Of a DNA stretch of 64,000 nt, positions 1 through 64,000 are shown one piece after another. Position 1 is the first letter of the stretch. Every line of letters starts with the position of its first letter. Under the pieces are notes generated by a model, which made no database searches, was not told the origin of the DNA, and worked only from the letters and a program-made list of their open reading frames with translations. The stretch covers positions 124,001 through 188,000 of the forward strand of contig NZ_JALJRB010000003.1 in the NCBI RefSeq assembly GCF_022968795.1. The letters run 5' to 3'. Position numbers and translations under genes: made by a program. This DNA is from Desulfatitalea alkaliphila (GTDB lineage Bacteria; Desulfobacterota; Desulfobacteria; Desulfobacterales; Desulfosarcinaceae).

Positions 1-1924
1 CCTTGTTCTTCTGGAGGTGCGCAACCGCATCCTCGCCTCCGGGAACCGTGGACACCGTGTACCCGATGCTCGTTAATAGACCGGCGGCCACCTCGCGCTG
101 CTCTTTGACATCATCGACCACCAGGATGGACTCCCCCCTGCCTTTGTAGGACGCCGGTGAGGCAGCGGTAACGGTTTGCGCGGGGGCGTCCCTTGTCACG
201 GGAAAATAGAGGGTGATGGTGCTGCCTTCGCCTTCCTTGCTGCGCGCGTCGATGTAGCCCCTGTGATCCTTGACGGTTCCCCAGACCACCGCAAGCCCCA
301 AGCCGGTGCCGCTTCTGCCCATTACCTTCTTCGTGTAGAAGGGCTCGAAAATCTGGCCCAAGTCCGCCGGGGATATGCCGCAGCCCGTGTCGGAAACCGT
401 TACCACCGCGTAGTCGCCGCTTTCAATTTGGTCGTATCCGCGGACGGGTTCATCCAGGTAGCGGCTCTGCGTTCGAACGGTCACCGTTCCCTGGCGGCCG
501 ATGGATTCGGCGGCATTGGTCACCAGATTCATGATCGCTTTGGCCAAATGAACGGGCGAGCCTTTGATAGGCAAAAGTTCATCATCCAGTTCGGCCGCAA
601 TGCGGACCTCCGGGAAACGCGCTTTCAGGGCCTCGAATTCAGGTGTTTGCAAGTAATCGCCGATCACCTTGTTCAGGCACACCACCTGCGCAACGCTGAC
701 GCCTCTTCTGGCAAGGGTCAGCAGGTCCTGGATGATGGCCGCGCCCCGGAGGCTGGCGCTCAGGATGTTCTCCGCATGGCGCCGCTCGTTGCTGTCCGTG
801 GGCAGCTTCTGCGCCAGCAGCTCCGAATAGCCGACCATGACGCCCAGGATATTGTTCAAGTCGTGGGCGACGCCACCGGCCAGGGTACCCAACGCCTCCA
901 TCTTTTCCGCACGGTACAAGCGTTCGCGCAATGTTTTGCTTTCGTTCTCCATCTGCATGCGCTCGGTGATGTCACGCAGGACGTAGACGAAGCTGTACGG
1001 CTCACCCGCCTCCGACCGCAGAACATCTCCGTTGACTTCAAAAACCCGCTCCTCGCCACTTTTCATCAGCAGGTGGTAGGTCTTGGGGCCAAGGGGCCGC
1101 TCGATCATCAACAGGGTGTTGTGAAAGGCCTCTTCCTGGTCCCGTGGCGCGATGAAAGAGATCATGTTTTTTCCGACCAGGTCCGCGTGTTCATACCCGC
1201 TCACCTTGACAACCATTTCATTGAAAAATTGGATGGCACCTTGGCTGTCCGTACGCACGACCAGATCAGGGATTGTGGCAAGCAGTTTGTCATACTGCTC
1301 CTGGCTTGCATGCAGCGCCTTATCGGCCTCGATGCGGTCCGCAAGCTGCTGCTGTGCCGCGCTCAGGGCGGTGCTGCGTTCACGGAGGGCAAGGTTCAGC
1401 GTGCTGGTTGTCAGAATCAGGGCAAACACCAATTGCGCCCAATTGCTCAGCGGAGATCCCATGAAATAGGCCTCGGGCAGACGGCCGAACATCTCGAGCA
1501 TTGCCAATCCGAAACCCATGGCGACACCCGCCCCGGCAACCAGCAAGGCGACCCGTTCTCCCAAAAGCAAGCCGGCCACGACCGTCAGGGAAACAAAAAA
1601 CAAGGCGTTGATGTTGCCCAGTCCGCCCCCCATGAAGACGAGGCAGGCAAACACACCCCACACACCCGCAACGGTGCATAGACCGGCCGACTTGATCTTC
1701 CCCTGCCACAATAGAAACATTGCGGTGCCGATCGTTATCGACAAAGCCGCAATGATGATAACGCTGCCCAACTTTCTTTCATACAAGAAAAAGGTGGCCA
1801 CCAAGCCGGCGGCCGACAAGATGGCGATAAGAAGAAATACGCGGGTCAGCACGTTCTTTGAGCGCAGCAGGTACTCATCGTCGACGATCCGTGTGACTTT
1901 GCGCGTACGTTTTTCGGTGCGCAT
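1..1924 (-). CDS. Membrane hybrid sensor histidine kinase (PAS-HisKA-HATPase-REC), 3' end outside window
   Basis: About 641 codons lie in the window; the C-terminal receiver domain runs off the left edge. I translated the open frame directly. It has a hydrophobic N-terminus with about six membrane segments (residues ~27-170), a PAS domain (~190-315, ending in the 'RDITER' junction), a HisKA box 'GGVAHDLNN' with phospho-accepting His354, and a HATPase_c domain with the N box 'NLVTNAAES' and G boxes 'DTGCGIS' and 'GTGLGLA'. The receiver domain begins with 'ILVVDD'; its phospho-accepting Asp is beyond the edge. ATG at 1924 is chosen because AAAGGA lies about 8 nt upstream. It likely autophosphorylates in response to a membrane or cytoplasmic cue and relays phosphate to its own receiver. 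The signal is unknown and no partner regulator is in view. Confidence 0.9.
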   Translation of the reverse strand, partial: MRTEKRTRKVTRIVDDEYLLRSKNVLTRVFLLIAILSAAGLVATFFLYERKLGSVIIIAALSITIGTAMFLLWQGKIKSAGLCTVAGVWGVFACLVFMGGGLGNINALFFVSLTVVAGLLLGERVALLVAGAGVAMGFGLAMLEMFGRLPEAYFMGSPLSNWAQLVFALILTTSTLNLALRERSTALSAAQQQLADRIEADKALHASQEQYDKLLATIPDLVVRTDSQGAIQFFNEMVVKVSGYEHADLVGKNMISFIAPRDQEEAFHNTLLMIERPLGPKTYHLLMKSGEERVFEVNGDVLRSEAGEPYSFVYVLRDITERMQMENESKTLRERLYRAEKMEALGTLAGGVAHDLNNILGVMVGYSELLAQKLPTDSNERRHAENILSASLRGAAIIQDLLTLARRGVSVAQVVCLNKVIGDYLQTPEFEALKARFPEVRIAAELDDELLPIKGSPVHLAKAIMNLVTNAAESIGRQGTVTVRTQSRYLDEPVRGYDQIESGDYAVVTVSDTGCGISPADLGQIFEPFYTKKVMGRSGTGLGLAVVWGTVKDHRGYIDARSKEGEGSTITLYFPVTRDAPAQTVTAASPASYKGRGESILVVDDVKEQREVAAGLLTSIGYTVSTVPGGEDAVAHLQKNK

Positions 1925-2091
1925 GAAGTGCATCCTTTACCGGGTAAAGCCGAGCCTTCCGAACTGTACCCATTGCCATACCGATTCCATCGAAAGCCAT
2001 GGCGGCCATTTTTTAGCCTATATCGCCCGGAACCACCATCCGGATCAACAGATTTTCGGCCGCCTGCCCACTCCGATGATTGCCGCTTCGT

Positions 2092-2161
2092 CTTGACAAG
2101 CCCCAAGAATTGAGGCGCAACCGGACGGTTCGGGAACCATGACCGGTTGCGCCTTGTCAAG
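2092..2161. terminator. Long hairpin downstream of acs
   Basis: A perfect 11-bp stem GGCGCAACCGG (2114-2124) / CCGGTTGCGCC (2143-2153) encloses a second small stem (GGTT/AACC). It is flanked by CTTGACAA (2092) and TTGTCAAG (2154-2161), which extend the symmetry with an asymmetric bulge. It lies about 40 nt past the acs stop on the transcribed minus strand. There is no T-tract, so intrinsic termination is uncertain; it may be an RNA 3'-end stabiliser or a factor-dependent terminator. Confidence 0.5.
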
Positions 2162-2197
2162 TATGAGACGATCACAACAGGGGATGCCGCCGGGTTT

Positions 2198-4186
2198 TCA
2201 GTCGGCCGAGAGGCGCCCCTTTATCAACTCATCCACCACGGCCGGTTCGGCCAGGGTGGTGACGTCTCCCAGGTTGCCGGTGTCGCCTTCGGCAATTTTG
2301 CGCAGGATGCGGCGCATGATCTTGCCCGAACGGGTCTTGGGCAGGCCGGGGGCGAACTGGATGCCCTCGGGGGCGGCGATGGGGCCGATCTCCTTGCGCA
2401 CGTGCCGGACAAGCGCCTTTTTAAGATCGTCGCTCTCCGCCACCCCTTCTTTGAGGGTGACATAGGCGTAGAGCGCCTGCCCCTTGACGTCATGGGGGAT
2501 GGGCACCACGGCGGCTTCGGCCACGTCGGCGTGGCTGACCAGCGCGCTTTCCACTTCGGCGGTGCCGATGCGATGCCCGGAGACGTTCACCACGTCATCG
2601 ATGCGCCCCATCAGCCAGTAGTCGCCGTCTGCATCCACGCGGCAGGCGTCGCTGGTGAAGTACATGTCGGGGAACATCGCGAAATAGGTGTCGATGAAGC
2701 GGTCGTGATCGCCCCAGGTGGTGCGCATCATGCCGGGCCACGGTTTGCGGACGCACAGCTTGCCGCCCTCATTGGGATTGCATGGAGAGCCGTCGTCGCG
2801 CAAGACAACGGGATCCACACCGAAAAAGGGCCGGTTGGCGCTGCCGGGCTTGAGGGTGTGGGCGCCGGGCATGGCGCTGACCATGAAGCCGCCGGTCTCC
2901 GTTTGCCACCAGGTGTCGACGATGGGACAACGCTTGCGGCCCACCTGCTCGTAGTACCAGACCCACGCCTCGGGATTGATCGGTTCGCCGACGGTGCCCA
3001 GAACGCGCAGCGCGTCCATTTTGTATTTGGCGGGCCACTCGTCGCCCAAACGCATCAGGGCGCGGATGGCCGTGGGAGCGGTGTAAAAGACGGTGACGCC
3101 GAATTTGTCGCAGATCTGCCAGAAACGGCCGGCATCGGGATAGGTCGGCACGCCTTCGAACATGATGGAGGTGGCGCCGTTGGTCAACGGGCCGTATACG
3201 ATATAGCTGTGACCGGTGACCCAGCCGATGTCGGCGGTGCACCAGTACATGTCGTCGTCATGGATATTGAAGATCAACTTGTGGCTCAGCGCCACATGCA
3301 GCAGGTATCCGCCCGTGGCATGCACCACTCCTTTGGGTTTGCCGGTGGAGCCGGAGGTGTACAGGATGAAGAGCGGATCGTCGGCGTTCATCCTTTCGGG
3401 TTCGCAGGTATCGGCGGCCCCGGCCAGCTCTTCGTGGTACCAGTAATCCCGCCCCGGTTGCATGTTACAGGGTTCATCGTCGACCTTCACCACGATGACG
3501 CCGGTGATGGTGGGGGTCTTTTGCAGTGCTTCGTCGGCGATCTGCTTGAGGCCGATGCGCTTGCCGGCGCGGCGGGCGATGTTGGCGGTGATCAGCAGTT
3601 TGCAGTCGGAATCATTGACCCGGTTGATGATCGCCTCGGCGCTGAAGCCGCCGAAGATGATCGAATGAATGGCGCCGATGCGCGTGCAGGCCAGCATGGC
3701 AACGGCCAATTCGGGCACCATGGGCATGTAGATGGCCACCCGGTCGCCCTTTCGCACCCCCTTGGATTTCAATACATTGGCGAACTTGCAAACCTCCTGG
3801 TGCAGCGCCGCGTAGCTGATCCGGCGCACATCGGCATCGTCTTCTCCTTGCCACAGGATGGCGGTCTTCTCGGCGATGGGTGTTCCCAGATGCCTGTCGA
3901 GGCAGTTGAAGGAGACATTCAGCTCGCCGTCGCCGAACCAGGAGTGCTCGATGATGCGGCGCCGGGTGTCCCATGTATAGGTCAGGCTTTTGGTGGGCGG
4001 CTTGAACCAGGAAAGCATCCGGGCCTGTTCCAGCCAGAACGCTTCCGGTTGGCCGATGGAGGCTTCCCACATTTGCTGATACTGCTCGGTGCTGTTGATG
4101 TGCGCCCTGGCCCGGATTTCCTTCGGTGGGGGAAAGGTGCGCGATTCCTGCATCAAGGATTGCATCGATTTTGCTTCCTGGGACAT
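2198..4186 (-). CDS. acs: Acetyl-CoA synthetase, AMP-forming
   Basis: A 662-aa cytoplasmic enzyme that activates acetate: acetate + ATP + CoA to acetyl-CoA + AMP + PPi. The length matches the family (~650 aa). Visible motifs are the AMP-binding P-loop 'YTSGSTGKPKGVVHATGG', the 'WWQTETGG' motif, the hinge/core 'MGRIDDVVNVSGHRIGT', and the C-terminal 'TRSGKIMRR' whose Lys is the conserved, acetylation-regulated catalytic residue. The open frame continues upstream for hundreds of codons, but the true start is ATG 4186, preceded by AAGGAGG at ideal spacing and matching the family N-terminus. It is divergent from a polytopic membrane protein, which suggests, without proof, a link to acetate uptake. 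A hairpin follows the stop. Confidence 0.96.
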   Translation of the reverse strand: MSQEAKSMQSLMQESRTFPPPKEIRARAHINSTEQYQQMWEASIGQPEAFWLEQARMLSWFKPPTKSLTYTWDTRRRIIEHSWFGDGELNVSFNCLDRHLGTPIAEKTAILWQGEDDADVRRISYAALHQEVCKFANVLKSKGVRKGDRVAIYMPMVPELAVAMLACTRIGAIHSIIFGGFSAEAIINRVNDSDCKLLITANIARRAGKRIGLKQIADEALQKTPTITGVIVVKVDDEPCNMQPGRDYWYHEELAGAADTCEPERMNADDPLFILYTSGSTGKPKGVVHATGGYLLHVALSHKLIFNIHDDDMYWCTADIGWVTGHSYIVYGPLTNGATSIMFEGVPTYPDAGRFWQICDKFGVTVFYTAPTAIRALMRLGDEWPAKYKMDALRVLGTVGEPINPEAWVWYYEQVGRKRCPIVDTWWQTETGGFMVSAMPGAHTLKPGSANRPFFGVDPVVLRDDGSPCNPNEGGKLCVRKPWPGMMRTTWGDHDRFIDTYFAMFPDMYFTSDACRVDADGDYWLMGRIDDVVNVSGHRIGTAEVESALVSHADVAEAAVVPIPHDVKGQALYAYVTLKEGVAESDDLKKALVRHVRKEIGPIAAPEGIQFAPGLPKTRSGKIMRRILRKIAEGDTGNLGDVTTLAEPAVVDELIKGRLSAD

Positions 4187-4407
4187 GGAACCCTCCTTGG
4201 CTGTCGGTATGGCCGAGTGATCATTGCAATGCATGGCTTTGCCTTCGGTCAACATGATAGCCCCGATGCTTTCCCGGCGTAAAGCCTTTATTCGCCGTAC
4301 CCGGTGCCGCAAAGGCGCCCGGCGGTTCAATACAGGCGGCATTTGCCGGGCGGGGCCCTTGGGGCTGAACGGCCGTGGCACAGACATCCCATGGACTTGA
4401 AACGGTT

Positions 4408-4436
4408 TTGACAAAGCATTGCCCTGTGGATTATAT
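4408..4436 (+). promoter_or_regulatory. Sigma70-type promoter for the 514-aa membrane protein
   Basis: TTGACA (4408-4413), a 17-nt spacer, then TTATAT (4431-4436), a near-consensus promoter on the plus strand. Transcription would begin near 4443, about 90 nt before the ATG at 4535. The rest of the 4187-4534 divergent region shows no other gene; the acs promoter could not be assigned with confidence. Confidence 0.65.
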
Positions 4437-4534
4437 CGTCTCATTTTGTCGAGGGCAGGCACAAAAAAGCCACCTGTTGCCTTTGTTGTTTGCCGCAAGT
4501 CTCCTGGAATCCATTGATTGTAAGAGGTCGAACC

Positions 4535-6079
4535 ATGGATGTCGCCGTTGTTGTGGACCAGATTGCCAATCTGCAGATTCTGAACCAGTTTCTGCTCTCG
4601 CTGTTTCTGCTCATCCCGATGGTGCTGGTGGCCCGCACCGCCGTCGCCGGGACACGTTATTCCCCCATTCTGATCATTGTGCTGTTCGGGTTGACCATGG
4701 GGTATGTCCTGGTGGCCAGTGGCGTCTCCAGCCCGGGGTTGCCGCAATTTTCGCTCATCGACCTTGTGAGCCGAACCACCATTGTCGCCCTGACGGTATC
4801 CTTTTTCGTGGGTGGTCAGGAACTGCGCAAAATTGTCGGGAACATCAAGCTCGATCCGGACGACATGGTGGTGCCCTCCACCGAGGAGACGGTTTTGGGC
4901 ACCGGCAGAACGCAATTGATTTTCATTATTCGTTCCTTTTTCCTGCTGATCGGCATCGAAGCCCTGTACCGTCTCATTCTGGGGTTGAGCTTCAGCGACC
5001 TGAGCCGCTTCTACCCGGTGATCGCTTACCTTGGCTTGGTGGGTGCGGTGATCATGATCGACTACAAGGCCAAAGTGGCCAACAAGCGGCGCTACATCAA
5101 AATGGGGCTCGCCGAAGTCATCGCCATTCTCGGCATCCTGCTGGCATCCTATGGCATCGCCTTGTGGATCAGGCCGTTTATCGCCCTGCCGCAAATCTTT
5201 TTCGCCATGATCCTTTCCGCCGGCTTGGGCGCCTTGATGTATCGCTGGCGATTCGGGCCGACCATCCGCGCCCTGTTGTTTGCCGGCATTCCCGTTGTAT
5301 TGGCGGCCAACTTCATGATCGGCGGCTCCCGGATCAACGACGCATTCGCCATCACCGGAATGAACGCGGTGCTGGCCTACGGCTTTTTCGGCCAGGTTTT
5401 CTGGATGTTCGGCGGGATCGCGCTGCTCATGCTTTTCGGCAGAACCGACCACGCCCGCAACCTGGCGCCCGGCATGGCCGGAGCACTTTCCCACTCCGGA
5501 CTGACGGGGGCCTGCACGGCCGGCGATCTGGGTGACACCGCGGCCTACAGAGCGCCCATCATGATCAATGTGCCCTTTTTCGGCCACATCTTCGTCTTCT
5601 CGATCCTGGCCATGAGCGCCCAGCAAGGGGCGTTGATCTTGTGGCCGTCCTTGTTCATTGTGCTGGGCGGCATTGTGCTGACCATTGTGTCCCTCAGGTC
5701 CATGAGCAGGGCGGACAACATTGATGCCCGGGAAGTAAAGGGCTTGATGCAGTTTTCCTTCGGATGGCAGCTTTGCGCCGTATTCGGCGGTTTCATCTTG
5801 ATGAGCCTGGCCGGCATGCCACTAGGCTTTACGGCGATGGCGGTCTCCTCCGGCATCTCCCATTTCGGTCTGTTTGCCGCCACCCAAGGTGGCATGTTCG
5901 GCCCCGAAGCCTCGGCCCTGATTCCGTTCATCTTCTCCATGCCCTTCCTGGTGCATCCCCTGGTCTTCTTCATGTTCGGCCGGGCCATGGAAAGGCAGGG
6001 CGTCATGCCCAAAACGCCTGTTTACATACTGGCGGCCATCGGACTGGTCGGCATTCTGTATGCGATGCGCGCGGCCTAA
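4535..6079 (+). CDS. Polytopic inner-membrane protein, possible transporter (unassigned)
   Basis: A 514-aa, very hydrophobic protein with about 12 predicted membrane segments across its whole length and no long soluble domain. ATG 4535 is preferred over an upstream in-frame TTG (4490) because AGAGG sits upstream and a strong promoter precedes it. Its arrangement of Gly-rich re-entrant-like stretches ('GLTGACTAGDLGDTAAYR', 'FGLFAATQGGMFGPEAS') is loosely reminiscent of sodium/glutamate-type symporters, but I do not recognise the family. Divergence from acs makes a carboxylate or acetate permease a reasonable guess only. The TAA stop codon lies inside the left end of a MITE-like repeat (begins 6076). 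Confidence 0.8.
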   Translation: MDVAVVVDQIANLQILNQFLLSLFLLIPMVLVARTAVAGTRYSPILIIVLFGLTMGYVLVASGVSSPGLPQFSLIDLVSRTTIVALTVSFFVGGQELRKIVGNIKLDPDDMVVPSTEETVLGTGRTQLIFIIRSFFLLIGIEALYRLILGLSFSDLSRFYPVIAYLGLVGAVIMIDYKAKVANKRRYIKMGLAEVIAILGILLASYGIALWIRPFIALPQIFFAMILSAGLGALMYRWRFGPTIRALLFAGIPVVLAANFMIGGSRINDAFAITGMNAVLAYGFFGQVFWMFGGIALLMLFGRTDHARNLAPGMAGALSHSGLTGACTAGDLGDTAAYRAPIMINVPFFGHIFVFSILAMSAQQGALILWPSLFIVLGGIVLTIVSLRSMSRADNIDAREVKGLMQFSFGWQLCAVFGGFILMSLAGMPLGFTAMAVSSGISHFGLFAATQGGMFGPEASALIPFIFSMPFLVHPLVFFMFGRAMERQGVMPKTPVYILAAIGLVGILYAMRAA

Positions 6080-6233
6080 GGACTCGCGAAAGCACAAATT
6101 CGCATTTCAGGCGCCCGGATGCGGGTCGGATGGGTTTGATCAGCGGATTCAAAACCGGGGGTATAGCGAGCGATTCCGAGGATTATTAATCCGCTCTTCG
6201 GGGCAAGACGGCCGGAAGCAGGGATGCATAATA
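6076..6233 (+). repeat. MITE-like dispersed repeat, copy 1 (right end missing)
   Basis: About 158 nt aligning along its length (visually ~80-85% identical) with the element at 40038-40195. Shared blocks include ATTCGCATTTCAGG, TTGATCAGCGGATTCAAAACC, ATAGCGAGC, ATTCCGAGGATT and GAAGCAGGGATG. The left end 'CTAAGGACTCGCGAAA' corresponds to the terminal inverted repeat of the complete copy. The right terminal repeat is not found, so this copy is truncated or decayed. Its first bases provide the TAA stop codon of the upstream membrane protein gene. Confidence 0.8.
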
Positions 6234-6333
6234 GAGGCTCTACCCGGCCTGGGAAGCAACCCGCCGGACGACCTTGCCCACCGCAACTTGAACACCATGC
6301 GGTTTTGTTTCTTTATTTTACATTTTCAATTTA

Positions 6334-6362
6334 TTGACAAAAATAGGGCACTCTGAGATATT
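6334..6362 (+). promoter_or_regulatory. Sigma70-type promoter upstream of the GXWXG/DUF4334-type gene
   Basis: TTGACA (6334-6339), a 17-nt spacer, GATATT (6357-6362) in an AT-rich island. It lies 75 nt before the ATG at 6438. Together with the repeat at 6076-6233 it accounts for the otherwise gene-free stretch 6080-6437. Confidence 0.6.
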
Positions 6363-6437
6363 GTTCGAGTACCGGCTGCCGAACGGCCCGGAACTGATCC
6401 GACACCCCCAGGGAAAGAACAAGAAAGGAGTCTGCCC

Positions 6438-7001
6438 ATGCATTTCAAAAGTGTTGCTATTGCGTTGTGGTTGTTCTGCGTTGCGGCTTTAACGGTCATC
6501 GGCGTTATGGCCATTGCGCCTCCCGCGGCCATGGCCGCGGCCCCGGCATCCAGCGAACAGACCGGCGCGCCCGCTGAAGCGGCAACCGAGCTGTTTGCAA
6601 TGATCGACAGTAGGGAGGCGTATACCACGGATCAAATCCTGCCCCTCTATGACGCACTGGAACCTGTAGACATCGATTTCATGATCGGCACTTGGAAAGG
6701 CGGCAAGTTCGATGGCGGCAACAGCCCGGACCCCATCAACTGGTACGGTAAGCGGTTCACCTCGACCGAAGATGTCGATCCCTTGTTGGCGCGGAAGCCG
6801 GACGGCACGGTCTACTCCTGGGACGGATGGGGCATGGCGCGTCTGCGTGAAGTCAAGTTCAGGGGCAAAGTGTCCGCCACCCTGATCTACAATCAGCGGC
6901 CCATCATGGACTATTTCCGCAAATTGGACGACCAAACGGTCATCGGTTTCGGCGAACCGAAAGGTTTTCCTCCCTTTTTCTTCTACCTGGTACGGGAGTA
7001 A
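6438..7001 (+). CDS. Exported GXWXG / DUF4334-type protein
   Basis: 187 aa. ATG 6438 follows AAAGGAG at good spacing. Residues 1-34 form a signal peptide or membrane anchor (basic start, Leu/Ala-rich core, 'AAMAAAP' end). The body carries 'GTWKGGKFDGG', which fits the GXWXG motif, followed by a DUF4334-like C-terminal half ('WYGKRFTS', 'GMARLREVKFRGKVSATLIYN', 'IMDYFRKLDD'). Proteins of this pair of domains are usually cytoplasmic and of unknown biochemical role, possibly ligand-binding beta-barrels, so an export signal is unusual. The gene stands alone between a repeat and a convergent operon. Confidence 0.8.
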   Translation: MHFKSVAIALWLFCVAALTVIGVMAIAPPAAMAAAPASSEQTGAPAEAATELFAMIDSREAYTTDQILPLYDALEPVDIDFMIGTWKGGKFDGGNSPDPINWYGKRFTSTEDVDPLLARKPDGTVYSWDGWGMARLREVKFRGKVSATLIYNQRPIMDYFRKLDDQTVIGFGEPKGFPPFFFYLVRE

Positions 7002-7049
7002 AGGTCGACAGACAACGATCCGGCAGGGCGGTGTTGATTCTCTTGCCCC

Positions 7050-7448
7050 TCATGATCGGGGCAACCGCCCGCCGGTGTCCGCCTTGACTCCCTTTTCGGC
7101 GGAGCAGGGGCAATTGGCGCAATCGCCGCTGCACCCGCATCCGCCCTTGGTTGCGCCAACCACCACCCGGCTCTCGACGGGCGCGATGGCCCGCCCCTTC
7201 TCCCCCTGAAAAACAAGACGGTCGGCCGGCACCCGCGTCAACTTCAACTGGCATTGGAACATTCGGCAACCGAAGGGGCACATCTCCCGCAGATGGCGGG
7301 TTTCGATCACCACCTCGCGCACATCGTCATACTGGGCGTGCAGCAGGTGGATAAGCTCCCAGGCGGAATTGCCGTCGAAATCGCCCCGGGGATCGACATG
7401 CAAGGTATTGTTGTGTTTCTTGAATTCGATTTGAAAATAGGGATTCAT
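7050..7448 (-). CDS. STAS-like protein with Cys-rich C-terminus
   Basis: 132 aa. ATG 7448 is chosen because GGAGAAG precedes it; upstream in-frame sequence overlaps the previous gene. Residues ~1-80 resemble a STAS/anti-sigma-antagonist fold ('LHVDPRGDFDGNSAWELIHLL' region followed by an amphipathic helix and 'VVIETRHL'). A central 'MCPFGCRMFQCQ' and a C-terminal 'CGCSGDCANCPC' give nine cysteines, suggesting metal or Fe-S binding. It is the last gene of a three-gene operon, 32 nt after the DUF2325 gene. STAS function is inferred from pattern only. Confidence 0.7.
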   Translation of the reverse strand: MNPYFQIEFKKHNNTLHVDPRGDFDGNSAWELIHLLHAQYDDVREVVIETRHLREMCPFGCRMFQCQLKLTRVPADRLVFQGEKGRAIAPVESRVVVGATKGGCGCSGDCANCPCSAEKGVKADTGGRLPRS

Positions 7449-7480
7449 GGACTTCTTCTCCTTGGGGGACCTTCGGTGGA

Positions 7481-8728
7481 TCAATGAATGGCCGCCTTTT
7501 GGCTTTCGCCGCCCCGGATCACCTGGGAAACAGCACTCAAGCTGGAATTGGCCAACATATGGACGGTTTTGTTGTGCTTCTTGGCAAGGTTTTTGACAAT
7601 GGAGCAGGCCGCATGGCTGTTGCAACTCACCGGACAGAGCACCACATCAGCCCGCTTGAGCCTGGATTCCAACTGCCTGACACCGTTTTTCATATAGCCG
7701 TCATGATACTCGAAAACACCGCCGCTGCCCTCGATCATCTCTTTATAAAGGGATGCCATGCGCGTGATGCCGCCGACGATCAGGACGCGCTTGCGGCACA
7801 GGTCGAATGCGGGACAATCGGCATCGCACCGGTGCATGCCGCTCAGCGACGCCATCACCTCGCGGGTCTCGGCCCGGAAGTGCGCGTTGAGCGCCTTCTG
7901 CTGTGACAACGCCTCCTGCAAGGACTGCTTTTCCTGTGTCAATGATGCGACCGCCTCCTTTTGCCGGACAAGGCTTTCTCCCATGGCGGCAAGCTTCTGT
8001 TTCAATTGCCGGTTTTTCGCGGCCAATGCATCGTCGAGCCCGCACGCCTTTGCGACCGGCGGCGCAGCCCTGGGGGGCGGCACATTCCGGGCAGCCGCCA
8101 ACTCCGCCGTTCGTCGCTCCAAGTCCCGTTGCAATGCCGCCTTCTCGGATTGCAGCGCTCTGTTTTGCCGGGCCGCATCCCGCGCCCCGTCGGCCATCGC
8201 CGCCAGCTCCGCCTCTTTCCGTTGCAGGCGCTGCAGCACCAGCGAACGCTGATCCGCGCTCCAGTGCATGCTCATATGAACATCGCCGAACACCGACCGG
8301 CGGACGGTTGCCGACAGCGCCGGGTGGGTGGCAGCGGCCCACACGGAACCAAGGTAATCACCGGATGCGAAATCTTGCCGGAAACGCTCCAAAAAGGCGC
8401 GGTCATCCAGATGGTGCAAATGGCCTGAGGTCTTGCCATACTTGCGTTGCAACAATGCGTCGACGCGCCGGGAAAGCCGGTTTTCGCTCTCGGAACTGGC
8501 GACCAGCGCCTCGTGAATTTCAAAAGGCGTGCTCCTTTTGTCGGACAGTCCGGCTTTTTTCGCCACCTGCTTCTGCTCCGCGGGGCTGAGGCACATGCCG
8601 GCCAGCGGGCATTTGAAGAAATGGTCCACTTGCCAATACCGCAGCGGCTTTTTTGGCAAGTGACCTATCGCCACCCGGCGCACGGTACCGGTGACACTGT
8701 CGGTGGTCACGGTCGTTGGATGGTGCAT
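7481..8728 (-). CDS. DUF2325 protein with long coiled coil
   Basis: 415 aa, cytoplasmic. ATG 8728 follows GGAGGAAAG. The N-terminal ~80 residues carry 'FKCPLAGMC' and a helical region. Residues ~170-310 are a long Ala/Gln/Glu/Arg-rich coiled coil, and the C-terminal ~95 residues form a DUF2325 domain starting 'RVLIVGGITRMASLYKEM' with the conserved 'VVLCPVSCNSHAACSIVK'. DUF2325 proteins are conserved in anaerobes and have no established reaction. The many Cys (including a CxxxxxC pair at 'CDADCPAFDLC') could bind metal or sense redox state. It is the middle gene of an operon with the 97-aa protein and the STAS-like protein. Confidence 0.85.
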   Translation of the reverse strand: MHHPTTVTTDSVTGTVRRVAIGHLPKKPLRYWQVDHFFKCPLAGMCLSPAEQKQVAKKAGLSDKRSTPFEIHEALVASSESENRLSRRVDALLQRKYGKTSGHLHHLDDRAFLERFRQDFASGDYLGSVWAAATHPALSATVRRSVFGDVHMSMHWSADQRSLVLQRLQRKEAELAAMADGARDAARQNRALQSEKAALQRDLERRTAELAAARNVPPPRAAPPVAKACGLDDALAAKNRQLKQKLAAMGESLVRQKEAVASLTQEKQSLQEALSQQKALNAHFRAETREVMASLSGMHRCDADCPAFDLCRKRVLIVGGITRMASLYKEMIEGSGGVFEYHDGYMKNGVRQLESRLKRADVVLCPVSCNSHAACSIVKNLAKKHNKTVHMLANSSLSAVSQVIRGGESQKAAIH

Positions 8729-8766
8729 ATCTGCTTTCCTCCATTTGTGTACGAACGGTATCGCCA

Positions 8767-9060
8767 TCAATCGCCTTCGACCAGCACCTGGGTCAACCGC
8801 TTGCGCAGCACCTCGAGCCGTTTGGACTTGAATGCCTTGCGGCTCTCCTCGATCTCTTCGATGGCTTCCCTCACCGCCTTTTCCAATTTCAATTCCCGCG
8901 GTCTTTTTGGGCACATTTCCAGCAAAGGCAGCAGGTTGCGCTCATCCACGCGCCCTTCCAGGATGGACGTCACCAAGCAGCAATGCAGATCGAGGCCTTG
9001 CTGCAGATCCTTGACACTGACATTGAGCGCATTGATCAAATCCTTTTTTTCGATTCCCAT
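8767..9060 (-). CDS. Small helical protein, first gene of DUF2325 operon
   Basis: 97 aa, no membrane segment. ATG 9060 has GGGAG about 9 nt upstream. Residues ~1-55 read as a compact helical domain with 'LDLHCCLVTSILEGR' and 'LLPLLEMCPKRPRELKLE'; residues 58-95 are strongly charged and probably coiled. I do not recognise a family. It is 38 nt upstream of the DUF2325 gene and shares its promoter, so it probably acts with that protein. Confidence 0.75.
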   Translation of the reverse strand: MGIEKKDLINALNVSVKDLQQGLDLHCCLVTSILEGRVDERNLLPLLEMCPKRPRELKLEKAVREAIEEIEESRKAFKSKRLEVLRKRLTQVLVEGD

Positions 9061-9191
9061 GGTGCCAAACTCCCAGGTTGCGTTTGCGTCCTGTTACGAC
9101 CGGAACGACTGCATCGTCGCGTTGGCAGGAACACAGGTCAAAATTTTAATTGCCTCTTGAAATTTCATATTCCGTTATTTGTTTTAATTTT

Positions 9192-9220
9192 CTAATATCC
9201 CCGCTGCTAAACATTGTCAA
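9192..9220 (-). promoter_or_regulatory. Sigma70-type promoter for the DUF2325 operon
   Basis: Read on the minus strand: TTGACA (9220-9215), a 17-nt spacer, TATTAG (9197-9192). Transcription would start near 9184, about 125 nt before the first ATG. The 18-nt block TGTCAAGCGGATTTTCCA (9215-9232, given on the plus strand) recurs exactly in the modA/regulator intergenic region. The remainder of 9061-9472 shows no convincing gene. Confidence 0.6.
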
Positions 9221-9472
9221 GCGGATTTTCCACTCTGTACTTTATGATGGCATTGTCTTATCCAGGCCTAAAGTATGAACCCCATCACACCGATATATGC
9301 ATAGTGAATTATGGATTCCCCAATCGGGAACGAAGTTCGGTTTTCGGAACCCTAAAGGAATATGAAGGGGTTGAAACGATTCTGATTGACGACGCGCACC
9401 AAACGATCCACCCAAAAAACCCATGCACCGAGCGGCATTATCGCGAAAGGCGGATTCCGAAGGATTGATCCA

Positions 9473-10723
9473 ATGGCCTCAACAGACAAAAGATCCATCT
9501 ATCAACCCTTTTTTGTTGCGCGGCAACCGATTTTCCACGAGCGAGGGAAAATCTGGGGCTATGAATTGCTTTTTCGAAACACCCCTGAAAGCGACAAGGC
9601 AACTATTGTCGATGGCGACCTGGCCACCTTCGTCGTCTCGACCTGCGGGTTCATCCGCACCCAGGAGGATTCGGATCAGACCAAGAAAGTATGTATCAAT
9701 TTTACGGACAGCGCACTGCTCATGGGAGCGCCCAGTGGCCTGCCACCGGCGGTGACCGTGATCGAAGTTCTGGAAAACACGGTCCCCTCGGACAAGCTGA
9801 TCCATGCTTTGATCGGTTACAAACAGGAAGGCTATCTGATCGCTCTTGACGACTATGAGGGACAATCCGGCTTCAAAGAGGTCCTGGAGCTGGCCGATAT
9901 CGTCAAGGTGGACCTGCTGCACAAATCCAGCAGTGAACTGAAAGTCATTTGTGAAAGACTCGCCCCCTACAGGGCCGTAAAACTCGCGGAAAAGGTGGAC
10001 CATCAGGCCATCTTGCCAGAGTTGAAAGCCCTGGGATTCAGCCTGTACCAAGGCTTCTATTTCGCCAGACCGGAAATCCTGACGGGCCGCAAGATCAACT
10101 CCACCCAGGCGTCCAAATTCCGTATTCTGAAAATTGTCGAAGACACGTCCGCCACCACGGAGACCCTCGAAAAGGCAGTCTGTTCAGACCCCAGCATCAC
10201 CTATCGGCTGTTGCGTTTCTTGAACACGGCGGCGTTCGGATTTTCCATCAAGATCACCTCCGTACGCCATGCGATATTGCTCTTGGGCCAAAAGCGCATC
10301 AAAAACTGGCTGCGCATGGTCATTTTGTCCGATTTGATAGGCGCGAAAACGCCCGAACTCTATGCCATGGCCTTGGTACGTGCGCGCCTGCTGGCGGAGC
10401 TGTGCGAGGAGCAACAGATTTCAATCGAGGGGGCCGACACCATGTTTCTGTTCGGCCTGCTGTCGTTGATCGAGCCGATGCTGGAAGTATCGGTCGAGAC
10501 GCTTCTCAAGCACCTGCCCCTGCCTCTGGAACTCAAAGCCGGTTACCTGGAGCCTGACTCCGTTTACCACCGTTATCTAAAGCTATTGAGTGCCATGGAA
10601 CATGCCGACAGCGGACAAATTGCCGCCCTGAGCAATGAACTGACCATCGACACGACCTCCCTGGCAAACGCCTCCGTCCGCGCGATGGCATGGGCGAACC
10701 AAATGAGCAGCGCAATTCTGTAG
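9473..10723 (+). CDS. EAL-like/HDOD signalling protein
   Basis: 416 aa, cytoplasmic. ATG 9473 is preceded by AAGGA. The N-terminal half (~residues 8-200) is a degenerate EAL phosphodiesterase fold ('VARQPIFHERGKIWGYELLFRN', 'VTVIEVLENT', 'LALDDYEG'-like 'IALDDYEGQSG', 'DIVKVDLL'). The catalytic E-A-L triad reads E-L-L and several metal ligands are absent, so it is probably not an active c-di-GMP hydrolase. Residues ~205-400 form an HDOD domain ('AVCSDPSITYRLLRFLNTA', 'SVRHAILLLGQKRIKNWL'). The architecture matches YuxH/CdgJ-type proteins, which affect motility and c-di-GMP responses. It is monocistronic. Confidence 0.88.
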   Translation: MASTDKRSIYQPFFVARQPIFHERGKIWGYELLFRNTPESDKATIVDGDLATFVVSTCGFIRTQEDSDQTKKVCINFTDSALLMGAPSGLPPAVTVIEVLENTVPSDKLIHALIGYKQEGYLIALDDYEGQSGFKEVLELADIVKVDLLHKSSSELKVICERLAPYRAVKLAEKVDHQAILPELKALGFSLYQGFYFARPEILTGRKINSTQASKFRILKIVEDTSATTETLEKAVCSDPSITYRLLRFLNTAAFGFSIKITSVRHAILLLGQKRIKNWLRMVILSDLIGAKTPELYAMALVRARLLAELCEEQQISIEGADTMFLFGLLSLIEPMLEVSVETLLKHLPLPLELKAGYLEPDSVYHRYLKLLSAMEHADSGQIAALSNELTIDTTSLANASVRAMAWANQMSSAIL

Positions 10724-10873
10724 TACTGCTTTGACACAGGACATCCATGGCCTGCAGCGCGCCCGGGGAGACCGCAAAATACTGAGCCAAATGCTGATGC
10801 GGACATCAACAGGCGCTACTTACCAAACGCCCTGTTCGCAAGGACCCGGCGCACCGGCAGGCCTGCCGTGGGT

Positions 10874-11473
10874 CTACGGAATCGGCAGCATTTCCGGTTT
10901 GACCGCTTTCAAAAACCCCACGCAAAAAAGCGTGATCACCCCCTCGATGGCCATGATGGGCAGATGCATGGCCACCGCTGCCGCCGCCACGGTCATGAAC
11001 TGCTCGCCGGTGAAGACCAGGCTTGCGGCCATGATCAGGGCGGCCAGAACGACTGCACCCGCGCCGGCCGCGAAGGCGGCGGCCAGGGCAATCCATCCCC
11101 GTCGGTGGATCCAGGGACCGCAGACATAGTGAACGACAACGGCGGGCACCGCGATGCTCAATGTATTGACCCCGAGTGTGGTGATGCCGCCGAACTGGAA
11201 GAAGACCGCCTGCAGGATCAGGGCGGTCAGGGCCGCCGGAAAGGCGGCCCACCCCAGCAGCAGGCCGATCATGCCGTTCATGATAAGGTGGGCGCTGGCG
11301 GGACCGATGGGCACGTGAACCAGGGAGGCCGTGAAGAAGACCGCGGTGAGCATCCCGGCCTCGGCAATGCGGTCGTAATCCAGCTTTTTCAGGCCGATGG
11401 CGGTTCCCGCGGCCGCCAGGGCGCCCCCCGAAACCAATACGGTGGCCGATAGATAACCTTCGGAAATATGCAT
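10874..11473 (-). CDS. cbiM: Cobalt/cobalamin-linked transporter subunit CbiM-like
   Basis: 199 aa, six or so membrane helices. The mature N-terminus 'MHISEG' matches the family signature in which Met1-His2 coordinate the metal, which fixes the start at ATG 11473 (GGAG upstream). CbiM is the substrate-binding S component of ECF-type Co2+ uptake. Other motifs: 'HVPIGPASAHLIMNG' and 'HLPIMAIEGV'. No cbiN, cbiQ or cbiO follows, so the energising subunits must be elsewhere. A cobalamin riboswitch and an intrinsic terminator precede it, consistent with repression by B12. Confidence 0.9.
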   Translation of the reverse strand: MHISEGYLSATVLVSGGALAAAGTAIGLKKLDYDRIAEAGMLTAVFFTASLVHVPIGPASAHLIMNGMIGLLLGWAAFPAALTALILQAVFFQFGGITTLGVNTLSIAVPAVVVHYVCGPWIHRRGWIALAAAFAAGAGAVVLAALIMAASLVFTGEQFMTVAAAAVAMHLPIMAIEGVITLFCVGFLKAVKPEMLPIP

Positions 11474-11511
11474 GGGCTCTTTTTGCTCCTGCACAAGGCT
11501 CGCTGTACGGG

Positions 11512-11556
11512 AATAAAAAAATCCCCGCACCGATAAGTTGTATCGATCCGGGGATG
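11512..11556 (-). terminator. Riboswitch-controlled intrinsic terminator before cbiM
   Basis: On the minus strand ATCCCCGG...CGGGGAT forms a stem (with an inner GATCGATA...TATCGGT pairing) followed directly by seven T residues. It sits between the cobalamin aptamer and the cbiM ribosome-binding site, the classic expression-platform position. Coenzyme B12 binding would favour this hairpin and stop transcription. Confidence 0.8.
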
Positions 11557-11610
11557 CCCTGTTTTCCGCAAGATCGGTCGTGGCGCCCCGTTCCGCGGGG
11601 GCAACCGAAT

Positions 11611-11780
11611 ACATACAGGCAGGTCTTCTGACTTTCGGATCATCCTACCGGCCGCGCCTTCCCATCCCTCTACCGGCGAACAGTGGCAAACTGCGGCTTT
11701 CGTCCCCGATCACAGCGGCGGGCCCGTTCCCGTATCTCACGGGATTCCCTATCAAGCTCTATCGAGCACCTGTATGATCA
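11611..11780 (-). ncRNA. Cobalamin riboswitch aptamer
   Basis: Read on the minus strand the region holds the conserved cobalamin elements in order: 'GGGAATCCCGTGAGATACGGGAACGG'-type P3 region (in parts, 11725-11760), 'CCCGCCGCTGT', 'GGGGACGAAAGCC', 'GCCACTG', 'GGGAAGGC' and the B12 box 'AGTCAGAAGACCTGCCTG' (about 11615-11632). It lies upstream of cbiM with a terminator between, so it should act by transcription attenuation in response to adenosylcobalamin. Confidence 0.92.
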
Positions 11781-11792
11781 ACGATACATCAT

Positions 11793-11821
11793 TTCATAGG
11801 TGACGTCCCGCGCTTTGTCAA
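11793..11821 (-). promoter_or_regulatory. Sigma70-type promoter for the cbiM leader
   Basis: Minus strand: TTGACA (11821-11816), 17-nt spacer, TATGAA (11798-11793). Initiation near 11786 would place the complete riboswitch at the start of the transcript. Nothing else is seen between here and the RND gene end at 11964. Confidence 0.6.
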
Positions 11822-11963
11822 CAGGCAAAACACCCAACTACAGGAGAATCGCCGACACCATTGCCGATGGCTCTGAAAAAAACAAGTTCATCCGGAATGA
11901 TTAGCGCGCGCCCTTCATCATGGGCATAAAGGCCCTGGCCGGTTTGATTGGCCGGGAGAAAAT

Positions 11964-14900
11964 TCACGACTGCTTGCGCCGGGTGCAAAGACCGTAAAGC
12001 ACCGGCATCAGGATCATGGTCAGCAGGCCCGAAACCAGGATGCCGCCCACCGAGGCCACACCGATGCCGTTGCGCATTTCGGCGCCGATGCCCGTGGCAA
12101 CGGCCAGGGGGAGCATGCCCAGGACCGCGGCGGCGGTGGTCATGAGGATCGGGCGGAACCGCTCGCAGGCGGCGGTGATCATGGCGTCGCGGCGGTCGCG
12201 CCCCTCGGCCACCCGTACGTTGAACTGATCCATGATCAGGATGGCGTTGTTGACGACGATGCCGGCCATCATCACGAATCCGAGCAGAACGAAGATGTCC
12301 ATGCTCAAGCCGGCAAAGGCGAGCGCCCACATGGCGCCGATCAGGGCCAGGGGCAGGGTGACCAGGATCAGTACGGGCTGTTTGAAGGATTCCAGAATGG
12401 CGGCCAGGGTCAATATGACCAGGATGATGGCGATGATGGCGGCTTCGCCCAGATCGGCGCGGGATTCGGCCAGCACTTCGTAATCGCCCACGAAGGTGTG
12501 CGTGTAGCCGGGCGGAAAGTCGCCGCGATCCCGGATGGCGGTAGATATGCGATCCACCGCCGAACCCAGCGGCAGTTGTCTTTCCAGGCCGGCGGTGAGT
12601 TTGGCGACCCGCTGTTTGTTCTTGCGGATGATCTTCACCGGCGCCCGCTCTTCGGACAGTTCGGCCAGGGTTTCCAGCAGCACGGGTTGGCCCGGAGCGC
12701 CGGGAAACTGAAAATGGTGCACCTGGTCCTTGCCTTGCCGGGGTTCCATGCGCACGACGATATCGTAGTTGCGCGCGTCCTGCTTGTAGGTGCCGGCGGT
12801 GAGCCCTTCCAGATTGGCCCGCAGCGCCGTGCCCAGGGCGGCGGCGGGCATGGCGCGGTCGGACAGCACCGGCCGGTTGGGACGGATGCGGATCTCCGGT
12901 TTGCCTTCCCGCGCCGTGGTGTCGATGTCCTTGAGTCCGTCGATGGCCGCGGCCAAATCCCGGGTCCGCAGGACCATCCGGTCCAGGGTCTCCAGCGACG
13001 GTCCGGCGATCTCCATTTCCACGGGCACTTCCAGCCCGCCGCCGACGGTGGCGGGCTTGGCCACGGTGATGATCGCCTCCGGATAGTCCGTCAGGCGCGC
13101 ACGGATCCGGGCGATCAGTTCGTCCACCGTGACGGTGCGCATATCCCGTTCGGGAAACTTGAGCAGCAGTTGAGCGAGGTAAACACCCTCGGACGATTGA
13201 CCGAGAATGCCTTCCACCTTGCCCACCGTGACCATGCGGTGGCGCAGTCCGGGCAGATCGGACAGGCGGTCTTCCACCTGTCGGACACGCCGCCAGGTCT
13301 GGTCCAGGTCGTAACGCGTGGGATACTCCAGTTTGACGATCACTTCACCGCGATCGATGCCCTGAAAGAGGTCGAAGCCGATGCGCGGCGCCAGGCTCAA
13401 CGCATGGACCAACAGGACGACGATGCCCAGCACCACCACCAGGGCCCGACCGCGGTGGCGGTCCAACCCTGTGAGCAGGCGCCGATAGCGCTCGACGGCC
13501 GCGGCCAGGCCCCGGTTCCAGCCCGACGACAGGCGCGACAAGAGGCCGATGCGCATCTCGGTGCGTTGTTTGAGCAGCAAAGAGCAGAGCATGGGCGTCA
13601 AGGTGAACGAGATGAAGAGCGACACCAGGGTCATGATGATCATGGTCAGCGCCAGGGGCGTGATGAACATGCTGATCATGCCGTCCAAGACCGCCAGCGG
13701 GAAAAGCACCACCGTGTTGGTGCCGGCGCTGGCCAACACCGCGATGAAGCGTTCCTTGGCGCCCAGGGCGGCGGCCGCCTTGGGCGGCTGTCCCTCGGCA
13801 AGCCGCTGGAAAATGCCTTCGAGCACCACGATGGAGTTGGCCACCAGGACGCCCACGGACATGCCGATGGCGATGAGCGTGGCCGTGTTGAGAGTGAAAC
13901 CGGCCATCTGCATGAAAAAGAGGCCGATGACAATGGTCAGGGGCATGGTGATGCTCACCACCAGCAGCGCCCGCAGATTGTAGAGAAAGACAAAGAGAAT
14001 GCCGCCGGTGAGCAGAACGCCGGCCGCCACGTTATACCAGGCGCTTTGCACGGAGGCTTCGATGAAGCGGCCCTCGTCGGTCACCCAGACCAGCTCCATG
14101 CCCCCGGGCAGTTGTCCCTGGAGCCCATCCACCACCTGCCGTACGCGGCGGGTCACCTCCACCGTATTGGCATCCGATTTTTTCACCACCCGGATGGAGA
14201 CGGCCGGACGACCGTCCACTGCCGCCGCCTCGCGCAGTTCGGGAGTGGTCATGGCCACCCGGGCCACATCTCCGATGCGGCAGCGCATACCCTCCTTGTT
14301 GGCGATCTCCAAATCAAGGATTTCCCGAATGGCGGTGAAGTCGGCATCGAACTTCACGTTGTACTCGGTGCCGCGTTCCTGAACGCGCCCGCTGGGAATG
14401 GTGCGCACCCCGCCGCGGATCGCCTCGTGCACATCCAGGGCCATCAATCCCCGGGACTGGAGCGCATCGCGGTCCAGCAAGACCTGCACTTGCCGGGGCG
14501 CACCGCCCACCAACTCCACCGCCGCCACGCCGACGATGGTGGTCAGCCGGTCCTTGAGATCGTTGTCGGCGAAGTCGAAAAGGGCGTCCAGGGGCGCATC
14601 GCCGGTCAGCGCCAGCGTAATCACGGGCATGGCGTTGACATTGAATTTTTGGATGATGGGGTCTTCCACATCCTGAGGAAAAAGGGACCGCACCAGATCG
14701 ATCTGCTCCCGCACATCGATGGCGGCGATGTCCACATCGACGCCCATTTCGAATTCCAGCAGGGTCTGGCAGACGTTTTCCATGCTGACGGTGTTGACAT
14801 GCTTCAAGCCGTCCAGAGAAACCACGGCGTCTTCGATCCGGCGGGCGATATCGGTCTCGATCTCTTCAGGCGAGGAACCCGGATAGATGGTGACAATGGT

Positions 14901-15035
14901 GATGAAGGGCGCATCCATGCGGGGCATGAACTCCACCCCCATTTTGCGGGATGCGTTCAACCCCAGCAGCGTCAGGGCGATGATCAGGCATCCCATGGCC
15001 ACAGGACGCCGGATGGCGGCATCGGCAAGAAACAT
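11964..15035 (-). CDS. RND-family efflux permease (AcrB-like) lacking the TM4 Asp
   Basis: 1023 aa, the full length of the AcrB/SwrC type, with 12 membrane helices and two large periplasmic loops ('GSSPEEIETDIARRIEDAV' in the first porter domain). It would export drugs or toxic compounds using ion-motive force. In TM4 the usual 'G.LVD(D/N)(A/S)IVV.E' reads 'GVLVANSIVVLEG': Ala399-Asn400 replace the proton-relay Asp pair. TM10 reads 'GIVVNNAILIMDQF' without the AcrB Lys, which is common in the SwrC branch. Its ATG shares one base with the stop of the adaptor gene (translational coupling). It is the last gene of the marR-tolC-hlyD-RND operon. Confidence 0.93.
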   Translation of the reverse strand: MFLADAAIRRPVAMGCLIIALTLLGLNASRKMGVEFMPRMDAPFITIVTIYPGSSPEEIETDIARRIEDAVVSLDGLKHVNTVSMENVCQTLLEFEMGVDVDIAAIDVREQIDLVRSLFPQDVEDPIIQKFNVNAMPVITLALTGDAPLDALFDFADNDLKDRLTTIVGVAAVELVGGAPRQVQVLLDRDALQSRGLMALDVHEAIRGGVRTIPSGRVQERGTEYNVKFDADFTAIREILDLEIANKEGMRCRIGDVARVAMTTPELREAAAVDGRPAVSIRVVKKSDANTVEVTRRVRQVVDGLQGQLPGGMELVWVTDEGRFIEASVQSAWYNVAAGVLLTGGILFVFLYNLRALLVVSITMPLTIVIGLFFMQMAGFTLNTATLIAIGMSVGVLVANSIVVLEGIFQRLAEGQPPKAAAALGAKERFIAVLASAGTNTVVLFPLAVLDGMISMFITPLALTMIIMTLVSLFISFTLTPMLCSLLLKQRTEMRIGLLSRLSSGWNRGLAAAVERYRRLLTGLDRHRGRALVVVLGIVVLLVHALSLAPRIGFDLFQGIDRGEVIVKLEYPTRYDLDQTWRRVRQVEDRLSDLPGLRHRMVTVGKVEGILGQSSEGVYLAQLLLKFPERDMRTVTVDELIARIRARLTDYPEAIITVAKPATVGGGLEVPVEMEIAGPSLETLDRMVLRTRDLAAAIDGLKDIDTTAREGKPEIRIRPNRPVLSDRAMPAAALGTALRANLEGLTAGTYKQDARNYDIVVRMEPRQGKDQVHHFQFPGAPGQPVLLETLAELSEERAPVKIIRKNKQRVAKLTAGLERQLPLGSAVDRISTAIRDRGDFPPGYTHTFVGDYEVLAESRADLGEAAIIAIILVILTLAAILESFKQPVLILVTLPLALIGAMWALAFAGLSMDIFVLLGFVMMAGIVVNNAILIMDQFNVRVAEGRDRRDAMITAACERFRPILMTTAAAVLGMLPLAVATGIGAEMRNGIGVASVGGILVSGLLTMILMPVLYGLCTRRKQS

Positions 15036-16243
15036 TACTGCGCGGCCTCCTCTTCCGCCACTACAACGACGGCGGTGCCCGGATTGAGCCGCTCCTGGCC
15101 CATGTGAACGATGGGCGTGTCCGGCGCCAGCCCTTCGCCGCGCACGGCGATCCAGCCGTCCGCGGCCGGTCCGGTTTCAACCGCCAGCAGGTGGGCTTGC
15201 CCGTCGCGCACGGTGAAAACCGCCTGCCCCGGCCCCCTGCGCAGCACCGCTTCCCGCGGCACCCCTGGTGCGGATTGAGTCTGCAGCACAATGGTCATGT
15301 CCACCCGCGCCCCGGGCACCACGCCGTATGGCGGATCTTTCAACAGGGCCTTGATCTCGAAGGTGCGCAACGTGGAATGAATGGTGGGGCTTTTGGTGGT
15401 GATGACCGCTTCGCCGATATCGATGCCCCCGGACCGGGCCCGAAGGATGGTGCGGCCTTCCGCCACCCGCGCAAAGTGATTCTCCGGAAGAAACGCACAC
15501 AGCTCCACCACGGAAACATCCTCGATGCGCAAAACGACGGCGCCGGCGGCGGCCATCTCCCCCGGTTCGAGCCGCCGTTCGCTGACCCGGCCGGCGATGG
15601 GCGCCGTGACCAGGGCATCGGCCAAATCCTTGCGGGCGATGGCCAGATGGCTGTCGGCCTGGCGCGCCCGGGCGCGGGCCAGGACCAGTCCGGCCTCGGC
15701 CTCGGCGAGTGCGGCCCGCACCTGATCGAAGTGCGATTGCTGCGCCTCGAAAGCACTCTTGGTGACGGCACGATCCTGTTCGTACAAACGCCGGTAGCGC
15801 GCGTAGTCCAATTGCACCTTGGCCAGGTCGGCCGTGATGCGCGCCACGGTGGCCGAGCGCGCCGTCACGGTGGCGGCCGCCACGTTCACCTGTTGTTCGG
15901 CGGTTTCCACGGCCCGGCGCAAGCGCTCCGCGTCGGTTTGAAACAGCGGTTGGCCCGATTCCACCGCATCGCCCCGGTCGACATAAACGGCATCCAGCAC
16001 GCCGCTGATGCGGGCGGACACCAAGGCGCTGTGTTTGGCCGTCACATTCCCCGACACGACGATCCGCTCCTCGAAAACCATTTGCCGCACCGGCGTGAGG
16101 ACCACCGGCAAGGGTTGCACCGCCTCGGCGGCGGTGGCACGGGGCGTGGCGCCGCGACCATAGGAGAAATAGGCAAGTATCCCCGCCGCCAAGGTCGCCA
16201 TCACCAGGCCGGCGACAATCACCGTTTTATTCGATCTCTTCAT
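15035..16243 (-). CDS. RND efflux periplasmic adaptor (HlyD/MFP family)
   Basis: 402 aa. It has an N-terminal membrane anchor (residues ~8-28), then a barrel-sandwich (lipoyl-like) domain split around a helical hairpin ('SARISGVLDAVYVDRGDAVESGQPLF' region; Ala/Arg/Gln-rich hairpin ~105-205; 'TAPIAGRVSERRLEPGEMA' region), and a beta-barrel and membrane-proximal C-terminus. It bridges the inner-membrane permease and the outer-membrane channel. The start overlaps the upstream channel gene by 17 nt, and the stop overlaps the permease start by one base. Confidence 0.92.
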   Translation of the reverse strand: MKRSNKTVIVAGLVMATLAAGILAYFSYGRGATPRATAAEAVQPLPVVLTPVRQMVFEERIVVSGNVTAKHSALVSARISGVLDAVYVDRGDAVESGQPLFQTDAERLRRAVETAEQQVNVAAATVTARSATVARITADLAKVQLDYARYRRLYEQDRAVTKSAFEAQQSHFDQVRAALAEAEAGLVLARARARQADSHLAIARKDLADALVTAPIAGRVSERRLEPGEMAAAGAVVLRIEDVSVVELCAFLPENHFARVAEGRTILRARSGGIDIGEAVITTKSPTIHSTLRTFEIKALLKDPPYGVVPGARVDMTIVLQTQSAPGVPREAVLRRGPGQAVFTVRDGQAHLLAVETGPAADGWIAVRGEGLAPDTPIVHMGQERLNPGTAVVVVAEEEAAQ

Positions 16244-17648
16244 GGTCCTGTCCTTTTCCGGATATTCCCATCACATCGCGCAGCGTGGCGGCCGTTACCT
16301 GAACCTGAAAATCACTGACCAAGGCATTGGACGCGGCCACGGCATGATGCGCCACCGCATCGAGCCGTTCCGCCGGGGTCAGCAAGCCTTCCCGCCAAAG
16401 GGCCTCGGTTTCGCTCAACACAAGGGTGGCGGCGGCCAGCTCCTGTCGGGCCAGCTGCCGGTTGTCCAGGGCCTGGTCATGACGCGAACGGGCCTGGATC
16501 ACCTCCAACATGATCTGCAGGCAGGCCTGCTCGCGGGCCAGGAAGGCTTGTTCCCGACGCTCCTTGGCCGCCCGGTAGGCATGCAGATTGGCGAAACCGT
16601 CGAACACCGAAAGCACCCCCGTCACGCCGAAGGTCCACAGCTCACTGTAGCGCAGAAAGCTATCGCTGCTGTGGCTCAGTTCGGCGAACCCTCCCACCAG
16701 GGGCAAAAACCGGGCAATGGCCGTTCGCACCTCGTCCTTGCGGATGGCGATGGTGCGGTCGGCGATGTGCATTTCGGGCCGCAGCAACAGGGCGTCCAAA
16801 ATCTGATCGACCAGCGGCGCCTCGGCGAGGGTGATGGGGGTTTCCGGTTTCAGTTCGATTTGCGCCAGGGGCGACAACCCCATGACCTCCAGCAAGACGG
16901 CCCGGGTCTCGGCCCGGTTGCGCACATTTTCCGCCAGGCGGGTTTGCTGCGCCTGCACCAAGGTCCGGGCACGGGCGACCCGCCCGGGGGTGGCCAACCC
17001 TTCCCGGGCCAACGCCGCCGTCTGACCCAGCAATCCTTGGGCCTGCTGCAGGGCGGCTTCGATGGCCGTTCGCGATTGGTCCCGGGAAAGCGCGGCAAAG
17101 TACAAGATGGTGACCTGCAGCCGAATCAAATCCCGGGTGCGTTCGGCCACCAAGCCGCTGATCGCTTCCCCTTTGAGATAGGCGCTGTAGAGAAACCAGG
17201 CCTGGGGCGCGAAAATGGCCTGCTGGGCGCCCAGCACCGCCGACGTCACCGCCTGGTCGGACATGGGGGTGTACTGGCCGCCCACCCCGAGGGCCTGCTG
17301 CCGGTCCGACGCATAATGGGTCACCTGAAGATCGATGTGCGGCAGAAAATGGCTGAAGGCGATCTTGCGATCCAGCATCGCCAACCGCCGGTCGATGCGA
17401 GCCGCCTGGGCATCGAGATTGTTGGCCAGCGCGATCCGGATGCAGTCATCCAGGCCCACGGGAAGTCCGTCCGGCAGTTCCGCCGCGGTTCTGGAAGCGA
17501 GTTGACCGGGGAAGGTTTCCACATGCTCCCGGCGCAATCCGTCGAAATCGGTTGCGCAACCGGCCAACAGCGCCAACCCGGCAGCCAGGGCGACCAGCGC
17601 GCACCAAAGACGGCCCCACGGCACCGCGGCACACACCATGGGTTTCAT
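16227..17648 (-). CDS. TolC-like outer-membrane efflux lipoprotein
   Basis: 473 aa. The N-terminus has a lipoprotein signal with lipobox 'LLAGC' (Cys ~31), followed by two repeats of the outer-membrane efflux protein fold: long amphipathic helices rich in Ala/Gln/Arg with beta-strand segments ('FSHFLPHIDLQVTHYAS' near the first, 'ARFLPLVGGFAELSHSSDSF' near the second). It would form the trimeric exit duct for the adjacent RND pump. Its ATG overlaps the marR stop by 4 nt. Confidence 0.9.
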   Translation of the reverse strand: MKPMVCAAVPWGRLWCALVALAAGLALLAGCATDFDGLRREHVETFPGQLASRTAAELPDGLPVGLDDCIRIALANNLDAQAARIDRRLAMLDRKIAFSHFLPHIDLQVTHYASDRQQALGVGGQYTPMSDQAVTSAVLGAQQAIFAPQAWFLYSAYLKGEAISGLVAERTRDLIRLQVTILYFAALSRDQSRTAIEAALQQAQGLLGQTAALAREGLATPGRVARARTLVQAQQTRLAENVRNRAETRAVLLEVMGLSPLAQIELKPETPITLAEAPLVDQILDALLLRPEMHIADRTIAIRKDEVRTAIARFLPLVGGFAELSHSSDSFLRYSELWTFGVTGVLSVFDGFANLHAYRAAKERREQAFLAREQACLQIMLEVIQARSRHDQALDNRQLARQELAAATLVLSETEALWREGLLTPAERLDAVAHHAVAASNALVSDFQVQVTAATLRDVMGISGKGQDHEEIE

Positions 17649-18154
17649 GGGCGCGCCCCTGCCAGGTCGCCGTGCACAACGTCGAGCACCTTGCGGTAGG
17701 CTCGCAACAAAACGGCCCGTTCATTCGAGGTCAAACTGCCCATGATACGGTCGAGCTTGCGATAGCGCCCGGTCAACAGCCCCTTGAGAAATTCACGGCC
17801 CCGGGATGTCAACGAAACGGCCAGTTTGCGCCGATCCCCGGGGTGGGGATCGCGTTGCGCGTAGCCGCGCCTTTCCAGGGCGTCCAGCAGGCCGGTCATG
17901 GACGACCGGGTCAAATGGACCTCCTCGGCCAGATCCGCCGGCGTCATGACGCCCTCCGGGTGGTGGTAAAGGGACTCCATGATCTCGATTTGCCGGGCGC
18001 TCAGGGTCGCAGCCGCCAAATAACTGTCCATCGCCTGCTCCACCTGGCGGTGCAACTGCGCGATCGCGAGCCCTTCGCGCAGCGCTTGCATGTCAATCCC
18101 TTTGATCCGCCGGGCATAGGCTTCGATTCCGTCAATTCTCGTCTGACTTGGCAT
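17645..18154 (-). CDS. MarR-family transcriptional regulator of the efflux operon
   Basis: 169 aa from ATG 18154, chosen over GTG 18163 because GAAAGG is correctly spaced only for the ATG. The winged helix-turn-helix is clear: 'LSARQIEIMESLYHH', 'MTPADLAEEVHLTRSSMTGLLDALERRGY' region (recognition helix), and the wing 'RDPHPGDRRKLAVSLTSRG'. It is the first gene of a four-gene overlapping operon with the efflux pump, so it is very likely an autorepressor released by a pump substrate. Confidence 0.92.
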   Translation of the reverse strand: MPSQTRIDGIEAYARRIKGIDMQALREGLAIAQLHRQVEQAMDSYLAAATLSARQIEIMESLYHHPEGVMTPADLAEEVHLTRSSMTGLLDALERRGYAQRDPHPGDRRKLAVSLTSRGREFLKGLLTGRYRKLDRIMGSLTSNERAVLLRAYRKVLDVVHGDLAGARP

Positions 18155-18197
18155 TGGGGGCACCTTTCGGCGTTGGTTGTTTTTTAATACGGAATCT

Positions 18198-18226
18198 TAC
18201 TATTTGTTTCAGTACTATCGTGTCAA
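18198..18226 (-). promoter_or_regulatory. Promoter of the marR-efflux operon
   Basis: Minus strand TTGACA (18226-18221), 17-nt spacer, ATAGTA (18203-18198). Short repeated AGTACT/GTAC blocks overlap the spacer and could be part of a MarR operator, but the dyad is weak. The promoter lies about 45 nt before the marR start. Confidence 0.5.
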
Positions 18227-18356
18227 GTACAAAATGACCGCCTGTAAAACCGCCGAAAAAAAAGCACCCAAGAGCTCAGCTTTTCGGCGTTCAAGCCGAT
18301 ATATTTAGTGTCCATTGGGAAGCGGAATATTGCAAATAGACAAACGGGAGGGGCAT

Positions 18357-19412
18357 TTGAATCGCAGAACCTTTTTGAAAATTTCGACTGCCGGGGCTTT
18401 GGCCTATGGCCTTCAAAGCACCTTGAACCCGATGGCGCTGCTGGCCAAGACCGATGCAACGCAGTCGCCGGACATCAAGTACAAGGTGACCGACAGCCAT
18501 TTTCACTATGTGGACTTTCTCCAAAAAACCGAAGGCATGACCGCCTTGCTGCAAGCCATGGACACGGCGGGCGTGGCGCACATCATGTTCTCGGGCATGC
18601 CTTTGACCAAAAAATGGGACAAGTCCGAACCCGAGGAGCCCAGGTACTACCTGGACGATAACGCCCGCACCTACTGGTACTCGGCCACGGACTTCGTGAT
18701 CGCCCGCCGCTGCCTGGAATTGCCGCAAGCCGTGCGCGCCCGGTTTCACCCCTTCATCTGCGGTTTCAACGCCACGGACAAGCATTCCGTGCTTCACATC
18801 GAACGCATGCTGGAGGAATATCCGGGGCTGTGGCAAGGCATCGGCGAGGTGTTCGGCCACCGGGATGACCTTACCAACCTGACTTACGGTGAAACCGCCC
18901 GGGCCAACCATCCCGCCCTGGATGCGGTGTACGAACTGGCGGCACAAAAGAACCTGCCCGTCAGTCTGCACAACAACGCCACGGCCCGCAACCGGTTGGA
19001 CCGCCCGATTTATGTCCACGAAGTGCAGCAGGCCCTGGCCAGGCATCCCAAAACCATCATCATCTGGGCCCATGCCGGACTCTCGCGCTACCTGGATCTG
19101 GATCAAATCGCCTACACCGGCTTGCTGCGCGAAATGCTGACCAAGCATGCCAATCTGTTCATCGATCTGTCCTGGCTGGTATTCGAGAACTACATCATGG
19201 ACCAAGACACATCCCAGAAAATCCGTCCTGAGTGGCTGACCCTGATAGATGATTATACCGATCGCTTCATGATCGGATCCGACAGTATCGGCCATTTTGC
19301 AAGCTACAACGGCAACATTACAAAATATTACGCGCTTCTGGATGCGCTGGACGCGGAAAAGGCGCACAAGGTTGCATTCAACAATTTTCTCACTCTGCTG
19401 CCTGGAATGTGA
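18357..19412 (+). CDS. Tat-exported metal-dependent amidohydrolase
   Basis: 351 aa starting at TTG 18357, preferred because GGGAGGGG lies just upstream and translation then begins with a twin-arginine leader 'LNRRTFLKISTAG'. After the leader comes a TIM-barrel hydrolase: 'TDSHFHYVDF' (the HxH metal pair), a conserved 'GEVFGHRDD', 'VSLHNNA' and 'IIWAHAGLS' (further His ligands), and 'RFMIGSDSIGH' (the catalytic Asp). These suit the amidohydrolase_2 family of hydrolases or decarboxylases. The substrate is unknown. Folding with a metal before Tat export to the periplasm is consistent with the leader. It is divergent from marR. Confidence 0.85.
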   Translation: MNRRTFLKISTAGALAYGLQSTLNPMALLAKTDATQSPDIKYKVTDSHFHYVDFLQKTEGMTALLQAMDTAGVAHIMFSGMPLTKKWDKSEPEEPRYYLDDNARTYWYSATDFVIARRCLELPQAVRARFHPFICGFNATDKHSVLHIERMLEEYPGLWQGIGEVFGHRDDLTNLTYGETARANHPALDAVYELAAQKNLPVSLHNNATARNRLDRPIYVHEVQQALARHPKTIIIWAHAGLSRYLDLDQIAYTGLLREMLTKHANLFIDLSWLVFENYIMDQDTSQKIRPEWLTLIDDYTDRFMIGSDSIGHFASYNGNITKYYALLDALDAEKAHKVAFNNFLTLLPGM

Positions 19413-19536
19413 AGGGTCCGCGCCACCGCCGCTCCGAGGAGATGGTCCGGGACGATTGAAAACCACTGGGAATGTGCTTCGCCACGACCAAGGCTTTTGC
19501 TTGTGGCCCCTTGCAGACCTTTTTAGAAATCCCTGC

Positions 19537-20868
19537 TCAACCGCATTTCCCGGGAACATTGCATCTCCGGGAAAGGGCTTGTTCGATCATAGTTAGCCAG
19601 CTTTCCGCCTGTTTGCGCAGGGACGGACGATTGCGTGCCTCCAGAAAGGCTGCGCGCGCCGTTTCCAGGCGCCCCTCCTGATAGGCGGCCATGCCGAGCA
19701 GCAGCAACGGTTCGGCGCCCTGCCGCCCTTCACATCCCGCGCGAATTACGTAATCGAGATGCTCTCGGGCCTCGCCCCACTCTCCCAATTGCATCAGCAG
19801 CCGCCCTAGGCGCAGGCGGATTTGGCATCCGCCGCCGTTGCGGGCCTTGTGTGTCAAGACCCGGACGGCGCGCCGGGTTTCCCGGGCCTGGAGCCATGCA
19901 TCGGCCAGCAGTTGCTGGTGGTCGGCATTGGCGGGCAGCCGGGCGGCATCCAGGGCCTGTTCGAGCACTCCGGCGCCATTGTGGGGAACACCGGCCTGGC
20001 AGTAAAACCGGGCCAGCCGAACAATTTCAACAGGTTCCTGGAACAGCTGATTGTGGTAAGCGGCGGAGAGCACCGCGGCGGCCTGCCGCTCCTTGCCCAG
20101 CTGCAAATAGGCGCCGGCAAGCTGCAGCCAGTAGCGGCTTTCGCGGGGGTTACGCTCGATGAGCCGCGGCAGCCAGCGCACCGTGCCGTTGTAGTCGCCG
20201 GCATGGTGCAGGGTCGCTACCATCAGTTCATACCAGCTGGTTTCGGGGGTTGCGGCGGCAGCAATGGCGCTTTCCAGATGGCCGGCGGCGGTTTTGTAAC
20301 GCTCGGCGCCGAAGTAAATCCAGGCTACCCGCACACGCTGATCAGGTGTGGGATCGGCGATGGCGGCCATCCAGGTTTCGATGCGCCGCACCGCTTCCGC
20401 GGGCCGTTGGAGTACCAGCAGCAATTGGGCGCTGTTGTAATGAATCTGCTGTTGCAACGCGGGATCGAGGGCATCAAGGGTCAGGGCCTGTTCGAAAGCA
20501 GCCAAAGCCTGCGCGGGTCGCTCGGTTTCACCGTAAAGATAGCCCCGCATCTGCCAGGCGACGGCCAGGGCATACGGCTCCCGGCTGAAGGCGGTGATGC
20601 ACTGGTCCAGAAGGGTTTCGGCCTCGACCCATTGGCCTGCGTTCAGCCGTTCCCGGACGGCGGTGAGCTGCTTGTGCGCGCCTTCGGAGACCGTAAAGGT
20701 ATCGGCTGGAGCCAGAACCGGCGCCAGTAGGCAGAGCCATGCCAGGAGGACGAACCGATACGGTCCGGGACCGCGCCGCGGGGATGATGCGGGTCGGGTG
20801 GGGCGCCGGCGGGCATAAGGGCCTGCCTGCGCCCGATCCCGCAACGATTGCGCGAAGCAAAGGTTCAT
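19537..20868 (-). CDS. TPR-repeat protein of the TonB2-type cluster
   Basis: 443 aa with an N-terminal hydrophobic segment (~37-56, 'FVLLAWLCLLAPVLAPA') after a basic leader, then tandem tetratricopeptide-like helical repeats through the C-terminus ('ALAAFEQALTLDALDPALQ', 'LESAIAAAATPETSWYELM' and others). TPR proteins are a constant last member of Vibrio TonB2-type gene clusters and probably scaffold the periplasmic complex. Its start overlaps the tonB stop by 4 nt (ATGA). Confidence 0.85.
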   Translation of the reverse strand: MNLCFAQSLRDRAQAGPYARRRPTRPASSPRRGPGPYRFVLLAWLCLLAPVLAPADTFTVSEGAHKQLTAVRERLNAGQWVEAETLLDQCITAFSREPYALAVAWQMRGYLYGETERPAQALAAFEQALTLDALDPALQQQIHYNSAQLLLVLQRPAEAVRRIETWMAAIADPTPDQRVRVAWIYFGAERYKTAAGHLESAIAAAATPETSWYELMVATLHHAGDYNGTVRWLPRLIERNPRESRYWLQLAGAYLQLGKERQAAAVLSAAYHNQLFQEPVEIVRLARFYCQAGVPHNGAGVLEQALDAARLPANADHQQLLADAWLQARETRRAVRVLTHKARNGGGCQIRLRLGRLLMQLGEWGEAREHLDYVIRAGCEGRQGAEPLLLLGMAAYQEGRLETARAAFLEARNRPSLRKQAESWLTMIEQALSRRCNVPGKCG

Positions 20869-21572
20869 GATTCTCCCTCCAGGTTGAATGCGATGGTGAT
20901 GGTGGCCAGGGCCGGCACTGCCTCGCCGTCCCGGGTCTGGGGTTGAAAGCGCCAGCGGCTCAATGCGCGCACCGCCTCCAGGTCGAAGATGCCACGCCTC
21001 GGTTCGGCCGCCACCACCCGGATGTCGCGCACACCGCCATCCGTCTGGATGACGAACTCCAGCCGCACCCAGCCGGTGACGCCCTCCATGCGCGCCCGGT
21101 GGGGATAGCGGGGCATCACCTGGTGCACCGGGGTGAGCGGTCCGGTGTAGCGCATCAGCCCGGGATCACCGGACGGAGTGCTGATGGCGGGCGGCAACGC
21201 AACGGGTACGCCGGCCAGGGCCAGATCGGGCTGCACCGCCAGGGGCGGCGGATCGATTCGGGGAATGTCCGGCGGGGCGTTCACGGGATTGGCCATGGCC
21301 TCCATCGGCGGCAACTGCTCGGGCGGTTCGGGAGGCGTGGGCTTTTCGCGTTCCCGCTCCCGGACCGCCTCCGGCGGCGAATCGGCCCGGATGAATTGGG
21401 GCAATGGCTGGGTTCTTATCCCCCCCAGGTCGAACCGGCCGCGACCGATCAGCCCGTCCATTAGCAAGAACAGCCCCATGGCGGATAAAAGGGCCAGGAT
21501 CAGGGCGAGGCCGTAGCGGGCAGGGGAGTTGGCAAACGATATCGCTTTGAATCGGGCTTGGGTATATGTCAT
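20865..21572 (-). CDS. tonB: Energy transducer TonB
   Basis: 235 aa. One N-terminal membrane helix (~21-42), a Pro/Glu-rich periplasmic spacer (~65-125, 'KPTPPEPPEQLPPMEAM'), and a C-terminal TonB domain ('PRYPHRARMEGVTGWVRLEF', 'AVRALSRWRFQP'). It transmits proton-motive force from ExbBD to outer-membrane receptors. It sits 68 nt after exbD. No TonB-dependent receptor is present in the window. Confidence 0.93.
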   Translation of the reverse strand: MTYTQARFKAISFANSPARYGLALILALLSAMGLFLLMDGLIGRGRFDLGGIRTQPLPQFIRADSPPEAVREREREKPTPPEPPEQLPPMEAMANPVNAPPDIPRIDPPPLAVQPDLALAGVPVALPPAISTPSGDPGLMRYTGPLTPVHQVMPRYPHRARMEGVTGWVRLEFVIQTDGGVRDIRVVAAEPRRGIFDLEAVRALSRWRFQPQTRDGEAVPALATITIAFNLEGES

Positions 21573-21640
21573 GGCGATGATTGGGAACCTGGGTAGGTTG
21601 TTAAAGGCATACCGGACACCGATTGTCCATTGGACACGAC

Positions 21641-22048
21641 CTATCGCAAGCTGTCGGCGGCGATGGCGACATTGAGAACACCGGCCAGGCGCACCTGGTC
21701 CATCACCTGGACCAGAATGCCGGTCCGTGATGCCGCGTCGGCCTGGATCACCACGGCCCCTTCCGGGTTTTCGGCCCGCAAACGCTCCACATTGGCCCGC
21801 ACGGCCCGCAGGTCCACCTGGCGGCCGTCGATCCAGATCGCCCCGCCGTCCGATACGGCGATCATGATGTTGCCGCGTTCCTGGCGCTGGGCGGTGGTGG
21901 CCGCGGGCCGGTTGACCTCGATGCCGGCCTCCTTGACGAAAGAGGTGGTGACAATGAAGAAAATCAGCATGATAAACACCACATCCATCATGGAGGTCAT
22001 ATCGATCCGGGCCGTTTCTTCCTCACGCTGACGGCGTCGGTAGCGCAT
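21641..22048 (-). CDS. exbD: Biopolymer transport protein ExbD
   Basis: 135 aa from ATG 22048 (GGAGACG upstream). A single membrane helix near the N-terminus follows 'ARIDMTSMMDVVFIMLIFF', which contains the conserved Asp of the proton path. The periplasmic domain includes 'VVIQADAASRTGILVQVMD'. It overlaps the upstream exbB by 26 nt. Confidence 0.93.
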   Translation of the reverse strand: MRYRRRQREEETARIDMTSMMDVVFIMLIFFIVTTSFVKEAGIEVNRPAATTAQRQERGNIMIAVSDGGAIWIDGRQVDLRAVRANVERLRAENPEGAVVIQADAASRTGILVQVMDQVRLAGVLNVAIAADSLR

Positions 22049-22628
22049 TGTGCGTCTCCTTGTTGCCTGCTGTTTCCAGGGCTGCGGCCCCGTCCAGAGC
22101 ACACCCCATGCACACTTCCCGGGTCAGGGTGTCGGCGGCCAGGGCCGCCCGCGATTCACAGCCGCGCTGCAGACGGATGCTGAACAGGAATCCCGAAAGG
22201 GCCACCACCAGACCGGACATGGTGGGAATGGTGGCCATGGAGACCCCGGCGGCCATGGCCCGGGGGTTGCCCGTGCCGCTGAAACCCATGGTTTCGAACA
22301 CATGAATCATCCCCGTGACGGTGCCCAGCAACCCCAGCAACGGGCAGACGGCGATCAAGGTGCGAATCAGGGGCAGCGAAGCGGTCAGCCGCTGGCGCAA
22401 CACCGACAGATCCTTGAAGCGCATCTTTTCCGCCAGCCGCCGGTCCGGACAGGGCGCCAGACGCCAGCGCCCATGCAGGGCGGCCAACTCCCTTGGAAAG
22501 AGCCGCCAGTGGTACCAGTAGCGCTCGATGATCAGCATCCAGAGCACCACGGCCACCAGGAAGATGACCCCCAGGATCGGTCCGCCGGCATCGAAAAAGC
22601 GGCGCAGGGCGAAGAGGGGCTCAGCCAT
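22023..22628 (-). CDS. exbB: ExbB/TolQ-type proton channel subunit
   Basis: 201 aa with three membrane helices: 'ILGVIFLVAVVLWMLIIERY', 'LIAVCPLLGLLGTVTGMIHV' and 'MATIPTMSGLVVALSGFLFS' (each a core of the MotA/TolQ/ExbB domain). It forms the pentameric channel with ExbD. It overlaps the preceding gene by 8 nt. The C-terminal tail (~175-201) overlaps exbD coding sequence. Confidence 0.92.
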   Translation of the reverse strand: MAEPLFALRRFFDAGGPILGVIFLVAVVLWMLIIERYWYHWRLFPRELAALHGRWRLAPCPDRRLAEKMRFKDLSVLRQRLTASLPLIRTLIAVCPLLGLLGTVTGMIHVFETMGFSGTGNPRAMAAGVSMATIPTMSGLVVALSGFLFSIRLQRGCESRAALAADTLTREVCMGCALDGAAALETAGNKETHNALPTPSA

Positions 22629-24006
22629 CGCAACCGCCCGCGCGCTGCCGCTGCATGTGCTCGGCCAGCAGCCCGGCGCCCTGCTCTTCCATGATGTTCA
22701 CCAGACCTCGGCTTTTGGCGGCGGCAATGCTGTGCAGCAGCAGCAAGGGGATGGCCACGGTCAACCCCAAGGCCGTGGTCACCAAGGCCTGGGAGATGCC
22801 CCCGGCCATGAGCTGCGGGTCTCCCGTGCCGAAGAGCGTGATGGATTGGAAGGTGTTGATCATCCCCACCACCGTGCCTAGAAGGCCCAGCAAAGGCGCC
22901 ACGGCCGCCAGGATCTTGATGAAGGTCAAACCCCGTTCCAGGCGCGGCACTTCCCGCAAAATCGCTTCGTCCATCCGGATTTCGAGGGTTTCTGGATCCA
23001 CCTGGTGATTCCGGTCGTACAATCCCAGAATCCTGCCCAGCGGATTGTCCGCCATGGCCCGATCGGTCCGCAGCTGCCGCTGCACCCGGCGTCCGACCAG
23101 GGTGAGCAAAGTAAAGCGCACCGCGAACAGACCGATCCCCAAGAGCCCCAGCAGGAGAATCACCAGGCCGATCTCGCGCCCTTGCATGACCCGCTCGACC
23201 AGGGAAGGCGATTGGACCAGCTGGGCCAGGATGGCGCCCCTGGAGGGATCCAGAGCAAAGGGCCGCACCTCCCCCGGCGGCGCCTCGGCCAGGGCCCGGG
23301 CCTGCCGCAGATAACGATTCCGGGGTTGGCGCGGCAGCTCCAGAAACTGGTTGCGCCCCTCCACGTGGGTCAGGTAACGGCCGTCGGCAATGACGTTAAA
23401 AGCCCCCACGCGCATGATCACGGCTTCCCGGCGCAGGCCGTCCGGCGCCACCACTTCACCCGTGAACGGTGCCGCCCGGCCGGTCGCCACCATCTCCTCA
23501 AGCATCAACATCCAGAAGCGCTCCAGCTCCTCGATGTCCGGCAGTCCGCGGCTATTGCTCAACCGGTGCACGAAGTCGAGGGCCTCCGGTTGGTCGGCCA
23601 TGGCCAGCGAGCCGAGAAACTGGGCGTATACGTCCCCGGCGCTCTGGCGCACCACGCCGAACATCTCCCCCAGATCGCCCTGGCGTTCGCGCAACGTCGC
23701 CTCCAGCGCCATCAAGGCCAGTTCGTTGGTCTCGAAATCGGCCAGGAGGCGTTCCTGCCGATCCTGAGCCGCCTCCAGCCGCTGCCGCATCTCCCGGACC
23801 TGCCGGCGAGCGCCGTCCAGGTCGGCGCGGAAGGCCTGTTCCCGTTCCGCGTTGCGGCGCTGCTCTTCCACGGCCCGCTCCTGAATGGTTTGCAGGAACC
23901 GATCCAGGTCACTGGCGGCCAATGCCATGCCGCCGGGGCCTATCGGCATCAGCAAAAGCAGAAGCAAAATCAGCAATCCAAAGGGGAACCGGATGGCACG
24001 CATCAT
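22621..24006 (-). CDS. ttpC: TtpC-like large ExbB-family protein
   Basis: 461 aa from ATG 24006 (GGAGG upstream). A signal peptide is followed by a long periplasmic coiled coil (~30-110, rich in Arg/Glu/Gln), a globular periplasmic segment, and a C-terminal MotA/TolQ/ExbB channel domain (~265-440, 'LAAVAPLLGLLGTVVGMINT', 'ALVTTALGLTVAIPLLLLHS'). This enlarged ExbB is the hallmark of Vibrio TonB2 systems, where TtpC is required for siderophore uptake. The order DUF3450-ttpC-exbB-exbD-tonB-TPR is the same here. The start overlaps the DUF3450 stop (ATGA). Confidence 0.85.
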   Translation of the reverse strand: MMRAIRFPFGLLILLLLLLMPIGPGGMALAASDLDRFLQTIQERAVEEQRRNAEREQAFRADLDGARRQVREMRQRLEAAQDRQERLLADFETNELALMALEATLRERQGDLGEMFGVVRQSAGDVYAQFLGSLAMADQPEALDFVHRLSNSRGLPDIEELERFWMLMLEEMVATGRAAPFTGEVVAPDGLRREAVIMRVGAFNVIADGRYLTHVEGRNQFLELPRQPRNRYLRQARALAEAPPGEVRPFALDPSRGAILAQLVQSPSLVERVMQGREIGLVILLLGLLGIGLFAVRFTLLTLVGRRVQRQLRTDRAMADNPLGRILGLYDRNHQVDPETLEIRMDEAILREVPRLERGLTFIKILAAVAPLLGLLGTVVGMINTFQSITLFGTGDPQLMAGGISQALVTTALGLTVAIPLLLLHSIAAAKSRGLVNIMEEQGAGLLAEHMQRQRAGGCDG

Positions 24007-24833
24007 GGCAAAACCTCCGCTACAAACACGGGCACCTGGATCAAATCCGGCGCCGCCTGGCGCTGGGCCATACGGATCCCCTGACGGACGGAGAGGTTGT
24101 AGTCGGCCGCCAGAGCCGTCCACTGCCGCCGGTGGGCGTCCCAGAATCCGCTCTCGCGGCGATCCAGGGTCTGATAGGCCAGCACCAGACGGCCCAGGCG
24201 CAGGAACTCGACGCTGCGGGAGTGCCCGTCCAACAGCAGTTCTCCCTGGTAGGCTTCGATGGAGCGCCCGTAGTCGGCTTCGGTCTGGTAGGCCAGCATC
24301 AGCTGGCGGAACTTTTCCGGAAGATCCACGTCGGCCCGATGCATCAGGGCGCGCAGACCCGCCAAGCGGGCGCTGCGTTCCTCGACCAGAAACGGAATGT
24401 CCGCCGCCACAAACCCTTCCAGGGCCGCCAGCATCCGCAGCATCAAAGGCACGATCTCCCGCTGGGTCACCTCGATCCGGCCGATCTGCCGCTCCAGGGA
24501 AGCCAGCTCCGATACCTGGGAAGCAATCATTTGGGACAGGTGATCGTTGTATATGGTCACTTGTTCATGATGCCGCTCCATGTCGCGATATTCATGCACC
24601 AGCTGATCCGTCTCCTCGGCCATTGCATCGATGCGGCCTTGGGACGCGCGGCCCTGCTGCAAAACGGCGGCCTCCGCATCGATAATCCGCGTCACGGGCC
24701 CCTCGGCCGATACCGATTGCCCGCCCCCGAAGGTCAACAGCAGGGCCAAAGCCATGGCTGACGCGGCGCGCCAAATACCACCGGGGTCGAGCTTCCGGCC
24801 CGCGCTGTTATGCGTTATGGTTCCCGACATCAT
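24003..24833 (-). CDS. DUF3450 periplasmic coiled-coil protein of the TonB2-type cluster
   Basis: 276 aa. A signal peptide (~20-43, ending 'SVSAEG') precedes a long helical region (~50-130) with the DUF3450 pattern 'IDAEAAVLQQGRASQGRID'. The rest is helical with conserved Trp/Arg ('DRRESGFWD'). The protein is found as the first gene of TonB2/TtpC operons and is presumed to act with TtpC in the periplasm. Its reaction, if any, is unknown. It lies 70 nt downstream of an intrinsic terminator. Confidence 0.85.
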   Translation of the reverse strand: MMSGTITHNSAGRKLDPGGIWRAASAMALALLLTFGGGQSVSAEGPVTRIIDAEAAVLQQGRASQGRIDAMAEETDQLVHEYRDMERHHEQVTIYNDHLSQMIASQVSELASLERQIGRIEVTQREIVPLMLRMLAALEGFVAADIPFLVEERSARLAGLRALMHRADVDLPEKFRQLMLAYQTEADYGRSIEAYQGELLLDGHSRSVEFLRLGRLVLAYQTLDRRESGFWDAHRRQWTALAADYNLSVRQGIRMAQRQAAPDLIQVPVFVAEVLP

Positions 24834-24903
24834 CCGGTCTTTACCTCCATAGCGGTCCGAACCCTCCGGAACTTCCGATCAGGCGCAATTCAAAGCGGTC
24901 ATC

Positions 24904-24951
24904 AAAAAAAAAGCGTAACAGGACACGCCGCTGCCGCGTTCGCTGTTACGC
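24904..24951 (-). terminator. Intrinsic terminator between the DUF4198 gene and the TonB2 operon
   Basis: On the minus strand GCGTAACAG (24951-24943) and CTGTTACGC (24921-24913) form a 9-bp stem with a GC-rich loop, followed by nine T residues. It would end the feo/DUF4198 transcript or serve as an attenuator before the TonB operon, whose ATG is only ~70 nt away. The rest of 24834-25165 shows no gene and no clear promoter. Confidence 0.85.
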
Positions 24952-25165
24952 CCGCACTTTCTTTGCGTCCCCATGAGGACCAAAGAACGTCAGGATTACT
25001 TTTTGATTTCTATTTTTCTATTGTTTCAGCCCATTCGTTTCCCGCATCAAGATGCGATCCGTACACCTTTTCCCAACATCGAATGGCGCATAAAGGCATC
25101 CTGCTGCTTACAGTGCCGGATGGATCCCCATGTGCCATTCGACATTTGGATATCATCGGGTCGCG

Positions 25166-25987
25166 CTATGGGAGGTCGGTCACTTGGACCCATAGCACTG
25201 CTTCCCGGGCCACCGGTTTGCCGTCAAATTCCGATTCGCCCACACCCAGGGCGGCGATACCCCACCAGCCGGCCTTGGGCAGGCCGATGGCGAATTCACC
25301 ACGATTATTGGCGCGGATGCCGATGGTTTCGAAAGCCGGGTGGGGCGCCTCGATCTTAGGCTTGCCGGCAAAGGCGTTCTTCTCCATGTCAGGGGTGTAG
25401 TTCAGGTATTCGATTTCCAACTCCGCATTGGGCACCGGTTTGCCGTCGGCCATCACCACGCCGCGGAAGATACCGCCGGTCCAGTTGGCGTAAGGTTTGT
25501 CCAAGGGCACGATTTCGGCGGGCAGACCCAACGGTTGGTGCCAATTGCCGGGAACCCCACCCACATTGAGCATCAACTTGGTGAATTGCTGAATATATTC
25601 TTCATCCGCAGGCTCGTAATAGGGACCGGGCACCAGCACGAACACATAATCGCCCATGGAACGAACGATGCGAGCCGGCAGCCTGGCTTCGTATGCTTTG
25701 CCCGCATGCCCCTGGCTCGTCCAGGTGATCTGCTTGAGATGCTCCTTCAAATCGGTTTTGCGGGGCTCGCCCTCTTCGCCGCGTTGATGCACCACATAAA
25801 ATTCCTGCACCGGTGCCATGTCCATGGTGTGGCCGCCTTCAAAGGGATGGGTGAACACCAGCTTCAGGAGCATCTCGCCGCCGCGCTCCAAAGCGGTCAG
25901 GGGGGTGTAAAGCAACTGATAATGGGCCAGCGCCGGGGAGCCGACCAACAGGGTCAAAACAACTGCAATCAACCAAAAACGCTTCAT
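25166..25987 (-). CDS. Exported DUF4198-type metal-associated protein
   Basis: 273 aa, ATG 25987 with AGGAG upstream. The signal peptide ends 'SPALA', so the mature protein begins 'HYQLLYTP', exposing an N-terminal His. The body is beta-rich with 'TGGIFRGVVMADGKPVPNAE', typical of the C-terminal Ig-like part of DUF4198. That family occurs beside nickel, cobalt and iron uptake genes. Further His ('FTHPFEGGHTMDM') could bind a metal. The gene lies 67 nt after the 108-aa exported protein and upstream of the TonB operon, suggesting periplasmic metal handling. Confidence 0.8.
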   Translation of the reverse strand: MKRFWLIAVVLTLLVGSPALAHYQLLYTPLTALERGGEMLLKLVFTHPFEGGHTMDMAPVQEFYVVHQRGEEGEPRKTDLKEHLKQITWTSQGHAGKAYEARLPARIVRSMGDYVFVLVPGPYYEPADEEYIQQFTKLMLNVGGVPGNWHQPLGLPAEIVPLDKPYANWTGGIFRGVVMADGKPVPNAELEIEYLNYTPDMEKNAFAGKPKIEAPHPAFETIGIRANNRGEFAIGLPKAGWWGIAALGVGESEFDGKPVAREAVLWVQVTDLP

Positions 25988-26054
25988 GGAAGTCTCCTGT
26001 TTTCTTATGCGATGGGATCAATTTGTTTACTGCTCTAAGTCCATATCCGGTTTA

Positions 26055-26381
26055 CTATTCGAAGATCTGGCTGCCGGAAATTTCGATCTGATGGCCGTCC
26101 CCGCCGTCGAAAACGACGGTGTAGGCGCCGGCCGGTTTCTCGAGTTCAACTTCGCTGTTGCGTGTCAGCTCGGTTTTCAAAAGCACTGCGCCGGATCCGT
26201 CCTTGACGAGGATGGGCGTACCGGCGGCGCTGCTGCCGTCGGAAAAGCCACCTTCACAAAAGATTGTGCCGTCGCCGTTGTCGAAACAGGAGAACAGCGG
26301 CGTGTGGGCCGCGGCGGGCGCCGCAAAGGCCGCGATACCGGTCAAAAGAACACAGACAAACAGATATCCTCTGGTTTTCAT
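26055..26381 (-). CDS. Small exported protein with predicted N-terminal His
   Basis: 108 aa from ATG 26381, preferred over ATG 26387 because GGAGGA is well spaced only for the former. The signal peptide ends 'APAAA', giving a mature start 'HTPLFSCFDNGDGTIFC'. The two Cys could form a disulfide around an Asp/Asn/Gly-rich loop. The remainder is a small beta-sandwich-like sequence ('ILVKDGSGAVLLKTEL', 'AGAYTVVFDGGDGHQIEI'). I do not recognise a family. It lies between the FeoB-associated protein and the DUF4198 gene in an apparent operon. Confidence 0.75.
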   Translation of the reverse strand: MKTRGYLFVCVLLTGIAAFAAPAAAHTPLFSCFDNGDGTIFCEGGFSDGSSAAGTPILVKDGSGAVLLKTELTRNSEVELEKPAGAYTVVFDGGDGHQIEISGSQIFE

Positions 26382-26422
26382 GAACATTCCTCCATTGATT
26401 GAATTAAATAAGGTGATGTGGT

Positions 26423-26689
26423 TTACGGGTCATTGCGTCGGGGTATTTCATCGCTGTCATTCGATCGAGGTGCCGAAGTTGCCGTGGATGGGTGATCGGT
26501 CATTGGTTCGGCGACATCCGTCAGAGTGCACAGATCCGGGGTGCCGCGGGTCGGACAGTCCGCGCTTTTGGCGCTCGGGCAGGAGCCGCAGGCACACCCG
26601 CCTTTGCGGAAAAAGGTGCGCCAGAGGTAGAAAACCGCCCAGCCGACAATGAGGCCAAGGATGAGGTATTCCCAAATCATTGGTATCAT
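26423..26689 (-). CDS. FeoB-associated Cys-rich membrane protein
   Basis: 88 aa. ATG 26689 overlaps the feoB stop by 4 nt (ATGA) and has AAGGGAG upstream. One N-terminal membrane helix ('YLILGLIVGWAVFYLWR') is followed by a Cys cluster 'GGCACGSCPSAKSADC' and a hydrophilic tail with one more Cys. This is the pattern of the FeoB-associated Cys-rich family, a probable FeoC substitute. It may bind iron or sense redox at the membrane. The ~40-residue hydrophilic tail is longer than typical. Confidence 0.88.
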   Translation of the reverse strand: MIPMIWEYLILGLIVGWAVFYLWRTFFRKGGCACGSCPSAKSADCPTRGTPDLCTLTDVAEPMTDHPSTATSAPRSNDSDEIPRRNDP

Positions 26690-29214
26690 GCTCCCTTCTT
26701 TTCGATGATCGCGGCCCCCTGCCGGGCCCAGGCGGGATCTCTGACGAATGCGAGCCCCACGGCCGTCAGCAGGGCCAGCAGGTAAAAAGCGGCCATGGCC
26801 TGGATCCCGCTCAGATCCAACAGGCGGCCGACGGTGAACACTCCGCCGGCCACGGCGAGGCCGAAGATCGTCGGGAACACGATGGAAAAAAGCATCCATT
26901 TGTAGGAGCCGGTCTGCACCTTCACCGTGATGGTGGTGGCCAGGCAGGGCGGGTAGAGCACGAAGAAGATGATCAGGGCCAATGCATGCAGCGACGTCCG
27001 GCCGTCGGCCGCGCCTTCGCGACCCATGCGCTCTTCCAGCGTGATGTTTTCGTCCACGCCTTCCTGAAACAGCACGCCCAGGGTGGCCACGCTGGACTCG
27101 CGCGCGGCAAAGGAGCTGATCAGGGCCACGTTGATCTTCCAATCGAACCCGGCGAAGCGGGTCACCGGTTCCAGGGACCGGCCGATGGTGCCGAAATAGC
27201 TGTGCACGATGGTCTCTTCCCGAATCCGGGTGCGCAGGGTGCTGCGTTCGCCGGCCAAGGTGCGCAAAGCACGGTTGACGGACCTTGCTTCGGCATCCCG
27301 GGGGCGCAACAGGGGGTATAAATCCGCGTGACGCGCTTCGAAGCGCGCGTCCACTGCGGCGGAAGCCGCCTGGTTGGTGGCGGCCAGTTTGGCCTCGCGG
27401 TAGGCCGAGGCGACATTGAGCAGTTCCAGGATGCGCGGCCCCTGCAGCAGATCGGCATAAGCCGTATCCTGGATGCCTTCCTGGAAATTGCTCACGGCGC
27501 GTTGCATCGCGGCGTCGAAATGATCCAGCCGCTCTTGGGGCAGCCCAGGGTACTGCAGCAGCACGTAGACGCATACGGCCACAGCCACAACGATGGTGCC
27601 TACTTTCTTGATGTAAGACCAAGTGCGGTCCAGCGCCCGGCGCAGCACGCCGACGGGCGTGGGCAAATGGTAGTTGGGCATCTCCATGACAAAGGGAGCG
27701 GTTTCACGGCCCGCCAGAATGGTGATGGTCAACAACTTGGCCACGATCATGGCCATGATGATGGTGATGGTGGAGATGAACAGCATGACATAGGATTTGT
27801 GGGCCGTGAAGTAGATGCTCACCAGCAGGGTGTAGAGCGGAATCTTGGCCAGGCAGTTCATGTAGGGCACGGTGAGGATGGTGGCCAGCCGAGAGCGTTC
27901 GTCGGGGATGCCCTTGGTGGCCATGATGCCCGGCACGGCACACCCGCCGGTGAAAACACCACCCAGGATGAAGGGCAAGGTGGACTGCCCGTGCAGGCCG
28001 AAGCTCTGGAACACCCGGTCGAGGATGAAGGCGATGCGGGCCATGTAGCCCGAATCTTCGAGAATGGCGATCAGTACGAACAGGATCAGAAATACCGGCA
28101 CGTAGTTGAGCAGGGTGTTGACGCTGTCCACCATCCAAAGGGCCAGGGATCGAATCAGGGTGTCGTGCAGCAGGCCGGGGTCCGGCAGCAGGCCGGCCAC
28201 GGTGGCGCGCAGCCAGGCCAAGGCCGGCCAGGTCAAGGTGGTCAGCTTGTAGCCCTGGACGATGGACAACTCATAGATCAGGTAGACCGTGGCCACCAGA
28301 AAGAGCGGCGCCAGGGCCCGGTGCAACAACACCCGGTCGATCTTTTCCGAAAGGTGCACCGCTCCCGGCAAGGTCGCTTGCTGGCATCGGTCGGCCAGAT
28401 CGGCGGCCGCCCGGTCACGACAGGAGACGATGTGGTCGCCGGTGGAAATGGCATGGGCCGCCTCGAATGCTTCGGTCGCCACATCCGTTTCGGCCAACAC
28501 GGCTTCTGCTGCGACATGGTGGGTCCTGACAAGCGTGCGGGTGCCGACATCGCCTTCCAGCAATTTGATCGCCAACCAACGCGCAGGCGCCATGGCAACC
28601 AGTGTCTTAGAGGTCGCCAGACGGTCCGACAGGGTGGCGATGGCCGGCTCCAGGACATCGTAATCGACGCGAAAGCCTCCTTCCGCCGCCCCGGACAGAC
28701 CCTGCCGGACCCCCGCAATCTGCCGGATGGCCTGCCGCAGCTCCGCCTTGCCGCGCTTTTTACGTGCCACGGTGGGCACTACGGCCACCCCCAGCAGTCG
28801 TCCCAACTGCGCGGCGTCCACTGCACGGCCACGGGCCTCGGCCACGTCCACCATGTTCAGGGCCATCACCACCGGGAACCCCATCTCCAATACTTGGAAA
28901 GTGAAGTACAGCCCGCGCCGCAAACTGGATGCGTCGATGACGTTGACAATGGCGTCGGGCTTTTCCCGCAGCAAAAAGTCCCGGGCCACCCGCTCCTCCA
29001 GCGAATAGGAGGTGAGGCTGTAAGTGCCGGGCAGGTCCACCACCGCCACCCGCCCCTGGCGGTTGCGGTAGCTGCCCACCTTTTTATCGATGGTGACGCC
29101 GGGATAGTTGGCGATGTGCTGGTTGGCCCCGGTGAGCATGTTGAAAACCGTCGATTTGCCGGCATTCTGCTGACCGGCCAGGCCTACGGTGACGTTTTGG
29201 CCGCTGCTTTTCAT
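26686..29214 (-). CDS. feoB: Ferrous iron transporter FeoB
   Basis: 842 aa, full length. An N-terminal GTPase domain carries G1 'GQQNAGKST', G3 'DLPG' and G4 'NMVD', with the FeoB signature 'NYPGVTIDKKVG' between. A GDI-like helical region and a C-terminal polytopic domain with Gate motifs ('FTGGCAVPGIMATKG', Cys included) follow. It imports Fe2+ across the inner membrane. It starts 12 nt after feoA and overlaps the Cys-rich gene at its end. There is a sizeable periplasmic insertion (~565-680) before the last helices. Confidence 0.97.
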   Translation of the reverse strand: MKSSGQNVTVGLAGQQNAGKSTVFNMLTGANQHIANYPGVTIDKKVGSYRNRQGRVAVVDLPGTYSLTSYSLEERVARDFLLREKPDAIVNVIDASSLRRGLYFTFQVLEMGFPVVMALNMVDVAEARGRAVDAAQLGRLLGVAVVPTVARKKRGKAELRQAIRQIAGVRQGLSGAAEGGFRVDYDVLEPAIATLSDRLATSKTLVAMAPARWLAIKLLEGDVGTRTLVRTHHVAAEAVLAETDVATEAFEAAHAISTGDHIVSCRDRAAADLADRCQQATLPGAVHLSEKIDRVLLHRALAPLFLVATVYLIYELSIVQGYKLTTLTWPALAWLRATVAGLLPDPGLLHDTLIRSLALWMVDSVNTLLNYVPVFLILFVLIAILEDSGYMARIAFILDRVFQSFGLHGQSTLPFILGGVFTGGCAVPGIMATKGIPDERSRLATILTVPYMNCLAKIPLYTLLVSIYFTAHKSYVMLFISTITIIMAMIVAKLLTITILAGRETAPFVMEMPNYHLPTPVGVLRRALDRTWSYIKKVGTIVVAVAVCVYVLLQYPGLPQERLDHFDAAMQRAVSNFQEGIQDTAYADLLQGPRILELLNVASAYREAKLAATNQAASAAVDARFEARHADLYPLLRPRDAEARSVNRALRTLAGERSTLRTRIREETIVHSYFGTIGRSLEPVTRFAGFDWKINVALISSFAARESSVATLGVLFQEGVDENITLEERMGREGAADGRTSLHALALIIFFVLYPPCLATTITVKVQTGSYKWMLFSIVFPTIFGLAVAGGVFTVGRLLDLSGIQAMAAFYLLALLTAVGLAFVRDPAWARQGAAIIEKKGA

Positions 29215-29226
29215 GGATATGCCCGC

Positions 29227-29553
29227 CTACCCCTCCTGGACCTCGATCAAATCGGCTTCCCGCTTACGCAGGGTGACGGAGTAGTCCCCCAGGCGCATCT
29301 GCAAGGGATCGCCCAAGGTGGCGCAACGCACCACTTCCACTTCGGCGTTGGGCACGAAACCCAGGTCGAGGAGTCGTTGCCGGATCGCACCTTGGGACCG
29401 ATGGCGCCGGATACGGCACCGGCAGCCGGTGCCGATATCGGCCAGCACGCGGCAATGGCAGGCCGGCCCCATGGGCTGTTGAAGGGAAAAATCGGTGCAG
29501 CCGTCACATCCGGCTGCCATGGCGCGTTTACGGCGGCGATGGCGGTTGAACAT
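29227..29553 (-). CDS. feoA: FeoA SH3-like protein with Cys-rich N-terminal extension
   Basis: 108 aa, ATG 29553 with GAGAGGG upstream. The C-terminal ~70 residues are the FeoA domain ('IRQRLLDLGFVPNAEVEVV', 'DPLQMRLGDYSVTLRKREA'). The first ~40 residues are a basic, Cys-containing extension ('GCDGC', 'CHCRVLADIGTGCRC') absent from minimal FeoA and perhaps metal-binding. FeoA stimulates FeoB-dependent Fe2+ uptake. It is the first gene of the feo operon. Confidence 0.93.
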   Translation of the reverse strand: MFNRHRRRKRAMAAGCDGCTDFSLQQPMGPACHCRVLADIGTGCRCRIRRHRSQGAIRQRLLDLGFVPNAEVEVVRCATLGDPLQMRLGDYSVTLRKREADLIEVQEG

Positions 29554-29630
29554 TTAAACCCTCTCAGAATTGTTTATTATTATTTCTTTTTTTTAAAATT
29601 CATTCCTTATTCGTATCTTCTAACATTTAA

Positions 29631-29668
29631 AGCGATCCCTACTTTACCTATCGCTAAAATTTTGTCAA
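29631..29668 (-). promoter_or_regulatory. feo promoter with flanking inverted repeat
   Basis: Minus strand TTGACA (29668-29663), 16-nt spacer, TAAAGT (29646-29641). The -10 is enclosed by an inverted repeat AGCGAT (29631-29636) / ATCGCT (29650-29655) with 13 nt between, a plausible site for an iron-responsive repressor. A textbook Fur box is not evident. Confidence 0.5.
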
Positions 29669-29944
29669 GCCTTTTTGGCGCATTTTGCACAACTTGTTTG
29701 GGGTCCTCTCGTCGGCCCTTGCCCTTGGGGCTCACGCATCAAGAGTGCGTGCGATGGATCATCGCATGGGGGCGTCGATTCAGTGGATATTTGGGGAGGT
29801 GCGCTCGCGGTGTATTTCGCGGCCAAAGCGGTCGCACGGTCGCAGACACCCTGGGGTGGCAACGCGACCGGAACGGCGGGTTGGGCAGGTGGTTGTCGCT
29901 GTACCGGGTGGGCGCCCATTGGGCGCCTAGGCGGGATTGGCCGC
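29669..29944. other. Gene-free stretch upstream of feoA
   Basis: Between the feo promoter and the end of the methyltransferase gene I see only short GC hairpins (for example GGCCGC/GCGGCC at 29940-29955, whose T-run faces the plus strand where no gene precedes it). No convincing coding region on either strand. Confidence 0.5.
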
Positions 29945-31057
29945 TCAGGCGGCCTTTTTGGTGATCTTCAGAAAATAATTGATACCGAGAGACTCCTTGA
30001 ACACCTGGATATCTTCGATTTGTTCTTCCGGGATGGCCCGCGCGAACTCCAGCATATCCTGCTCGTCGCGGTAAAACAGAAACCAATGGTACACATATTC
30101 CATCACAAACTTAAGGTCCACGGGATTGCCGAATGTGAAATTGCCCACCACCAGCGAACCGCCGGGCCTGAGCAGTTCGAACAGATTGCGGGTCAGGGCG
30201 ACGGTGCCTTTGCTGTCGTCCAGGGGAAAGGTCTTGATGTAATCGTACAGACCCGAACTGTAGATCAGATCGAAGCTCTCTTTTTTCAGATAGGACATTT
30301 CGTACTTCAACGGGCTCAGGGCGAACCGCAAGCCGCGGAAATCCTTGCGCGGCGAACAGAAGTTGACCATCAGGCGCCGGGGGCGGGCCGCCATGTAATT
30401 GCCTGAGATGATCTGGAAAGCATTGGCCAAGGCGTATTTGAAACGGGGCTCGCGATCCGAAATGTCATAGGCTTTCAGGGTGTCCATGTCGTGATCGAGG
30501 GCAAGGAAATGATAGGGATCCTCTGTGTAGACGTCAAGCAGTTCGCGAATTTCCTGGGCCGGGCCGGCCGCCAGGCTGAGCACCTTGCCGCCGTTGAGTT
30601 TGGTGATCTCCTGGGTCAGGAACAACTTGCGGTTGCGCACCGCCTGGCAAGCCTTGGTGGAGACCGCATGTTTGTGCAGCAGCATGCCGAAAGGGGTCTT
30701 GCCCTCGAACTGATTGCGGTAGATGAAGGACATCATCTGGGCGTCACCCGCATAACCGTTGGGCTTGTTGATGATCTGCCAATAAAAGGGCGCTTCCTGA
30801 ACCGCCTCGAAATAGCGGGAGGATCGCACGAAAGCCCGATGCGGCTCGGCATCGCCATTGTGGAAGCTTTCGGCAATGCGCCCCAAAGGATCCATCAACG
30901 CGATCCGCCAATTCTCGAACAGCGTCAGTTCCCGGGCCAGTTTCTCTTCCAGCGCGTCGCCCTTGAGCGTCAGCTTGTTGAGCTTGTGCCGCAGAGCAAG
31001 ATGGCCCGCTTCCAGCTCTTTGAAACATTTTACGAAAGTCGGATTCAGTTCTCCCAT
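29945..31057 (-). CDS. SAM-dependent methyltransferase, PhcB/extracellular-factor type
   Basis: 370 aa from ATG 31057 (GGAAAGGAAG upstream). A helical N-terminal domain (~1-110) precedes the signature 'NKPNGYAGDAQMMSFIYRN'. A Rossmann-type methyltransferase core follows ('VLSLAAGPAQEIRELL', 'LALDHDMDTLKAYD', 'FDLIYSSGLYDYI', 'LLRPGGSLVVGNF'). Proteins of this form are commonly named for biosynthesis of 3-hydroxypalmitic acid methyl ester, the Ralstonia quorum signal made by PhcB. A hybrid kinase gene lies 53 nt upstream in the same direction, as phcS accompanies phcB. A lipid-derived signalling role is inferred. Confidence 0.8.
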   Translation of the reverse strand: MGELNPTFVKCFKELEAGHLALRHKLNKLTLKGDALEEKLARELTLFENWRIALMDPLGRIAESFHNGDAEPHRAFVRSSRYFEAVQEAPFYWQIINKPNGYAGDAQMMSFIYRNQFEGKTPFGMLLHKHAVSTKACQAVRNRKLFLTQEITKLNGGKVLSLAAGPAQEIRELLDVYTEDPYHFLALDHDMDTLKAYDISDREPRFKYALANAFQIISGNYMAARPRRLMVNFCSPRKDFRGLRFALSPLKYEMSYLKKESFDLIYSSGLYDYIKTFPLDDSKGTVALTRNLFELLRPGGSLVVGNFTFGNPVDLKFVMEYVYHWFLFYRDEQDMLEFARAIPEEQIEDIQVFKESLGINYFLKITKKAA

Positions 31058-31110
31058 GAGTGCTTCTTCCTTTCCGGTGTCAACGACGCGACCAACCCCC
31101 CATCCCGCCA

Positions 31111-33123
31111 TCAACCTACGGCGGTCATGGCCGCCTCCGCAGCCGTTGCGCGGCCCGCTGCCAACATCTTGCCCACCAGCTGCGACAGATCGTTGAGATT
31201 GTATGGCTTCTGAATGAACATGCTGTTGCCCTGCTGGATGATGGTGTTGGCCTCATCGGGCATACTGTATCCGCTGGAGAGAACCACTTTGAGTCCCGGG
31301 TGGATCTGCTTGAGCCGGTCATAGGTGGCATAGCCGCTCATGCCCGGCATGATCAGGTCCAGAATGACAAGATCTGGATAGGTCTCCGCGGCCTCGTAAA
31401 AGGCGATCGCCTCCTGACCGCAGCTTGCCGTGTGCACCTGATAGCCGATGCTGGTCAGCATCTCGGCGGCCACTTCGGTGATCATGTCCTCATCATCCAC
31501 CACCAGGATCCGCCCCTTGCCCCGGACCGTACGCTGAATTTCCGGCGCCTCCACCGCGGGCACGCCGTTTGAGGCGGGTAGGAAAAACGAGAGGCGACTT
31601 CCCTTACCGACCCGGCTTTGCACCTCAAAAAAGCCGTTGTGGTTCTGGAGAATGCCATAGGCGGAGGCCAGCCCCATACCCGTCCCCCGGCCCACTTCCT
31701 TGGTGGTGAAAAAGGGATCGAAGATTCTTTGCATGGTGGCCGCGTCCATACCAACCCCCTGGTCCGCCACCTGGACAACGGCATATTGGCCCGACCGGGC
31801 GCTGCACCCCTTCACGCGCTGCTCATCGACCACCATGTTGCGCGTCGTGATGGTCAGTGTGCCGCCGCCGGGCATGGCCTGCCAAGCGTTCAGCAACAGG
31901 TTGAACAACACTTGTTCGATCTGGCCGCGGTCGATGTCGACCACCCACAGCTCGGGGTCCAAGGCCAGGTGGATGGTCACCTCCTTGTGGGTACGACCGA
32001 ACAGATTGGCGCTTTCCGCGATCAATTCGTTGAGGTGGGTGGCATGCACCTGGTACTTGCCGCGCTGGGCGAATCCCAGCAGCTGCTTGGTCAGTTCGGA
32101 ACCGCGGATCACGTAGGCTTCCGTGTTCTTCAGCTTCTCATAGAAGGGATGGCTGGGGGTCGTATTGAGCAACATCAGCGAATTGTTGCCCTGAATGCCC
32201 ATGAGCAGATTGTTGAAGTCGTGGGCCACGCCGCCGGCCAAGCGGCCGATGGCCTCCATCTTCTGGGCTTCGCGAAACTTGGTCGCCAGCTCCTCGCGCT
32301 CTTGCTCGGCCCGCTTGCGCTCTTCGATCTCCTCGCTCAAGGCCTTGTTCTTCTCCACCAGTTGCGAGGTGCGTTTGGCCACGATCTTTTCCAGGCGTCG
32401 ATTGACCGTCTTGACCTTCTCCTGCTCCTTCTCCAGCTGGAAGGCCAAAAAGAAATCCCGCCGGGTGTACATCTCGATGAAGTAGCAGGCGAACATGCCC
32501 ACCAGATTGGAGCTGATGAAGAAAAAGCTGTTGTTCACCAGTACCGTGAAGGGCGCTTCGATCACCTGGTGGGCCACAAGTTCATAGAGTGCTACCAACA
32601 ACCAGCCTGCGGAAGTAGCCCATATGAACCGCACCCGGGTGAAGGTGTAGCCCCAAATCAGCACGAGAATCAGCCCGGCGTAGTAGGTCTGGTTGACCGG
32701 CGGCGGCAATATTGCCACCATGTAAATGATGCCGGAGCCGGCCACCGCCATGGCCGCGGCCATGGCGAACTGAAAATAGCGCTTAAAAGCCGCGAAATAG
32801 GAAAAGCCGATCATGGCAGCCAGGAAAGGACAAACGATGAGGAACCGGACGGTCCAGAGGGTGCCCGTCATTTCGGGGATCAGCAAAAGATCGAGGATCC
32901 CGAAGACGGCATACATGACGATGCCCGCCAAGAGGGAAAAACGCACCGAGCGCAAGGAGTTGGTCCAATAGCTCTGACGGAACCGATCTTCCAGATCGCC
33001 ATGGAAAGAGAGGGTGATCGGATGCAAATCGATACGATTGAGCCCCTCGGCGGCGGCCGGCATGAGTGCATCCCTGGGTTCTTTGCGCCGTTTCACTGAC
33101 ATCTCATCCACAAATAGTTGCAT
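31111..33123 (-). CDS. Membrane hybrid sensor histidine kinase next to PhcB-like methyltransferase
   Basis: 670 aa from ATG 33123 (GGGTGG upstream; ATG 33102 is an alternative). The N-terminal ~60 residues are soluble, then six or seven membrane helices (~57-240) and a coiled-coil linker ('EKEQEKVKTVNRRLEKIVAK'). HisKA follows with 'GRLAGGVAHDFNN' (phospho-His301), HATPase_c with 'NLLLNAWQAM' and 'GTGMGLASA', and a C-terminal receiver with phospho-Asp589 in 'VILDLIMPGMSG'. A membrane-embedded sensor without a periplasmic domain suits a hydrophobic ligand. It is probably co-transcribed with the methyltransferase. Confidence 0.9.
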   Translation of the reverse strand: MQLFVDEMSVKRRKEPRDALMPAAAEGLNRIDLHPITLSFHGDLEDRFRQSYWTNSLRSVRFSLLAGIVMYAVFGILDLLLIPEMTGTLWTVRFLIVCPFLAAMIGFSYFAAFKRYFQFAMAAAMAVAGSGIIYMVAILPPPVNQTYYAGLILVLIWGYTFTRVRFIWATSAGWLLVALYELVAHQVIEAPFTVLVNNSFFFISSNLVGMFACYFIEMYTRRDFFLAFQLEKEQEKVKTVNRRLEKIVAKRTSQLVEKNKALSEEIEERKRAEQEREELATKFREAQKMEAIGRLAGGVAHDFNNLLMGIQGNNSLMLLNTTPSHPFYEKLKNTEAYVIRGSELTKQLLGFAQRGKYQVHATHLNELIAESANLFGRTHKEVTIHLALDPELWVVDIDRGQIEQVLFNLLLNAWQAMPGGGTLTITTRNMVVDEQRVKGCSARSGQYAVVQVADQGVGMDAATMQRIFDPFFTTKEVGRGTGMGLASAYGILQNHNGFFEVQSRVGKGSRLSFFLPASNGVPAVEAPEIQRTVRGKGRILVVDDEDMITEVAAEMLTSIGYQVHTASCGQEAIAFYEAAETYPDLVILDLIMPGMSGYATYDRLKQIHPGLKVVLSSGYSMPDEANTIIQQGNSMFIQKPYNLNDLSQLVGKMLAAGRATAAEAAMTAVG

Positions 33124-33627
33124 CTTCCACCCCTGTACGCACCCGAAGCGCACCGACCGGCCGAAGACGGCCAAAGGCCATCGGCATACCCCTTTGAAGG
33201 CGAATATCGGCACACGCCCACTGATGGCCCGGCTATTGACGGAAGCCGGGTTGGTGATTCGGACGATTGCTGAAGCCATTTGACAGACTGCTGGATCACG
33301 CATCAAATCGATGCAAATAGCATGCCCCTACAGGATTCTCTCCAAGCAACCCATGGGAACCACATTCAACCTCCCGATATCATGACTGATACGCACAACC
33401 CGCATGGGGTCACGAGCCAAGACGCCGGACGGAATTGACAAAAATGGGCAGACGGAATCGCCGAAAATTGTCAAGTCTATCGGATCGGGCCCGCCACCCG
33501 CTGTATCTGTCCGAAAGGACAATAGGGCCGCTTGCGCCCATCAAAAGGTGTATGTGGTGGGGTCAAACAGATCTGAAAGGAAGGCGACGCAAAACACCGC
33601 GCCCCGGCATCATCACAGCGAGGGCTG
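33124..33627. other. Gene-free region between two hybrid kinases
   Basis: About 500 nt with no convincing gene. It contains promoter-like TTGACA on both strands, at 33437 (plus, 'ATTGACAAAAATGGGCA', nearly the same as the promoter core at 6333) and at 33474 (minus), forming an inverted pair TTGACAA...TTGTCAA. The minus-strand copy may drive the downstream kinase-methyltransferase unit. No hairpin terminator was found. Confidence 0.45.
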
Positions 33628-36600
33628 CTATTCGGTGCCCAAGGCCTCGCGCACCTTGACCGCCAGGGAGCGGTTGGAAAAGGGTTTGGCGATGAAATGA
33701 ACGCCCGCTTCCAACATGCCCCGGTGGGCGATCACGTCGGCCGTGTAGCCGGACATGAAGAGCACCTTCAGGTCGGGATTGAGCGATTGCAACCGCCGGG
33801 CCAGATCGCGACCGTTCATCTCCGGCATCACCACATCGGTGATCAGCAATTGAATCGTCCCCTGATGGGCGGCGGCCAGCGAGATGGCCTCGTCGGGACC
33901 GGCCGCGGCCAGCACTTTGTAATGCAAGCGTTCGAGGATGGTTTTCGTCAATTTCAGTATGGCGGTCTCGTCCTCGACGATCATCACCGTTTCGCCGCCG
34001 CCGCGGGGCAGCTCCACCACCGCGGGTTCCTCGCCGGGGCGTTTGATCGCAGCGCCATGCCGCGGCAGATAGATCCGAAAGGTGGTGCCCTTGCCGGACT
34101 CGCTGTAGACATTGATGAAACCGTTGTGCTGCCGAACGATGCCGTAAACGGTGGCCAGCCCCAATCCGGTGCCTTCGCCGATACCCTTGGTGGTGAAAAA
34201 AGGCTCGAACACCGACGCCAAGGTCTCGGCATCCATACCGCAGCCGTCATCGCTGATCGCAAGCAACACAAAATCACCCACCGCGGCTTCGGGGTGATCC
34301 GCGCAGTATGCCGCGTCCAAGACTATGTTGCGGGTTTCGATGGTGATTTTACCGACGCCGTCGATGGCGTCCCGCGCATTGACGCAAAGGTTGGCCAGAA
34401 TTTGATCCAGCTGGGCGGGATCCATGTGGACCGGCCACAACCCGTCCGCCGGCTGCCAGGCCAGATCGATGTCCTCGCCGATGAGGCGGCGCAGCATGCG
34501 CAGGATTCGCTCCACGACCGTATTCAGATCCAGCACCTCCGGCTTGATGGTCTGCCGGCGCGCAAAGGCCAACAGTTGGCGCGTGATGTCGGCGGAACGC
34601 CGCGCGGCGGCGAAAATTTCGTCCAGATCCTGGCGCAGGGCGCTTTCCGGCGGCACCTTGTCCATGGCCAGCTCCGCGTAACCGATGATCACGCTGAGCA
34701 TGTTGTTGTAGTCGTGGGCCACGCCGCCCGCCAACCGGCCCACCGATTCCATGCGCTGGGCCTGCATCAGTTGCGCCTGGAGCTTTTCCCGCTCGCCCTC
34801 GCTGCGCTTGCGCTCGCTCAGATCCTCGGCGGCTCCCATGATGCCGACGATCTCCCCCCGGTCGTTGCGCAGGGGGGCCACCGAAAGGCTGACGGGAATT
34901 CGTTCTCCGTCCTTGCGTACGCGGATCAACTCCTGGCCGTGGATTTCGTCTCCGTTCTTGACTCTCCCCAGCAACGCCTCGAACTCGGCCCGTTTGTCCT
35001 GCGGCACGACGGGCAGCGGTTTGCCGAGGACCTCCTCCGCTGACCAACCGAAGATGCGCCCGGCCGAGCTGTTCCAGTCCGTCACCCGGCCTTCCATATC
35101 GATAGTGTAGAGGGCCACGGGCGAGCAGACCACCATGGCGCGTTGAAACTCTTCGCTATGGTGCAGGGCCTCCTCCGCGCGCTTGCGCTCCGTGATGTCC
35201 ACGACGGTGGTCACTAGATAGAGGGCCTTGCCTTCTTCATCCCGCCGCACCACCGAACTGACATCCGCCCACAACAGGGCGCCGCTCTTGTGCACATACC
35301 GTTTTTCAAAACGCGCCTTGTTTTCACGGCCCTCCACCAGGGAAGCGATGATCGCCTCGGTGGGCGCGATGTCCTCGGCCGGGGTGAACGCTTGCCAGCG
35401 TTTGTCCCGCACCTCGTCCACCGCATACCCTAGAAAATCGGCAAAGGCCTTGTTGGGCGTCATCTCACCCGTGGGCAAGGTGATGGATTTACCCACATTG
35501 GCCGCTTCGAACACATATTGAAACCGGTCGCCACTCTCTTGCAAGGCCGCCGTCTTGAGGGCCACCTGCCGCCGCAAGGACCAGGACCACAAGGCAAACA
35601 CCAGCAGCAGTCCCACCAGGGGGCCGACAACCACTGCAATCCGCCGCAGCGCCACACCCCATCCGGGCGGCGGCGCTTCATACACCCCCATCCATTTGTT
35701 GTAGATCCAACGGTACTCGCCGGTCTGCTCCAGGGCTTTGAGCCCTTCACCCAACTCGGCCAACAGCGCCTTTTGCCCGCTGGGAACGGCGTAGCAATAA
35801 GCGGCCGACAGCAGCGGCTTGCGGCCGACGTTCAAATTTTGCCAGCCGTGGGCCTTGATGTAGTAATGGGCGGTCAAACGGGAGACCAGGGCGCACTCCT
35901 GGCGCCCCATGGCCACCTCGCGCAAGGCATCCTCCTGGGCATCGACCAGGGTGAGCCGCGCTTCGAGGCCGTTCTGCACCGCGAAGTCGTGCATGATGTC
36001 GCCCTTTTGCACGATGATGCGGCAGTCCCGCAGTTCGTTTGCCGACTCCGGCGGCGACATGCCGTTGGTGCGGGTCACACCCACATAGTGATTGACGATG
36101 TGGGGCGCCGTGAAATCGAAGGTTCGATCCCGCTCAGGCGAGTAAAGCAGCCCCTGCAACGCATCGATCTCGCCCCGCGCCAAACCCTCCCGGATTTCGG
36201 ACCAGGGTCCCAGGCGGATCTCGACTTCCAACCCCACCTCGCGGGCGATGGCCCTGGTCAGATCCACGTTGTAGCCGGCCGGTTGCCCCTTCTCATCCAG
36301 AAATTCATAGGGCGGGTAGTTGTGATCGCCGCCGATGACGATGCGCCGGTGGGTGGGCAATTCCAAGGCACCGAGCCATTTGGCGTGCAACTGGTTGAAG
36401 GTACTGTCGGCCATCACCAGGGCCAACCCCTCGTTGAGCAGCGCCAGGGTCCGCCGGTCGCCGGCCCGCACCGCGAAGCAGAAATCCTGTCGAAACCCCT
36501 CGATGGGTTGGTTGATGACCTCCAAGTTGGTCATGCCGATTTCGCGAATCAGGCGCAGGGCCACCAATCGCTGAATCACCACCGCGTCGTGCAGCCCCTC

Positions 36601-37230
36601 CGAGAGTTGACGCAGCGCCTCTTCGAAGGTATCGGTCAGCTGGATGTCGATTTCGCGAGGCTCGCGCCGCAAGAACTCCTCGGCGTTGTCGCCGCGCATG
36701 ACGGCGACCCGGCGGCCGCGCAAATCCTCCATGGCGCGAATGCCCTCGCTCCCCCGGCGCACCACGATGGCGCCATGCATGGACATGTAGGGAAAGGTGA
36801 AATCGTACAGGGCCTCCCGCTCCGGGGTGCGGCCCACCACCGGCAGGGCCAGGACCTCGCCCTGCGCCAACCATCCGCGCACCTCGGCCCAAGTGCCCGT
36901 GCGAAAGACCACTTCCCGGCTCATGGCGGCCAGGGCGGCCCGCAGCAGCTCGACGGAAAACCCATCGGCGCGGCCCTGCTCATCAACGATACTGAAAGGC
37001 GGCAAATGGAATTCGGCGGCGGCCTGGATGGGGGTCGGGTCAAGGGCGATCCCTTGGTCGGTCGCCGCGACGGCCGCACCACCGACCGACACCATGAAGG
37101 CCCCTATCAGCCACAACAGCAGCCAACGCGGCACGTGACCACGGCATCGCCGGATGGCCGTTGCCGGGAGTGACGAAACCGATTTGCAATTGGGCATCAG
37201 GGCGGTCCAGGTCGGTAGCGGGTTGATCAT
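33628..37230 (-). CDS. Giant hybrid histidine kinase with two periplasmic solute-binding domains
   Basis: About 1200 aa; the start is uncertain (TTG 37245, ATG 37230 or ATG 37197; none has a strong Shine-Dalgarno). A signal/anchor helix ('RWLLLWLIGAFMVSVGG') is followed by two tandem type-3 extracellular solute-binding domains (~65-290 and ~295-525, the second beginning 'IVIGGDHNYPPYEFLDEKG'), then a membrane helix (~530-552) and two PAS domains. HisKA has 'GRLAGGVAHDYNNML' (His839), HATPase_c has 'NLCVNARDAI' and 'GTGLGLATV', and the receiver has Asp1132 in 'LLITDVVMPEMNG'. The architecture is of the BvgS/EvgS type: small polar ligands such as amino acids probably bind in the periplasm and control phosphorelay. 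Confidence 0.92.
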   Translation of the reverse strand: MINPLPTWTALMPNCKSVSSLPATAIRRCRGHVPRWLLLWLIGAFMVSVGGAAVAATDQGIALDPTPIQAAAEFHLPPFSIVDEQGRADGFSVELLRAALAAMSREVVFRTGTWAEVRGWLAQGEVLALPVVGRTPEREALYDFTFPYMSMHGAIVVRRGSEGIRAMEDLRGRRVAVMRGDNAEEFLRREPREIDIQLTDTFEEALRQLSEGLHDAVVIQRLVALRLIREIGMTNLEVINQPIEGFRQDFCFAVRAGDRRTLALLNEGLALVMADSTFNQLHAKWLGALELPTHRRIVIGGDHNYPPYEFLDEKGQPAGYNVDLTRAIAREVGLEVEIRLGPWSEIREGLARGEIDALQGLLYSPERDRTFDFTAPHIVNHYVGVTRTNGMSPPESANELRDCRIIVQKGDIMHDFAVQNGLEARLTLVDAQEDALREVAMGRQECALVSRLTAHYYIKAHGWQNLNVGRKPLLSAAYCYAVPSGQKALLAELGEGLKALEQTGEYRWIYNKWMGVYEAPPPGWGVALRRIAVVVGPLVGLLLVFALWSWSLRRQVALKTAALQESGDRFQYVFEAANVGKSITLPTGEMTPNKAFADFLGYAVDEVRDKRWQAFTPAEDIAPTEAIIASLVEGRENKARFEKRYVHKSGALLWADVSSVVRRDEEGKALYLVTTVVDITERKRAEEALHHSEEFQRAMVVCSPVALYTIDMEGRVTDWNSSAGRIFGWSAEEVLGKPLPVVPQDKRAEFEALLGRVKNGDEIHGQELIRVRKDGERIPVSLSVAPLRNDRGEIVGIMGAAEDLSERKRSEGEREKLQAQLMQAQRMESVGRLAGGVAHDYNNMLSVIIGYAELAMDKVPPESALRQDLDEIFAAARRSADITRQLLAFARRQTIKPEVLDLNTVVERILRMLRRLIGEDIDLAWQPADGLWPVHMDPAQLDQILANLCVNARDAIDGVGKITIETRNIVLDAAYCADHPEAAVGDFVLLAISDDGCGMDAETLASVFEPFFTTKGIGEGTGLGLATVYGIVRQHNGFINVYSESGKGTTFRIYLPRHGAAIKRPGEEPAVVELPRGGGETVMIVEDETAILKLTKTILERLHYKVLAAAGPDEAISLAAAHQGTIQLLITDVVMPEMNGRDLARRLQSLNPDLKVLFMSGYTADVIAHRGMLEAGVHFIAKPFSNRSLAVKVREALGTE

Positions 37231-37385
37231 CTGCAAAAGGCACAAGCACCGCCCCTTTCCGCCTGCGCGGCCTCTCCCGCGACGTTGCGAAACCCAAGGG
37301 TCGGCGTACCATGTTCCATCCGCGCTTCAGATTAGCGGTGATTCCCGATCCTGTCAATTTGAAGGTGACCGCCCGGCGGGTCTAA

Positions 37386-37414
37386 TTGACAACCTGCCGG
37401 ATTCTCCTATTATA
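37386..37414 (+). promoter_or_regulatory. Sigma70-type promoter for the lipoprotein gene
   Basis: TTGACA (37386-37391), 16-17-nt spacer, TATTAT/ATTATA (37408-37414). It lies just upstream of the lipoprotein ATG at 37449, in the divergent region with the giant kinase. Confidence 0.65.
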
Positions 37415-37448
37415 TTCAAGTACACCCCAAACGCCGGAGGGTAACGGC

Positions 37449-37937
37449 ATGTTCCTGCCCAGGCACCGCACAACAGGTTTTCGCAAAGTAAAAAGAACCC
37501 TTGTTCTTTTAATGGGGCTACTGCTGGTGCAAGGTTGCACAAGCGCCTACGGCCGTTTGCAACATGACCCGCTCGTGACCGATATGTTTCGAACAGGTGC
37601 CGTCCCGGAAACCTATCGCTACTTTTTCGATGGCCGCGGCGCCATGCCTTATGCCTTCATCGGCATCGACCCCCGCTACACGCCGGTGCTCCGTTTCTGG
37701 GAACCGGTGGCCCCCGGTTCGGAGCGGTTCGCCCAAATGATCCCTTTCATTTGGATGCCCGAGGATTGGGGCACCTATTCGACGGGACAAGGCGCCTGGA
37801 TTCTGGATGCCGAAGGCAACCGCCTGGGCATTTGGTATTCCATGTATCCCCACGCGACCATCCGGCTGGATGCATCGGATCGGGTCACGGTCTATTCCCC
37901 CGCCTTCGGCGAAGGGGAACGGATGCTTGGGCAGTAA
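37449..37937 (+). CDS. Lipoprotein of unknown function
   Basis: 162 aa from ATG 37449 with GGAGGG about 7 nt upstream. The N-terminus is a lipoprotein signal: basic segment, hydrophobic core 'LVLLMGLLL' and lipobox 'LVQGC', giving a lipidated Cys near residue 30. The mature part is rich in Tyr/Trp/Pro ('TYRYFFDGRGAMPYAFIGID', 'IWMPEDWGTY') and looks like a compact beta-rich domain. I do not recognise a family. It has its own strong promoter, with an SDR gene 50 nt downstream. Confidence 0.8.
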   Translation: MFLPRHRTTGFRKVKRTLVLLMGLLLVQGCTSAYGRLQHDPLVTDMFRTGAVPETYRYFFDGRGAMPYAFIGIDPRYTPVLRFWEPVAPGSERFAQMIPFIWMPEDWGTYSTGQGAWILDAEGNRLGIWYSMYPHATIRLDASDRVTVYSPAFGEGERMLGQ

Positions 37938-37987
37938 CCGACATTTGACCGCTCAGTTTCTCACCACTCAATGAAGGGAACCACACC

Positions 37988-38746
37988 ATGCTGCAAGGAA
38001 AGATTGTCTGGGTCACAGGCGCCGGCACCGGCATCGGCCTGGCCGGGGCGCAAGTCTTGGCCGCCGGGGGCGCCACCGTGATCCTGTCGGGTCGCCGCGC
38101 CGGGCTGCTGGAAGAAGCGGCCGCCGAAATTCACCAAAACGGTGGGGCGGCCCACACCGCCCCCTTGGACGTCACCGACGCCGACGCCGTGGATCGCGCG
38201 GCCGACGCCATCGTCGCCCACCACGGCGCCATCGACATCCTGGTCAACAACGCCGGCATCAACACCAAGCGGCGCCGCTGGCAAGATCAAACCGCCGCCG
38301 ATTTCGACAGCGTGATCCGCATCAATCTCAACGGGCTTTTTTACTGCACCCGGGCGGTCCTCAACCACATGCGCGCCCGGAAGGACGGTCTGGTGATCAA
38401 CGTGTCCTCCTGGGCGGGGGTGCGCACCTCGGCCCTGGTGGGCCCCGCCTACAACGCCGCCAAACACGCCGTGGTGACTCTGACCGAAACCATCAACATG
38501 GAAGAGTGCGTCAACGGCATCCGCGCCTGCGCGATCTGCCCCGGCGAGGTGGACACGCCCATCATGGCGCAAAGGCCCGTGCCCCCGACGGCCCAAGACC
38601 TCGCCCGAATGCTCAAGCCGGAGGACCTGGGCGCCGCCATCGCCTGGGTGGCCCAACAACCGCGCCATGTGTGCATCAATGAGCTGGTCATCAGCCCGGC
38701 ATGGAACCGCTTTTACATGCGGGCCGCCGGGCACACCGATCCCTGA
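37988..38746 (+). CDS. Short-chain dehydrogenase/reductase (SDR)
   Basis: 252 aa, classical SDR length. It shows the NAD(P)-binding 'TGAGTGIG' (residues ~10-17), the structural 'NNAG' motif, the catalytic Ser in 'VINVSSWAG' and the YxxxK pair in 'GPAYNAAKHAVV'. 'GRR' after the second strand suggests NADP preference. The substrate is unknown; it may be a 3-oxoacyl or small-alcohol oxidoreductase. It lies between a lipoprotein and a quinone-oxidoreductase gene in the same direction, so it may be co-transcribed. Confidence 0.9.
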   Translation: MLQGKIVWVTGAGTGIGLAGAQVLAAGGATVILSGRRAGLLEEAAAEIHQNGGAAHTAPLDVTDADAVDRAADAIVAHHGAIDILVNNAGINTKRRRWQDQTAADFDSVIRINLNGLFYCTRAVLNHMRARKDGLVINVSSWAGVRTSALVGPAYNAAKHAVVTLTETINMEECVNGIRACAICPGEVDTPIMAQRPVPPTAQDLARMLKPEDLGAAIAWVAQQPRHVCINELVISPAWNRFYMRAAGHTDP

Positions 38747-38864
38747 GCCGGCGAAGACAACTTTACACCGGCACATGAAACGGACGGCAGGGTTTACGCC
38801 GCCTCCGGTAAATGGCCGTCGCCAAAAACAGCGTCAATTACACCCGATAAAAGGAGGTGCACAA

Positions 38865-39842
38865 ATGGGAAAAGCGATTCGCATCCACACGACCGGCGGA
38901 CCGGAAGTGATGCGGTGGGAAGATGTCGACCCCGGCCGGCCGGGTGCGGGCCAGGTGCTTATCAAGCACGCCGCCATTGGTTTGAACTTCATCGACATTT
39001 ACCATCGCACCGGATTGTATCCCCTGCCCGGCCTGCCCGCGGTACTCGGCATGGAGGGGGCCGGCACGGTGGAAGCGGTGGGTGACGGCGTCACCGACTG
39101 GCTCCCCGGCGACCGTGCGGTCTGTGCCAGTGGTCCGCCGGGCGCCTATGCCACCCATCGCCTGGTGCCGGCGGACCGGCTGGTACCCCTGCCCCAAGAG
39201 ATCGCCTTCGAGCAGGCCGCCGCCATGATGCTCAAAGGCATGACGGCCCGCTATCTGCTGCACGGCTGCTTCGGGGTGCAACAGGGGCACACGATCCTGG
39301 TGCATGCCGCCGCCGGCGGTGTCGGCAGCATCGTCTGCCAATGGGCGCGCCATTTGGGCGCCACGGTGATCGGCACCTTCGGCTCGGAAGAAAAAGCCGC
39401 CCTGGCGACCGCATTGGGTTGCGAACACCCCATATTGTACCGCAAGGAGAACTTTGTCGAACGGGTCAAGACCATCACCAACGGCGAGGGGGTGGACGTG
39501 GTTTACGACGGGGTCGGCCGCGACACCTTCTTTGATTCGCTGAAGTGTCTGCGCCCCTTGGGCACCATGGTCTCCTTCGGCCAGGCATCGGGCAAGGTGC
39601 CCCCCTTGGACATCGGCTTGCTGGCCACCCATGGTTCCTTGTTTTTAACGCGGCCCACCCTGCTGGCCTACACCCATAAAAGGGAAGAACTGCTGGCCCA
39701 TGCCCAAGACCTGTTCGAGGTGGTGCGCCAAGGGGCGGTCAAAATCGATATCCGCCGACGCTATCCCCTGGCCGAGGCCGCCCGCGCCCATGGCGACCTG
39801 GAGGCCGGTCGCACCATGGGTGCCGCGATACTGCTGCCTTGA
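38865..39842 (+). CDS. NADPH:quinone reductase (zinc-free MDR family)
   Basis: 325 aa from ATG 38865, preceded by a near-perfect AAAGGAGGTG. Medium-chain dehydrogenase/reductase fold without the zinc-binding Cys/His set, with 'GLNFIDIYHRTGLYPLPG' (quinone reductase signature), the Rossmann motif 'VHAAAGGVGSIVCQWA', 'GVDVVYDGVGRDTF' and the C-terminal 'GRTMGAAIL'. It likely reduces quinones or enones with NADPH in the cytoplasm. The gene is followed by a perfect hairpin and a MITE-like element. Confidence 0.92.
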   Translation: MGKAIRIHTTGGPEVMRWEDVDPGRPGAGQVLIKHAAIGLNFIDIYHRTGLYPLPGLPAVLGMEGAGTVEAVGDGVTDWLPGDRAVCASGPPGAYATHRLVPADRLVPLPQEIAFEQAAAMMLKGMTARYLLHGCFGVQQGHTILVHAAAGGVGSIVCQWARHLGATVIGTFGSEEKAALATALGCEHPILYRKENFVERVKTITNGEGVDVVYDGVGRDTFFDSLKCLRPLGTMVSFGQASGKVPPLDIGLLATHGSLFLTRPTLLAYTHKREELLAHAQDLFEVVRQGAVKIDIRRRYPLAEAARAHGDLEAGRTMGAAILLP

Positions 39843-39997
39843 ACGGTGGCCGCCCATGCCGCCGGCCGATCACCGGTGGGACACCCCAAAGGTGTGCCCG
39901 CCCTCGGCGAAATTATTTGCACCAACACCTTGACTTTGCCTGTGGGACAACTAACATACCATGTGAAGCCTGACTTTTTCATCATCTTCCTCTCTTG

Positions 39998-40030
39998 CTT
40001 GCAGGGTGTTGTATCCCAACACCCTGCAAG
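39998..40030. terminator. Perfect 14-bp hairpin downstream of the quinone reductase gene
   Basis: CTTGCAGGGTGTTG (39998-40011) pairs perfectly with CAACACCCTGCAAG (40017-40030) around a 5-nt loop. There is no T-tract. It lies 155 nt past the stop and 7 nt before the MITE-like element, and could be a transcript 3' end or a target feature for the element. Confidence 0.5.
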
Positions 40031-40037
40031 TCCCTCC

Positions 40038-40224
40038 CTAAGGGCTCGCGAAACAATAAATTCGCATTTCAGGCATCCGAATTCGGGTCGAATGGTTTTG
40101 ATCAGCGGATTCAAAACCGGAGGCATAGCGAGCTATTCCGAGGATTTTGAATCCGCTGATCGGGCCAAGACGGCCTGAAGCAGGGATGTATAAAATGAGA
40201 AGTTATTGTTTCGCGAACCCTAAG
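40038..40224. mobile_element. MITE-like element, complete copy with terminal inverted repeats
   Basis: 187 nt bounded by 22-nt imperfect terminal inverted repeats: the left end (40038-40059) and the right end (40203-40224) differ at 2 of 22 positions and share TCGCGAAACAATAA. An internal perfect 17-bp dyad, 40100-40116 with 40145-40161 (GATCAGCGGATTCAAAA), forms a second hairpin. No transposase is encoded. A related copy is at 6076-6233, and terminal fragments are near 44066, 44850-44890 and 57864. Target-site duplication is not obvious. Confidence 0.8.
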
Positions 40225-40296
40225 TAAAGATGACGATATTTGAAACGATGCGCTTCCTTCGTCAGCGCATCAAACCCCATCCTTCCACTGCTTCCC

Positions 40297-40330
40297 ATCG
40301 AAATCGAAATCGGTATCGGTATCGCTATCG
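40297..40330. repeat. Hexamer tandem repeat
   Basis: Five-and-a-half units of a 6-nt motif ATCGNN: ATCGAA twice, ATCGGT twice, ATCGCT once, then ATCG. It lies 31 nt beyond the rarD stop. It is probably slippage-prone spacer DNA. Confidence 0.6.
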
Positions 40331-40361
40331 TAAAATAGGGGCTTCCGCCATCGGACGAACC

Positions 40362-41309
40362 CTATTTCAAGGCCAGATGCTTGCGATGGTGCACCCACAT
40401 ATCGGCGGTATAGAGGGCGAGTCCGACCCAAATGCAGCCGAAGGTAACCGCATCGGCGGCGGCGAAAGGTTCTCCGTAGAGCAGCACGCCGACCAGAAAA
40501 TGGCCGGTGGGGGTGATGTACTGCAGAATGCCCAGGGTGGCCAGCCGCAGCCGCCGCGCGGCCACGGCGAACAGAATCAACGGCACGATGGTGGCCAACC
40601 CCGCCCCGATGAGCAGCAGGTCGATGCGCAAACCGGCCTGGCCGAACATCGACTGACCGCGCAGATGCATTGTCAGCAGCCAGCCAACGGCCAAGGGCAA
40701 CAGCAGCAAGGTCTCCACCATCAGCCCGGTGATACTGTCGATCTCCACCTGCTTGCGGATCAACCCGTAAAGGCCGAAACTGCACGCCAGAATCAACGCG
40801 AGCCAGGGCACGCGGCCATAGCCGACCAGGGAGATCAACACGCCGGCGGCGGCCACCCCGACCGCCAGGCGCTGCATGGGGTGCAACCGCTCGCCGAGAA
40901 AGCAGTACCCCAGAAAGACATTGAAGAGTGGATTGATATAGTAGCCCAAACTGCTTTGCAGAATCTGCCCCTGGCCGACGGCGTAGATGAAGGTGCCCCA
41001 ATTGAAGCTGACGGCCACCGCGCTGCCCACCAGCGCCAAGATGGCGCGGGGCCGCTTGAACAAGGCCCGCACGCGGTCGACGCGCCGGGTGACCAGAACG
41101 ATGAGCACCAGAAACAGGGCCGCCCACAACATGCGGTGCATCAGAATTTCCAGAGGTGTGACAATGTTGCCGAACTGTCTGAAGTAGACCGGAAAGAGCG
41201 CCCAGATGCCGAAGGCCCCCAGGGCGGCCGCCGGACCGGTCAATGTATTGATCGGACCCGGCCCGTCGATCTCACTCCCTGCTGGTTGTGCTCCCGTTGG
41301 CATGCCCAA
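40362..41309 (-). CDS. rarD: RarD-type EamA/DMT permease
   Basis: 315 aa. TTG 41309 has GGAG 9 nt upstream; an in-frame ATG (41303) is an alternative. Ten membrane helices form two EamA repeats, with RarD-typical stretches 'GIWALFPVYFRQF', 'HRMLWAALFLVLIV', 'SFNWGTFIYAVGQGQILQSSLG' (in part) and 'LGILQYITPTGHFLVGVLLY'. RarD proteins are inner-membrane metabolite permeases of uncertain substrate. It is monocistronic and divergent from the second quinone oxidoreductase. Confidence 0.93.
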   Translation of the reverse strand: MGMPTGAQPAGSEIDGPGPINTLTGPAAALGAFGIWALFPVYFRQFGNIVTPLEILMHRMLWAALFLVLIVLVTRRVDRVRALFKRPRAILALVGSAVAVSFNWGTFIYAVGQGQILQSSLGYYINPLFNVFLGYCFLGERLHPMQRLAVGVAAAGVLISLVGYGRVPWLALILACSFGLYGLIRKQVEIDSITGLMVETLLLLPLAVGWLLTMHLRGQSMFGQAGLRIDLLLIGAGLATIVPLILFAVAARRLRLATLGILQYITPTGHFLVGVLLYGEPFAAADAVTFGCIWVGLALYTADMWVHHRKHLALK

Positions 41310-41510
41310 TGGTGCTGTCTCCCCAGCGGTTGATGTTGCGGCCGGCTGCCAAGTGCATCGAAAGCGACCCCGATCCGTGATCCTTCATACCCTGAATTTG
41401 CAAAAAGGCAAGTTAAAGCATAGAAGGAAAGCGGTGGCTTTGCAATCCAGGCGATGGCCACCCTGGACGGACCCTAACACACGGTTGTTGCCGTGCAGCG
41501 GAGGTGAATC

Positions 41511-42494
41511 ATGAAAGCGATCCTACTGGACGGCTTCGGCGGTCCCGAGGTGATGCGGCTCGGCGAGGCGACCCGGCCCGAGCCGGGCGAGGGCGAAGTG
41601 CGCATCAAAGTGGCGGCCACATCGGTCAACAGGGCCGACACGGTGCAACGCCGGGGCAACTATCCGCCGCCGCCCGGCGCATCGGAGATCCTGGGCCTGG
41701 AAGCGGCCGGCGTGGTGGACCGTGTCGGTCCGGGGGTGACACACTGGCGCCCGGGCGATCGGGTGATGGCCCTATTGACCGGCGGTGGTTATGCCGAGTA
41801 CGCCCTGGCCGACGCCGGCCATCTGATGGCCGTTCCCGAGGCGATGGATCTGGAAACCGCGGCCGCCATTCCGGAGGTTTACATCACCGCATTTCTGAAC
41901 CTGTTTCTGATCGGCGGCCTTAGCGACGGCGACACCGTGCTGCTCCACGGCGGCGGCGGTGGCGTCAACACGGCCGCCATCCAGATTTGCCGCGCCCTGC
42001 TCAGCCACTGTCGCATCCTGGTCACCGCCTCCCCGGGCAAAATCGCGCGGGTCAAAGCGCTGGGCGCCGACCGGGTAATCGACTACCGCAACGAAAATTT
42101 TGCCGAGGTGGTGCGCGATTTCACGGGCGGCGCGGGCGCCGACGTCATTCTGGATCACATCGGCGCCGACTATCTGGCCAAGAACCAAGCGGCATTGGCC
42201 GTGCAGGGACGGCTGGTGGTGATCGGCCTCATGGGAGGCGCCACGGGCCAAATCAACCTGGGGATAATGATGGTCAAACGGCAACGAATCATCGGATCGG
42301 TGCTGCGCGCCCTGCCGAAAGAGCGCAAAACCGCCATCGTGACGGTATTTACCGAGCGCGTGCTACCCCATATCGCCCAAGGCGACTGCCGCCCCCTGAT
42401 TCACCGCGCGCTGCCCCTGGCCGCCGCCGCCGACGCCCATGCGGAAATGGAAGCCTCGGGCCATTTCGGCAAGATCGTTCTGCAGGTCTCCTGA
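41511..42494 (+). CDS. Quinone oxidoreductase, PIG3-like MDR family
   Basis: 327 aa, ATG 41511 with GGAGGTG upstream. Zinc-free MDR protein resembling human TP53I3/PIG3: 'SVNRADTVQRRGNYPPPPGA', 'GLEAAGVVDRVG', a Gly-rich nucleotide-binding 'LLHGGGGGVNTAAIQ' in place of the usual GxGxxG, and a C-terminal 'ASGHFGKIVL'. It likely reduces ortho-quinones using NADPH. It is distinct in sequence from the enzyme at 38865, so the two are not a recent duplication. Confidence 0.9.
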   Translation: MKAILLDGFGGPEVMRLGEATRPEPGEGEVRIKVAATSVNRADTVQRRGNYPPPPGASEILGLEAAGVVDRVGPGVTHWRPGDRVMALLTGGGYAEYALADAGHLMAVPEAMDLETAAAIPEVYITAFLNLFLIGGLSDGDTVLLHGGGGGVNTAAIQICRALLSHCRILVTASPGKIARVKALGADRVIDYRNENFAEVVRDFTGGAGADVILDHIGADYLAKNQAALAVQGRLVVIGLMGGATGQINLGIMMVKRQRIIGSVLRALPKERKTAIVTVFTERVLPHIAQGDCRPLIHRALPLAAAADAHAEMEASGHFGKIVLQVS

Positions 42495-42504
42495 CCGCCG
42501 GCGC

Positions 42505-42861
42505 TCATTCGATCGGCATCGTTGATCGGTAAAAATCGAAATTACTCTCCAACATTCGGTAGATGGCCGGATCCACATCGATCAGACGGCAGCCCAGCCC
42601 TTTCTGTCCGATGTGCGCGATCGATGCCTTGATGAAGCTGATGGCCGCCTCATCCGGAAACCGAACGGCGATGCGAATCTGCTGTCCTTGCTTGAACTGC
42701 TCGGTGTTATCCGTTGCGATATGAAAACCACCGAGGCTGAAATCCACCACCCGTGCCGTTGCATTGAACCCAATGATGGTGATTGGAAGTGCCAAGGCAA
42801 TCCGGGGGTGCTTACGCTGATCCGTTTTGCCGCTCGATGAGCTGTTGCCTTTATTGTCCAT
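42505..42861 (-). CDS. PilZ-domain protein
   Basis: 118 aa from ATG 42861; the Shine-Dalgarno is weak, so the start is provisional. It carries the c-di-GMP-binding motifs: an Arg-rich 'DQRKHPRIAL' near residue 15-25 and 'ARVVDFSLGGFHI' ((D/N)xSxxG) about 25 residues later. As a stand-alone PilZ it likely acts as a c-di-GMP effector. Convergent with the quinone oxidoreductase, divergent from the selenoprotein candidate. Confidence 0.85.
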   Translation of the reverse strand: MDNKGNSSSSGKTDQRKHPRIALALPITIIGFNATARVVDFSLGGFHIATDNTEQFKQGQQIRIAVRFPDEAAISFIKASIAHIGQKGLGCRLIDVDPAIYRMLESNFDFYRSTMPIE

Positions 42862-43108
42862 GGAATGCGAATCAGATCCTTTTCCGTGCAAAAATGTACC
42901 GTTGTAGCTCCTGACCCGGTTTTCGACCTGCTTGGCGACAACCTGAGGAAACGTTTTAACAAACAATATAAGCTGTGGAATGTGACAAGCAACGAAAGGA
43001 CAGTGAAAAGATTATCGACGGCAAGTGGCTGCGCGAATCCCATTGATGAAATACCCAAAAATCTGTAATTATTTAGAAAAACGTAAAAAACAGCTTCAAA
43101 CGGTTTTC

Positions 43109-43136
43109 TTGACACCTCCCGATGCGCGATTAATCT
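43109..43136 (+). promoter_or_regulatory. Sigma70-type promoter for the Sec methyltransferase
   Basis: TTGACA (43109-43114), 16-nt spacer, TAATCT (43131-43136). The ATG at 43194 follows AGGGGGG. No other gene is seen in 42862-43193. Confidence 0.6.
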
Positions 43137-43193
43137 CATTGTTTATAGACTGAAACGAAATGCATACAATCCAAACAGATAGGGGGGTATATT

Positions 43194-43976
43194 ATGAGCG
43201 TAGAGCAATACACGCCCAATATAACGCCGGATGAACTTCATTCGGAAATCAGGAAAGAATATGCCAATGTCGCCCTTGAACCGCACAAAGGATACCACTT
43301 TCATACCGGACGGGCGGCGCTAACCCGGCTCGGGTACACCGAAACCCACTATACCGGTTTGCCCGAAGACAACATCGCTTCGTTTTCGGGAACCGGCAAT
43401 CCGTTCATCGTCGGACCGATCATGCCGGGGGACACGGTGGTGGATGCGGGCTCCGGCGCGGGGTTGGACGCGCTGATCGCCTCGCGCATGGTCGGGCGCT
43501 CCGGCCGGGTGCACGGGTTCGATATGACGCCGGAGATGCTTGAGAAGGCGCGTACCGGCGCCGCACGGGCCGGTGCGGGCAACATTGAGTTCAACAAAGG
43601 CTATATCGAATCGCTGCCTTTGCCGGACGGCTTCGCCGATGTGGTGATCAGCAACGGGGTGCTGAACTTGACCCTGGACAAAACCGCAACTTTGCGCGAG
43701 TGGTTCCGGGTTCTTAAACCCGGCGGGCGCCTGTTCGTCGGCGACATCATCGTCGGGCGTCCGATCCCGCAGGAAGCGTTGCAGGACATCTCGTTGTGGA
43801 CCGGGTGAATCGCCGGTGGTCTGCAGGATGCAGATCTGATCCGCTCGGTTCAGGACGCCGGTTTTTCGGATGTCGTGATCGATCGCAAGTATCCCGACCT
43901 GTTCGTGGGCGTGGCCGACCCTTCCGACGCGCTGGCGTTCGGTACGCAGGGGGTCTCTTTTCATGCCCGCAAATAG
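43194..43976 (+). CDS. ArsM-like SAM methyltransferase, predicted selenoprotein (UGA = Sec205)
   Basis: 260 aa if the in-frame TGA at 43806-43808 is read as selenocysteine. Before it is a class I methyltransferase: 'VVDAGSGAGLDALIASRMVG', 'VHGFDMTPEMLEKAR', 'VLKPGGRLFVGD'. After it the same frame continues with the family's C-terminus ('IAGGLQDADLIRSVQDAGF') to TAG 43974-43976. In arsenite methyltransferases the corresponding motif is W.(G/A)C(V/I)AG.L, so the UGA replaces the conserved Cys. A SECIS-like hairpin follows. The other family Cys (in GCGNP) is Thr here ('SGTGNP'), and the protein has no Cys at all. Arsenite as substrate is therefore doubtful. Confidence 0.85.
43811..43843 (+). promoter_or_regulatory. 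Candidate bacterial SECIS element
   Basis: GGTCTGCA (43818-43825) pairs with TGCAGATC (43829-43836; one G-U pair) closing a GGA loop at 43826-43828. The loop starts 17 nt after the UGA and opens with two Gs, as expected for SelB-recognised bacterial SECIS hairpins (about 16-37 nt, G in the first loop positions). CGG/CCG can extend the base below an internal loop. Confidence 0.75.
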
Positions 43977-44012
43977 CGAAGCGATTGTTTTGATATCGGA
44001 ACCGGAGCAGCC

Positions 44013-44051
44013 GGGGTTGCGGCCGTTTCCACCTGGTGCGGCCGCAACCCC
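44013..44051. terminator. 13-bp hairpin between convergent genes
   Basis: GGGGTTGCGGCCG (44013-44025) pairs perfectly with CGGCCGCAACCCC (44039-44051) around a 13-nt loop. It sits between the selenoprotein candidate and the convergent transglutaminase-like gene. It has no T-tract; likely a shared 3' end structure. Confidence 0.5.
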
Positions 44052-44065
44052 ATTCTCACCGACTT

Positions 44066-44100
44066 CCACGACCAAGGGTTCACGAAAAAACGAATCCGCA
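44066..44100 (+). repeat. Degenerate left-end fragment of the MITE-like family
   Basis: 'AAGGGTTCACGAAAAAACGAAT' region resembles the left terminus of the complete element (AAGGGCTCGCGAAACAATAAATTCG) but the interior is absent. It lies just past the end of the transglutaminase-like gene. Confidence 0.4.
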
Positions 44101-44105
44101 CTCCA

Positions 44106-44780
44106 TCAGCCCGGCAACGGCTTTTCCCGATGGACATCCTTTTCGAAATCGAAATCGCTCAATCCCTCGGCGCCGGCATAGGTCTGCTCGAAATCCCGGA
44201 TGATTTGCGCCAGGGGAATATCGTCGAATTCGCCGCGCTCGCGCAGGTATTCCATGTGCTTGTTGCCCAGCAGGTCGAAGGGGTGATAGATCGAATCGCC
44301 CCGACCGTCGAAGGCCAGGGGCTTCAGATTGAACCGCCGGCACAATTCAATATTGAAAGCCGGCGTCGCCTTGACCCACTTGCCTTCCAGGAAAAGGGAT
44401 GTGTAGCCGTGCCAGATGAAAACATCCGTTTTCATGCGCTCGCGCATCCGGGTGGTGGAAAGGTGGTTTTTCACGTCGGCGTAGCCCAGTTTGGCCGGTA
44501 TGCCCACCCGACGGCAGCAGGCCGCCAGCAAAGCGGCCTTGGGCACGCACCAGCCCCGGCGGTTTTGCAGCGTGGTGCTCGCCCGCAATCCGTCCACGCT
44601 GAGATCGATGCTGTAGGGATCGTAGCGGATCTGATCCCTGACCGCATAATAGAGTTGCACCGCCTGTTCCACGGGGGTCCCGGCCCCGCGCATCTCTTTC
44701 TGCGCAAAGGCCGCCACCGCCGGGTGATTGAAATCGATCATCTCCGTTGCCTGCAAATACAACTTGAAATCGGCTTCCAT
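44106..44780 (-). CDS. Transglutaminase-like cysteine protease-fold protein
   Basis: 224 aa from ATG 44780 (AAAGGGG upstream; an in-frame TTG at 44798 lacks a site). The core fits the transglutaminase-like superfamily: nucleophile region 'NRRGWCVPKAALLAACCR' with the conserved Cys, and 'FIWHGYTSLFLEGKWVKATP' with the His. At the third triad position, normally Asp in 'VDPT', this protein has Thr ('KATPAF'), so the usual triad is incomplete unless another acid substitutes. Substrate and role are unknown. Cytoplasmic, monocistronic. Confidence 0.82.
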   Translation of the reverse strand: MEADFKLYLQATEMIDFNHPAVAAFAQKEMRGAGTPVEQAVQLYYAVRDQIRYDPYSIDLSVDGLRASTTLQNRRGWCVPKAALLAACCRRVGIPAKLGYADVKNHLSTTRMRERMKTDVFIWHGYTSLFLEGKWVKATPAFNIELCRRFNLKPLAFDGRGDSIYHPFDLLGNKHMEYLRERGEFDDIPLAQIIRDFEQTYAGAEGLSDFDFEKDVHREKPLPG

Positions 44781-44849
44781 AACGCTGTCCCCTTTCAACC
44801 GTACTTCTTGCAGTTCCGCTCCATTTACGTTTCAGCCAACGGACCGTAC

Positions 44850-44890
44850 CGGGCGCCTGAAATGCGAAGTTAATTTTGCGCGAGCCCTAT
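44850..44890 (-). repeat. Left-end fragment of the MITE-like family at the jetD 3' end
   Basis: Read on the minus strand, 'AGGGCTCGCGCAAAATTAAC' then 'TTCGCATTTCAGGCGCCCGG' matches the first ~45 nt of copy 1 (6076). The interior is missing. The last six codons of jetD and its TAA stop lie inside this fragment. Confidence 0.7.
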
Positions 44891-46051
44891 GCAGCGTCGA
44901 ATACATTCCCAGGCCCGGGGCCAAGCGATTCTCTCCTGTTCCAGACGCACCTTGAATCCCCACCGGTTCTCTTTCAACCCCCGGTACAGCGCCTGCTCGT
45001 CATCCGTCAGACGGGGCAGGCGGTCGGCGCCGTGCGGCTGTTTCTCTTCGACCCACAATGACTTGTGCGCGAGCAGCGTTTGCTGATCCATGAGCAACGA
45101 CGCGAGCTGCGGCAAGTGCGAACGGGCGCGATGCAGAATAGCAAAGCCGTGGGTGTCGATGTCGCCCCAGTAATAGCAGCGGCTGCGTTCAAGCCATTGG
45201 AATCGGGCGATGCGGTCGATCCCGTACCCCAGGCCCATGATCACCACCGTATCCGGCAAATCTTCAAAGGCAAGACCGGTCTGCAGATTTTCGACGATGA
45301 AAACCCATCGCAGCGGCAACGCCAGCTCGGCCAGCTGTTCAACGGGCGCCGAGATGTCGCCAAGTCCGCCCAGGCGTTGGCGCAGCGCCGGATCGAGCAG
45401 CCGCATGCGGACCATGTCCGGCATTGGGCGCAAACCGCACACCGCGTAGAGATCCTTTCCCTTTGGATCCACGCCGTGGAGCGCCGCCGCAAGTTCCGTC
45501 ACCAGGCCGCGGCGCTGTTCCAGCCACTTGCTGTCCAGCCCGGCAATGGGCAATTGGCGGGGATAGAGAAAGGACCGCGGGTGGGCGCTCAACCCGTCCA
45601 GCAAGGATACCAGGCGCTCAAAATCCGCGTCCGGGTAATCGGCGAGCATGTTGTAATGGCGCGGCAGCAGATCATACAACGCGGGCCAGGTCCGGCAAAG
45701 ACGCTGAAAGCGCTCGCGGGCCGAACGCCAACGGTCGGTTTCGCCCAACCAGGCCGCCACTTCATCGGGGGCGGCCAAAACCAGCCGCGCGGGCAGGCGC
45801 TGGGTGCCCAAATCGCGCCAGCGGCGTTCGCGCCACTCCAGGGTACCGCTGTGAAGATGTTGCCGCCACGCGTCGATCCAGGCCCGCAGATGATCGATCT
45901 GGCAGGCCGCATCGTTTTCGCTGGGATTGCCCAGGGCGATGACCATGGGCCAAGCGTCGCCGCCGCCGAGCCATTGTCCCCGCCGGGCGGCGAAGCGCTT
46001 GCGCAGCTGTTGGCGCACCGATTCAGGAAATCGCAGCGATGGTGTCGTCAC
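44870..46051 (-). CDS. jetD: Wadjet type I nuclease subunit JetD (DUF3322/DUF2220)
   Basis: 393 aa. An N-terminal DUF3322 region (~1-190) precedes a C-terminal DUF2220 Toprim-like domain with 'WVFIVENLQTGLAF' (acidic Glu) and 'YYWGDIDTHGFAILHR' (the DxD-type metal site). JetD is the topoisomerase VI-related nuclease that cleaves small circular DNA once JetABC has extruded it. It is the last gene of jetABCD and overlaps jetC by 29 nt. Its final codons come from a MITE-like fragment, so the C-terminal tail may differ from relatives. Confidence 0.93.
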   Translation of the reverse strand: MTTPSLRFPESVRQQLRKRFAARRGQWLGGGDAWPMVIALGNPSENDAACQIDHLRAWIDAWRQHLHSGTLEWRERRWRDLGTQRLPARLVLAAPDEVAAWLGETDRWRSARERFQRLCRTWPALYDLLPRHYNMLADYPDADFERLVSLLDGLSAHPRSFLYPRQLPIAGLDSKWLEQRRGLVTELAAALHGVDPKGKDLYAVCGLRPMPDMVRMRLLDPALRQRLGGLGDISAPVEQLAELALPLRWVFIVENLQTGLAFEDLPDTVVIMGLGYGIDRIARFQWLERSRCYYWGDIDTHGFAILHRARSHLPQLASLLMDQQTLLAHKSLWVEEKQPHGADRLPRLTDDEQALYRGLKENRWGFKVRLEQERIAWPRAWECIRRCIGLAQN

Positions 46052-49000
46052 GCACTTGCTCCGGTAGATTCAGACGCTGTCGTTGGTCGTCATATTCGAT
46101 CAGCAGCACCCCGGAGCGCTGCCGCTCGTTGATGTCCACAAAGCAGGCGCCGCCGATGAACGGCTCCAGGGTCATGACCGATTTCAGCGGCGTGGCGACA
46201 ATCATCTGGAAGCCGAAGCGGGTGAAGATGTTCATGGCCAGGGCCGTGAATTCGTTATCGGCCTTGTCGAAGGCCTCGTCCAGAACAACCGGCGCGCAGG
46301 CGGGCAAGCTTTGTTCCCTGCCGCCCAGTTGATAGCGCAAGGCCGCCGCCAGACAGGTGGTGGCCAGCTTCTGCCGCTGACCGCCGGACTTGCCTGCCCC
46401 GCTGCGGTACACCTCGACCTCGTTGCCCTGCCCATCCAGTTCCCGCGCGATGAACTCCACATGCAACCGCACATCCAGCACCTCGTCGCGCCAGCGCCGC
46501 TGCTGGGGATCCTGGTCCGCCAAACGATCCACCAGGCGCCGCAGGGCCGCGAAGCGGCGCTCGGCCGTTTCGCGGTCTTCGGTCCAGGCGTGGCGCAAGG
46601 CATCGTGAATCTCGCGCTTGAACTCCTGAACCGTCGGCAGATGGCGGTCGGCGACATCGATCCGCAGGTAAGTGCCCCGGTTGAACCGGGCGTGACGCAG
46701 TCCTTCATTGACCAGCTCCATGCGCTCACGGATCTCATTGCGCGCCTGCCGCAAATGGGTGTTCAAGGCGGCGAGATTCTGGTGGCTTTGATCTTTGAGC
46801 AGATCGAAAAACCGTCTTTCATGGCGCGGCAGGCCATCGATCTCCAAGCGCCGCAACTTGGCCAGAAAATCCTCCGCGGCGGCCAATTTGGCATCCAGTC
46901 CCTCCGATTCGGCCGCCCATTGGGAGATGAAGTCGGCGAAACAGCTCTCGATCCCCCGTTCCAGTTGATGAAGCTCGCTGCTCAATGCTTTGAGCTCCTC
47001 GTTGATCCGGCGTTCCACCTGGTGGGTCAAAGCGTCCAGGTTGTCCAGGGCGGCCGCCCGCCCGAGGGCCTCGAAGCGATCCGCGAGCGCTTCCTGTTGG
47101 CCGGCGGCCAGGGTTTGGGCCGCGGCGGTTCGGTGCATCTCGTCCAGCGCCGTTTGCCTTGCGCGGATCTCCTTTTCCACCTCCCGGATGTCGACCTTGA
47201 TCTCCTGCACGCGGTTCTGTGCCTGATCGCGTTGCCGTCGGGCCGCCGTCATACGGACGGCGATCTCCTGCAAGGCCTGGTTGCCGCGGCGAATCTCATC
47301 CAACTGTGTTTCCAGGGCGGCGATGCGATCGATCAGCGGCGTGGTGTCCAACTCTTCCCACTGCAGGTTGACCAAGGTCTGGCAGTGCAGTGCCCGTTCG
47401 GCGCGCCGCTCTTCCTCCGCCTGCAATGCGTCCAGGTCCCGGCGCCCGGCGGCGATCCGCTCGGCCAAGGCTTGCGCCTGCTGTTTGTAGAGCGCCAGCT
47501 TTGCGTGATTGTCGAAGCCGAGCACCCAGTGGCGCCGGTCGTCGATGGAGCGCCGATCATCCTTCTCATGACGTGTTTTGCCATGGCGCACCAGCCCTTC
47601 AGGTGTCAAGGCCCGCTCGTGCTTCTTGAAACCGGCCACCGAATCGACGCAAATGTAATTGAATCGGTGATTGAGTTCGCCCCTGAGCCACTTCTGATAC
47701 GACCCCTCCTTCAACTGCAGCTTACCGGCCAGGGACTGGATGGAGACGGTCAGAGCAGCCGCCGGATTGACGCCCGCCACGCGGTAGTAAACCAGCCGCT
47801 GCCCCAGGTGCATCCCGTTGACCACGCCGGAAACCGCGCCGTAGTGGCGTTCGTCGACCAGCATGGAGAGAGCGAACCCATGCAGCACACGCTCGATGGC
47901 CCCGCGCCACCGGGCTTCCCGCGGCAACACTTCGATCAGCTCACCGACAAACGGCAGCGCCGCCGCATCAAGGCCCGCCTGCTTGGCGATCCGGCGGCGT
48001 AAATCGAGCATCCGCGCCGGAATGTTGGAGGGTTGGCGCTCGAGGGAGGCGACCTCCCCGGCCGTCTCCTTGAACTCCTTTTCAAGGGCATCAACGGCCA
48101 CGGTCAAATGGTCCCGCCGGTCCCGGGCATCCCGGGCTTGCTGCCCACGGGCCTCGAGTTCCTGCCGCGCCCGGCCCCGCAATTCGGCAAAGGCCATGGG
48201 TCCATCGGCCGGTTCCCATGCCAGGCGGTCGCAAGCCATGCGCGCCTGGGCCTGTTTGGCCGATCGCCGCGACCGATCCGCTTCGCGCTCTTTTTTCTCG
48301 GCTTCCAACCGTTCGATGCGATCCCCGCCCAGCCGGCCGTGTTGCTCCTCCAACTCCTGCAACGTCCGTTGATGTTGCGCCGCCGACGCTTCGCGCCGTC
48401 GCGCCTCGTCGTTCAAACCTTCGACCCGCACCCCGAGATCCTCGATGCGCGCTTCGAGCAGTTGCACGCGCAACCGGTCCCGGTAGACATCGATGCCTGA
48501 ACGTAAAAGATCCAAGTCCTCGTGCTGCGCTCGCACCCGCAGCAGCCGTTGGTGCTTATCGCGGGCCGGCGCCAGCGTCTGCACCTGCCGGCGGGCCGTC
48601 ACCACGGCCTGATGGGCCTCGTTCAGTTCGGCGAATTCGGCAACCAGGGTCCGGGCCACATCGAAGGTCTCGGGGGTGTCGAGCATGAAATCGCGCAAAA
48701 AGGCGTTCAAATCCCCCAGGCTCTTGGCCGATTGGGTCTTGTGCAGCAAGCGCAGGGCCAGCTCGCTCTCGATGTGCAACAGGCGGCGGAACCGCTCGCA
48801 ATAGGGGTTGAAGGTGGCGAAATAGTTCCCGTCGGCCAGCTCATGCTTCAAACGGCGCAGATCGAGATTGAATGCCTCGAGTTCCGCCAGATCGAAAGGG
48901 CGCTCGAAAATAATGAAATGCCGCCGCACATCGGCGGCGCCGGTGCTCCGGCCGCGCAGCCAGAACAGGCCCACCAGCACCACCGTGCGCCCCTCCATCC

Positions 49001-49379
49001 CCCGAAAGGTCAGGGCCAGGGCGGACCAGGTGGTGCCGGTGCGCAGATAGCGGGCGGCGATTTCCCCGGTGGCCTCGTCTTGCTGTTCGGACCAGGCGCC
49101 GCGGATGTAGGTGGCCCAGTTGCGATCACGGCCCTTGTGGGTCGCATCCCGCGCGGCGGCATTGAAATCGATCCAGCGCGGCGGAATGAGCAACGCCGAG
49201 ACGGCATCCAGCAGCGTCGTCTTGCCCGAACCCGAACGGCCCACGAAGAGAAAGCCCCGTTCCGCGATCGGTATGTCATGCAACCCGTCGAAGGTCCCCC
49301 AGTTGAACACCTGTAACCTTGCAATGCGAAACTGCGCATGGCTCGGAAAGAGCTCCCTCTGCTCGGCGGCGGCGTTCAT
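46023..49379 (-). CDS. jetC: Wadjet SMC-like ATPase JetC
   Basis: 1118 aa, MukB/SMC-like. The head has Walker A 'VGRSGSGKTTLLDAVS' (~residues 31-46), ABC signature 'KSGGQRQKLATT' and Walker B 'PVVLDEAFDKAD' near the C-terminus. Between them are long coiled coils (~270-430 and ~620-890) around a hinge-like globular region. It is the motor of the DNA-loop-extruding JetABC condensin. It overlaps jetB by 4 nt and jetD by 29 nt. All ATPase motifs are intact, so the system looks functional. Confidence 0.95.
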   Translation of the reverse strand: MNAAAEQRELFPSHAQFRIARLQVFNWGTFDGLHDIPIAERGFLFVGRSGSGKTTLLDAVSALLIPPRWIDFNAAARDATHKGRDRNWATYIRGAWSEQQDEATGEIAARYLRTGTTWSALALTFRGMEGRTVVLVGLFWLRGRSTGAADVRRHFIIFERPFDLAELEAFNLDLRRLKHELADGNYFATFNPYCERFRRLLHIESELALRLLHKTQSAKSLGDLNAFLRDFMLDTPETFDVARTLVAEFAELNEAHQAVVTARRQVQTLAPARDKHQRLLRVRAQHEDLDLLRSGIDVYRDRLRVQLLEARIEDLGVRVEGLNDEARRREASAAQHQRTLQELEEQHGRLGGDRIERLEAEKKEREADRSRRSAKQAQARMACDRLAWEPADGPMAFAELRGRARQELEARGQQARDARDRRDHLTVAVDALEKEFKETAGEVASLERQPSNIPARMLDLRRRIAKQAGLDAAALPFVGELIEVLPREARWRGAIERVLHGFALSMLVDERHYGAVSGVVNGMHLGQRLVYYRVAGVNPAAALTVSIQSLAGKLQLKEGSYQKWLRGELNHRFNYICVDSVAGFKKHERALTPEGLVRHGKTRHEKDDRRSIDDRRHWVLGFDNHAKLALYKQQAQALAERIAAGRRDLDALQAEEERRAERALHCQTLVNLQWEELDTTPLIDRIAALETQLDEIRRGNQALQEIAVRMTAARRQRDQAQNRVQEIKVDIREVEKEIRARQTALDEMHRTAAAQTLAAGQQEALADRFEALGRAAALDNLDALTHQVERRINEELKALSSELHQLERGIESCFADFISQWAAESEGLDAKLAAAEDFLAKLRRLEIDGLPRHERRFFDLLKDQSHQNLAALNTHLRQARNEIRERMELVNEGLRHARFNRGTYLRIDVADRHLPTVQEFKREIHDALRHAWTEDRETAERRFAALRRLVDRLADQDPQQRRWRDEVLDVRLHVEFIARELDGQGNEVEVYRSGAGKSGGQRQKLATTCLAAALRYQLGGREQSLPACAPVVLDEAFDKADNEFTALAMNIFTRFGFQMIVATPLKSVMTLEPFIGGACFVDINERQRSGVLLIEYDDQRQRLNLPEQVRDDTIAAIS

Positions 49380-50086
49380 TCTTCCGTGTCCTCCTCCGCC
49401 TGCGGCTCGGCGGCGATGTGCACGTCCAAGTCACCGGCCAGTGCTTGATATTGTGCCGTGAGGGCCACAATCTGCTCGGCCGAGAAAAGCAGTTTCAAGG
49501 TGGGGGAAATCTCGAAGCGCTCCACGTCCCCCCTGACCTTCTGCAGCATGCTGTTCTTTTTCATTTTCTCCACGGATGCGCGGATCTTCTTGGCAAATCC
49601 CGCATGATCGGTGCTCACCGCCCGCTCAAAGGGGGCCGCATGTTCGAGGATCTCGGCGGCGTCCACCACCGCCCGCTCGCCCCGCACATCGGCCTGGGTC
49701 AGACGCTGGCGCAAAAAGAGCAGCACCACGGAATCAATGAAGGTCAGCGGCGTGCGCCGCAGCAAAATCGGCGTTTCCAGGTCGCCCGCATCGGCCTGGC
49801 GCGTGAAGGCCACCTGTTGGTCCGTATCGATCACCAGTTCCAGAAAAAGGTCGTGGAGGCGGCTGCGGAGGATCGTTTCGTCCCGCACCAATACAGGCCA
49901 CAGGCGGGTGTGGCGCCGCCCGTCCAGATAGGGACCCGCCAGCAACTGCACCAAAACGCGCCGCGTCTCCAAGGGCAATTGTCCCAAGTCGCCCTGGTAG
50001 AGCCCGCCTTCGGTTTGCTCTTGCACCACGCCCTCATTCGCGGGCGCGCCGTCGGCCGTGCGGGCCGATGGATCAGGCGAGTTCAT
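49376..50086 (-). CDS. jetB: Wadjet KITE-like subunit JetB (DUF4194)
   Basis: 236 aa. A disordered N-terminus (~1-30) precedes the DUF4194 winged-helix region ('LLRRTPLTFIDSVVLLFLRQ', 'FERAVSTDHAGFAKKIRASV', 'FEISPTLKLLFSAEQI'), followed by an acidic tail. JetB is the MukE-like KITE partner joining the JetA kleisin to the JetC heads. It overlaps jetA by 14 nt and jetC by 4 nt. Confidence 0.92.
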   Translation of the reverse strand: MNSPDPSARTADGAPANEGVVQEQTEGGLYQGDLGQLPLETRRVLVQLLAGPYLDGRRHTRLWPVLVRDETILRSRLHDLFLELVIDTDQQVAFTRQADAGDLETPILLRRTPLTFIDSVVLLFLRQRLTQADVRGERAVVDAAEILEHAAPFERAVSTDHAGFAKKIRASVEKMKKNSMLQKVRGDVERFEISPTLKLLFSAEQIVALTAQYQALAGDLDVHIAAEPQAEEDTEE

Positions 50087-51536
50087 GGACCTGCTCCTTG
50101 AGAAAATAGATCAACGGAATTCGAGCACTGCGCTGCTGCATGTCCTCGCCCGTCCAGGCAACGGTTTCGCTGCGTCGGCCCATCACCCGGCCATGGCGAC
50201 TGCCCAAGGCCAGGTACCCCACCACGCTGCCGAGCCCTTGCGCGGCGGGAAAGGCACGCAACACCTCGCCGATGCACACCTGGGACCGCTGCGCCAGGCA
50301 GGCGCGGATATTGTCGGCCAGCCCCCGGAAATCGATTTCCGACTGCATCACCCAGGCCGCCACGGCATCCAGGCCGATCTGCGCCGCGTCGCCGGCGGCC
50401 ATGCCGCTTTCCACCGTGTTTTCGGAAGGATCCATCAGATTCCATTGCGAAAGCGAACGAATCCGGCTGCTGGTCAACTGCAAATGGAAGTTCATTTTTT
50501 CGCCGGCCTTGACCTCATTCTTGAGGGCCAGGGCGTGCTGCTGCGCCTCCGATATCAGTCGGTTGATCCGTCGTTGTTCCATATATTCGCGGCTCTGCAC
50601 AAACTGTTTCAGGCTGCGGGCGAATTGCTGCAACACCTCGTGCACCGTACCGCCCTGGGCCAACAGGTTCTGGATCAGGCGCAGCAGGAAACGCCGTTCA
50701 GCGACCTCCAGCCGGTTGCTGAAATCCCGACCGAACAATTCCTCGATGGCCGCTTCCAAGGCGGCATTCTGTTCCGGGTCGGTCAACAAACGCCAAAAGG
50801 CATGGAAGGTGCGCCCGGACTCGCTCTCGGCGATCACGTCGATTCCGGCGAACAGCTTTTCCAGCACATCGCCGCGGCTGCCGCTGTCATCCATGATCCG
50901 CTCGCGCAAATCGCGGTTCAGATGCTCGAAATCGTCCCGCACGCTATGGAAATCGGCGATCAATTCCCCGGACAGGGCGATGATGTCCCGCACCCGCTCC
51001 AGCGCCTCGTCCTCCTCCAAGACCTTGAATCGCCCCTTGCGCAAGGCCGCAATGGATGCGTCGATCCGCTCCCGCTCCGCCAGCAGATGGGTCATGCGGC
51101 TTTCCGGATCGGCATCGGTCTCCTCGACGAGGCGCCCCAATTGATGGATGACGGTGGCCAGCCGACTGCCCGTCACCGCCGAGCGCGGCTCCACCAAACC
51201 GCCGATCAAGTGAATGGCTTTGGCCGCGGCAGCGGACAGCTCGTACTCCTCCTCGGTGGCGCCGGCCGGGAATCGGCGGATCAACCACCCCTTGGCCAGC
51301 CAGTCGGCCACATAGGCCCGGGCCGTCTGGGGCAGGGCCTCGCCGCGCGCCCGCAACTGCTCCAAATCCCGCTCCAGCCGCTCGTACAGAATGGAGGCCG
51401 CAAGCTTTCGATTGCCCTCCATCAGGTTGTTCTGCAGCAGGGCGATGGCAACCGGACCGTTGTCGGCGGCCAAAAGGCGCCACAAGGGCTCATCCCGCAA
51501 ACGACGATAGGTGACGAAGGCCTGGTTGAGATTCAT
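50073..51536 (-). CDS. jetA: Wadjet kleisin subunit JetA (DUF3375)
   Basis: 487 aa, first gene of the operon. The DUF3375 fold begins 'FVTYRRLRDEPLWRLLAAD', continues with a long helical middle (~130-330), and ends in a winged-helix C-terminus ('ARIPLIYFLKEQVHELA'). It corresponds to the MukF-like kleisin of the JetABC condensin. ATG 51536 lacks a clear Shine-Dalgarno. No promoter motif was certain in the 236 nt upstream. Confidence 0.93.
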   Translation of the reverse strand: MNLNQAFVTYRRLRDEPLWRLLAADNGPVAIALLQNNLMEGNRKLAASILYERLERDLEQLRARGEALPQTARAYVADWLAKGWLIRRFPAGATEEEYELSAAAAKAIHLIGGLVEPRSAVTGSRLATVIHQLGRLVEETDADPESRMTHLLAERERIDASIAALRKGRFKVLEEDEALERVRDIIALSGELIADFHSVRDDFEHLNRDLRERIMDDSGSRGDVLEKLFAGIDVIAESESGRTFHAFWRLLTDPEQNAALEAAIEELFGRDFSNRLEVAERRFLLRLIQNLLAQGGTVHEVLQQFARSLKQFVQSREYMEQRRINRLISEAQQHALALKNEVKAGEKMNFHLQLTSSRIRSLSQWNLMDPSENTVESGMAAGDAAQIGLDAVAAWVMQSEIDFRGLADNIRACLAQRSQVCIGEVLRAFPAAQGLGSVVGYLALGSRHGRVMGRRSETVAWTGEDMQQRSARIPLIYFLKEQVHELA

Positions 51537-51772
51537 CGCACGATCACATGCGTCCTGGATGGTGCTGTTTCACCGCATCCGTGCTCCGGTTGCGCCCCCC
51601 GTTCCGATCCCGCCGGCCGATCCGATCCAACGCCTTTGGAACGGCGAGCCGTCCATCGGCATACCATTACGAAAACAACTCCGCCTGTCAAGCCGCGTTG
51701 TCACCTTGCCAATTACTTCATATACACCAATTTTTCAAAACCTTACCCAAGGATAGAGGCGTAGCCAACGAC

Positions 51773-51955
51773 ATGAAAGGAAAAATCGGCGACCAACTGG
51801 ATGTGAAAAACCGCACGCTGGATTCGGAAGAAGCCAAACCATGCACCCTGGAATTCAAGGGATCGACCGACGTGCTGTTCAAGAAGGAGTGGGCACCCCT
51901 TAACGCGACCCTCGACAAAAACGGGATGGCGGCGTTTCCAGGGCAATCGTTTTGA
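51773..51955 (+). CDS. Possible small protein, uncertain
   Basis: 60 aa from ATG 51773. The composition is that of a soluble protein ('EAKPCTLEFKGSTDVLFKKE', 'NATLDKNGMAAFPGQSF'), but no family is recognised. The ribosome-binding site is poor (GAGG ~14 nt upstream), and its 3' end overlaps the modC 3' end tail-to-tail by 56 nt. It could be a remnant or a spurious frame. Confidence 0.3.
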   Translation: MKGKIGDQLDVKNRTLDSEEAKPCTLEFKGSTDVLFKKEWAPLNATLDKNGMAAFPGQSF

Positions 51956-53012
51956 CGGCCACGCTTTTGATCAACGCGAAGACCGCTTGCCCTTCTTGCA
52001 GCCCCAAGTCCAAAAAGGATTTCCGGGTAATGCGGGCCCATAGCAGACAGCCGATATCCAAAAGCAGATCCACATGGGATTCGCCGCCATAACCAATTTG
52101 CACGACTTTGCCGGAAAAGATGTTCTGGAAACTGGTCAAGGCGGGTGCTTGGCGGGCCACGGCCACATGGCGGGCGGAAATTCGTACGCGCATCGGGGCA
52201 CCCCGCCCTGCCGGCACCGCCGCCACTTTGAGCACATGTTCACCGAAGCGCAGCGATGTGAGCCCAGAGGCGTCCAAGGGTTCCTCCACCACGGTGGAAA
52301 TCACCGAGCCAAAATTTTCTTTTCCGATGTGGGCCTGCAACTCCGGCTTGGAGAACAGCTCTTGCAGCTCTCCGGAGGCGACCACACGACCGCTGTCCAT
52401 GATGACCAAGTGGTCGGCCAGATTCAGAATCTCATCCATCATGTGGCTGACATAGAGAATGGGGATGGCGTATGCGCGGGAAAGCTGCGCAATGAATGGC
52501 AGGACTTCGGATTTGCGAGAGGCGTCCAGGGAAGCCAGCGGCTCGTCCATCAGCAACATGGCCGGGCTGGTCAACAGCGCCCGTCCGATGGCCACGCGCT
52601 GTTTTTCTCCCCCGGAGAGCCTGGCCGGCCGGCGGCCGAGCAGATGGCCGATGCCGAGCAGTTCGACCACCGCGTCAAAGGTCACGAAACGGCGCTCCGC
52701 CGGCGTTCGGTGCATGCCGTAGGTCAAGTTGGCGCGCACCGAAAGGTGCGGCAGCAGGCGGCCGTCTTGAAAGACATAACCGATGCGGCGTTTCTCCGGC
52801 GGCAGGTTGATGCGCCGTTCCACATCGAACAAGCAAAGGCCGTTGACGCTGATGCGGCCCGCATCGGGACGCACCAGGCCCGCTACCATGTTGATGAGCG
52901 ATGTCTTGCCGGCGCCGGACGGTCCGAACAATGCCGTAACGCCGGATGCAGGCCCTCCAAAGGTCGCATCCACCAGGAAGCCGCCTTGCCTGCGCGTGAC
53001 ATTTATCTCCAC
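51900..53012 (-). CDS. modC: Molybdate ABC transporter ATPase ModC
   Basis: 370 aa. ABC ATPase domain with Walker A 'GPSGAGKTS', signature 'LSGGEKQR' and Walker B 'LLMDEPLASLD', then a C-terminal TOBE/molybdenum-binding domain (~295-355, 'GYGGESHVDLLLDIGCLLWA', 'VFALIKSVAVK'). It energises molybdate import. It lies 6 nt after modB. The last ~20 residues extend past the usual TOBE end. Confidence 0.94.
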   Translation of the reverse strand: MEINVTRRQGGFLVDATFGGPASGVTALFGPSGAGKTSLINMVAGLVRPDAGRISVNGLCLFDVERRINLPPEKRRIGYVFQDGRLLPHLSVRANLTYGMHRTPAERRFVTFDAVVELLGIGHLLGRRPARLSGGEKQRVAIGRALLTSPAMLLMDEPLASLDASRKSEVLPFIAQLSRAYAIPILYVSHMMDEILNLADHLVIMDSGRVVASGELQELFSKPELQAHIGKENFGSVISTVVEEPLDASGLTSLRFGEHVLKVAAVPAGRGAPMRVRISARHVAVARQAPALTSFQNIFSGKVVQIGYGGESHVDLLLDIGCLLWARITRKSFLDLGLQEGQAVFALIKSVAVKTIALETPPSRFCRGSR

Positions 53013-53018
53013 AACAGC

Positions 53019-53717
53019 TCAACCTTTCATGCGGGCGGCAAAACGGCGCGCCAGTATTTCCGAACACACCAGCGCCGCCATGGCGATCAGTACTGAAAGG
53101 ATGCAAAGCCGCATGGCGCCGATCTCTCCGTCGGGCACCTGTGTAAAAGTATAAAGGGCCAGGGGCAGGGTCTGGGTCTGTCCCCGGATGTTGGACACAA
53201 AGGTGATGGTGGCGCCGAATTCACCCAGGCTGCGCGCAAAGGCGAGAATCAGCCCGGTGATGATACCCGGCACCATCAACGGCAGGGTGACCGTGAAAAA
53301 AACCCGCAGCGGTCCAGCGCCCAAGGTACGCGCGGCCGCTTCCAATCCCTGGTCCACACCCTCCAGGGAGAGCCGCACGGCTCTCACCAGCAGGGGAAAC
53401 GACATCACCGCCGCTGCCAGCACGGCGCCCTTCCAGTTGAACGCCAATACGACGCCCAGGTAATCATACAGGGCCGCCCCGATCGGACCGTTGCGTCCCA
53501 GCAGCACCAACAGCAAGTATCCGGTGACCACCGGCGGCAGGACCAGGGGCAGGTGCACCAAGCCGTCCAGAAGGTTCTTGCCTGGAAAGCGCAGGCGCGC
53601 CAGCACCCATGCGACCAGGATGCCGACCGGCAAACTGACGGCCACGGACCACCCGGAAACCCAGAGGCTCAGCCGCAGGGCTTCGACCTCGACCTCGGTC
53701 AGTTGCCAGAGCCGCAT
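53019..53717 (-). CDS. modB: Molybdate ABC transporter permease ModB
   Basis: 232 aa with five to six membrane helices and the permease-ATPase coupling loop 'AARTLGAGPLRVFFTVTLPL' followed by 'GEFGATITFVSNIRGQTQTL', both typical of ModB. Its ATG shares one base with the modA stop, so translation is coupled. Confidence 0.94.
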   Translation of the reverse strand: MRLWQLTEVEVEALRLSLWVSGWSVAVSLPVGILVAWVLARLRFPGKNLLDGLVHLPLVLPPVVTGYLLLVLLGRNGPIGAALYDYLGVVLAFNWKGAVLAAAVMSFPLLVRAVRLSLEGVDQGLEAAARTLGAGPLRVFFTVTLPLMVPGIITGLILAFARSLGEFGATITFVSNIRGQTQTLPLALYTFTQVPDGEIGAMRLCILSVLIAMAALVCSEILARRFAARMKG

Positions 53718-54514
53718 TACCTGACTTCGAATCCGTAGTTTTCAAAAACGGCCCGGGCTTCCGCTGTTTTCAGGAAATCCAGGAACCTGGCCGCCGCATC
53801 GGCCTTGCCGCCCGCCACCGCCGCCACCGGATAGATGATCGACGGATGGCTCTCCACCGGAAACATCCCGACAATCCTTACCTTTTTGGAGATGGCCGCG
53901 TCGGTGGCATACACCAGTCCCATAGGCGCTTCGGCCCGCTCCACCATGACCAGGGCCGCGCGCACATCTTTCATCGGCGCCAGGCGATCTTTGACCTGAC
54001 CCCACAATCCCAGGTGTTCCATGGCGGTTTTTCCGTAAATCCCGGCCGGCACATGCGCGGGATCGCCCATGGAAAAACGGCCGTCTCCGCCCAGCAAAGC
54101 GGCCAGATCCAGCCCTTGCCGGACATCGACCTTCTGCATCGCACTTTGCAGAGGCGCGATCAGCACGATGCGGTTGCCCAGAAGATCGAATCGCGACGCT
54201 TTGTCAATGATCTCTTTTTCTTCAAGGAAATCCATCCATTTCACGTTGGCCGAAAGAAAGACATCGGCGGGCGCGCCGCCGGCAATCTGTTTGGCCAGTG
54301 TGGAAGAAGATGCAAATGAGGTCGTGATATGCCCCAACCCCGCCGCCGCGAACAGGTCGCCGATTTCCGTAATGGCATTGGTGGTGGATGCGGCGGCAAA
54401 AACGACCACCTCCCCTTGACCGGCGATACCGTCTTCCACGGCAAATCCAACCCCGCCCAAGGTCAGCATCAACATCATTGCAAACAGAACCGATCTTCGT
54501 TTCACAACTTTCAT
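53717..54514 (-). CDS. modA: Molybdate-binding periplasmic protein ModA
   Basis: 265 aa from ATG 54514 (AAAGGAGATG upstream; an earlier in-frame start lacks a site). A signal peptide ('SVLFAMMLMLTLGGVGFA') precedes a type II binding fold with ModA signatures 'VVFAAASTTNAITEIG', 'SFASSSTLAKQI', 'GAPADVFLSANVKWMD' and 'GLVYATDAAI'. It captures molybdate or tungstate in the periplasm. First gene of modABC. Confidence 0.94.
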   Translation of the reverse strand: MKVVKRRSVLFAMMLMLTLGGVGFAVEDGIAGQGEVVVFAAASTTNAITEIGDLFAAAGLGHITTSFASSSTLAKQIAGGAPADVFLSANVKWMDFLEEKEIIDKASRFDLLGNRIVLIAPLQSAMQKVDVRQGLDLAALLGGDGRFSMGDPAHVPAGIYGKTAMEHLGLWGQVKDRLAPMKDVRAALVMVERAEAPMGLVYATDAAISKKVRIVGMFPVESHPSIIYPVAAVAGGKADAAARFLDFLKTAEARAVFENYGFEVR

Positions 54515-54564
54515 CCGCCATCTCCTTTGACCTTGAATGAACAAACAGCAAAATTATGCCTTAA

Positions 54565-54611
54565 ACGTCATTTGACGTCTTTAGTTGTCATATGATATGA
54601 AATTCTGTCAA
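54565..54611. promoter_or_regulatory. Divergent mod control region with palindromes
   Basis: Between modA and the divergent regulator lie two short palindromes: ACGTCA-TT-TGACGT (54565-54578) and TCATATGA (54588-54595). A minus-strand TTGACA (54611-54606) stands at the head of the region with no good -10 at standard spacing, which would suit an activated or repressed promoter. The palindromes are candidate operators for the adjacent regulator. Confidence 0.5.
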
Positions 54612-54662
54612 GCGGATTTTCCAGAATTCCCCGGGGCGGACCAATTCATTCGGAGGTGGGCA

Positions 54663-55799
54663 ATGGGTCGCAAACAACCTGCAAAGCATACCGGCATCAA
54701 ATCCATGGTCAAGGCGTTTCGACTCAAAAAGGGGTGGTCCCAGGAAGAACTCGCGCTTCAACTCGATATCCGCCGCCAAGCCGTGTACGATATCGAATCC
54801 GGTCGGTACCTCCCGAACACGGCCATCGCCCTGCGGCTCGCGCGCCTGTTCGGTTGCCGGGTGGAGGACCTCTTCGTCGAGCAGGACCCGCCCGACAACA
54901 TGCCTGTGCACGTCATCAACGGTGTGGACGCCGCTTCACCGCGACTGGCGCTGGGGCGGGTGCGCGATAGGTTGGTCGGAATAGCGTTGCAAGGTGCGGC
55001 ATCCATCCCTTTCGGCCTGCGCTCGGCGGACGGGTTGTTGCGTCCGGACGGAAAAAGCGCCCGCCTTCTTACGACGCCGGAAAACCTGAACAAATCGATT
55101 CTTCTAATGGGGTGCGATCCCGCCTTTGAAATCCTCGCCGCACATGTCGGTCGTCGGGCACCCGCGTCACGCGTTCACTGCGGCTTCGCCTCCAGTCATC
55201 GCGCGTTGAACATGTTGGCCGAGGGTTATACACATGTGGCCGGCACCCATCTGCACAATGCGGGCACGCAGGAAGCGAACGTGGTGACAGCCCGCAAGAA
55301 GCTGGCGGGTGTTCCTTTTCATGTGATGGGATTCTCTATCATGGAGGAAGGGCTGATGGTGGCCAAGGGCAATCCCCTGAACATTCACAACGTGATCGAT
55401 CTGGCGCAACCCATGGTGCGCCTGGTCAACCGTGAGGCGGGCGCGGCATTGAGAGTACTGCTGGACACCCAGTTGGAGCGCGCCGGCATCGACGCCGAAG
55501 CCATCCGCGGATATGAAGATGAAGTGATGTCCCATGGCGAAGGTGCCCACCGGATTGTCTGCAACGCTGCGGACGCAGCCCTTGGCTTCCGGGTCATCGC
55601 GGAAGTTTTCGAAATCGATTTTGTACCCCTGGCCACCACCCGCTGCGATCTGGTGATCCCCGACGACATGACCGAACACCCCACGATCAAAGTGCTGCTG
55701 GATGTTCTACAGTCCGCCCCCCTGAGAAGAGAAATCGATGCCGTCCCGGGATACGCAAGCACCGCAACCGGCGACACCATCGCGCAATTGAGTGCCTGA
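54663..55799 (+). CDS. XRE-type HTH regulator with PBP-like domain (molybdate-linked)
   Basis: 378 aa from ATG 54663, preceded by GGAGGTGG. Residues ~12-70 are an XRE-type helix-turn-helix ('AFRLKKGWSQEELALQLDIR', 'RQAVYDIESGRYLPNTAIAL'). Residues ~75-370 form a periplasmic-binding-protein-like domain of the PF12727 type ('LLMGCDPAFEILAAHVGRR', 'HLHNAGTQEANVV', 'GFSIMEEGLMVAKGNPLNI', 'HTFIKVL'-like 'HPTIKVLLDVLQS'). Such fusions occur beside molybdate and tungstate genes and are thought to sense the oxyanion or molybdenum cofactor. Divergence from modABC supports that it controls them. Confidence 0.88.
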   Translation: MGRKQPAKHTGIKSMVKAFRLKKGWSQEELALQLDIRRQAVYDIESGRYLPNTAIALRLARLFGCRVEDLFVEQDPPDNMPVHVINGVDAASPRLALGRVRDRLVGIALQGAASIPFGLRSADGLLRPDGKSARLLTTPENLNKSILLMGCDPAFEILAAHVGRRAPASRVHCGFASSHRALNMLAEGYTHVAGTHLHNAGTQEANVVTARKKLAGVPFHVMGFSIMEEGLMVAKGNPLNIHNVIDLAQPMVRLVNREAGAALRVLLDTQLERAGIDAEAIRGYEDEVMSHGEGAHRIVCNAADAALGFRVIAEVFEIDFVPLATTRCDLVIPDDMTEHPTIKVLLDVLQSAPLRREIDAVPGYASTATGDTIAQLSA

Positions 55800-55821
55800 C
55801 CGGATTTCGGCACCTGTTTTT

Positions 55822-56285
55822 TCATCGGAAAATCCGCTCTAAAAGAAATTTTTCCGCCAGCTCCACTTCACCGGCCAGTGCCGCCTCCTTGATCATTCCC
55901 CGGATATCCTCTTCGGTGGCGCCGGGTTCCGGGGAGGGGTGAACCCCCAGAAGGCGCACCACCAGGCGGGTGGTGCCGCTGAGCAGATAAACAGCCGGCA
56001 TGGCCAGCCGCAGCAACAGGGCCATGACCGGAGCGGTCATGCGGGAGAGGCGTTCCGGACTGCCGACCGCCAGTTGCTTGGGCACCAGTTTTCCCAGGAT
56101 CAGGGTCAAAAAAGTGACCGCCAGAACCACCACCCCCAAGCCGAGCGGGCCACTGTAGGGCGCCAAATAGGCCACGGCGGCAAAATGTTCCTGCAACCGG
56201 TGGGCGATGGTCGCACCGCTGGCGGCGCCGATCAGGATGTCCACCAGGGTGATGCCGATCTGCACGGTGGAAAGTTCTTTTTTTT
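55822..56285 (-). pseudogene. Truncated CNNM/CorC-type (DUF21) transporter remnant
   Basis: The minus-strand frame from about 56285 reads 'KKKELSTVQIGITL', 'FLTLILGKLVPKQLAVGSPE' and 'ATEEDIRGMIKEAALAGEVE', a clear match to the middle and end of a DUF21 domain. The first ~60-70 residues (TM1 and its start) are missing: the sequence joins the amidase 3' end within 16 nt. The frame stops after 'ERIFR', just where the CBS domains should begin. Neither terminal part is found in other frames, so this is a remnant, not a simple frameshift. A run of nine A (on the minus strand) marks the upstream junction. Confidence 0.8.
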
Positions 56286-56300
56286 TCGCGCATCCTTATA

Positions 56301-57800
56301 CTATTGCGCCCAGACCATCGGCTTCTTGTCGCGCCATGGCCGCGCGATTTCCAGTTGCCCCGCCAGTCGGAACAACAGGTCCTCACGCCCGAATCCGGCA
56401 ACGAACTGTACCCCGCAGGGAAGCCCCTCCGGTGTCCAGTGCAAAGGTACGGACATGGCCGGCAATCCGCTGAGATTGGCCAATTGCGTAAAGGGTGTCC
56501 TCTCGAGCATTTTTTCGGCCATTTGATGGACAATGCCGGTGGCTTTCAGTATGCGGCCAAGCTCCAGCGCATTGACCCATTTCATCAACCTTTTCTCGGA
56601 AGGCGACGGCTGCACCTCCCCTATCATGGCCGGCGGGTAGGCGGTGGTCGGCGTCATGTAAACATCATATTGTTCGAAATAGATACCCATTTGCCGGGCG
56701 GCTTGGTCCCAGCAACGCATTGCCGCGACGAATTCTCCCGCCGAAACCACCCGGCCCAGAACACCCATGGTGCAGGTGGTCGGTTCGACATCCGCGGCAG
56801 TCGGTTTTCGTCCCAGAATCTGATGCATTTCCTCAAGATCGGCCGCGACTTCGCCCAAGTTCATAATCAGGTAGGACCTGGCCAGGGCTTTGCCATCGAC
56901 GTTCGGCAGGCCCTCTTCAACCCGATGGCCCAGCGCCTCGAGCAATTCGGCGGTGTCATGAACGGCCTTGGCGCATTCCGGATGAACCGTTTTGCCGACC
57001 GGGGAGGTCACGCTGAATCCGATGCGCAGGTTCCCGGCAGGCGTACCGACTTCCTGCAGATACGGTCTCGAAGGCGGACAAATCGTGTAAGGCGCCCCCC
57101 TGTCGGGCCCTTGGGTGACGTCCAACGCGGCGGCGCTGTCGCGAACGGTGCGGGTAAGCACATGCTCCTGCACGGCGCCTTGCCATAGCCTGCCGCGACG
57201 GGGACCGCTCGGATTTCTGCCCCGCGATGGCTTAAAGCCGAACAAGCCGCAGTAGGCGGCCGGAATCCGGATGCTGCCACCGCCGTCGCCCCCGCCTGCC
57301 ATGGGCACCATGCCGGACGCCACGGCCGCCGCCGCACCGCCGCTGGAACCGCCGGGTGTAACAGAGGTTTGCCAGGGATTGCGACACGGGCCGAAGACCT
57401 CCGGTTCCGTGACGCCCATCACCCCGAACTCGGGCGTGTTGGTCTTGCCCAGGAACACAAGGCCGGCGTGCTTGTACCGTGTGACCATTTCACTGTCGTA
57501 ATCCGGAATGAAATTTTTGTAGGCCTTCGCACCACTGCTCATCGGCACGCCGGCAAAAGCAGACAACAAGTCCTTCAAAAGGAACGGCACACCGGCAAAC
57601 GGCCCTTTGGGCAAAGCATGTCCTGCCGTTTTACGTCCGATGTCGAACATCGGCGTCACCACGGCATTTAGTTGCGGGTTGACCTGTTCGATGCGCCGAA
57701 TCGCCTCCTCGCAAATTTCGCTTGCCGGCACCTCGCCTTGCCGCACCAGTTCCGCCAGGCCGACGGCGTCATATTGGCCATATTCACTGAAGTGTCCCAT
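56301..57800 (-). CDS. Amidase signature family hydrolase
   Basis: 499 aa from ATG 57800 (GGGAGA upstream). The amidase core is complete: catalytic Lys in 'VPFLLKDLL', the cis-Ser and nucleophile Ser in 'TPGGSSGGAAAAVASG' and 'GDGGGSIRIPAA', then 'CGLFGFKPSRGR'. Overall it resembles 6-aminohexanoate cyclic dimer hydrolase-type amidases. No signal peptide, so cytoplasmic. The substrate is an unknown amide or oligomer. It lies immediately upstream of a truncated transporter gene that its arrival may have broken. Confidence 0.92.
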   Translation of the reverse strand: MGHFSEYGQYDAVGLAELVRQGEVPASEICEEAIRRIEQVNPQLNAVVTPMFDIGRKTAGHALPKGPFAGVPFLLKDLLSAFAGVPMSSGAKAYKNFIPDYDSEMVTRYKHAGLVFLGKTNTPEFGVMGVTEPEVFGPCRNPWQTSVTPGGSSGGAAAAVASGMVPMAGGGDGGGSIRIPAAYCGLFGFKPSRGRNPSGPRRGRLWQGAVQEHVLTRTVRDSAAALDVTQGPDRGAPYTICPPSRPYLQEVGTPAGNLRIGFSVTSPVGKTVHPECAKAVHDTAELLEALGHRVEEGLPNVDGKALARSYLIMNLGEVAADLEEMHQILGRKPTAADVEPTTCTMGVLGRVVSAGEFVAAMRCWDQAARQMGIYFEQYDVYMTPTTAYPPAMIGEVQPSPSEKRLMKWVNALELGRILKATGIVHQMAEKMLERTPFTQLANLSGLPAMSVPLHWTPEGLPCGVQFVAGFGREDLLFRLAGQLEIARPWRDKKPMVWAQ

Positions 57801-57863
57801 TGCGGTCTCCCGTATTAGAAGGGGTTGCAAACAGCCTCAGACCCGATTCCGATCCAGCGACGC

Positions 57864-57886
57864 GATTGTTTTTCGCGCGCCCTAAG
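57864..57886. repeat. Terminal fragment of the MITE-like family
   Basis: 'GATTGTTTTTCGCGCGCCCTAAG' in two blocks (TTGTTT, TCGCG, CCCTAAG) resembles the right terminal repeat at 40203-40224. No partner end or interior was found nearby. It lies downstream of the alpha-amylase gene. Confidence 0.4.
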
Positions 57887-58023
57887 CGCACACAATCCGA
57901 TGCAAACCCTTTTCCTTCGATACACGCTCGATATGCTCGGCCCTGAGGACCGGTACGAACAACTCTTGATGCTTGTAGTACTTTCTCTGCACTCAAGCGC
58001 TGCGGTGCTTGCATTGGCCATCC

Positions 58024-59514
58024 TCAAACAGGTGGGTGAGGTTCAGGTACCCAAACCGAAACGGATCCCCCTTTACAGCGAAATTCCGCCCAGCCATCGC
58101 CGTCGGTCAACACCGAATCGCGGATATGCCCCGTCAAATCAATGTAGGTGGTCTCCGGCGCTGCGGTTTGCATATGTTTGCGGCCCTCGGCGGCATTGCT
58201 GATGACCACGGCCATGCCCCCGGGATGGTGCTCATCCCCGATGCGGGTCCAGCCGACGCAATTCGAATGATCGAAATAGTCATACTGTTCGCCATAGGCA
58301 TGGCTTCTGCGGGCCGACAGAAACTTGTCGATCAACCACTGGTGGCTGTCCATCCAAATCTCATGACCTTGGCCGTCCTTGCCCGTACCCGTATAGTGTG
58401 CCCCGTAATAATCGGCGCTGAAAACACAAGGGTAGCCGTCTTTGCGCAGCAGGATCAGGGCGTAGGCCAAGGGTTTGAACCAGGCTTCCACAACCGATTC
58501 CAGCGATTGCAGCGGCTGGGTGTCGTGGTTGCTCACCAGGGTGACCGCCAGATCGGGCAGCTCTCTTACCAGGGTGTCGTCAAAGATGGTTCTCATGTCA
58601 TACTGTGCGCCCTGTTGGGAAGCCGCTGCAAAATGGTAGTGCAAGGGGACATCGAACAGCATTATATGGCCCTCGGTCACTTTCAAGAAGTGCTCCAGGG
58701 CCTCACTTTCACCGGACCAGTACTCGCCGACCGCAAAGAGGTCGCGCCCGCTGTGGGTCCGCAGATGTTTCAGCCAATCCAGGAAAAAACTTGAGCGCAC
58801 ATGCTTGACCGCATCGAAGCGGAAACCGTCCACCCCGGTCGTGTCGAGGAACCACTCTCCCCAGTAGTAAAGTTCCTTCTGTACATCGGGATTGTCGATG
58901 TCGAGATTGCAGCCCATTAAATAATCGAAGTTGCCTTTTTCCAGATCCACACTGTCGTCAAAACGTTTGTTCTCGATCAGATAAATGGCATCCGTGCGCT
59001 CATCCAGCGCATTGTAATCCACCGCATTGAAATGCCACCAGTGCCACTGCAGTTCGGAATACCGCCCCCGGCGTCCGGGAAAGGTGAAATGGGTCCAGGC
59101 TTTGATCGTCTGCAGATCGCCCACCGGTTCATGTCGGTTTTGCGGATTGTAGGGCGTGGCACGGACCTCCTCGGCATGGTCGGCCCCCAGTTTGTGGTTG
59201 AACACCACATCGGCATAGACCTGCAGCCCGGCGCGCCGAGCCACCGCGATGGCCTCTAAATAGGCGTCGCGAGTGCCGTATTTGGTGCCCACCGATCCTT
59301 TCTGGTCGAACTCCCCCAAATCAAAGAGGTCATAAACGCCGTAGCCCACATCGTCTGCACCACCCGCCCCTTTACAGGCGGGCGGCAGCCAGACGGCCGT
59401 GAATCCCGCATCTGCAAGCGTTGCCGCGTTTTCGGCCAATTGCCCCCACAACTTGCCATCGGGAGCGGTATACCAGTGGAAATACTGCATCATGGCACCA
59501 TTGTATTCGACCAT
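58024..59514 (-). CDS. Cytoplasmic alpha-amylase (GH13)
   Basis: 496 aa from ATG 59514 (GGAGG upstream). No signal peptide. All GH13 regions are visible: 'YADVVFNHK' (region I), 'GVDGFRFDAVKHV' with the nucleophile Asp (II), 'FAVGEYWSGE' with the acid/base Glu (III) and 'TLVSNHDTQP' (IV). The N-terminus 'GAMMQYFHWYTAPDGKLWGQ' is typical of the GH13_5 cytoplasmic branch. It hydrolyses internal alpha-1,4 bonds of glycogen or maltodextrins. Nearby genes include a GH94 enzyme, hinting at a carbohydrate region. Confidence 0.94.
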   Translation of the reverse strand: MVEYNGAMMQYFHWYTAPDGKLWGQLAENAATLADAGFTAVWLPPACKGAGGADDVGYGVYDLFDLGEFDQKGSVGTKYGTRDAYLEAIAVARRAGLQVYADVVFNHKLGADHAEEVRATPYNPQNRHEPVGDLQTIKAWTHFTFPGRRGRYSELQWHWWHFNAVDYNALDERTDAIYLIENKRFDDSVDLEKGNFDYLMGCNLDIDNPDVQKELYYWGEWFLDTTGVDGFRFDAVKHVRSSFFLDWLKHLRTHSGRDLFAVGEYWSGESEALEHFLKVTEGHIMLFDVPLHYHFAAASQQGAQYDMRTIFDDTLVRELPDLAVTLVSNHDTQPLQSLESVVEAWFKPLAYALILLRKDGYPCVFSADYYGAHYTGTGKDGQGHEIWMDSHQWLIDKFLSARRSHAYGEQYDYFDHSNCVGWTRIGDEHHPGGMAVVISNAAEGRKHMQTAAPETTYIDLTGHIRDSVLTDGDGWAEFRCKGGSVSVWVPEPHPPV

Positions 59515-59604
59515 GTCGGCCTCCGCAGTTGACTGCCTCCGAAAGGTGAAAAGCAAAGACGACCGATAAAGGCGAAACGCACCCAAAGCAGATGATGCCT
59601 CAGC

Positions 59605-59781
59605 TCACCGTTTTGCAGAACGCGGCCCCGCAATGAGCCAGAGGATCAATCCGATCAACGGCAGGATGAGCACCAGGACGGTCCAAAACACCTTCGCGCC
59701 CGTCGAAGCGCTGCTTTGAAAAATTTGAACAATCACCCATACGCAGGCGAACAAAAGAATCAGACCGAAAATCCCGCCCAC
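59605..59781 (-). CDS. Small PLDc_N-like membrane protein
   Basis: 58 aa, found by direct translation. GTG 59781 is the only start, since TAG is the second codon upstream. Two membrane helices ('GGIFGLILLFACVWVIVQIF' and 'VFWTVLVLILPLIGLILWLI') with a short basic linker and 'GPRSAKR' end match the PLDc_N pattern in which W-x-V-...-P-x-x-G-x-x-x-W-L recurs. The family is widespread and of unknown role. No clear ribosome-binding site. Confidence 0.65.
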   Translation of the reverse strand: MGGIFGLILLFACVWVIVQIFQSSASTGAKVFWTVLVLILPLIGLILWLIAGPRSAKR

Positions 59782-59897
59782 TTGCTACGGGGCTGCGCTT
59801 GCGTTTGGCCCAGATCCGTACCGATCGACCCGGCCGACGCGACCCACCACCCCGTGGTCGTGCGCATCGACCATTATCAGAAAGGGCACCGAATAGG

Positions 59898-59927
59898 TGC
59901 AATGGCCGGTAATTTGCGGCCATTGCA
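59898..59927. terminator. 11-bp hairpin downstream of superoxide dismutase gene
   Basis: TGCAATGGCCG (59898-59908) pairs perfectly with CGGCCATTGCA (59917-59927) around an 8-nt loop, 14 nt past the stop of the minus-strand dismutase gene. No T-tract follows. Confidence 0.5.
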
Positions 59928-59940
59928 TCGAAACGGAAAA

Positions 59941-60561
59941 TCAACCTTTCATGGCATCCTCGAGCCGCCTGTTTACCTCGGCCCAGTTGACTATATTCCA
60001 GAACGCCTCGACGAATTTGCCCCTGTCGTTCTGGTAGTCCAGATAATACGCGTGTTCCCAGACATCCAGAACCATCAATATTCCGAACATCGGGTAGATA
60101 TGGTTGTTGTGCTTCTCAACTTGCATGATGATGGGCCTGTTCGTAGCCTTACAGTAGGTGAGCGCCGCCCAACCCGATCCTTCGGTGCTTACCGCAGCCT
60201 GTGAAAAGAGTTTTTTGAAGCGGTCGATGGCGCCGAACGCCTCGATGAGTATTTTCGCGATGGCGCCTGAAGGCCTTTCGCCCCCGCCCTTGCCTTGCGG
60301 CGCTAAATTCCCCCAGAACAGCGAATGCAGCACGTGGCCGCCGATGTGGAACGAGAGTTCCTTGAAGGTCGCCTTCGTGTCGAATCCGGCATTCTCCGTA
60401 CTGGCCTTACCCATCTTCTCGATAATGGCGTTGGCGCCATTCACATAGGATGCGTGGTGTTTTTCGTGATGCAGACGCAACAAGGTTTCGGATATCGTCG
60501 GTGCAAGCTCATCGTAGCCATAGGCAAGCTTCGGCAGCATATACAATTGCGGCGTGTCCAT
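59941..60561 (-). CDS. Fe/Mn superoxide dismutase
   Basis: 206 aa from ATG 60561 (AAAGGAGATG upstream). It converts superoxide to oxygen and peroxide in the cytoplasm. Metal ligands are in '[16 protein letters not shown]' (His), '[17 protein letters not shown]' (His) and '[15 protein letters not shown]' (Asp and His). The '[10 protein letters not shown]' and 'EKHNNH' patterns suit the archaeal/anaerobe branch. Iron or manganese cannot be decided from sequence alone. It follows the GH94 gene by 38 nt and may be read with it. Confidence 0.94.
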
Positions 60562-60599
60562 TCGTTCATCTCCTTTTTTTAGATTGGTGGATTTTTTGC

Positions 60600-63500
60600 T
60601 CATTCTTCATGGCTCCCAACCGGTATGCTCACCTCGGCCCAGTGTTCCTTGCGGTCGTCGACCAAAGAAATACTCCGATCGCGCTGCTCGATGCCATCGA
60701 CGCTCACGCGCATGGCCTTTTCGGCGCTGGAAATTTGCCGGACCGTGATGTGGTAAATGGTTTCCCGGTAGCGGTAGTGCAGCTTGAACTCCTTCCAATC
60801 GACGGGCAAACACGGCGTAAAGCGCAGTTTGTCCACTTTAAGTTCGAGCCCCAGTAAGGATTCCACGATCAGCCGGTACATCCAGGCGGCCGAGCCCGTG
60901 TACCATGTCCAGCCGCCGCGGCCGGTGTGCGGCGGCACCGCGTAGACGTCGGCGGCAACCACGTAGGGTTCGACTTTATAGATGTCGGTTTCTCCGCTCG
61001 AGCGGGCATGGTTTATCGGATTGATCATATCAAAGAGCGCCCAGGCGCGGCGGCTGTCCCCCAGGCGGGCGAAGGCCATGGCCGCCCAGATGGCCGCGTG
61101 GGTGTACTGTCCGCCGTTTTCACGCACGCCGGGCACGTATCCTTTGATGTAGCCGGGATTCAGCGCCGATGTGTCGAAAGGTGGGTCCAGCAACTGGACC
61201 AGTCCGTGTGCGCGGCGCACCAGGTGCGTATCCAGCGACGTCATCGCCTGCCGCGCGCGCTCGGCGTTGCCGGCACCCGAAAGAACGGACCAGCTCTGGG
61301 CAATGGAATCGATCCGGCATTCCGGGTTCTCCGCCGATCCAAGCGGCGTGCCATCGTCGAAGTAGGCCCTGCGATACCAGGCGCCGTCCCAGCCGTGGGT
61401 ATCGATGTTGTGGCGCTGCACCGCCGCCTCGCCGAGGCAGCGGTCGGCGAAAGCGGCGTCGCCATGGATGCGGGCGACCTCGCTGAAGCGTGTCAGCACC
61501 TCATGCAGGAAAAAGCCCAACCACACGCTTTCCCCGCGGCCATGTTCGCCCACCAGGTTCATACCGTCGTTCCAGTCGCCGGAACCGATGAGCGGCAGGC
61601 CGTGCACGCCGAAACGGAGGCCGTTGAGGATGGCGCGGACACAATGTTGGTAGAGGCTGGCCGTCTCTTTGGACGGATCGGGAAGATCGTAATAGGACTC
61701 TTCGTCCTCTTTTAGCGGGCGGCCCTGGAGAAAGGGGATGGGCACGTCCAGGACGCCGGTGTCCCCGGTGGCCTGAACATAGCGACAGGTCGCCAGCGGC
61801 AGCCAGAGGTAATCGTCCGAGCAGCGTGTGCGCACCCCGCGGCCGGTCGGCGGATGCCACCAGTGCTGCACATCTCCCTCCGGAAATTGGCGGGCCGCGC
61901 ACAGAAGCAGGTGCTCGCGCACGATATGCGGTCGGGCGTGGACCAGGGCCATCACGTCCTGCAACTGATCCCGGAAACCGAAAGCCCCCCCGGATTGATA
62001 GGTGGCGCTGCGCGCCCAGATCCGGCACGCCAGGGTTTGGTACAGCAACCAGCCGTTGACCAGCGCATTCACGGAGGGATCGGGCGTTTCTACGCTGACC
62101 GCGCCCAGGGTGTGCGCCCAGTGCTGCCAGACCGCATCGAGGGCGGCCTGCGCGGCGGCCGATCCGCCATGGTGTTTGACCAGCCGGCGGGCATCGTCGG
62201 CGTCACGCCCCACGCCGAGCCTGAAGACCACCTCTCGCTCCTGCCCGTCAGCCAAATCAAAGCCCACTTGAATCGCGGCGCACGGATCCAAGGCGGCCCC
62301 CACCTTGCCGGAAAGGCGCGTGCGCATCATCGCGGCCGGACGCCGCAGCGACCCGTTGCGCCCCAGAAATTCAGTCCGATCGCCGGTGACGGTGCAGTTG
62401 GTATCACCGACGGCAAAGAACGCCACCCGGTCCCGAAACGCCGTGTTAAAGCGGTTGCGCGCAAACAGTGCGCCGCTGTGGGGATCGCGTTCGGTGATGA
62501 CGTGCATGCCCGCATTCGCACGCAGATCGCCAAGCACCCATTCCGCGTACCCCGTCGCGGAAATCTTGCGCGAGCGGCCCGAGATGTTGCGCACTTTGAG
62601 CACCATGTATTTGACGGCGGCATCCAGGGCCACGTAAACCCACAACTCTGAGTGGATACCGCGCTCGGTGTGTTCGAAAACGCTGTAGCCGAATCCGTGC
62701 CGGGTGACGTAGGGCGTGGCGCCGCGGCGGGGCAGCGGCGTTGGCGACCAGAAGTGGCCCCGTTCTTCATCCCTGAGGTAAAACGCCTCTCCGCACGCAT
62801 CTCCGATCGGATCGTTGGCCCAGGGGGTCAGACGGAATTCGTGGGCATTCTCGCTCCAGGTATAAGCCGAGCCGCTCTCCGAGACGACCGTGCCGAAGTG
62901 CGGGTTGGCCAGAACGTTCACCCAGGACGCCGGTGTCACCCGCCCTTGGGCGGTGGTAATGACATATTCGCGCCCATCCGGGGTAAAACCGCCCAACCCG
63001 TTGAAAAACCGCAGATCGTGGCGAGGCAAAGGCGCCACCGCCGTGGGCGCGGAGCGATGGCTGCGGGTCGGGACGAGCAGGGGCGTCGAAGCCTCACCCA
63101 AATGGCGCCGGCTGAGCTGCTCCGCCAGCGTCCCCCGGCGGTCACTGATGATGGCACGGGCGGCCGATTGGATCAGGATTTGGTCCTCCTCCGCGATCTG
63201 CTCCACGGCCCTGACAAAAATGCCCCCGGGGCGATCCAGCACGTTTGTTTCGGTACTCGCGGCGATAATCCCCATGATCTCGTCGTGCAGCAGTTGGCGG
63301 TAACCGGCGTGATCTTCGTACCAGATCATCAGATCCACCGCCAATCCCTTCAGACGCCAGAAGGCATGGGCCTGGACCATTTGGCGCACCAGTTCGATGT
63401 TGGCCCCGTCCTCAATCCGCAGCAGAACGATCGGCAAATCGCCGGAGATGGCATACCCCCAGAGCCCGGACTGCCCCCGACGGTTGCGGGCGAGCACCTT

Positions 63501-64000
63501 CGGGTCGGCTCTGAGGGCGCCATCGGCATAAAGGATCGAACCGGCCAGGGTCCCATAGAGCTGGGCATCGGCCTGGGATGCATTCAACTGACGCAACAGC
63601 ACCTGGCCGTGGGTCCAGGCCAGATCGAAGACGCGGTCGGCCAGGCGCGGGTCCTGGTATTTTTCCACCAGGCGCAGAGCACCTTCGCGGGATTCCGCGA
63701 TGCCGGAGACGATGTTGATGGTGACCGAGGCCTGGGGTTCGAGGGTCACCCTGCATTGGATGGCCACAATGGGGTCGAGCACCGAACCCTCGCTGCCCGA
63801 AAGCGCCCCCGTAAAGAATCCGCCGGCCCCGCGCATGGCCTGCGGTGCGGCAACGGTGTTGCCGCGCCCGATGAACCGCATGCGATCCGTTTCATAGGAA
63901 ACCATGCCGCTGCGGGCCCCGTGCACGGCCATCAAGTGCAGCATCCAGGGGGTCTGCTCGCCTTGGGAACGGGGACGGCGCGTGCACAGGATCGCCTGCT
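60600..64000 (-). CDS. GH94-family cyclic beta-glucan synthase-type protein, 5' end outside window
   Basis: The frame is open to the right edge, so this is the C-terminal ~1133 residues of a larger protein. Two tandem carbohydrate-binding/putative GH94 beta-sandwich regions ('[19 protein letters not shown]' starts the second) precede an (alpha/alpha)6 barrel with '[20 protein letters not shown]', containing the catalytic Asp of GH94 phosphorylases, and '[20 protein letters not shown]'. The length and layout fit the C-terminal part of cyclic beta-1,2-glucan synthase (NdvB type), whose GT84 portion would lie upstream. Cellobiose-phosphorylase-like function is the alternative. Confidence 0.9.

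Follow-up and report, generated by a model that had tools for sequence, protein, structure and literature searches.

Does the in-frame TGA at codon 205 of a methyltransferase-like gene in the window (the whole 64,000-nucleotide stretch of Desulfatitalea alkaliphila DNA that was analysed) end a protein or encode selenocysteine, and, in the latter case, what might an enzyme built in this way act upon? The preliminary description of this locus had the TGA fall on a Cys that is conserved in arsenite methyltransferases (ArsM) and the frame continue to a downstream TAG, and translation bears out the second point: the open reading frame encodes 260 residues including U205, contains a single TGA and has no Cys codon in frame (Table 1). 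Methyltransferase domains are found in the 260-residue product by a Pfam scan, and its top NCBIfam match is the arsenite methyltransferase family NF008823 (224.2 bits, below the cut-off of 263), followed by NF041537, NF047649 and NF041536 (221.5, 211.8 and 197.4 bits, for cut-offs of 510, 460 and 575, respectively). Of 39 PDB sequence matches, the top five are arsenic methyltransferases, and the 13 best PDB structural matches to an AlphaFold2 model computed with 36 sequences (mean pLDDT 94.5) are all ArsM or AS3MT chains. Profiles and model support the assignment of the predicted product as a SAM methyltransferase with an ArsM fold.

Table 1. Features of the window; positions are counted from its first nucleotide.
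Feature	Position	Strand	Basis
Probable Sec-containing ArsM-like SAM methyltransferase, 260 residues with U205 (ATG 43194, stop TAG 43974-43976)	43194..43976	+	translation, profile scans, model
GGGGGG run, 6 nt 5' of the ATG, possible ribosome-binding site	43182..43187	+	inspection only
H35-F36-H37, invariant in 34/34 rows	43296..43304	+	alignment, gappy there
T67, equivalent of CmArsM C72	43392..43394	+	alignments
SAM motif I region, VVDAGSGAG, residues 82-90	43437..43463	+	sequence and alignment
G155, equivalent of CmArsM C174 (SNC to SNG)	43656..43658	+	alignments
TGA at codon 205, very probably selenocysteine, aligned with C224 of CmArsM	43806..43808	+	alignments
bSECIS-type hairpin, 8-bp stem (arms 43818-43825 and 43829-43836), loop GGA (43826-43828)	43818..43836	+	folding and covariation
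JetA	50073-51536	-	PADLOC
JetB	49376-50086	-	PADLOC
JetC	46023-49379	-	PADLOC
JetD	44870-46051	-	PADLOC

The comparative analysis was carried out on 34 aligned rows, namely the window gene and 33 loci, whose named members carry the labels Thermodesulfobacteriota, Myxococcota, Dormiibacterota and Chloroflexota. The loci were collected by scanning named genomes (five loci, including the Cys-type L012, later kept apart) and by searching relatives, the order and two phyla, and since rows were drawn by E-value and motif, their uniformity at motif positions is partly a product of selection. Kept outside the rows, besides L012, were a duplicate (L069, of L011), the GCG/SNC Cys types L088-L097, other Cys-type loci, groups B and C (L032, L034, L042, L043, L046-L048), further TGA matches that were given no locus, and the remnant found in the same-genus genome G001, which has only the 3' part of the gene (L117, about 1863-2078), with the TGA and the hairpin region. 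Codon 205 is TGA in 30 of the 34 rows and TGC or TGT in the remaining four (L071, L072, L078 and L082), and hence the UGA aligns with Cys in relatives. One member, L068, presents a second in-frame TGA at a Trp of its relatives, indicative of decay or of a sequence error in a draft that is 72% complete.

The host assembly (5.07 Mb, 99.68% complete) contains the whole selenocysteine machinery: a tRNA-Sec with a TCA anticodon (73.5 bits), SelA (605.2 bits), SelB (379.6 bits) and SelD (367.2 bits; L118, G000:C16:32576-33502), the last with one in-frame TGA of its own, so that SelD may itself be a selenoprotein. Absence of sel genes, like homologues ending at the same UGA, had been put forward beforehand as speaking against selenocysteine; selA, selB, tRNA-Sec and selD are all present, and the homologues continue past the UGA. 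Among the candidates scored in each genome, a tRNA-Sec exceeded the cut-off in 25 of the 30 genomes that have a TGA form, none being found in the other five, as compared with three of the four that have a Cys form (one of them marginal); these figures do not separate the two forms, and the idea that tRNA-Sec tracks TGA rather than Cys forms was rejected.

The preliminary description had also reported an 8-bp hairpin with a GGA loop starting 10 nt after the UGA, and this was recovered as described, with the stem beginning at the tenth nucleotide and the loop lying 17 nt from the UGA. According to the portion of PMC13188914 that sets out the rule for bacterial SECIS (bSECIS) elements, these have a loop of 3-9 nt with a G in its first two positions, a stem of 4-16 bp, a distance of 16-37 nt from the UGA and a minimum free energy (MFE) of at most -7.5. 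The window hairpin, with its GGA loop, 8 bp, 17 nt and -9.1 kcal/mol, conforms to it throughout. Synonymous recodings of the window gene were as stable in 2% of 200 cases (MFE) and as well paired in 3.5% of 400 (pairs out of eight), and 12% of 400 reached an 8-bp stem under the bSECIS rule, for which reason the window hairpin alone is modest evidence. Across the rows, the 19-nt piece folds with an MFE of -6.7 to -13.4 kcal/mol where codon 205 is TGA (30 genes) and of 0.0 to -4.9 where it encodes Cys (four genes). When the MFE is compared with that of synonymous recodings, 26 of the TGA genes and none of the Cys genes score 5% or less; under the two weaker tests, 20/30 (pairs out of eight) and 11/30 (bSECIS-rule stem) of the TGA genes do so. 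Perfect pairing extends over 5 bp in L022, L063, L068, L086 and L087, and L076, at -6.7 for the folded 19-nt piece, misses the published mark of -7.5.

The hairpin with the GGA loop covaries across the 30 TGA genes. Its eight stem pairs are formed in 87.9% of cells, versus 34-51% for slid partners, and 23 cells are changed on both sides; none of 500 shuffles reaches the two-sided count, the percentage paired or the covariation score of the stem. Two of the five covariation measures fail against the same shuffles (pairs with two-sided change, reached by 314/500, and pair types, reached by 37/500), and the innermost pair is unpaired in 13 of 29 genes. In the Sec form L085 the hairpin is unbroken; its Cys-form sister L082 retains at that place a weak hairpin, interrupted by a single mismatch, that may be the relic of a Sec ancestor.

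It is against this background that a true stop at UGA205, leaving a 204-residue protein and a decaying 3' end, has to be considered. UGA is a normal stop in the host's code and a 5'-truncated remnant does exist in G001, but dN/dS 3' of the UGA is 0.02-0.30 in all 12 pairs compared (pairs that share sequences, one of them with a dS 5' of the UGA that could not be computed), denoting purifying selection; TGA or Cys occupies the site in every one of the 34 rows; the hairpin covaries in the TGA forms and not in the four Cys forms; and the Sec machinery of the host is complete. Selection, the Cys/Sec pairs and the hairpin led us to reject a true stop or a pseudogene, which we regard as extremely improbable. 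A genome-wide reading of UGA as some other residue need hardly be invoked, since the Sec machinery would account for the codon. UGA205 very probably encodes selenocysteine, and the locus would then be a real selenoprotein gene, in which a strongly supported scheme has the UGA decoded by SelB and tRNA-Sec, guided by the downstream hairpin, to yield the full-length 260-residue selenoprotein.

If U205 is accepted, its position within the active site becomes the main source of information on function. Alignments with 5evj and 5eg5 place T67 at C72, G155 at C174 and U205 at C224 of CmArsM, the place of C72 being fixed by the fact that 5eg5 is, by its title, a C72A mutant. These three Cys bind arsenite in CmArsM, as stated in excerpts of PMC5552862, and the four Cys of ArsM are covered as background in an excerpt of PMC8552651. 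The conserved Cys at which the TGA had been said to sit is thus C224, within a UIAG motif; the second ArsM Cys had rightly been given as Thr, and the loss of a further one, the Cys of SNC, replaced by Gly155, had been missed. In all 34 rows (chosen in part by motif) Cys is absent from the equivalents of C72 and C174, and position 205, always U or C, is set in a W-x-x-U/C-I-A-G motif whose specified residues are all invariant. Compared with a canonical ArsM, the product retains the SAM fold, with ArsM as its nearest relative, and differs in all three Cys and in its NF008823 score. The loss of the canonical thiols, with the C224 equivalent alone left, as Sec or, in four relatives, as Cys, is strongly supported by the alignments.

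The emphasis placed earlier on a protein devoid of Cys, with a single selenol and no thiol, holds in part. It is correct for the window gene and, as regards the canonical positions, for all 34 rows, yet complete absence of Cys is found in only 9 of the 30 TGA genes, all within the 12-member branch of the window gene; Cys elsewhere is scattered, and none besides position 205 is invariant in the 34 rows. Absence of Cys is in itself weak evidence, because five of the ten window ORFs of 200-320 aa (called greedily, some possibly antisense) also lack it, and it was set aside as the main point. H35 and H37 are invariant in 34/34 rows. The N-terminal Cys pair seems to have been replaced by this invariant His-Phe-His, which lies at roughly the place of that pair in canonical ArsM; the replacement is likely but unsure because, of nine rows that are Cys-type or belong to group B, four have a Cys pair within or next to the His-Phe-His stretch and five have gaps or other residues.

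Sec-containing methyltransferases had been predicted before, as the preliminary description allowed, and passages of PMC13188914 (a 2026 review) and PMC2398784 list a Sec-containing arsenite methyltransferase with a UxxG motif, and ArsM is treated as well in a part of PMC9312934. Given that the motif here is UIAG, the published Sec would occupy the same position as U205. Selenocysteine in ArsM is therefore already in print and not new. The Sec-ArsM so described (PRK11873/NF008823) shares superfamily and UxxG Sec with the window protein, but its examples L042, L043 and L048 keep GCGNP and SNC where the latter has Thr67 and Gly155. NF041537 (ArsM_AhpD_UU), NF047649 (MTase_UXPK_star) and NF041536 (ArsM_DUF2284_UU) are fusion selenoproteins, for which the relevant text of PMC13188914 cites Haft and Tolstoy 2025; the window protein stands alone, its scores fall far below their cut-offs, its frame ends after the methyltransferase domain without a second Sec-containing part, HFHTG takes the place of FKYPTG, and the Cys of CGVGNP is missing. 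L032, which we would assign to NF041537, has SNG in common with the window protein and a Val at the C72 place, but its read-through frame leads into a second stretch with CEPUARYC. As for the best structural and sequence matches, CmArsM, CrArsM and human AS3MT (4fr0, 6cx6, 5evj and 8xt7), the three As-binding Cys of CmArsM (72/174/224) contrast with the retention here of the C224 equivalent only, as Sec. No ArsM variant with His-x-His and a single Sec was found among the matches listed by a full-text literature search, as judged from titles and the beginnings of abstracts, and the variant lacking the C72 and C174 thiols, with His-Phe-His and a lone C224 equivalent, looks new.

With regard to function, we favor a Sec-dependent methyltransferase whose soft substrate, a metalloid or a chalcogen, is held next to SAM by the selenolate and perhaps by the His pair as well, and we would give this reading a probability of about 0.6. 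The selenolate would bind a soft, thiol-bound substrate, be it an arsenical or a sulfide-, persulfide- or selenide-type species, H35 and H37 might help to place or ligate it, and the methyl group of SAM would be transferred to the substrate so held. A substrate or mechanism unlike that of ArsM, as originally suggested, is possible. Arsenicals and chalcogens represent two substrate cases of the selenolate reading, and the gene neighborhood, examined by mechanical ORF calls in the 25 members other than L065, L074, L077, L079, L081, L083, L085, L086 and L087, bears on both. No shared operon with the window gene was found among these 25 stretches, in which neighbors vary. At the window itself, the six scanned neighbors comprise three dehydrogenase/reductase-like genes, an EamA transporter, a PilZ gene and a transglutaminase-like gene, and none of the six is an ars gene or gives an arsenic, sulfur or selenium hint.

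A methyltransferase for arsenite or methylarsenite, in which Sec and two His stand in for the Cys site, has in its favor the ArsM fold, the solved ArsM as nearest relatives and the ArsR-rhodanese regulators that adjoin the gene in 4/25 stretches. Arsenite stays a serious candidate because TtArsM, from Thermus thermophilus, methylates As(III) in vitro with one conserved Cys and two His, and its C77S, H40A and H179A mutants lose the arsenite resistance that it gives to E. coli (as reported in extracts of PMC8649762). The Cys of TtArsM, however, sits in the N-terminal part, which makes the comparison with the invariant H35, H37 and position 205 an analogy, drawn from the published description of TtArsM; moreover, canonical positions 72 and 174 are lost, the host genome carries a separate Cys-type ArsM elsewhere (L015) and the scanned window neighbors lack ars genes, and we hold an arsenical substrate to be possible but rather doubtful. 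The rhodanese and MBL context of other members points to sulfur or selenium species, that is, to a Sec that would carry or hold an S, Se or Te atom for methylation from SAM in detoxification. MBL-fold and MFS genes lie near the methyltransferase gene in 5/25 stretches from several tree branches (clustering being the sole basis for two MBL and three MFS assignments), with ArsR-rhodanese in four of these five and the MBL gene fused to rhodanese in L113 and L116, and such gene sets resemble BigR/Blh sulfide operons (compare PMC5823870), albeit with matches far below cut-off. Against this stand the absence of MBL, MFS and rhodanese neighbors at the window and in 20/25 stretches and, in two genomes of one genus, the presence instead of a gene for a MerC-family membrane protein 47-49 nt upstream (L099 764-1162 and L102 2310-2912). 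The MerC family is named for mercury resistance. The substrate chemistry is hypothetical, and we deem the chalcogen case unlikely, if worth keeping in mind. Still less probable, in our estimation, is a selenol that acts as redox switch or methyl acceptor, without being a substrate ligand, in an enzyme that methylates something unrelated. The intact SAM fold, the varying neighbors and the lack of any other invariant Cys in the 34 rows would be compatible with it, but the residue of CmArsM that corresponds to U205 is the As-binding Cys224, and U205 lies within the invariant residues of the W-x-x-U/C-I-A-G motif.

A broader, more tentative proposal, on which we would put somewhat less than even odds, is that of a separate, cross-phylum ArsM-like group with His-x-His and a single selenol in place of the three-thiol arsenic site, directed at a soft substrate that is not arsenite (such as a sulfane sulfur, Se or Te species) and subject to repeated Sec/Cys conversion. 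In the tree, a branch of length 1.55 with support of 100/100 separates Cys-type and group B rows from all others, and the Cys forms occupy three places on the tree, L082 pairing with the Sec form L085. Group C (L032, L034, L046 and L047), however, joins beside L078 inside the 34 rows (support 92/80, with long branches), and the 34 rows may therefore not be one clade. The gene of an Anaerolineales MAG (L011) groups with the branch of the window gene, by transfer or through a misbinned contig; a tRNA-Sec was not found among the candidates scored in that genome.

Were the favored reading true, one selenol would suffice for an ArsM-type active site, possibly with histidines replacing thiols, and the needs of methyl transfer would be separable from the redox cycle in which several Cys take part during arsenite methylation. 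Some genes annotated as 'arsM' might then have a role other than the methylation of arsenic, and the natural Sec/Cys pairs would offer material for asking what selenium buys.

Several minor observations concern the surroundings of these genes. In two genomes from the search of the G483 phylum, the gene belonging to the 34 rows has another ArsM-like methyltransferase gene less than 0.6 kb away (L108, about 5886-6740, and L110, about 8147-8857). A possible thiol methyltransferase beside L100 was set aside, since it gave only weak isoprenylcysteine methyltransferase matches; the portion of PMC12904073 consulted names no ArsM-type enzyme. A sensor-kinase-like ORF 5.9 kb upstream of the window gene, which clusters with ORFs at four other loci, was taken as chance. 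Finally, a complete Wadjet-type gene set with strong PADLOC matches occupies positions 44870-51536 of the window, on the reverse strand.
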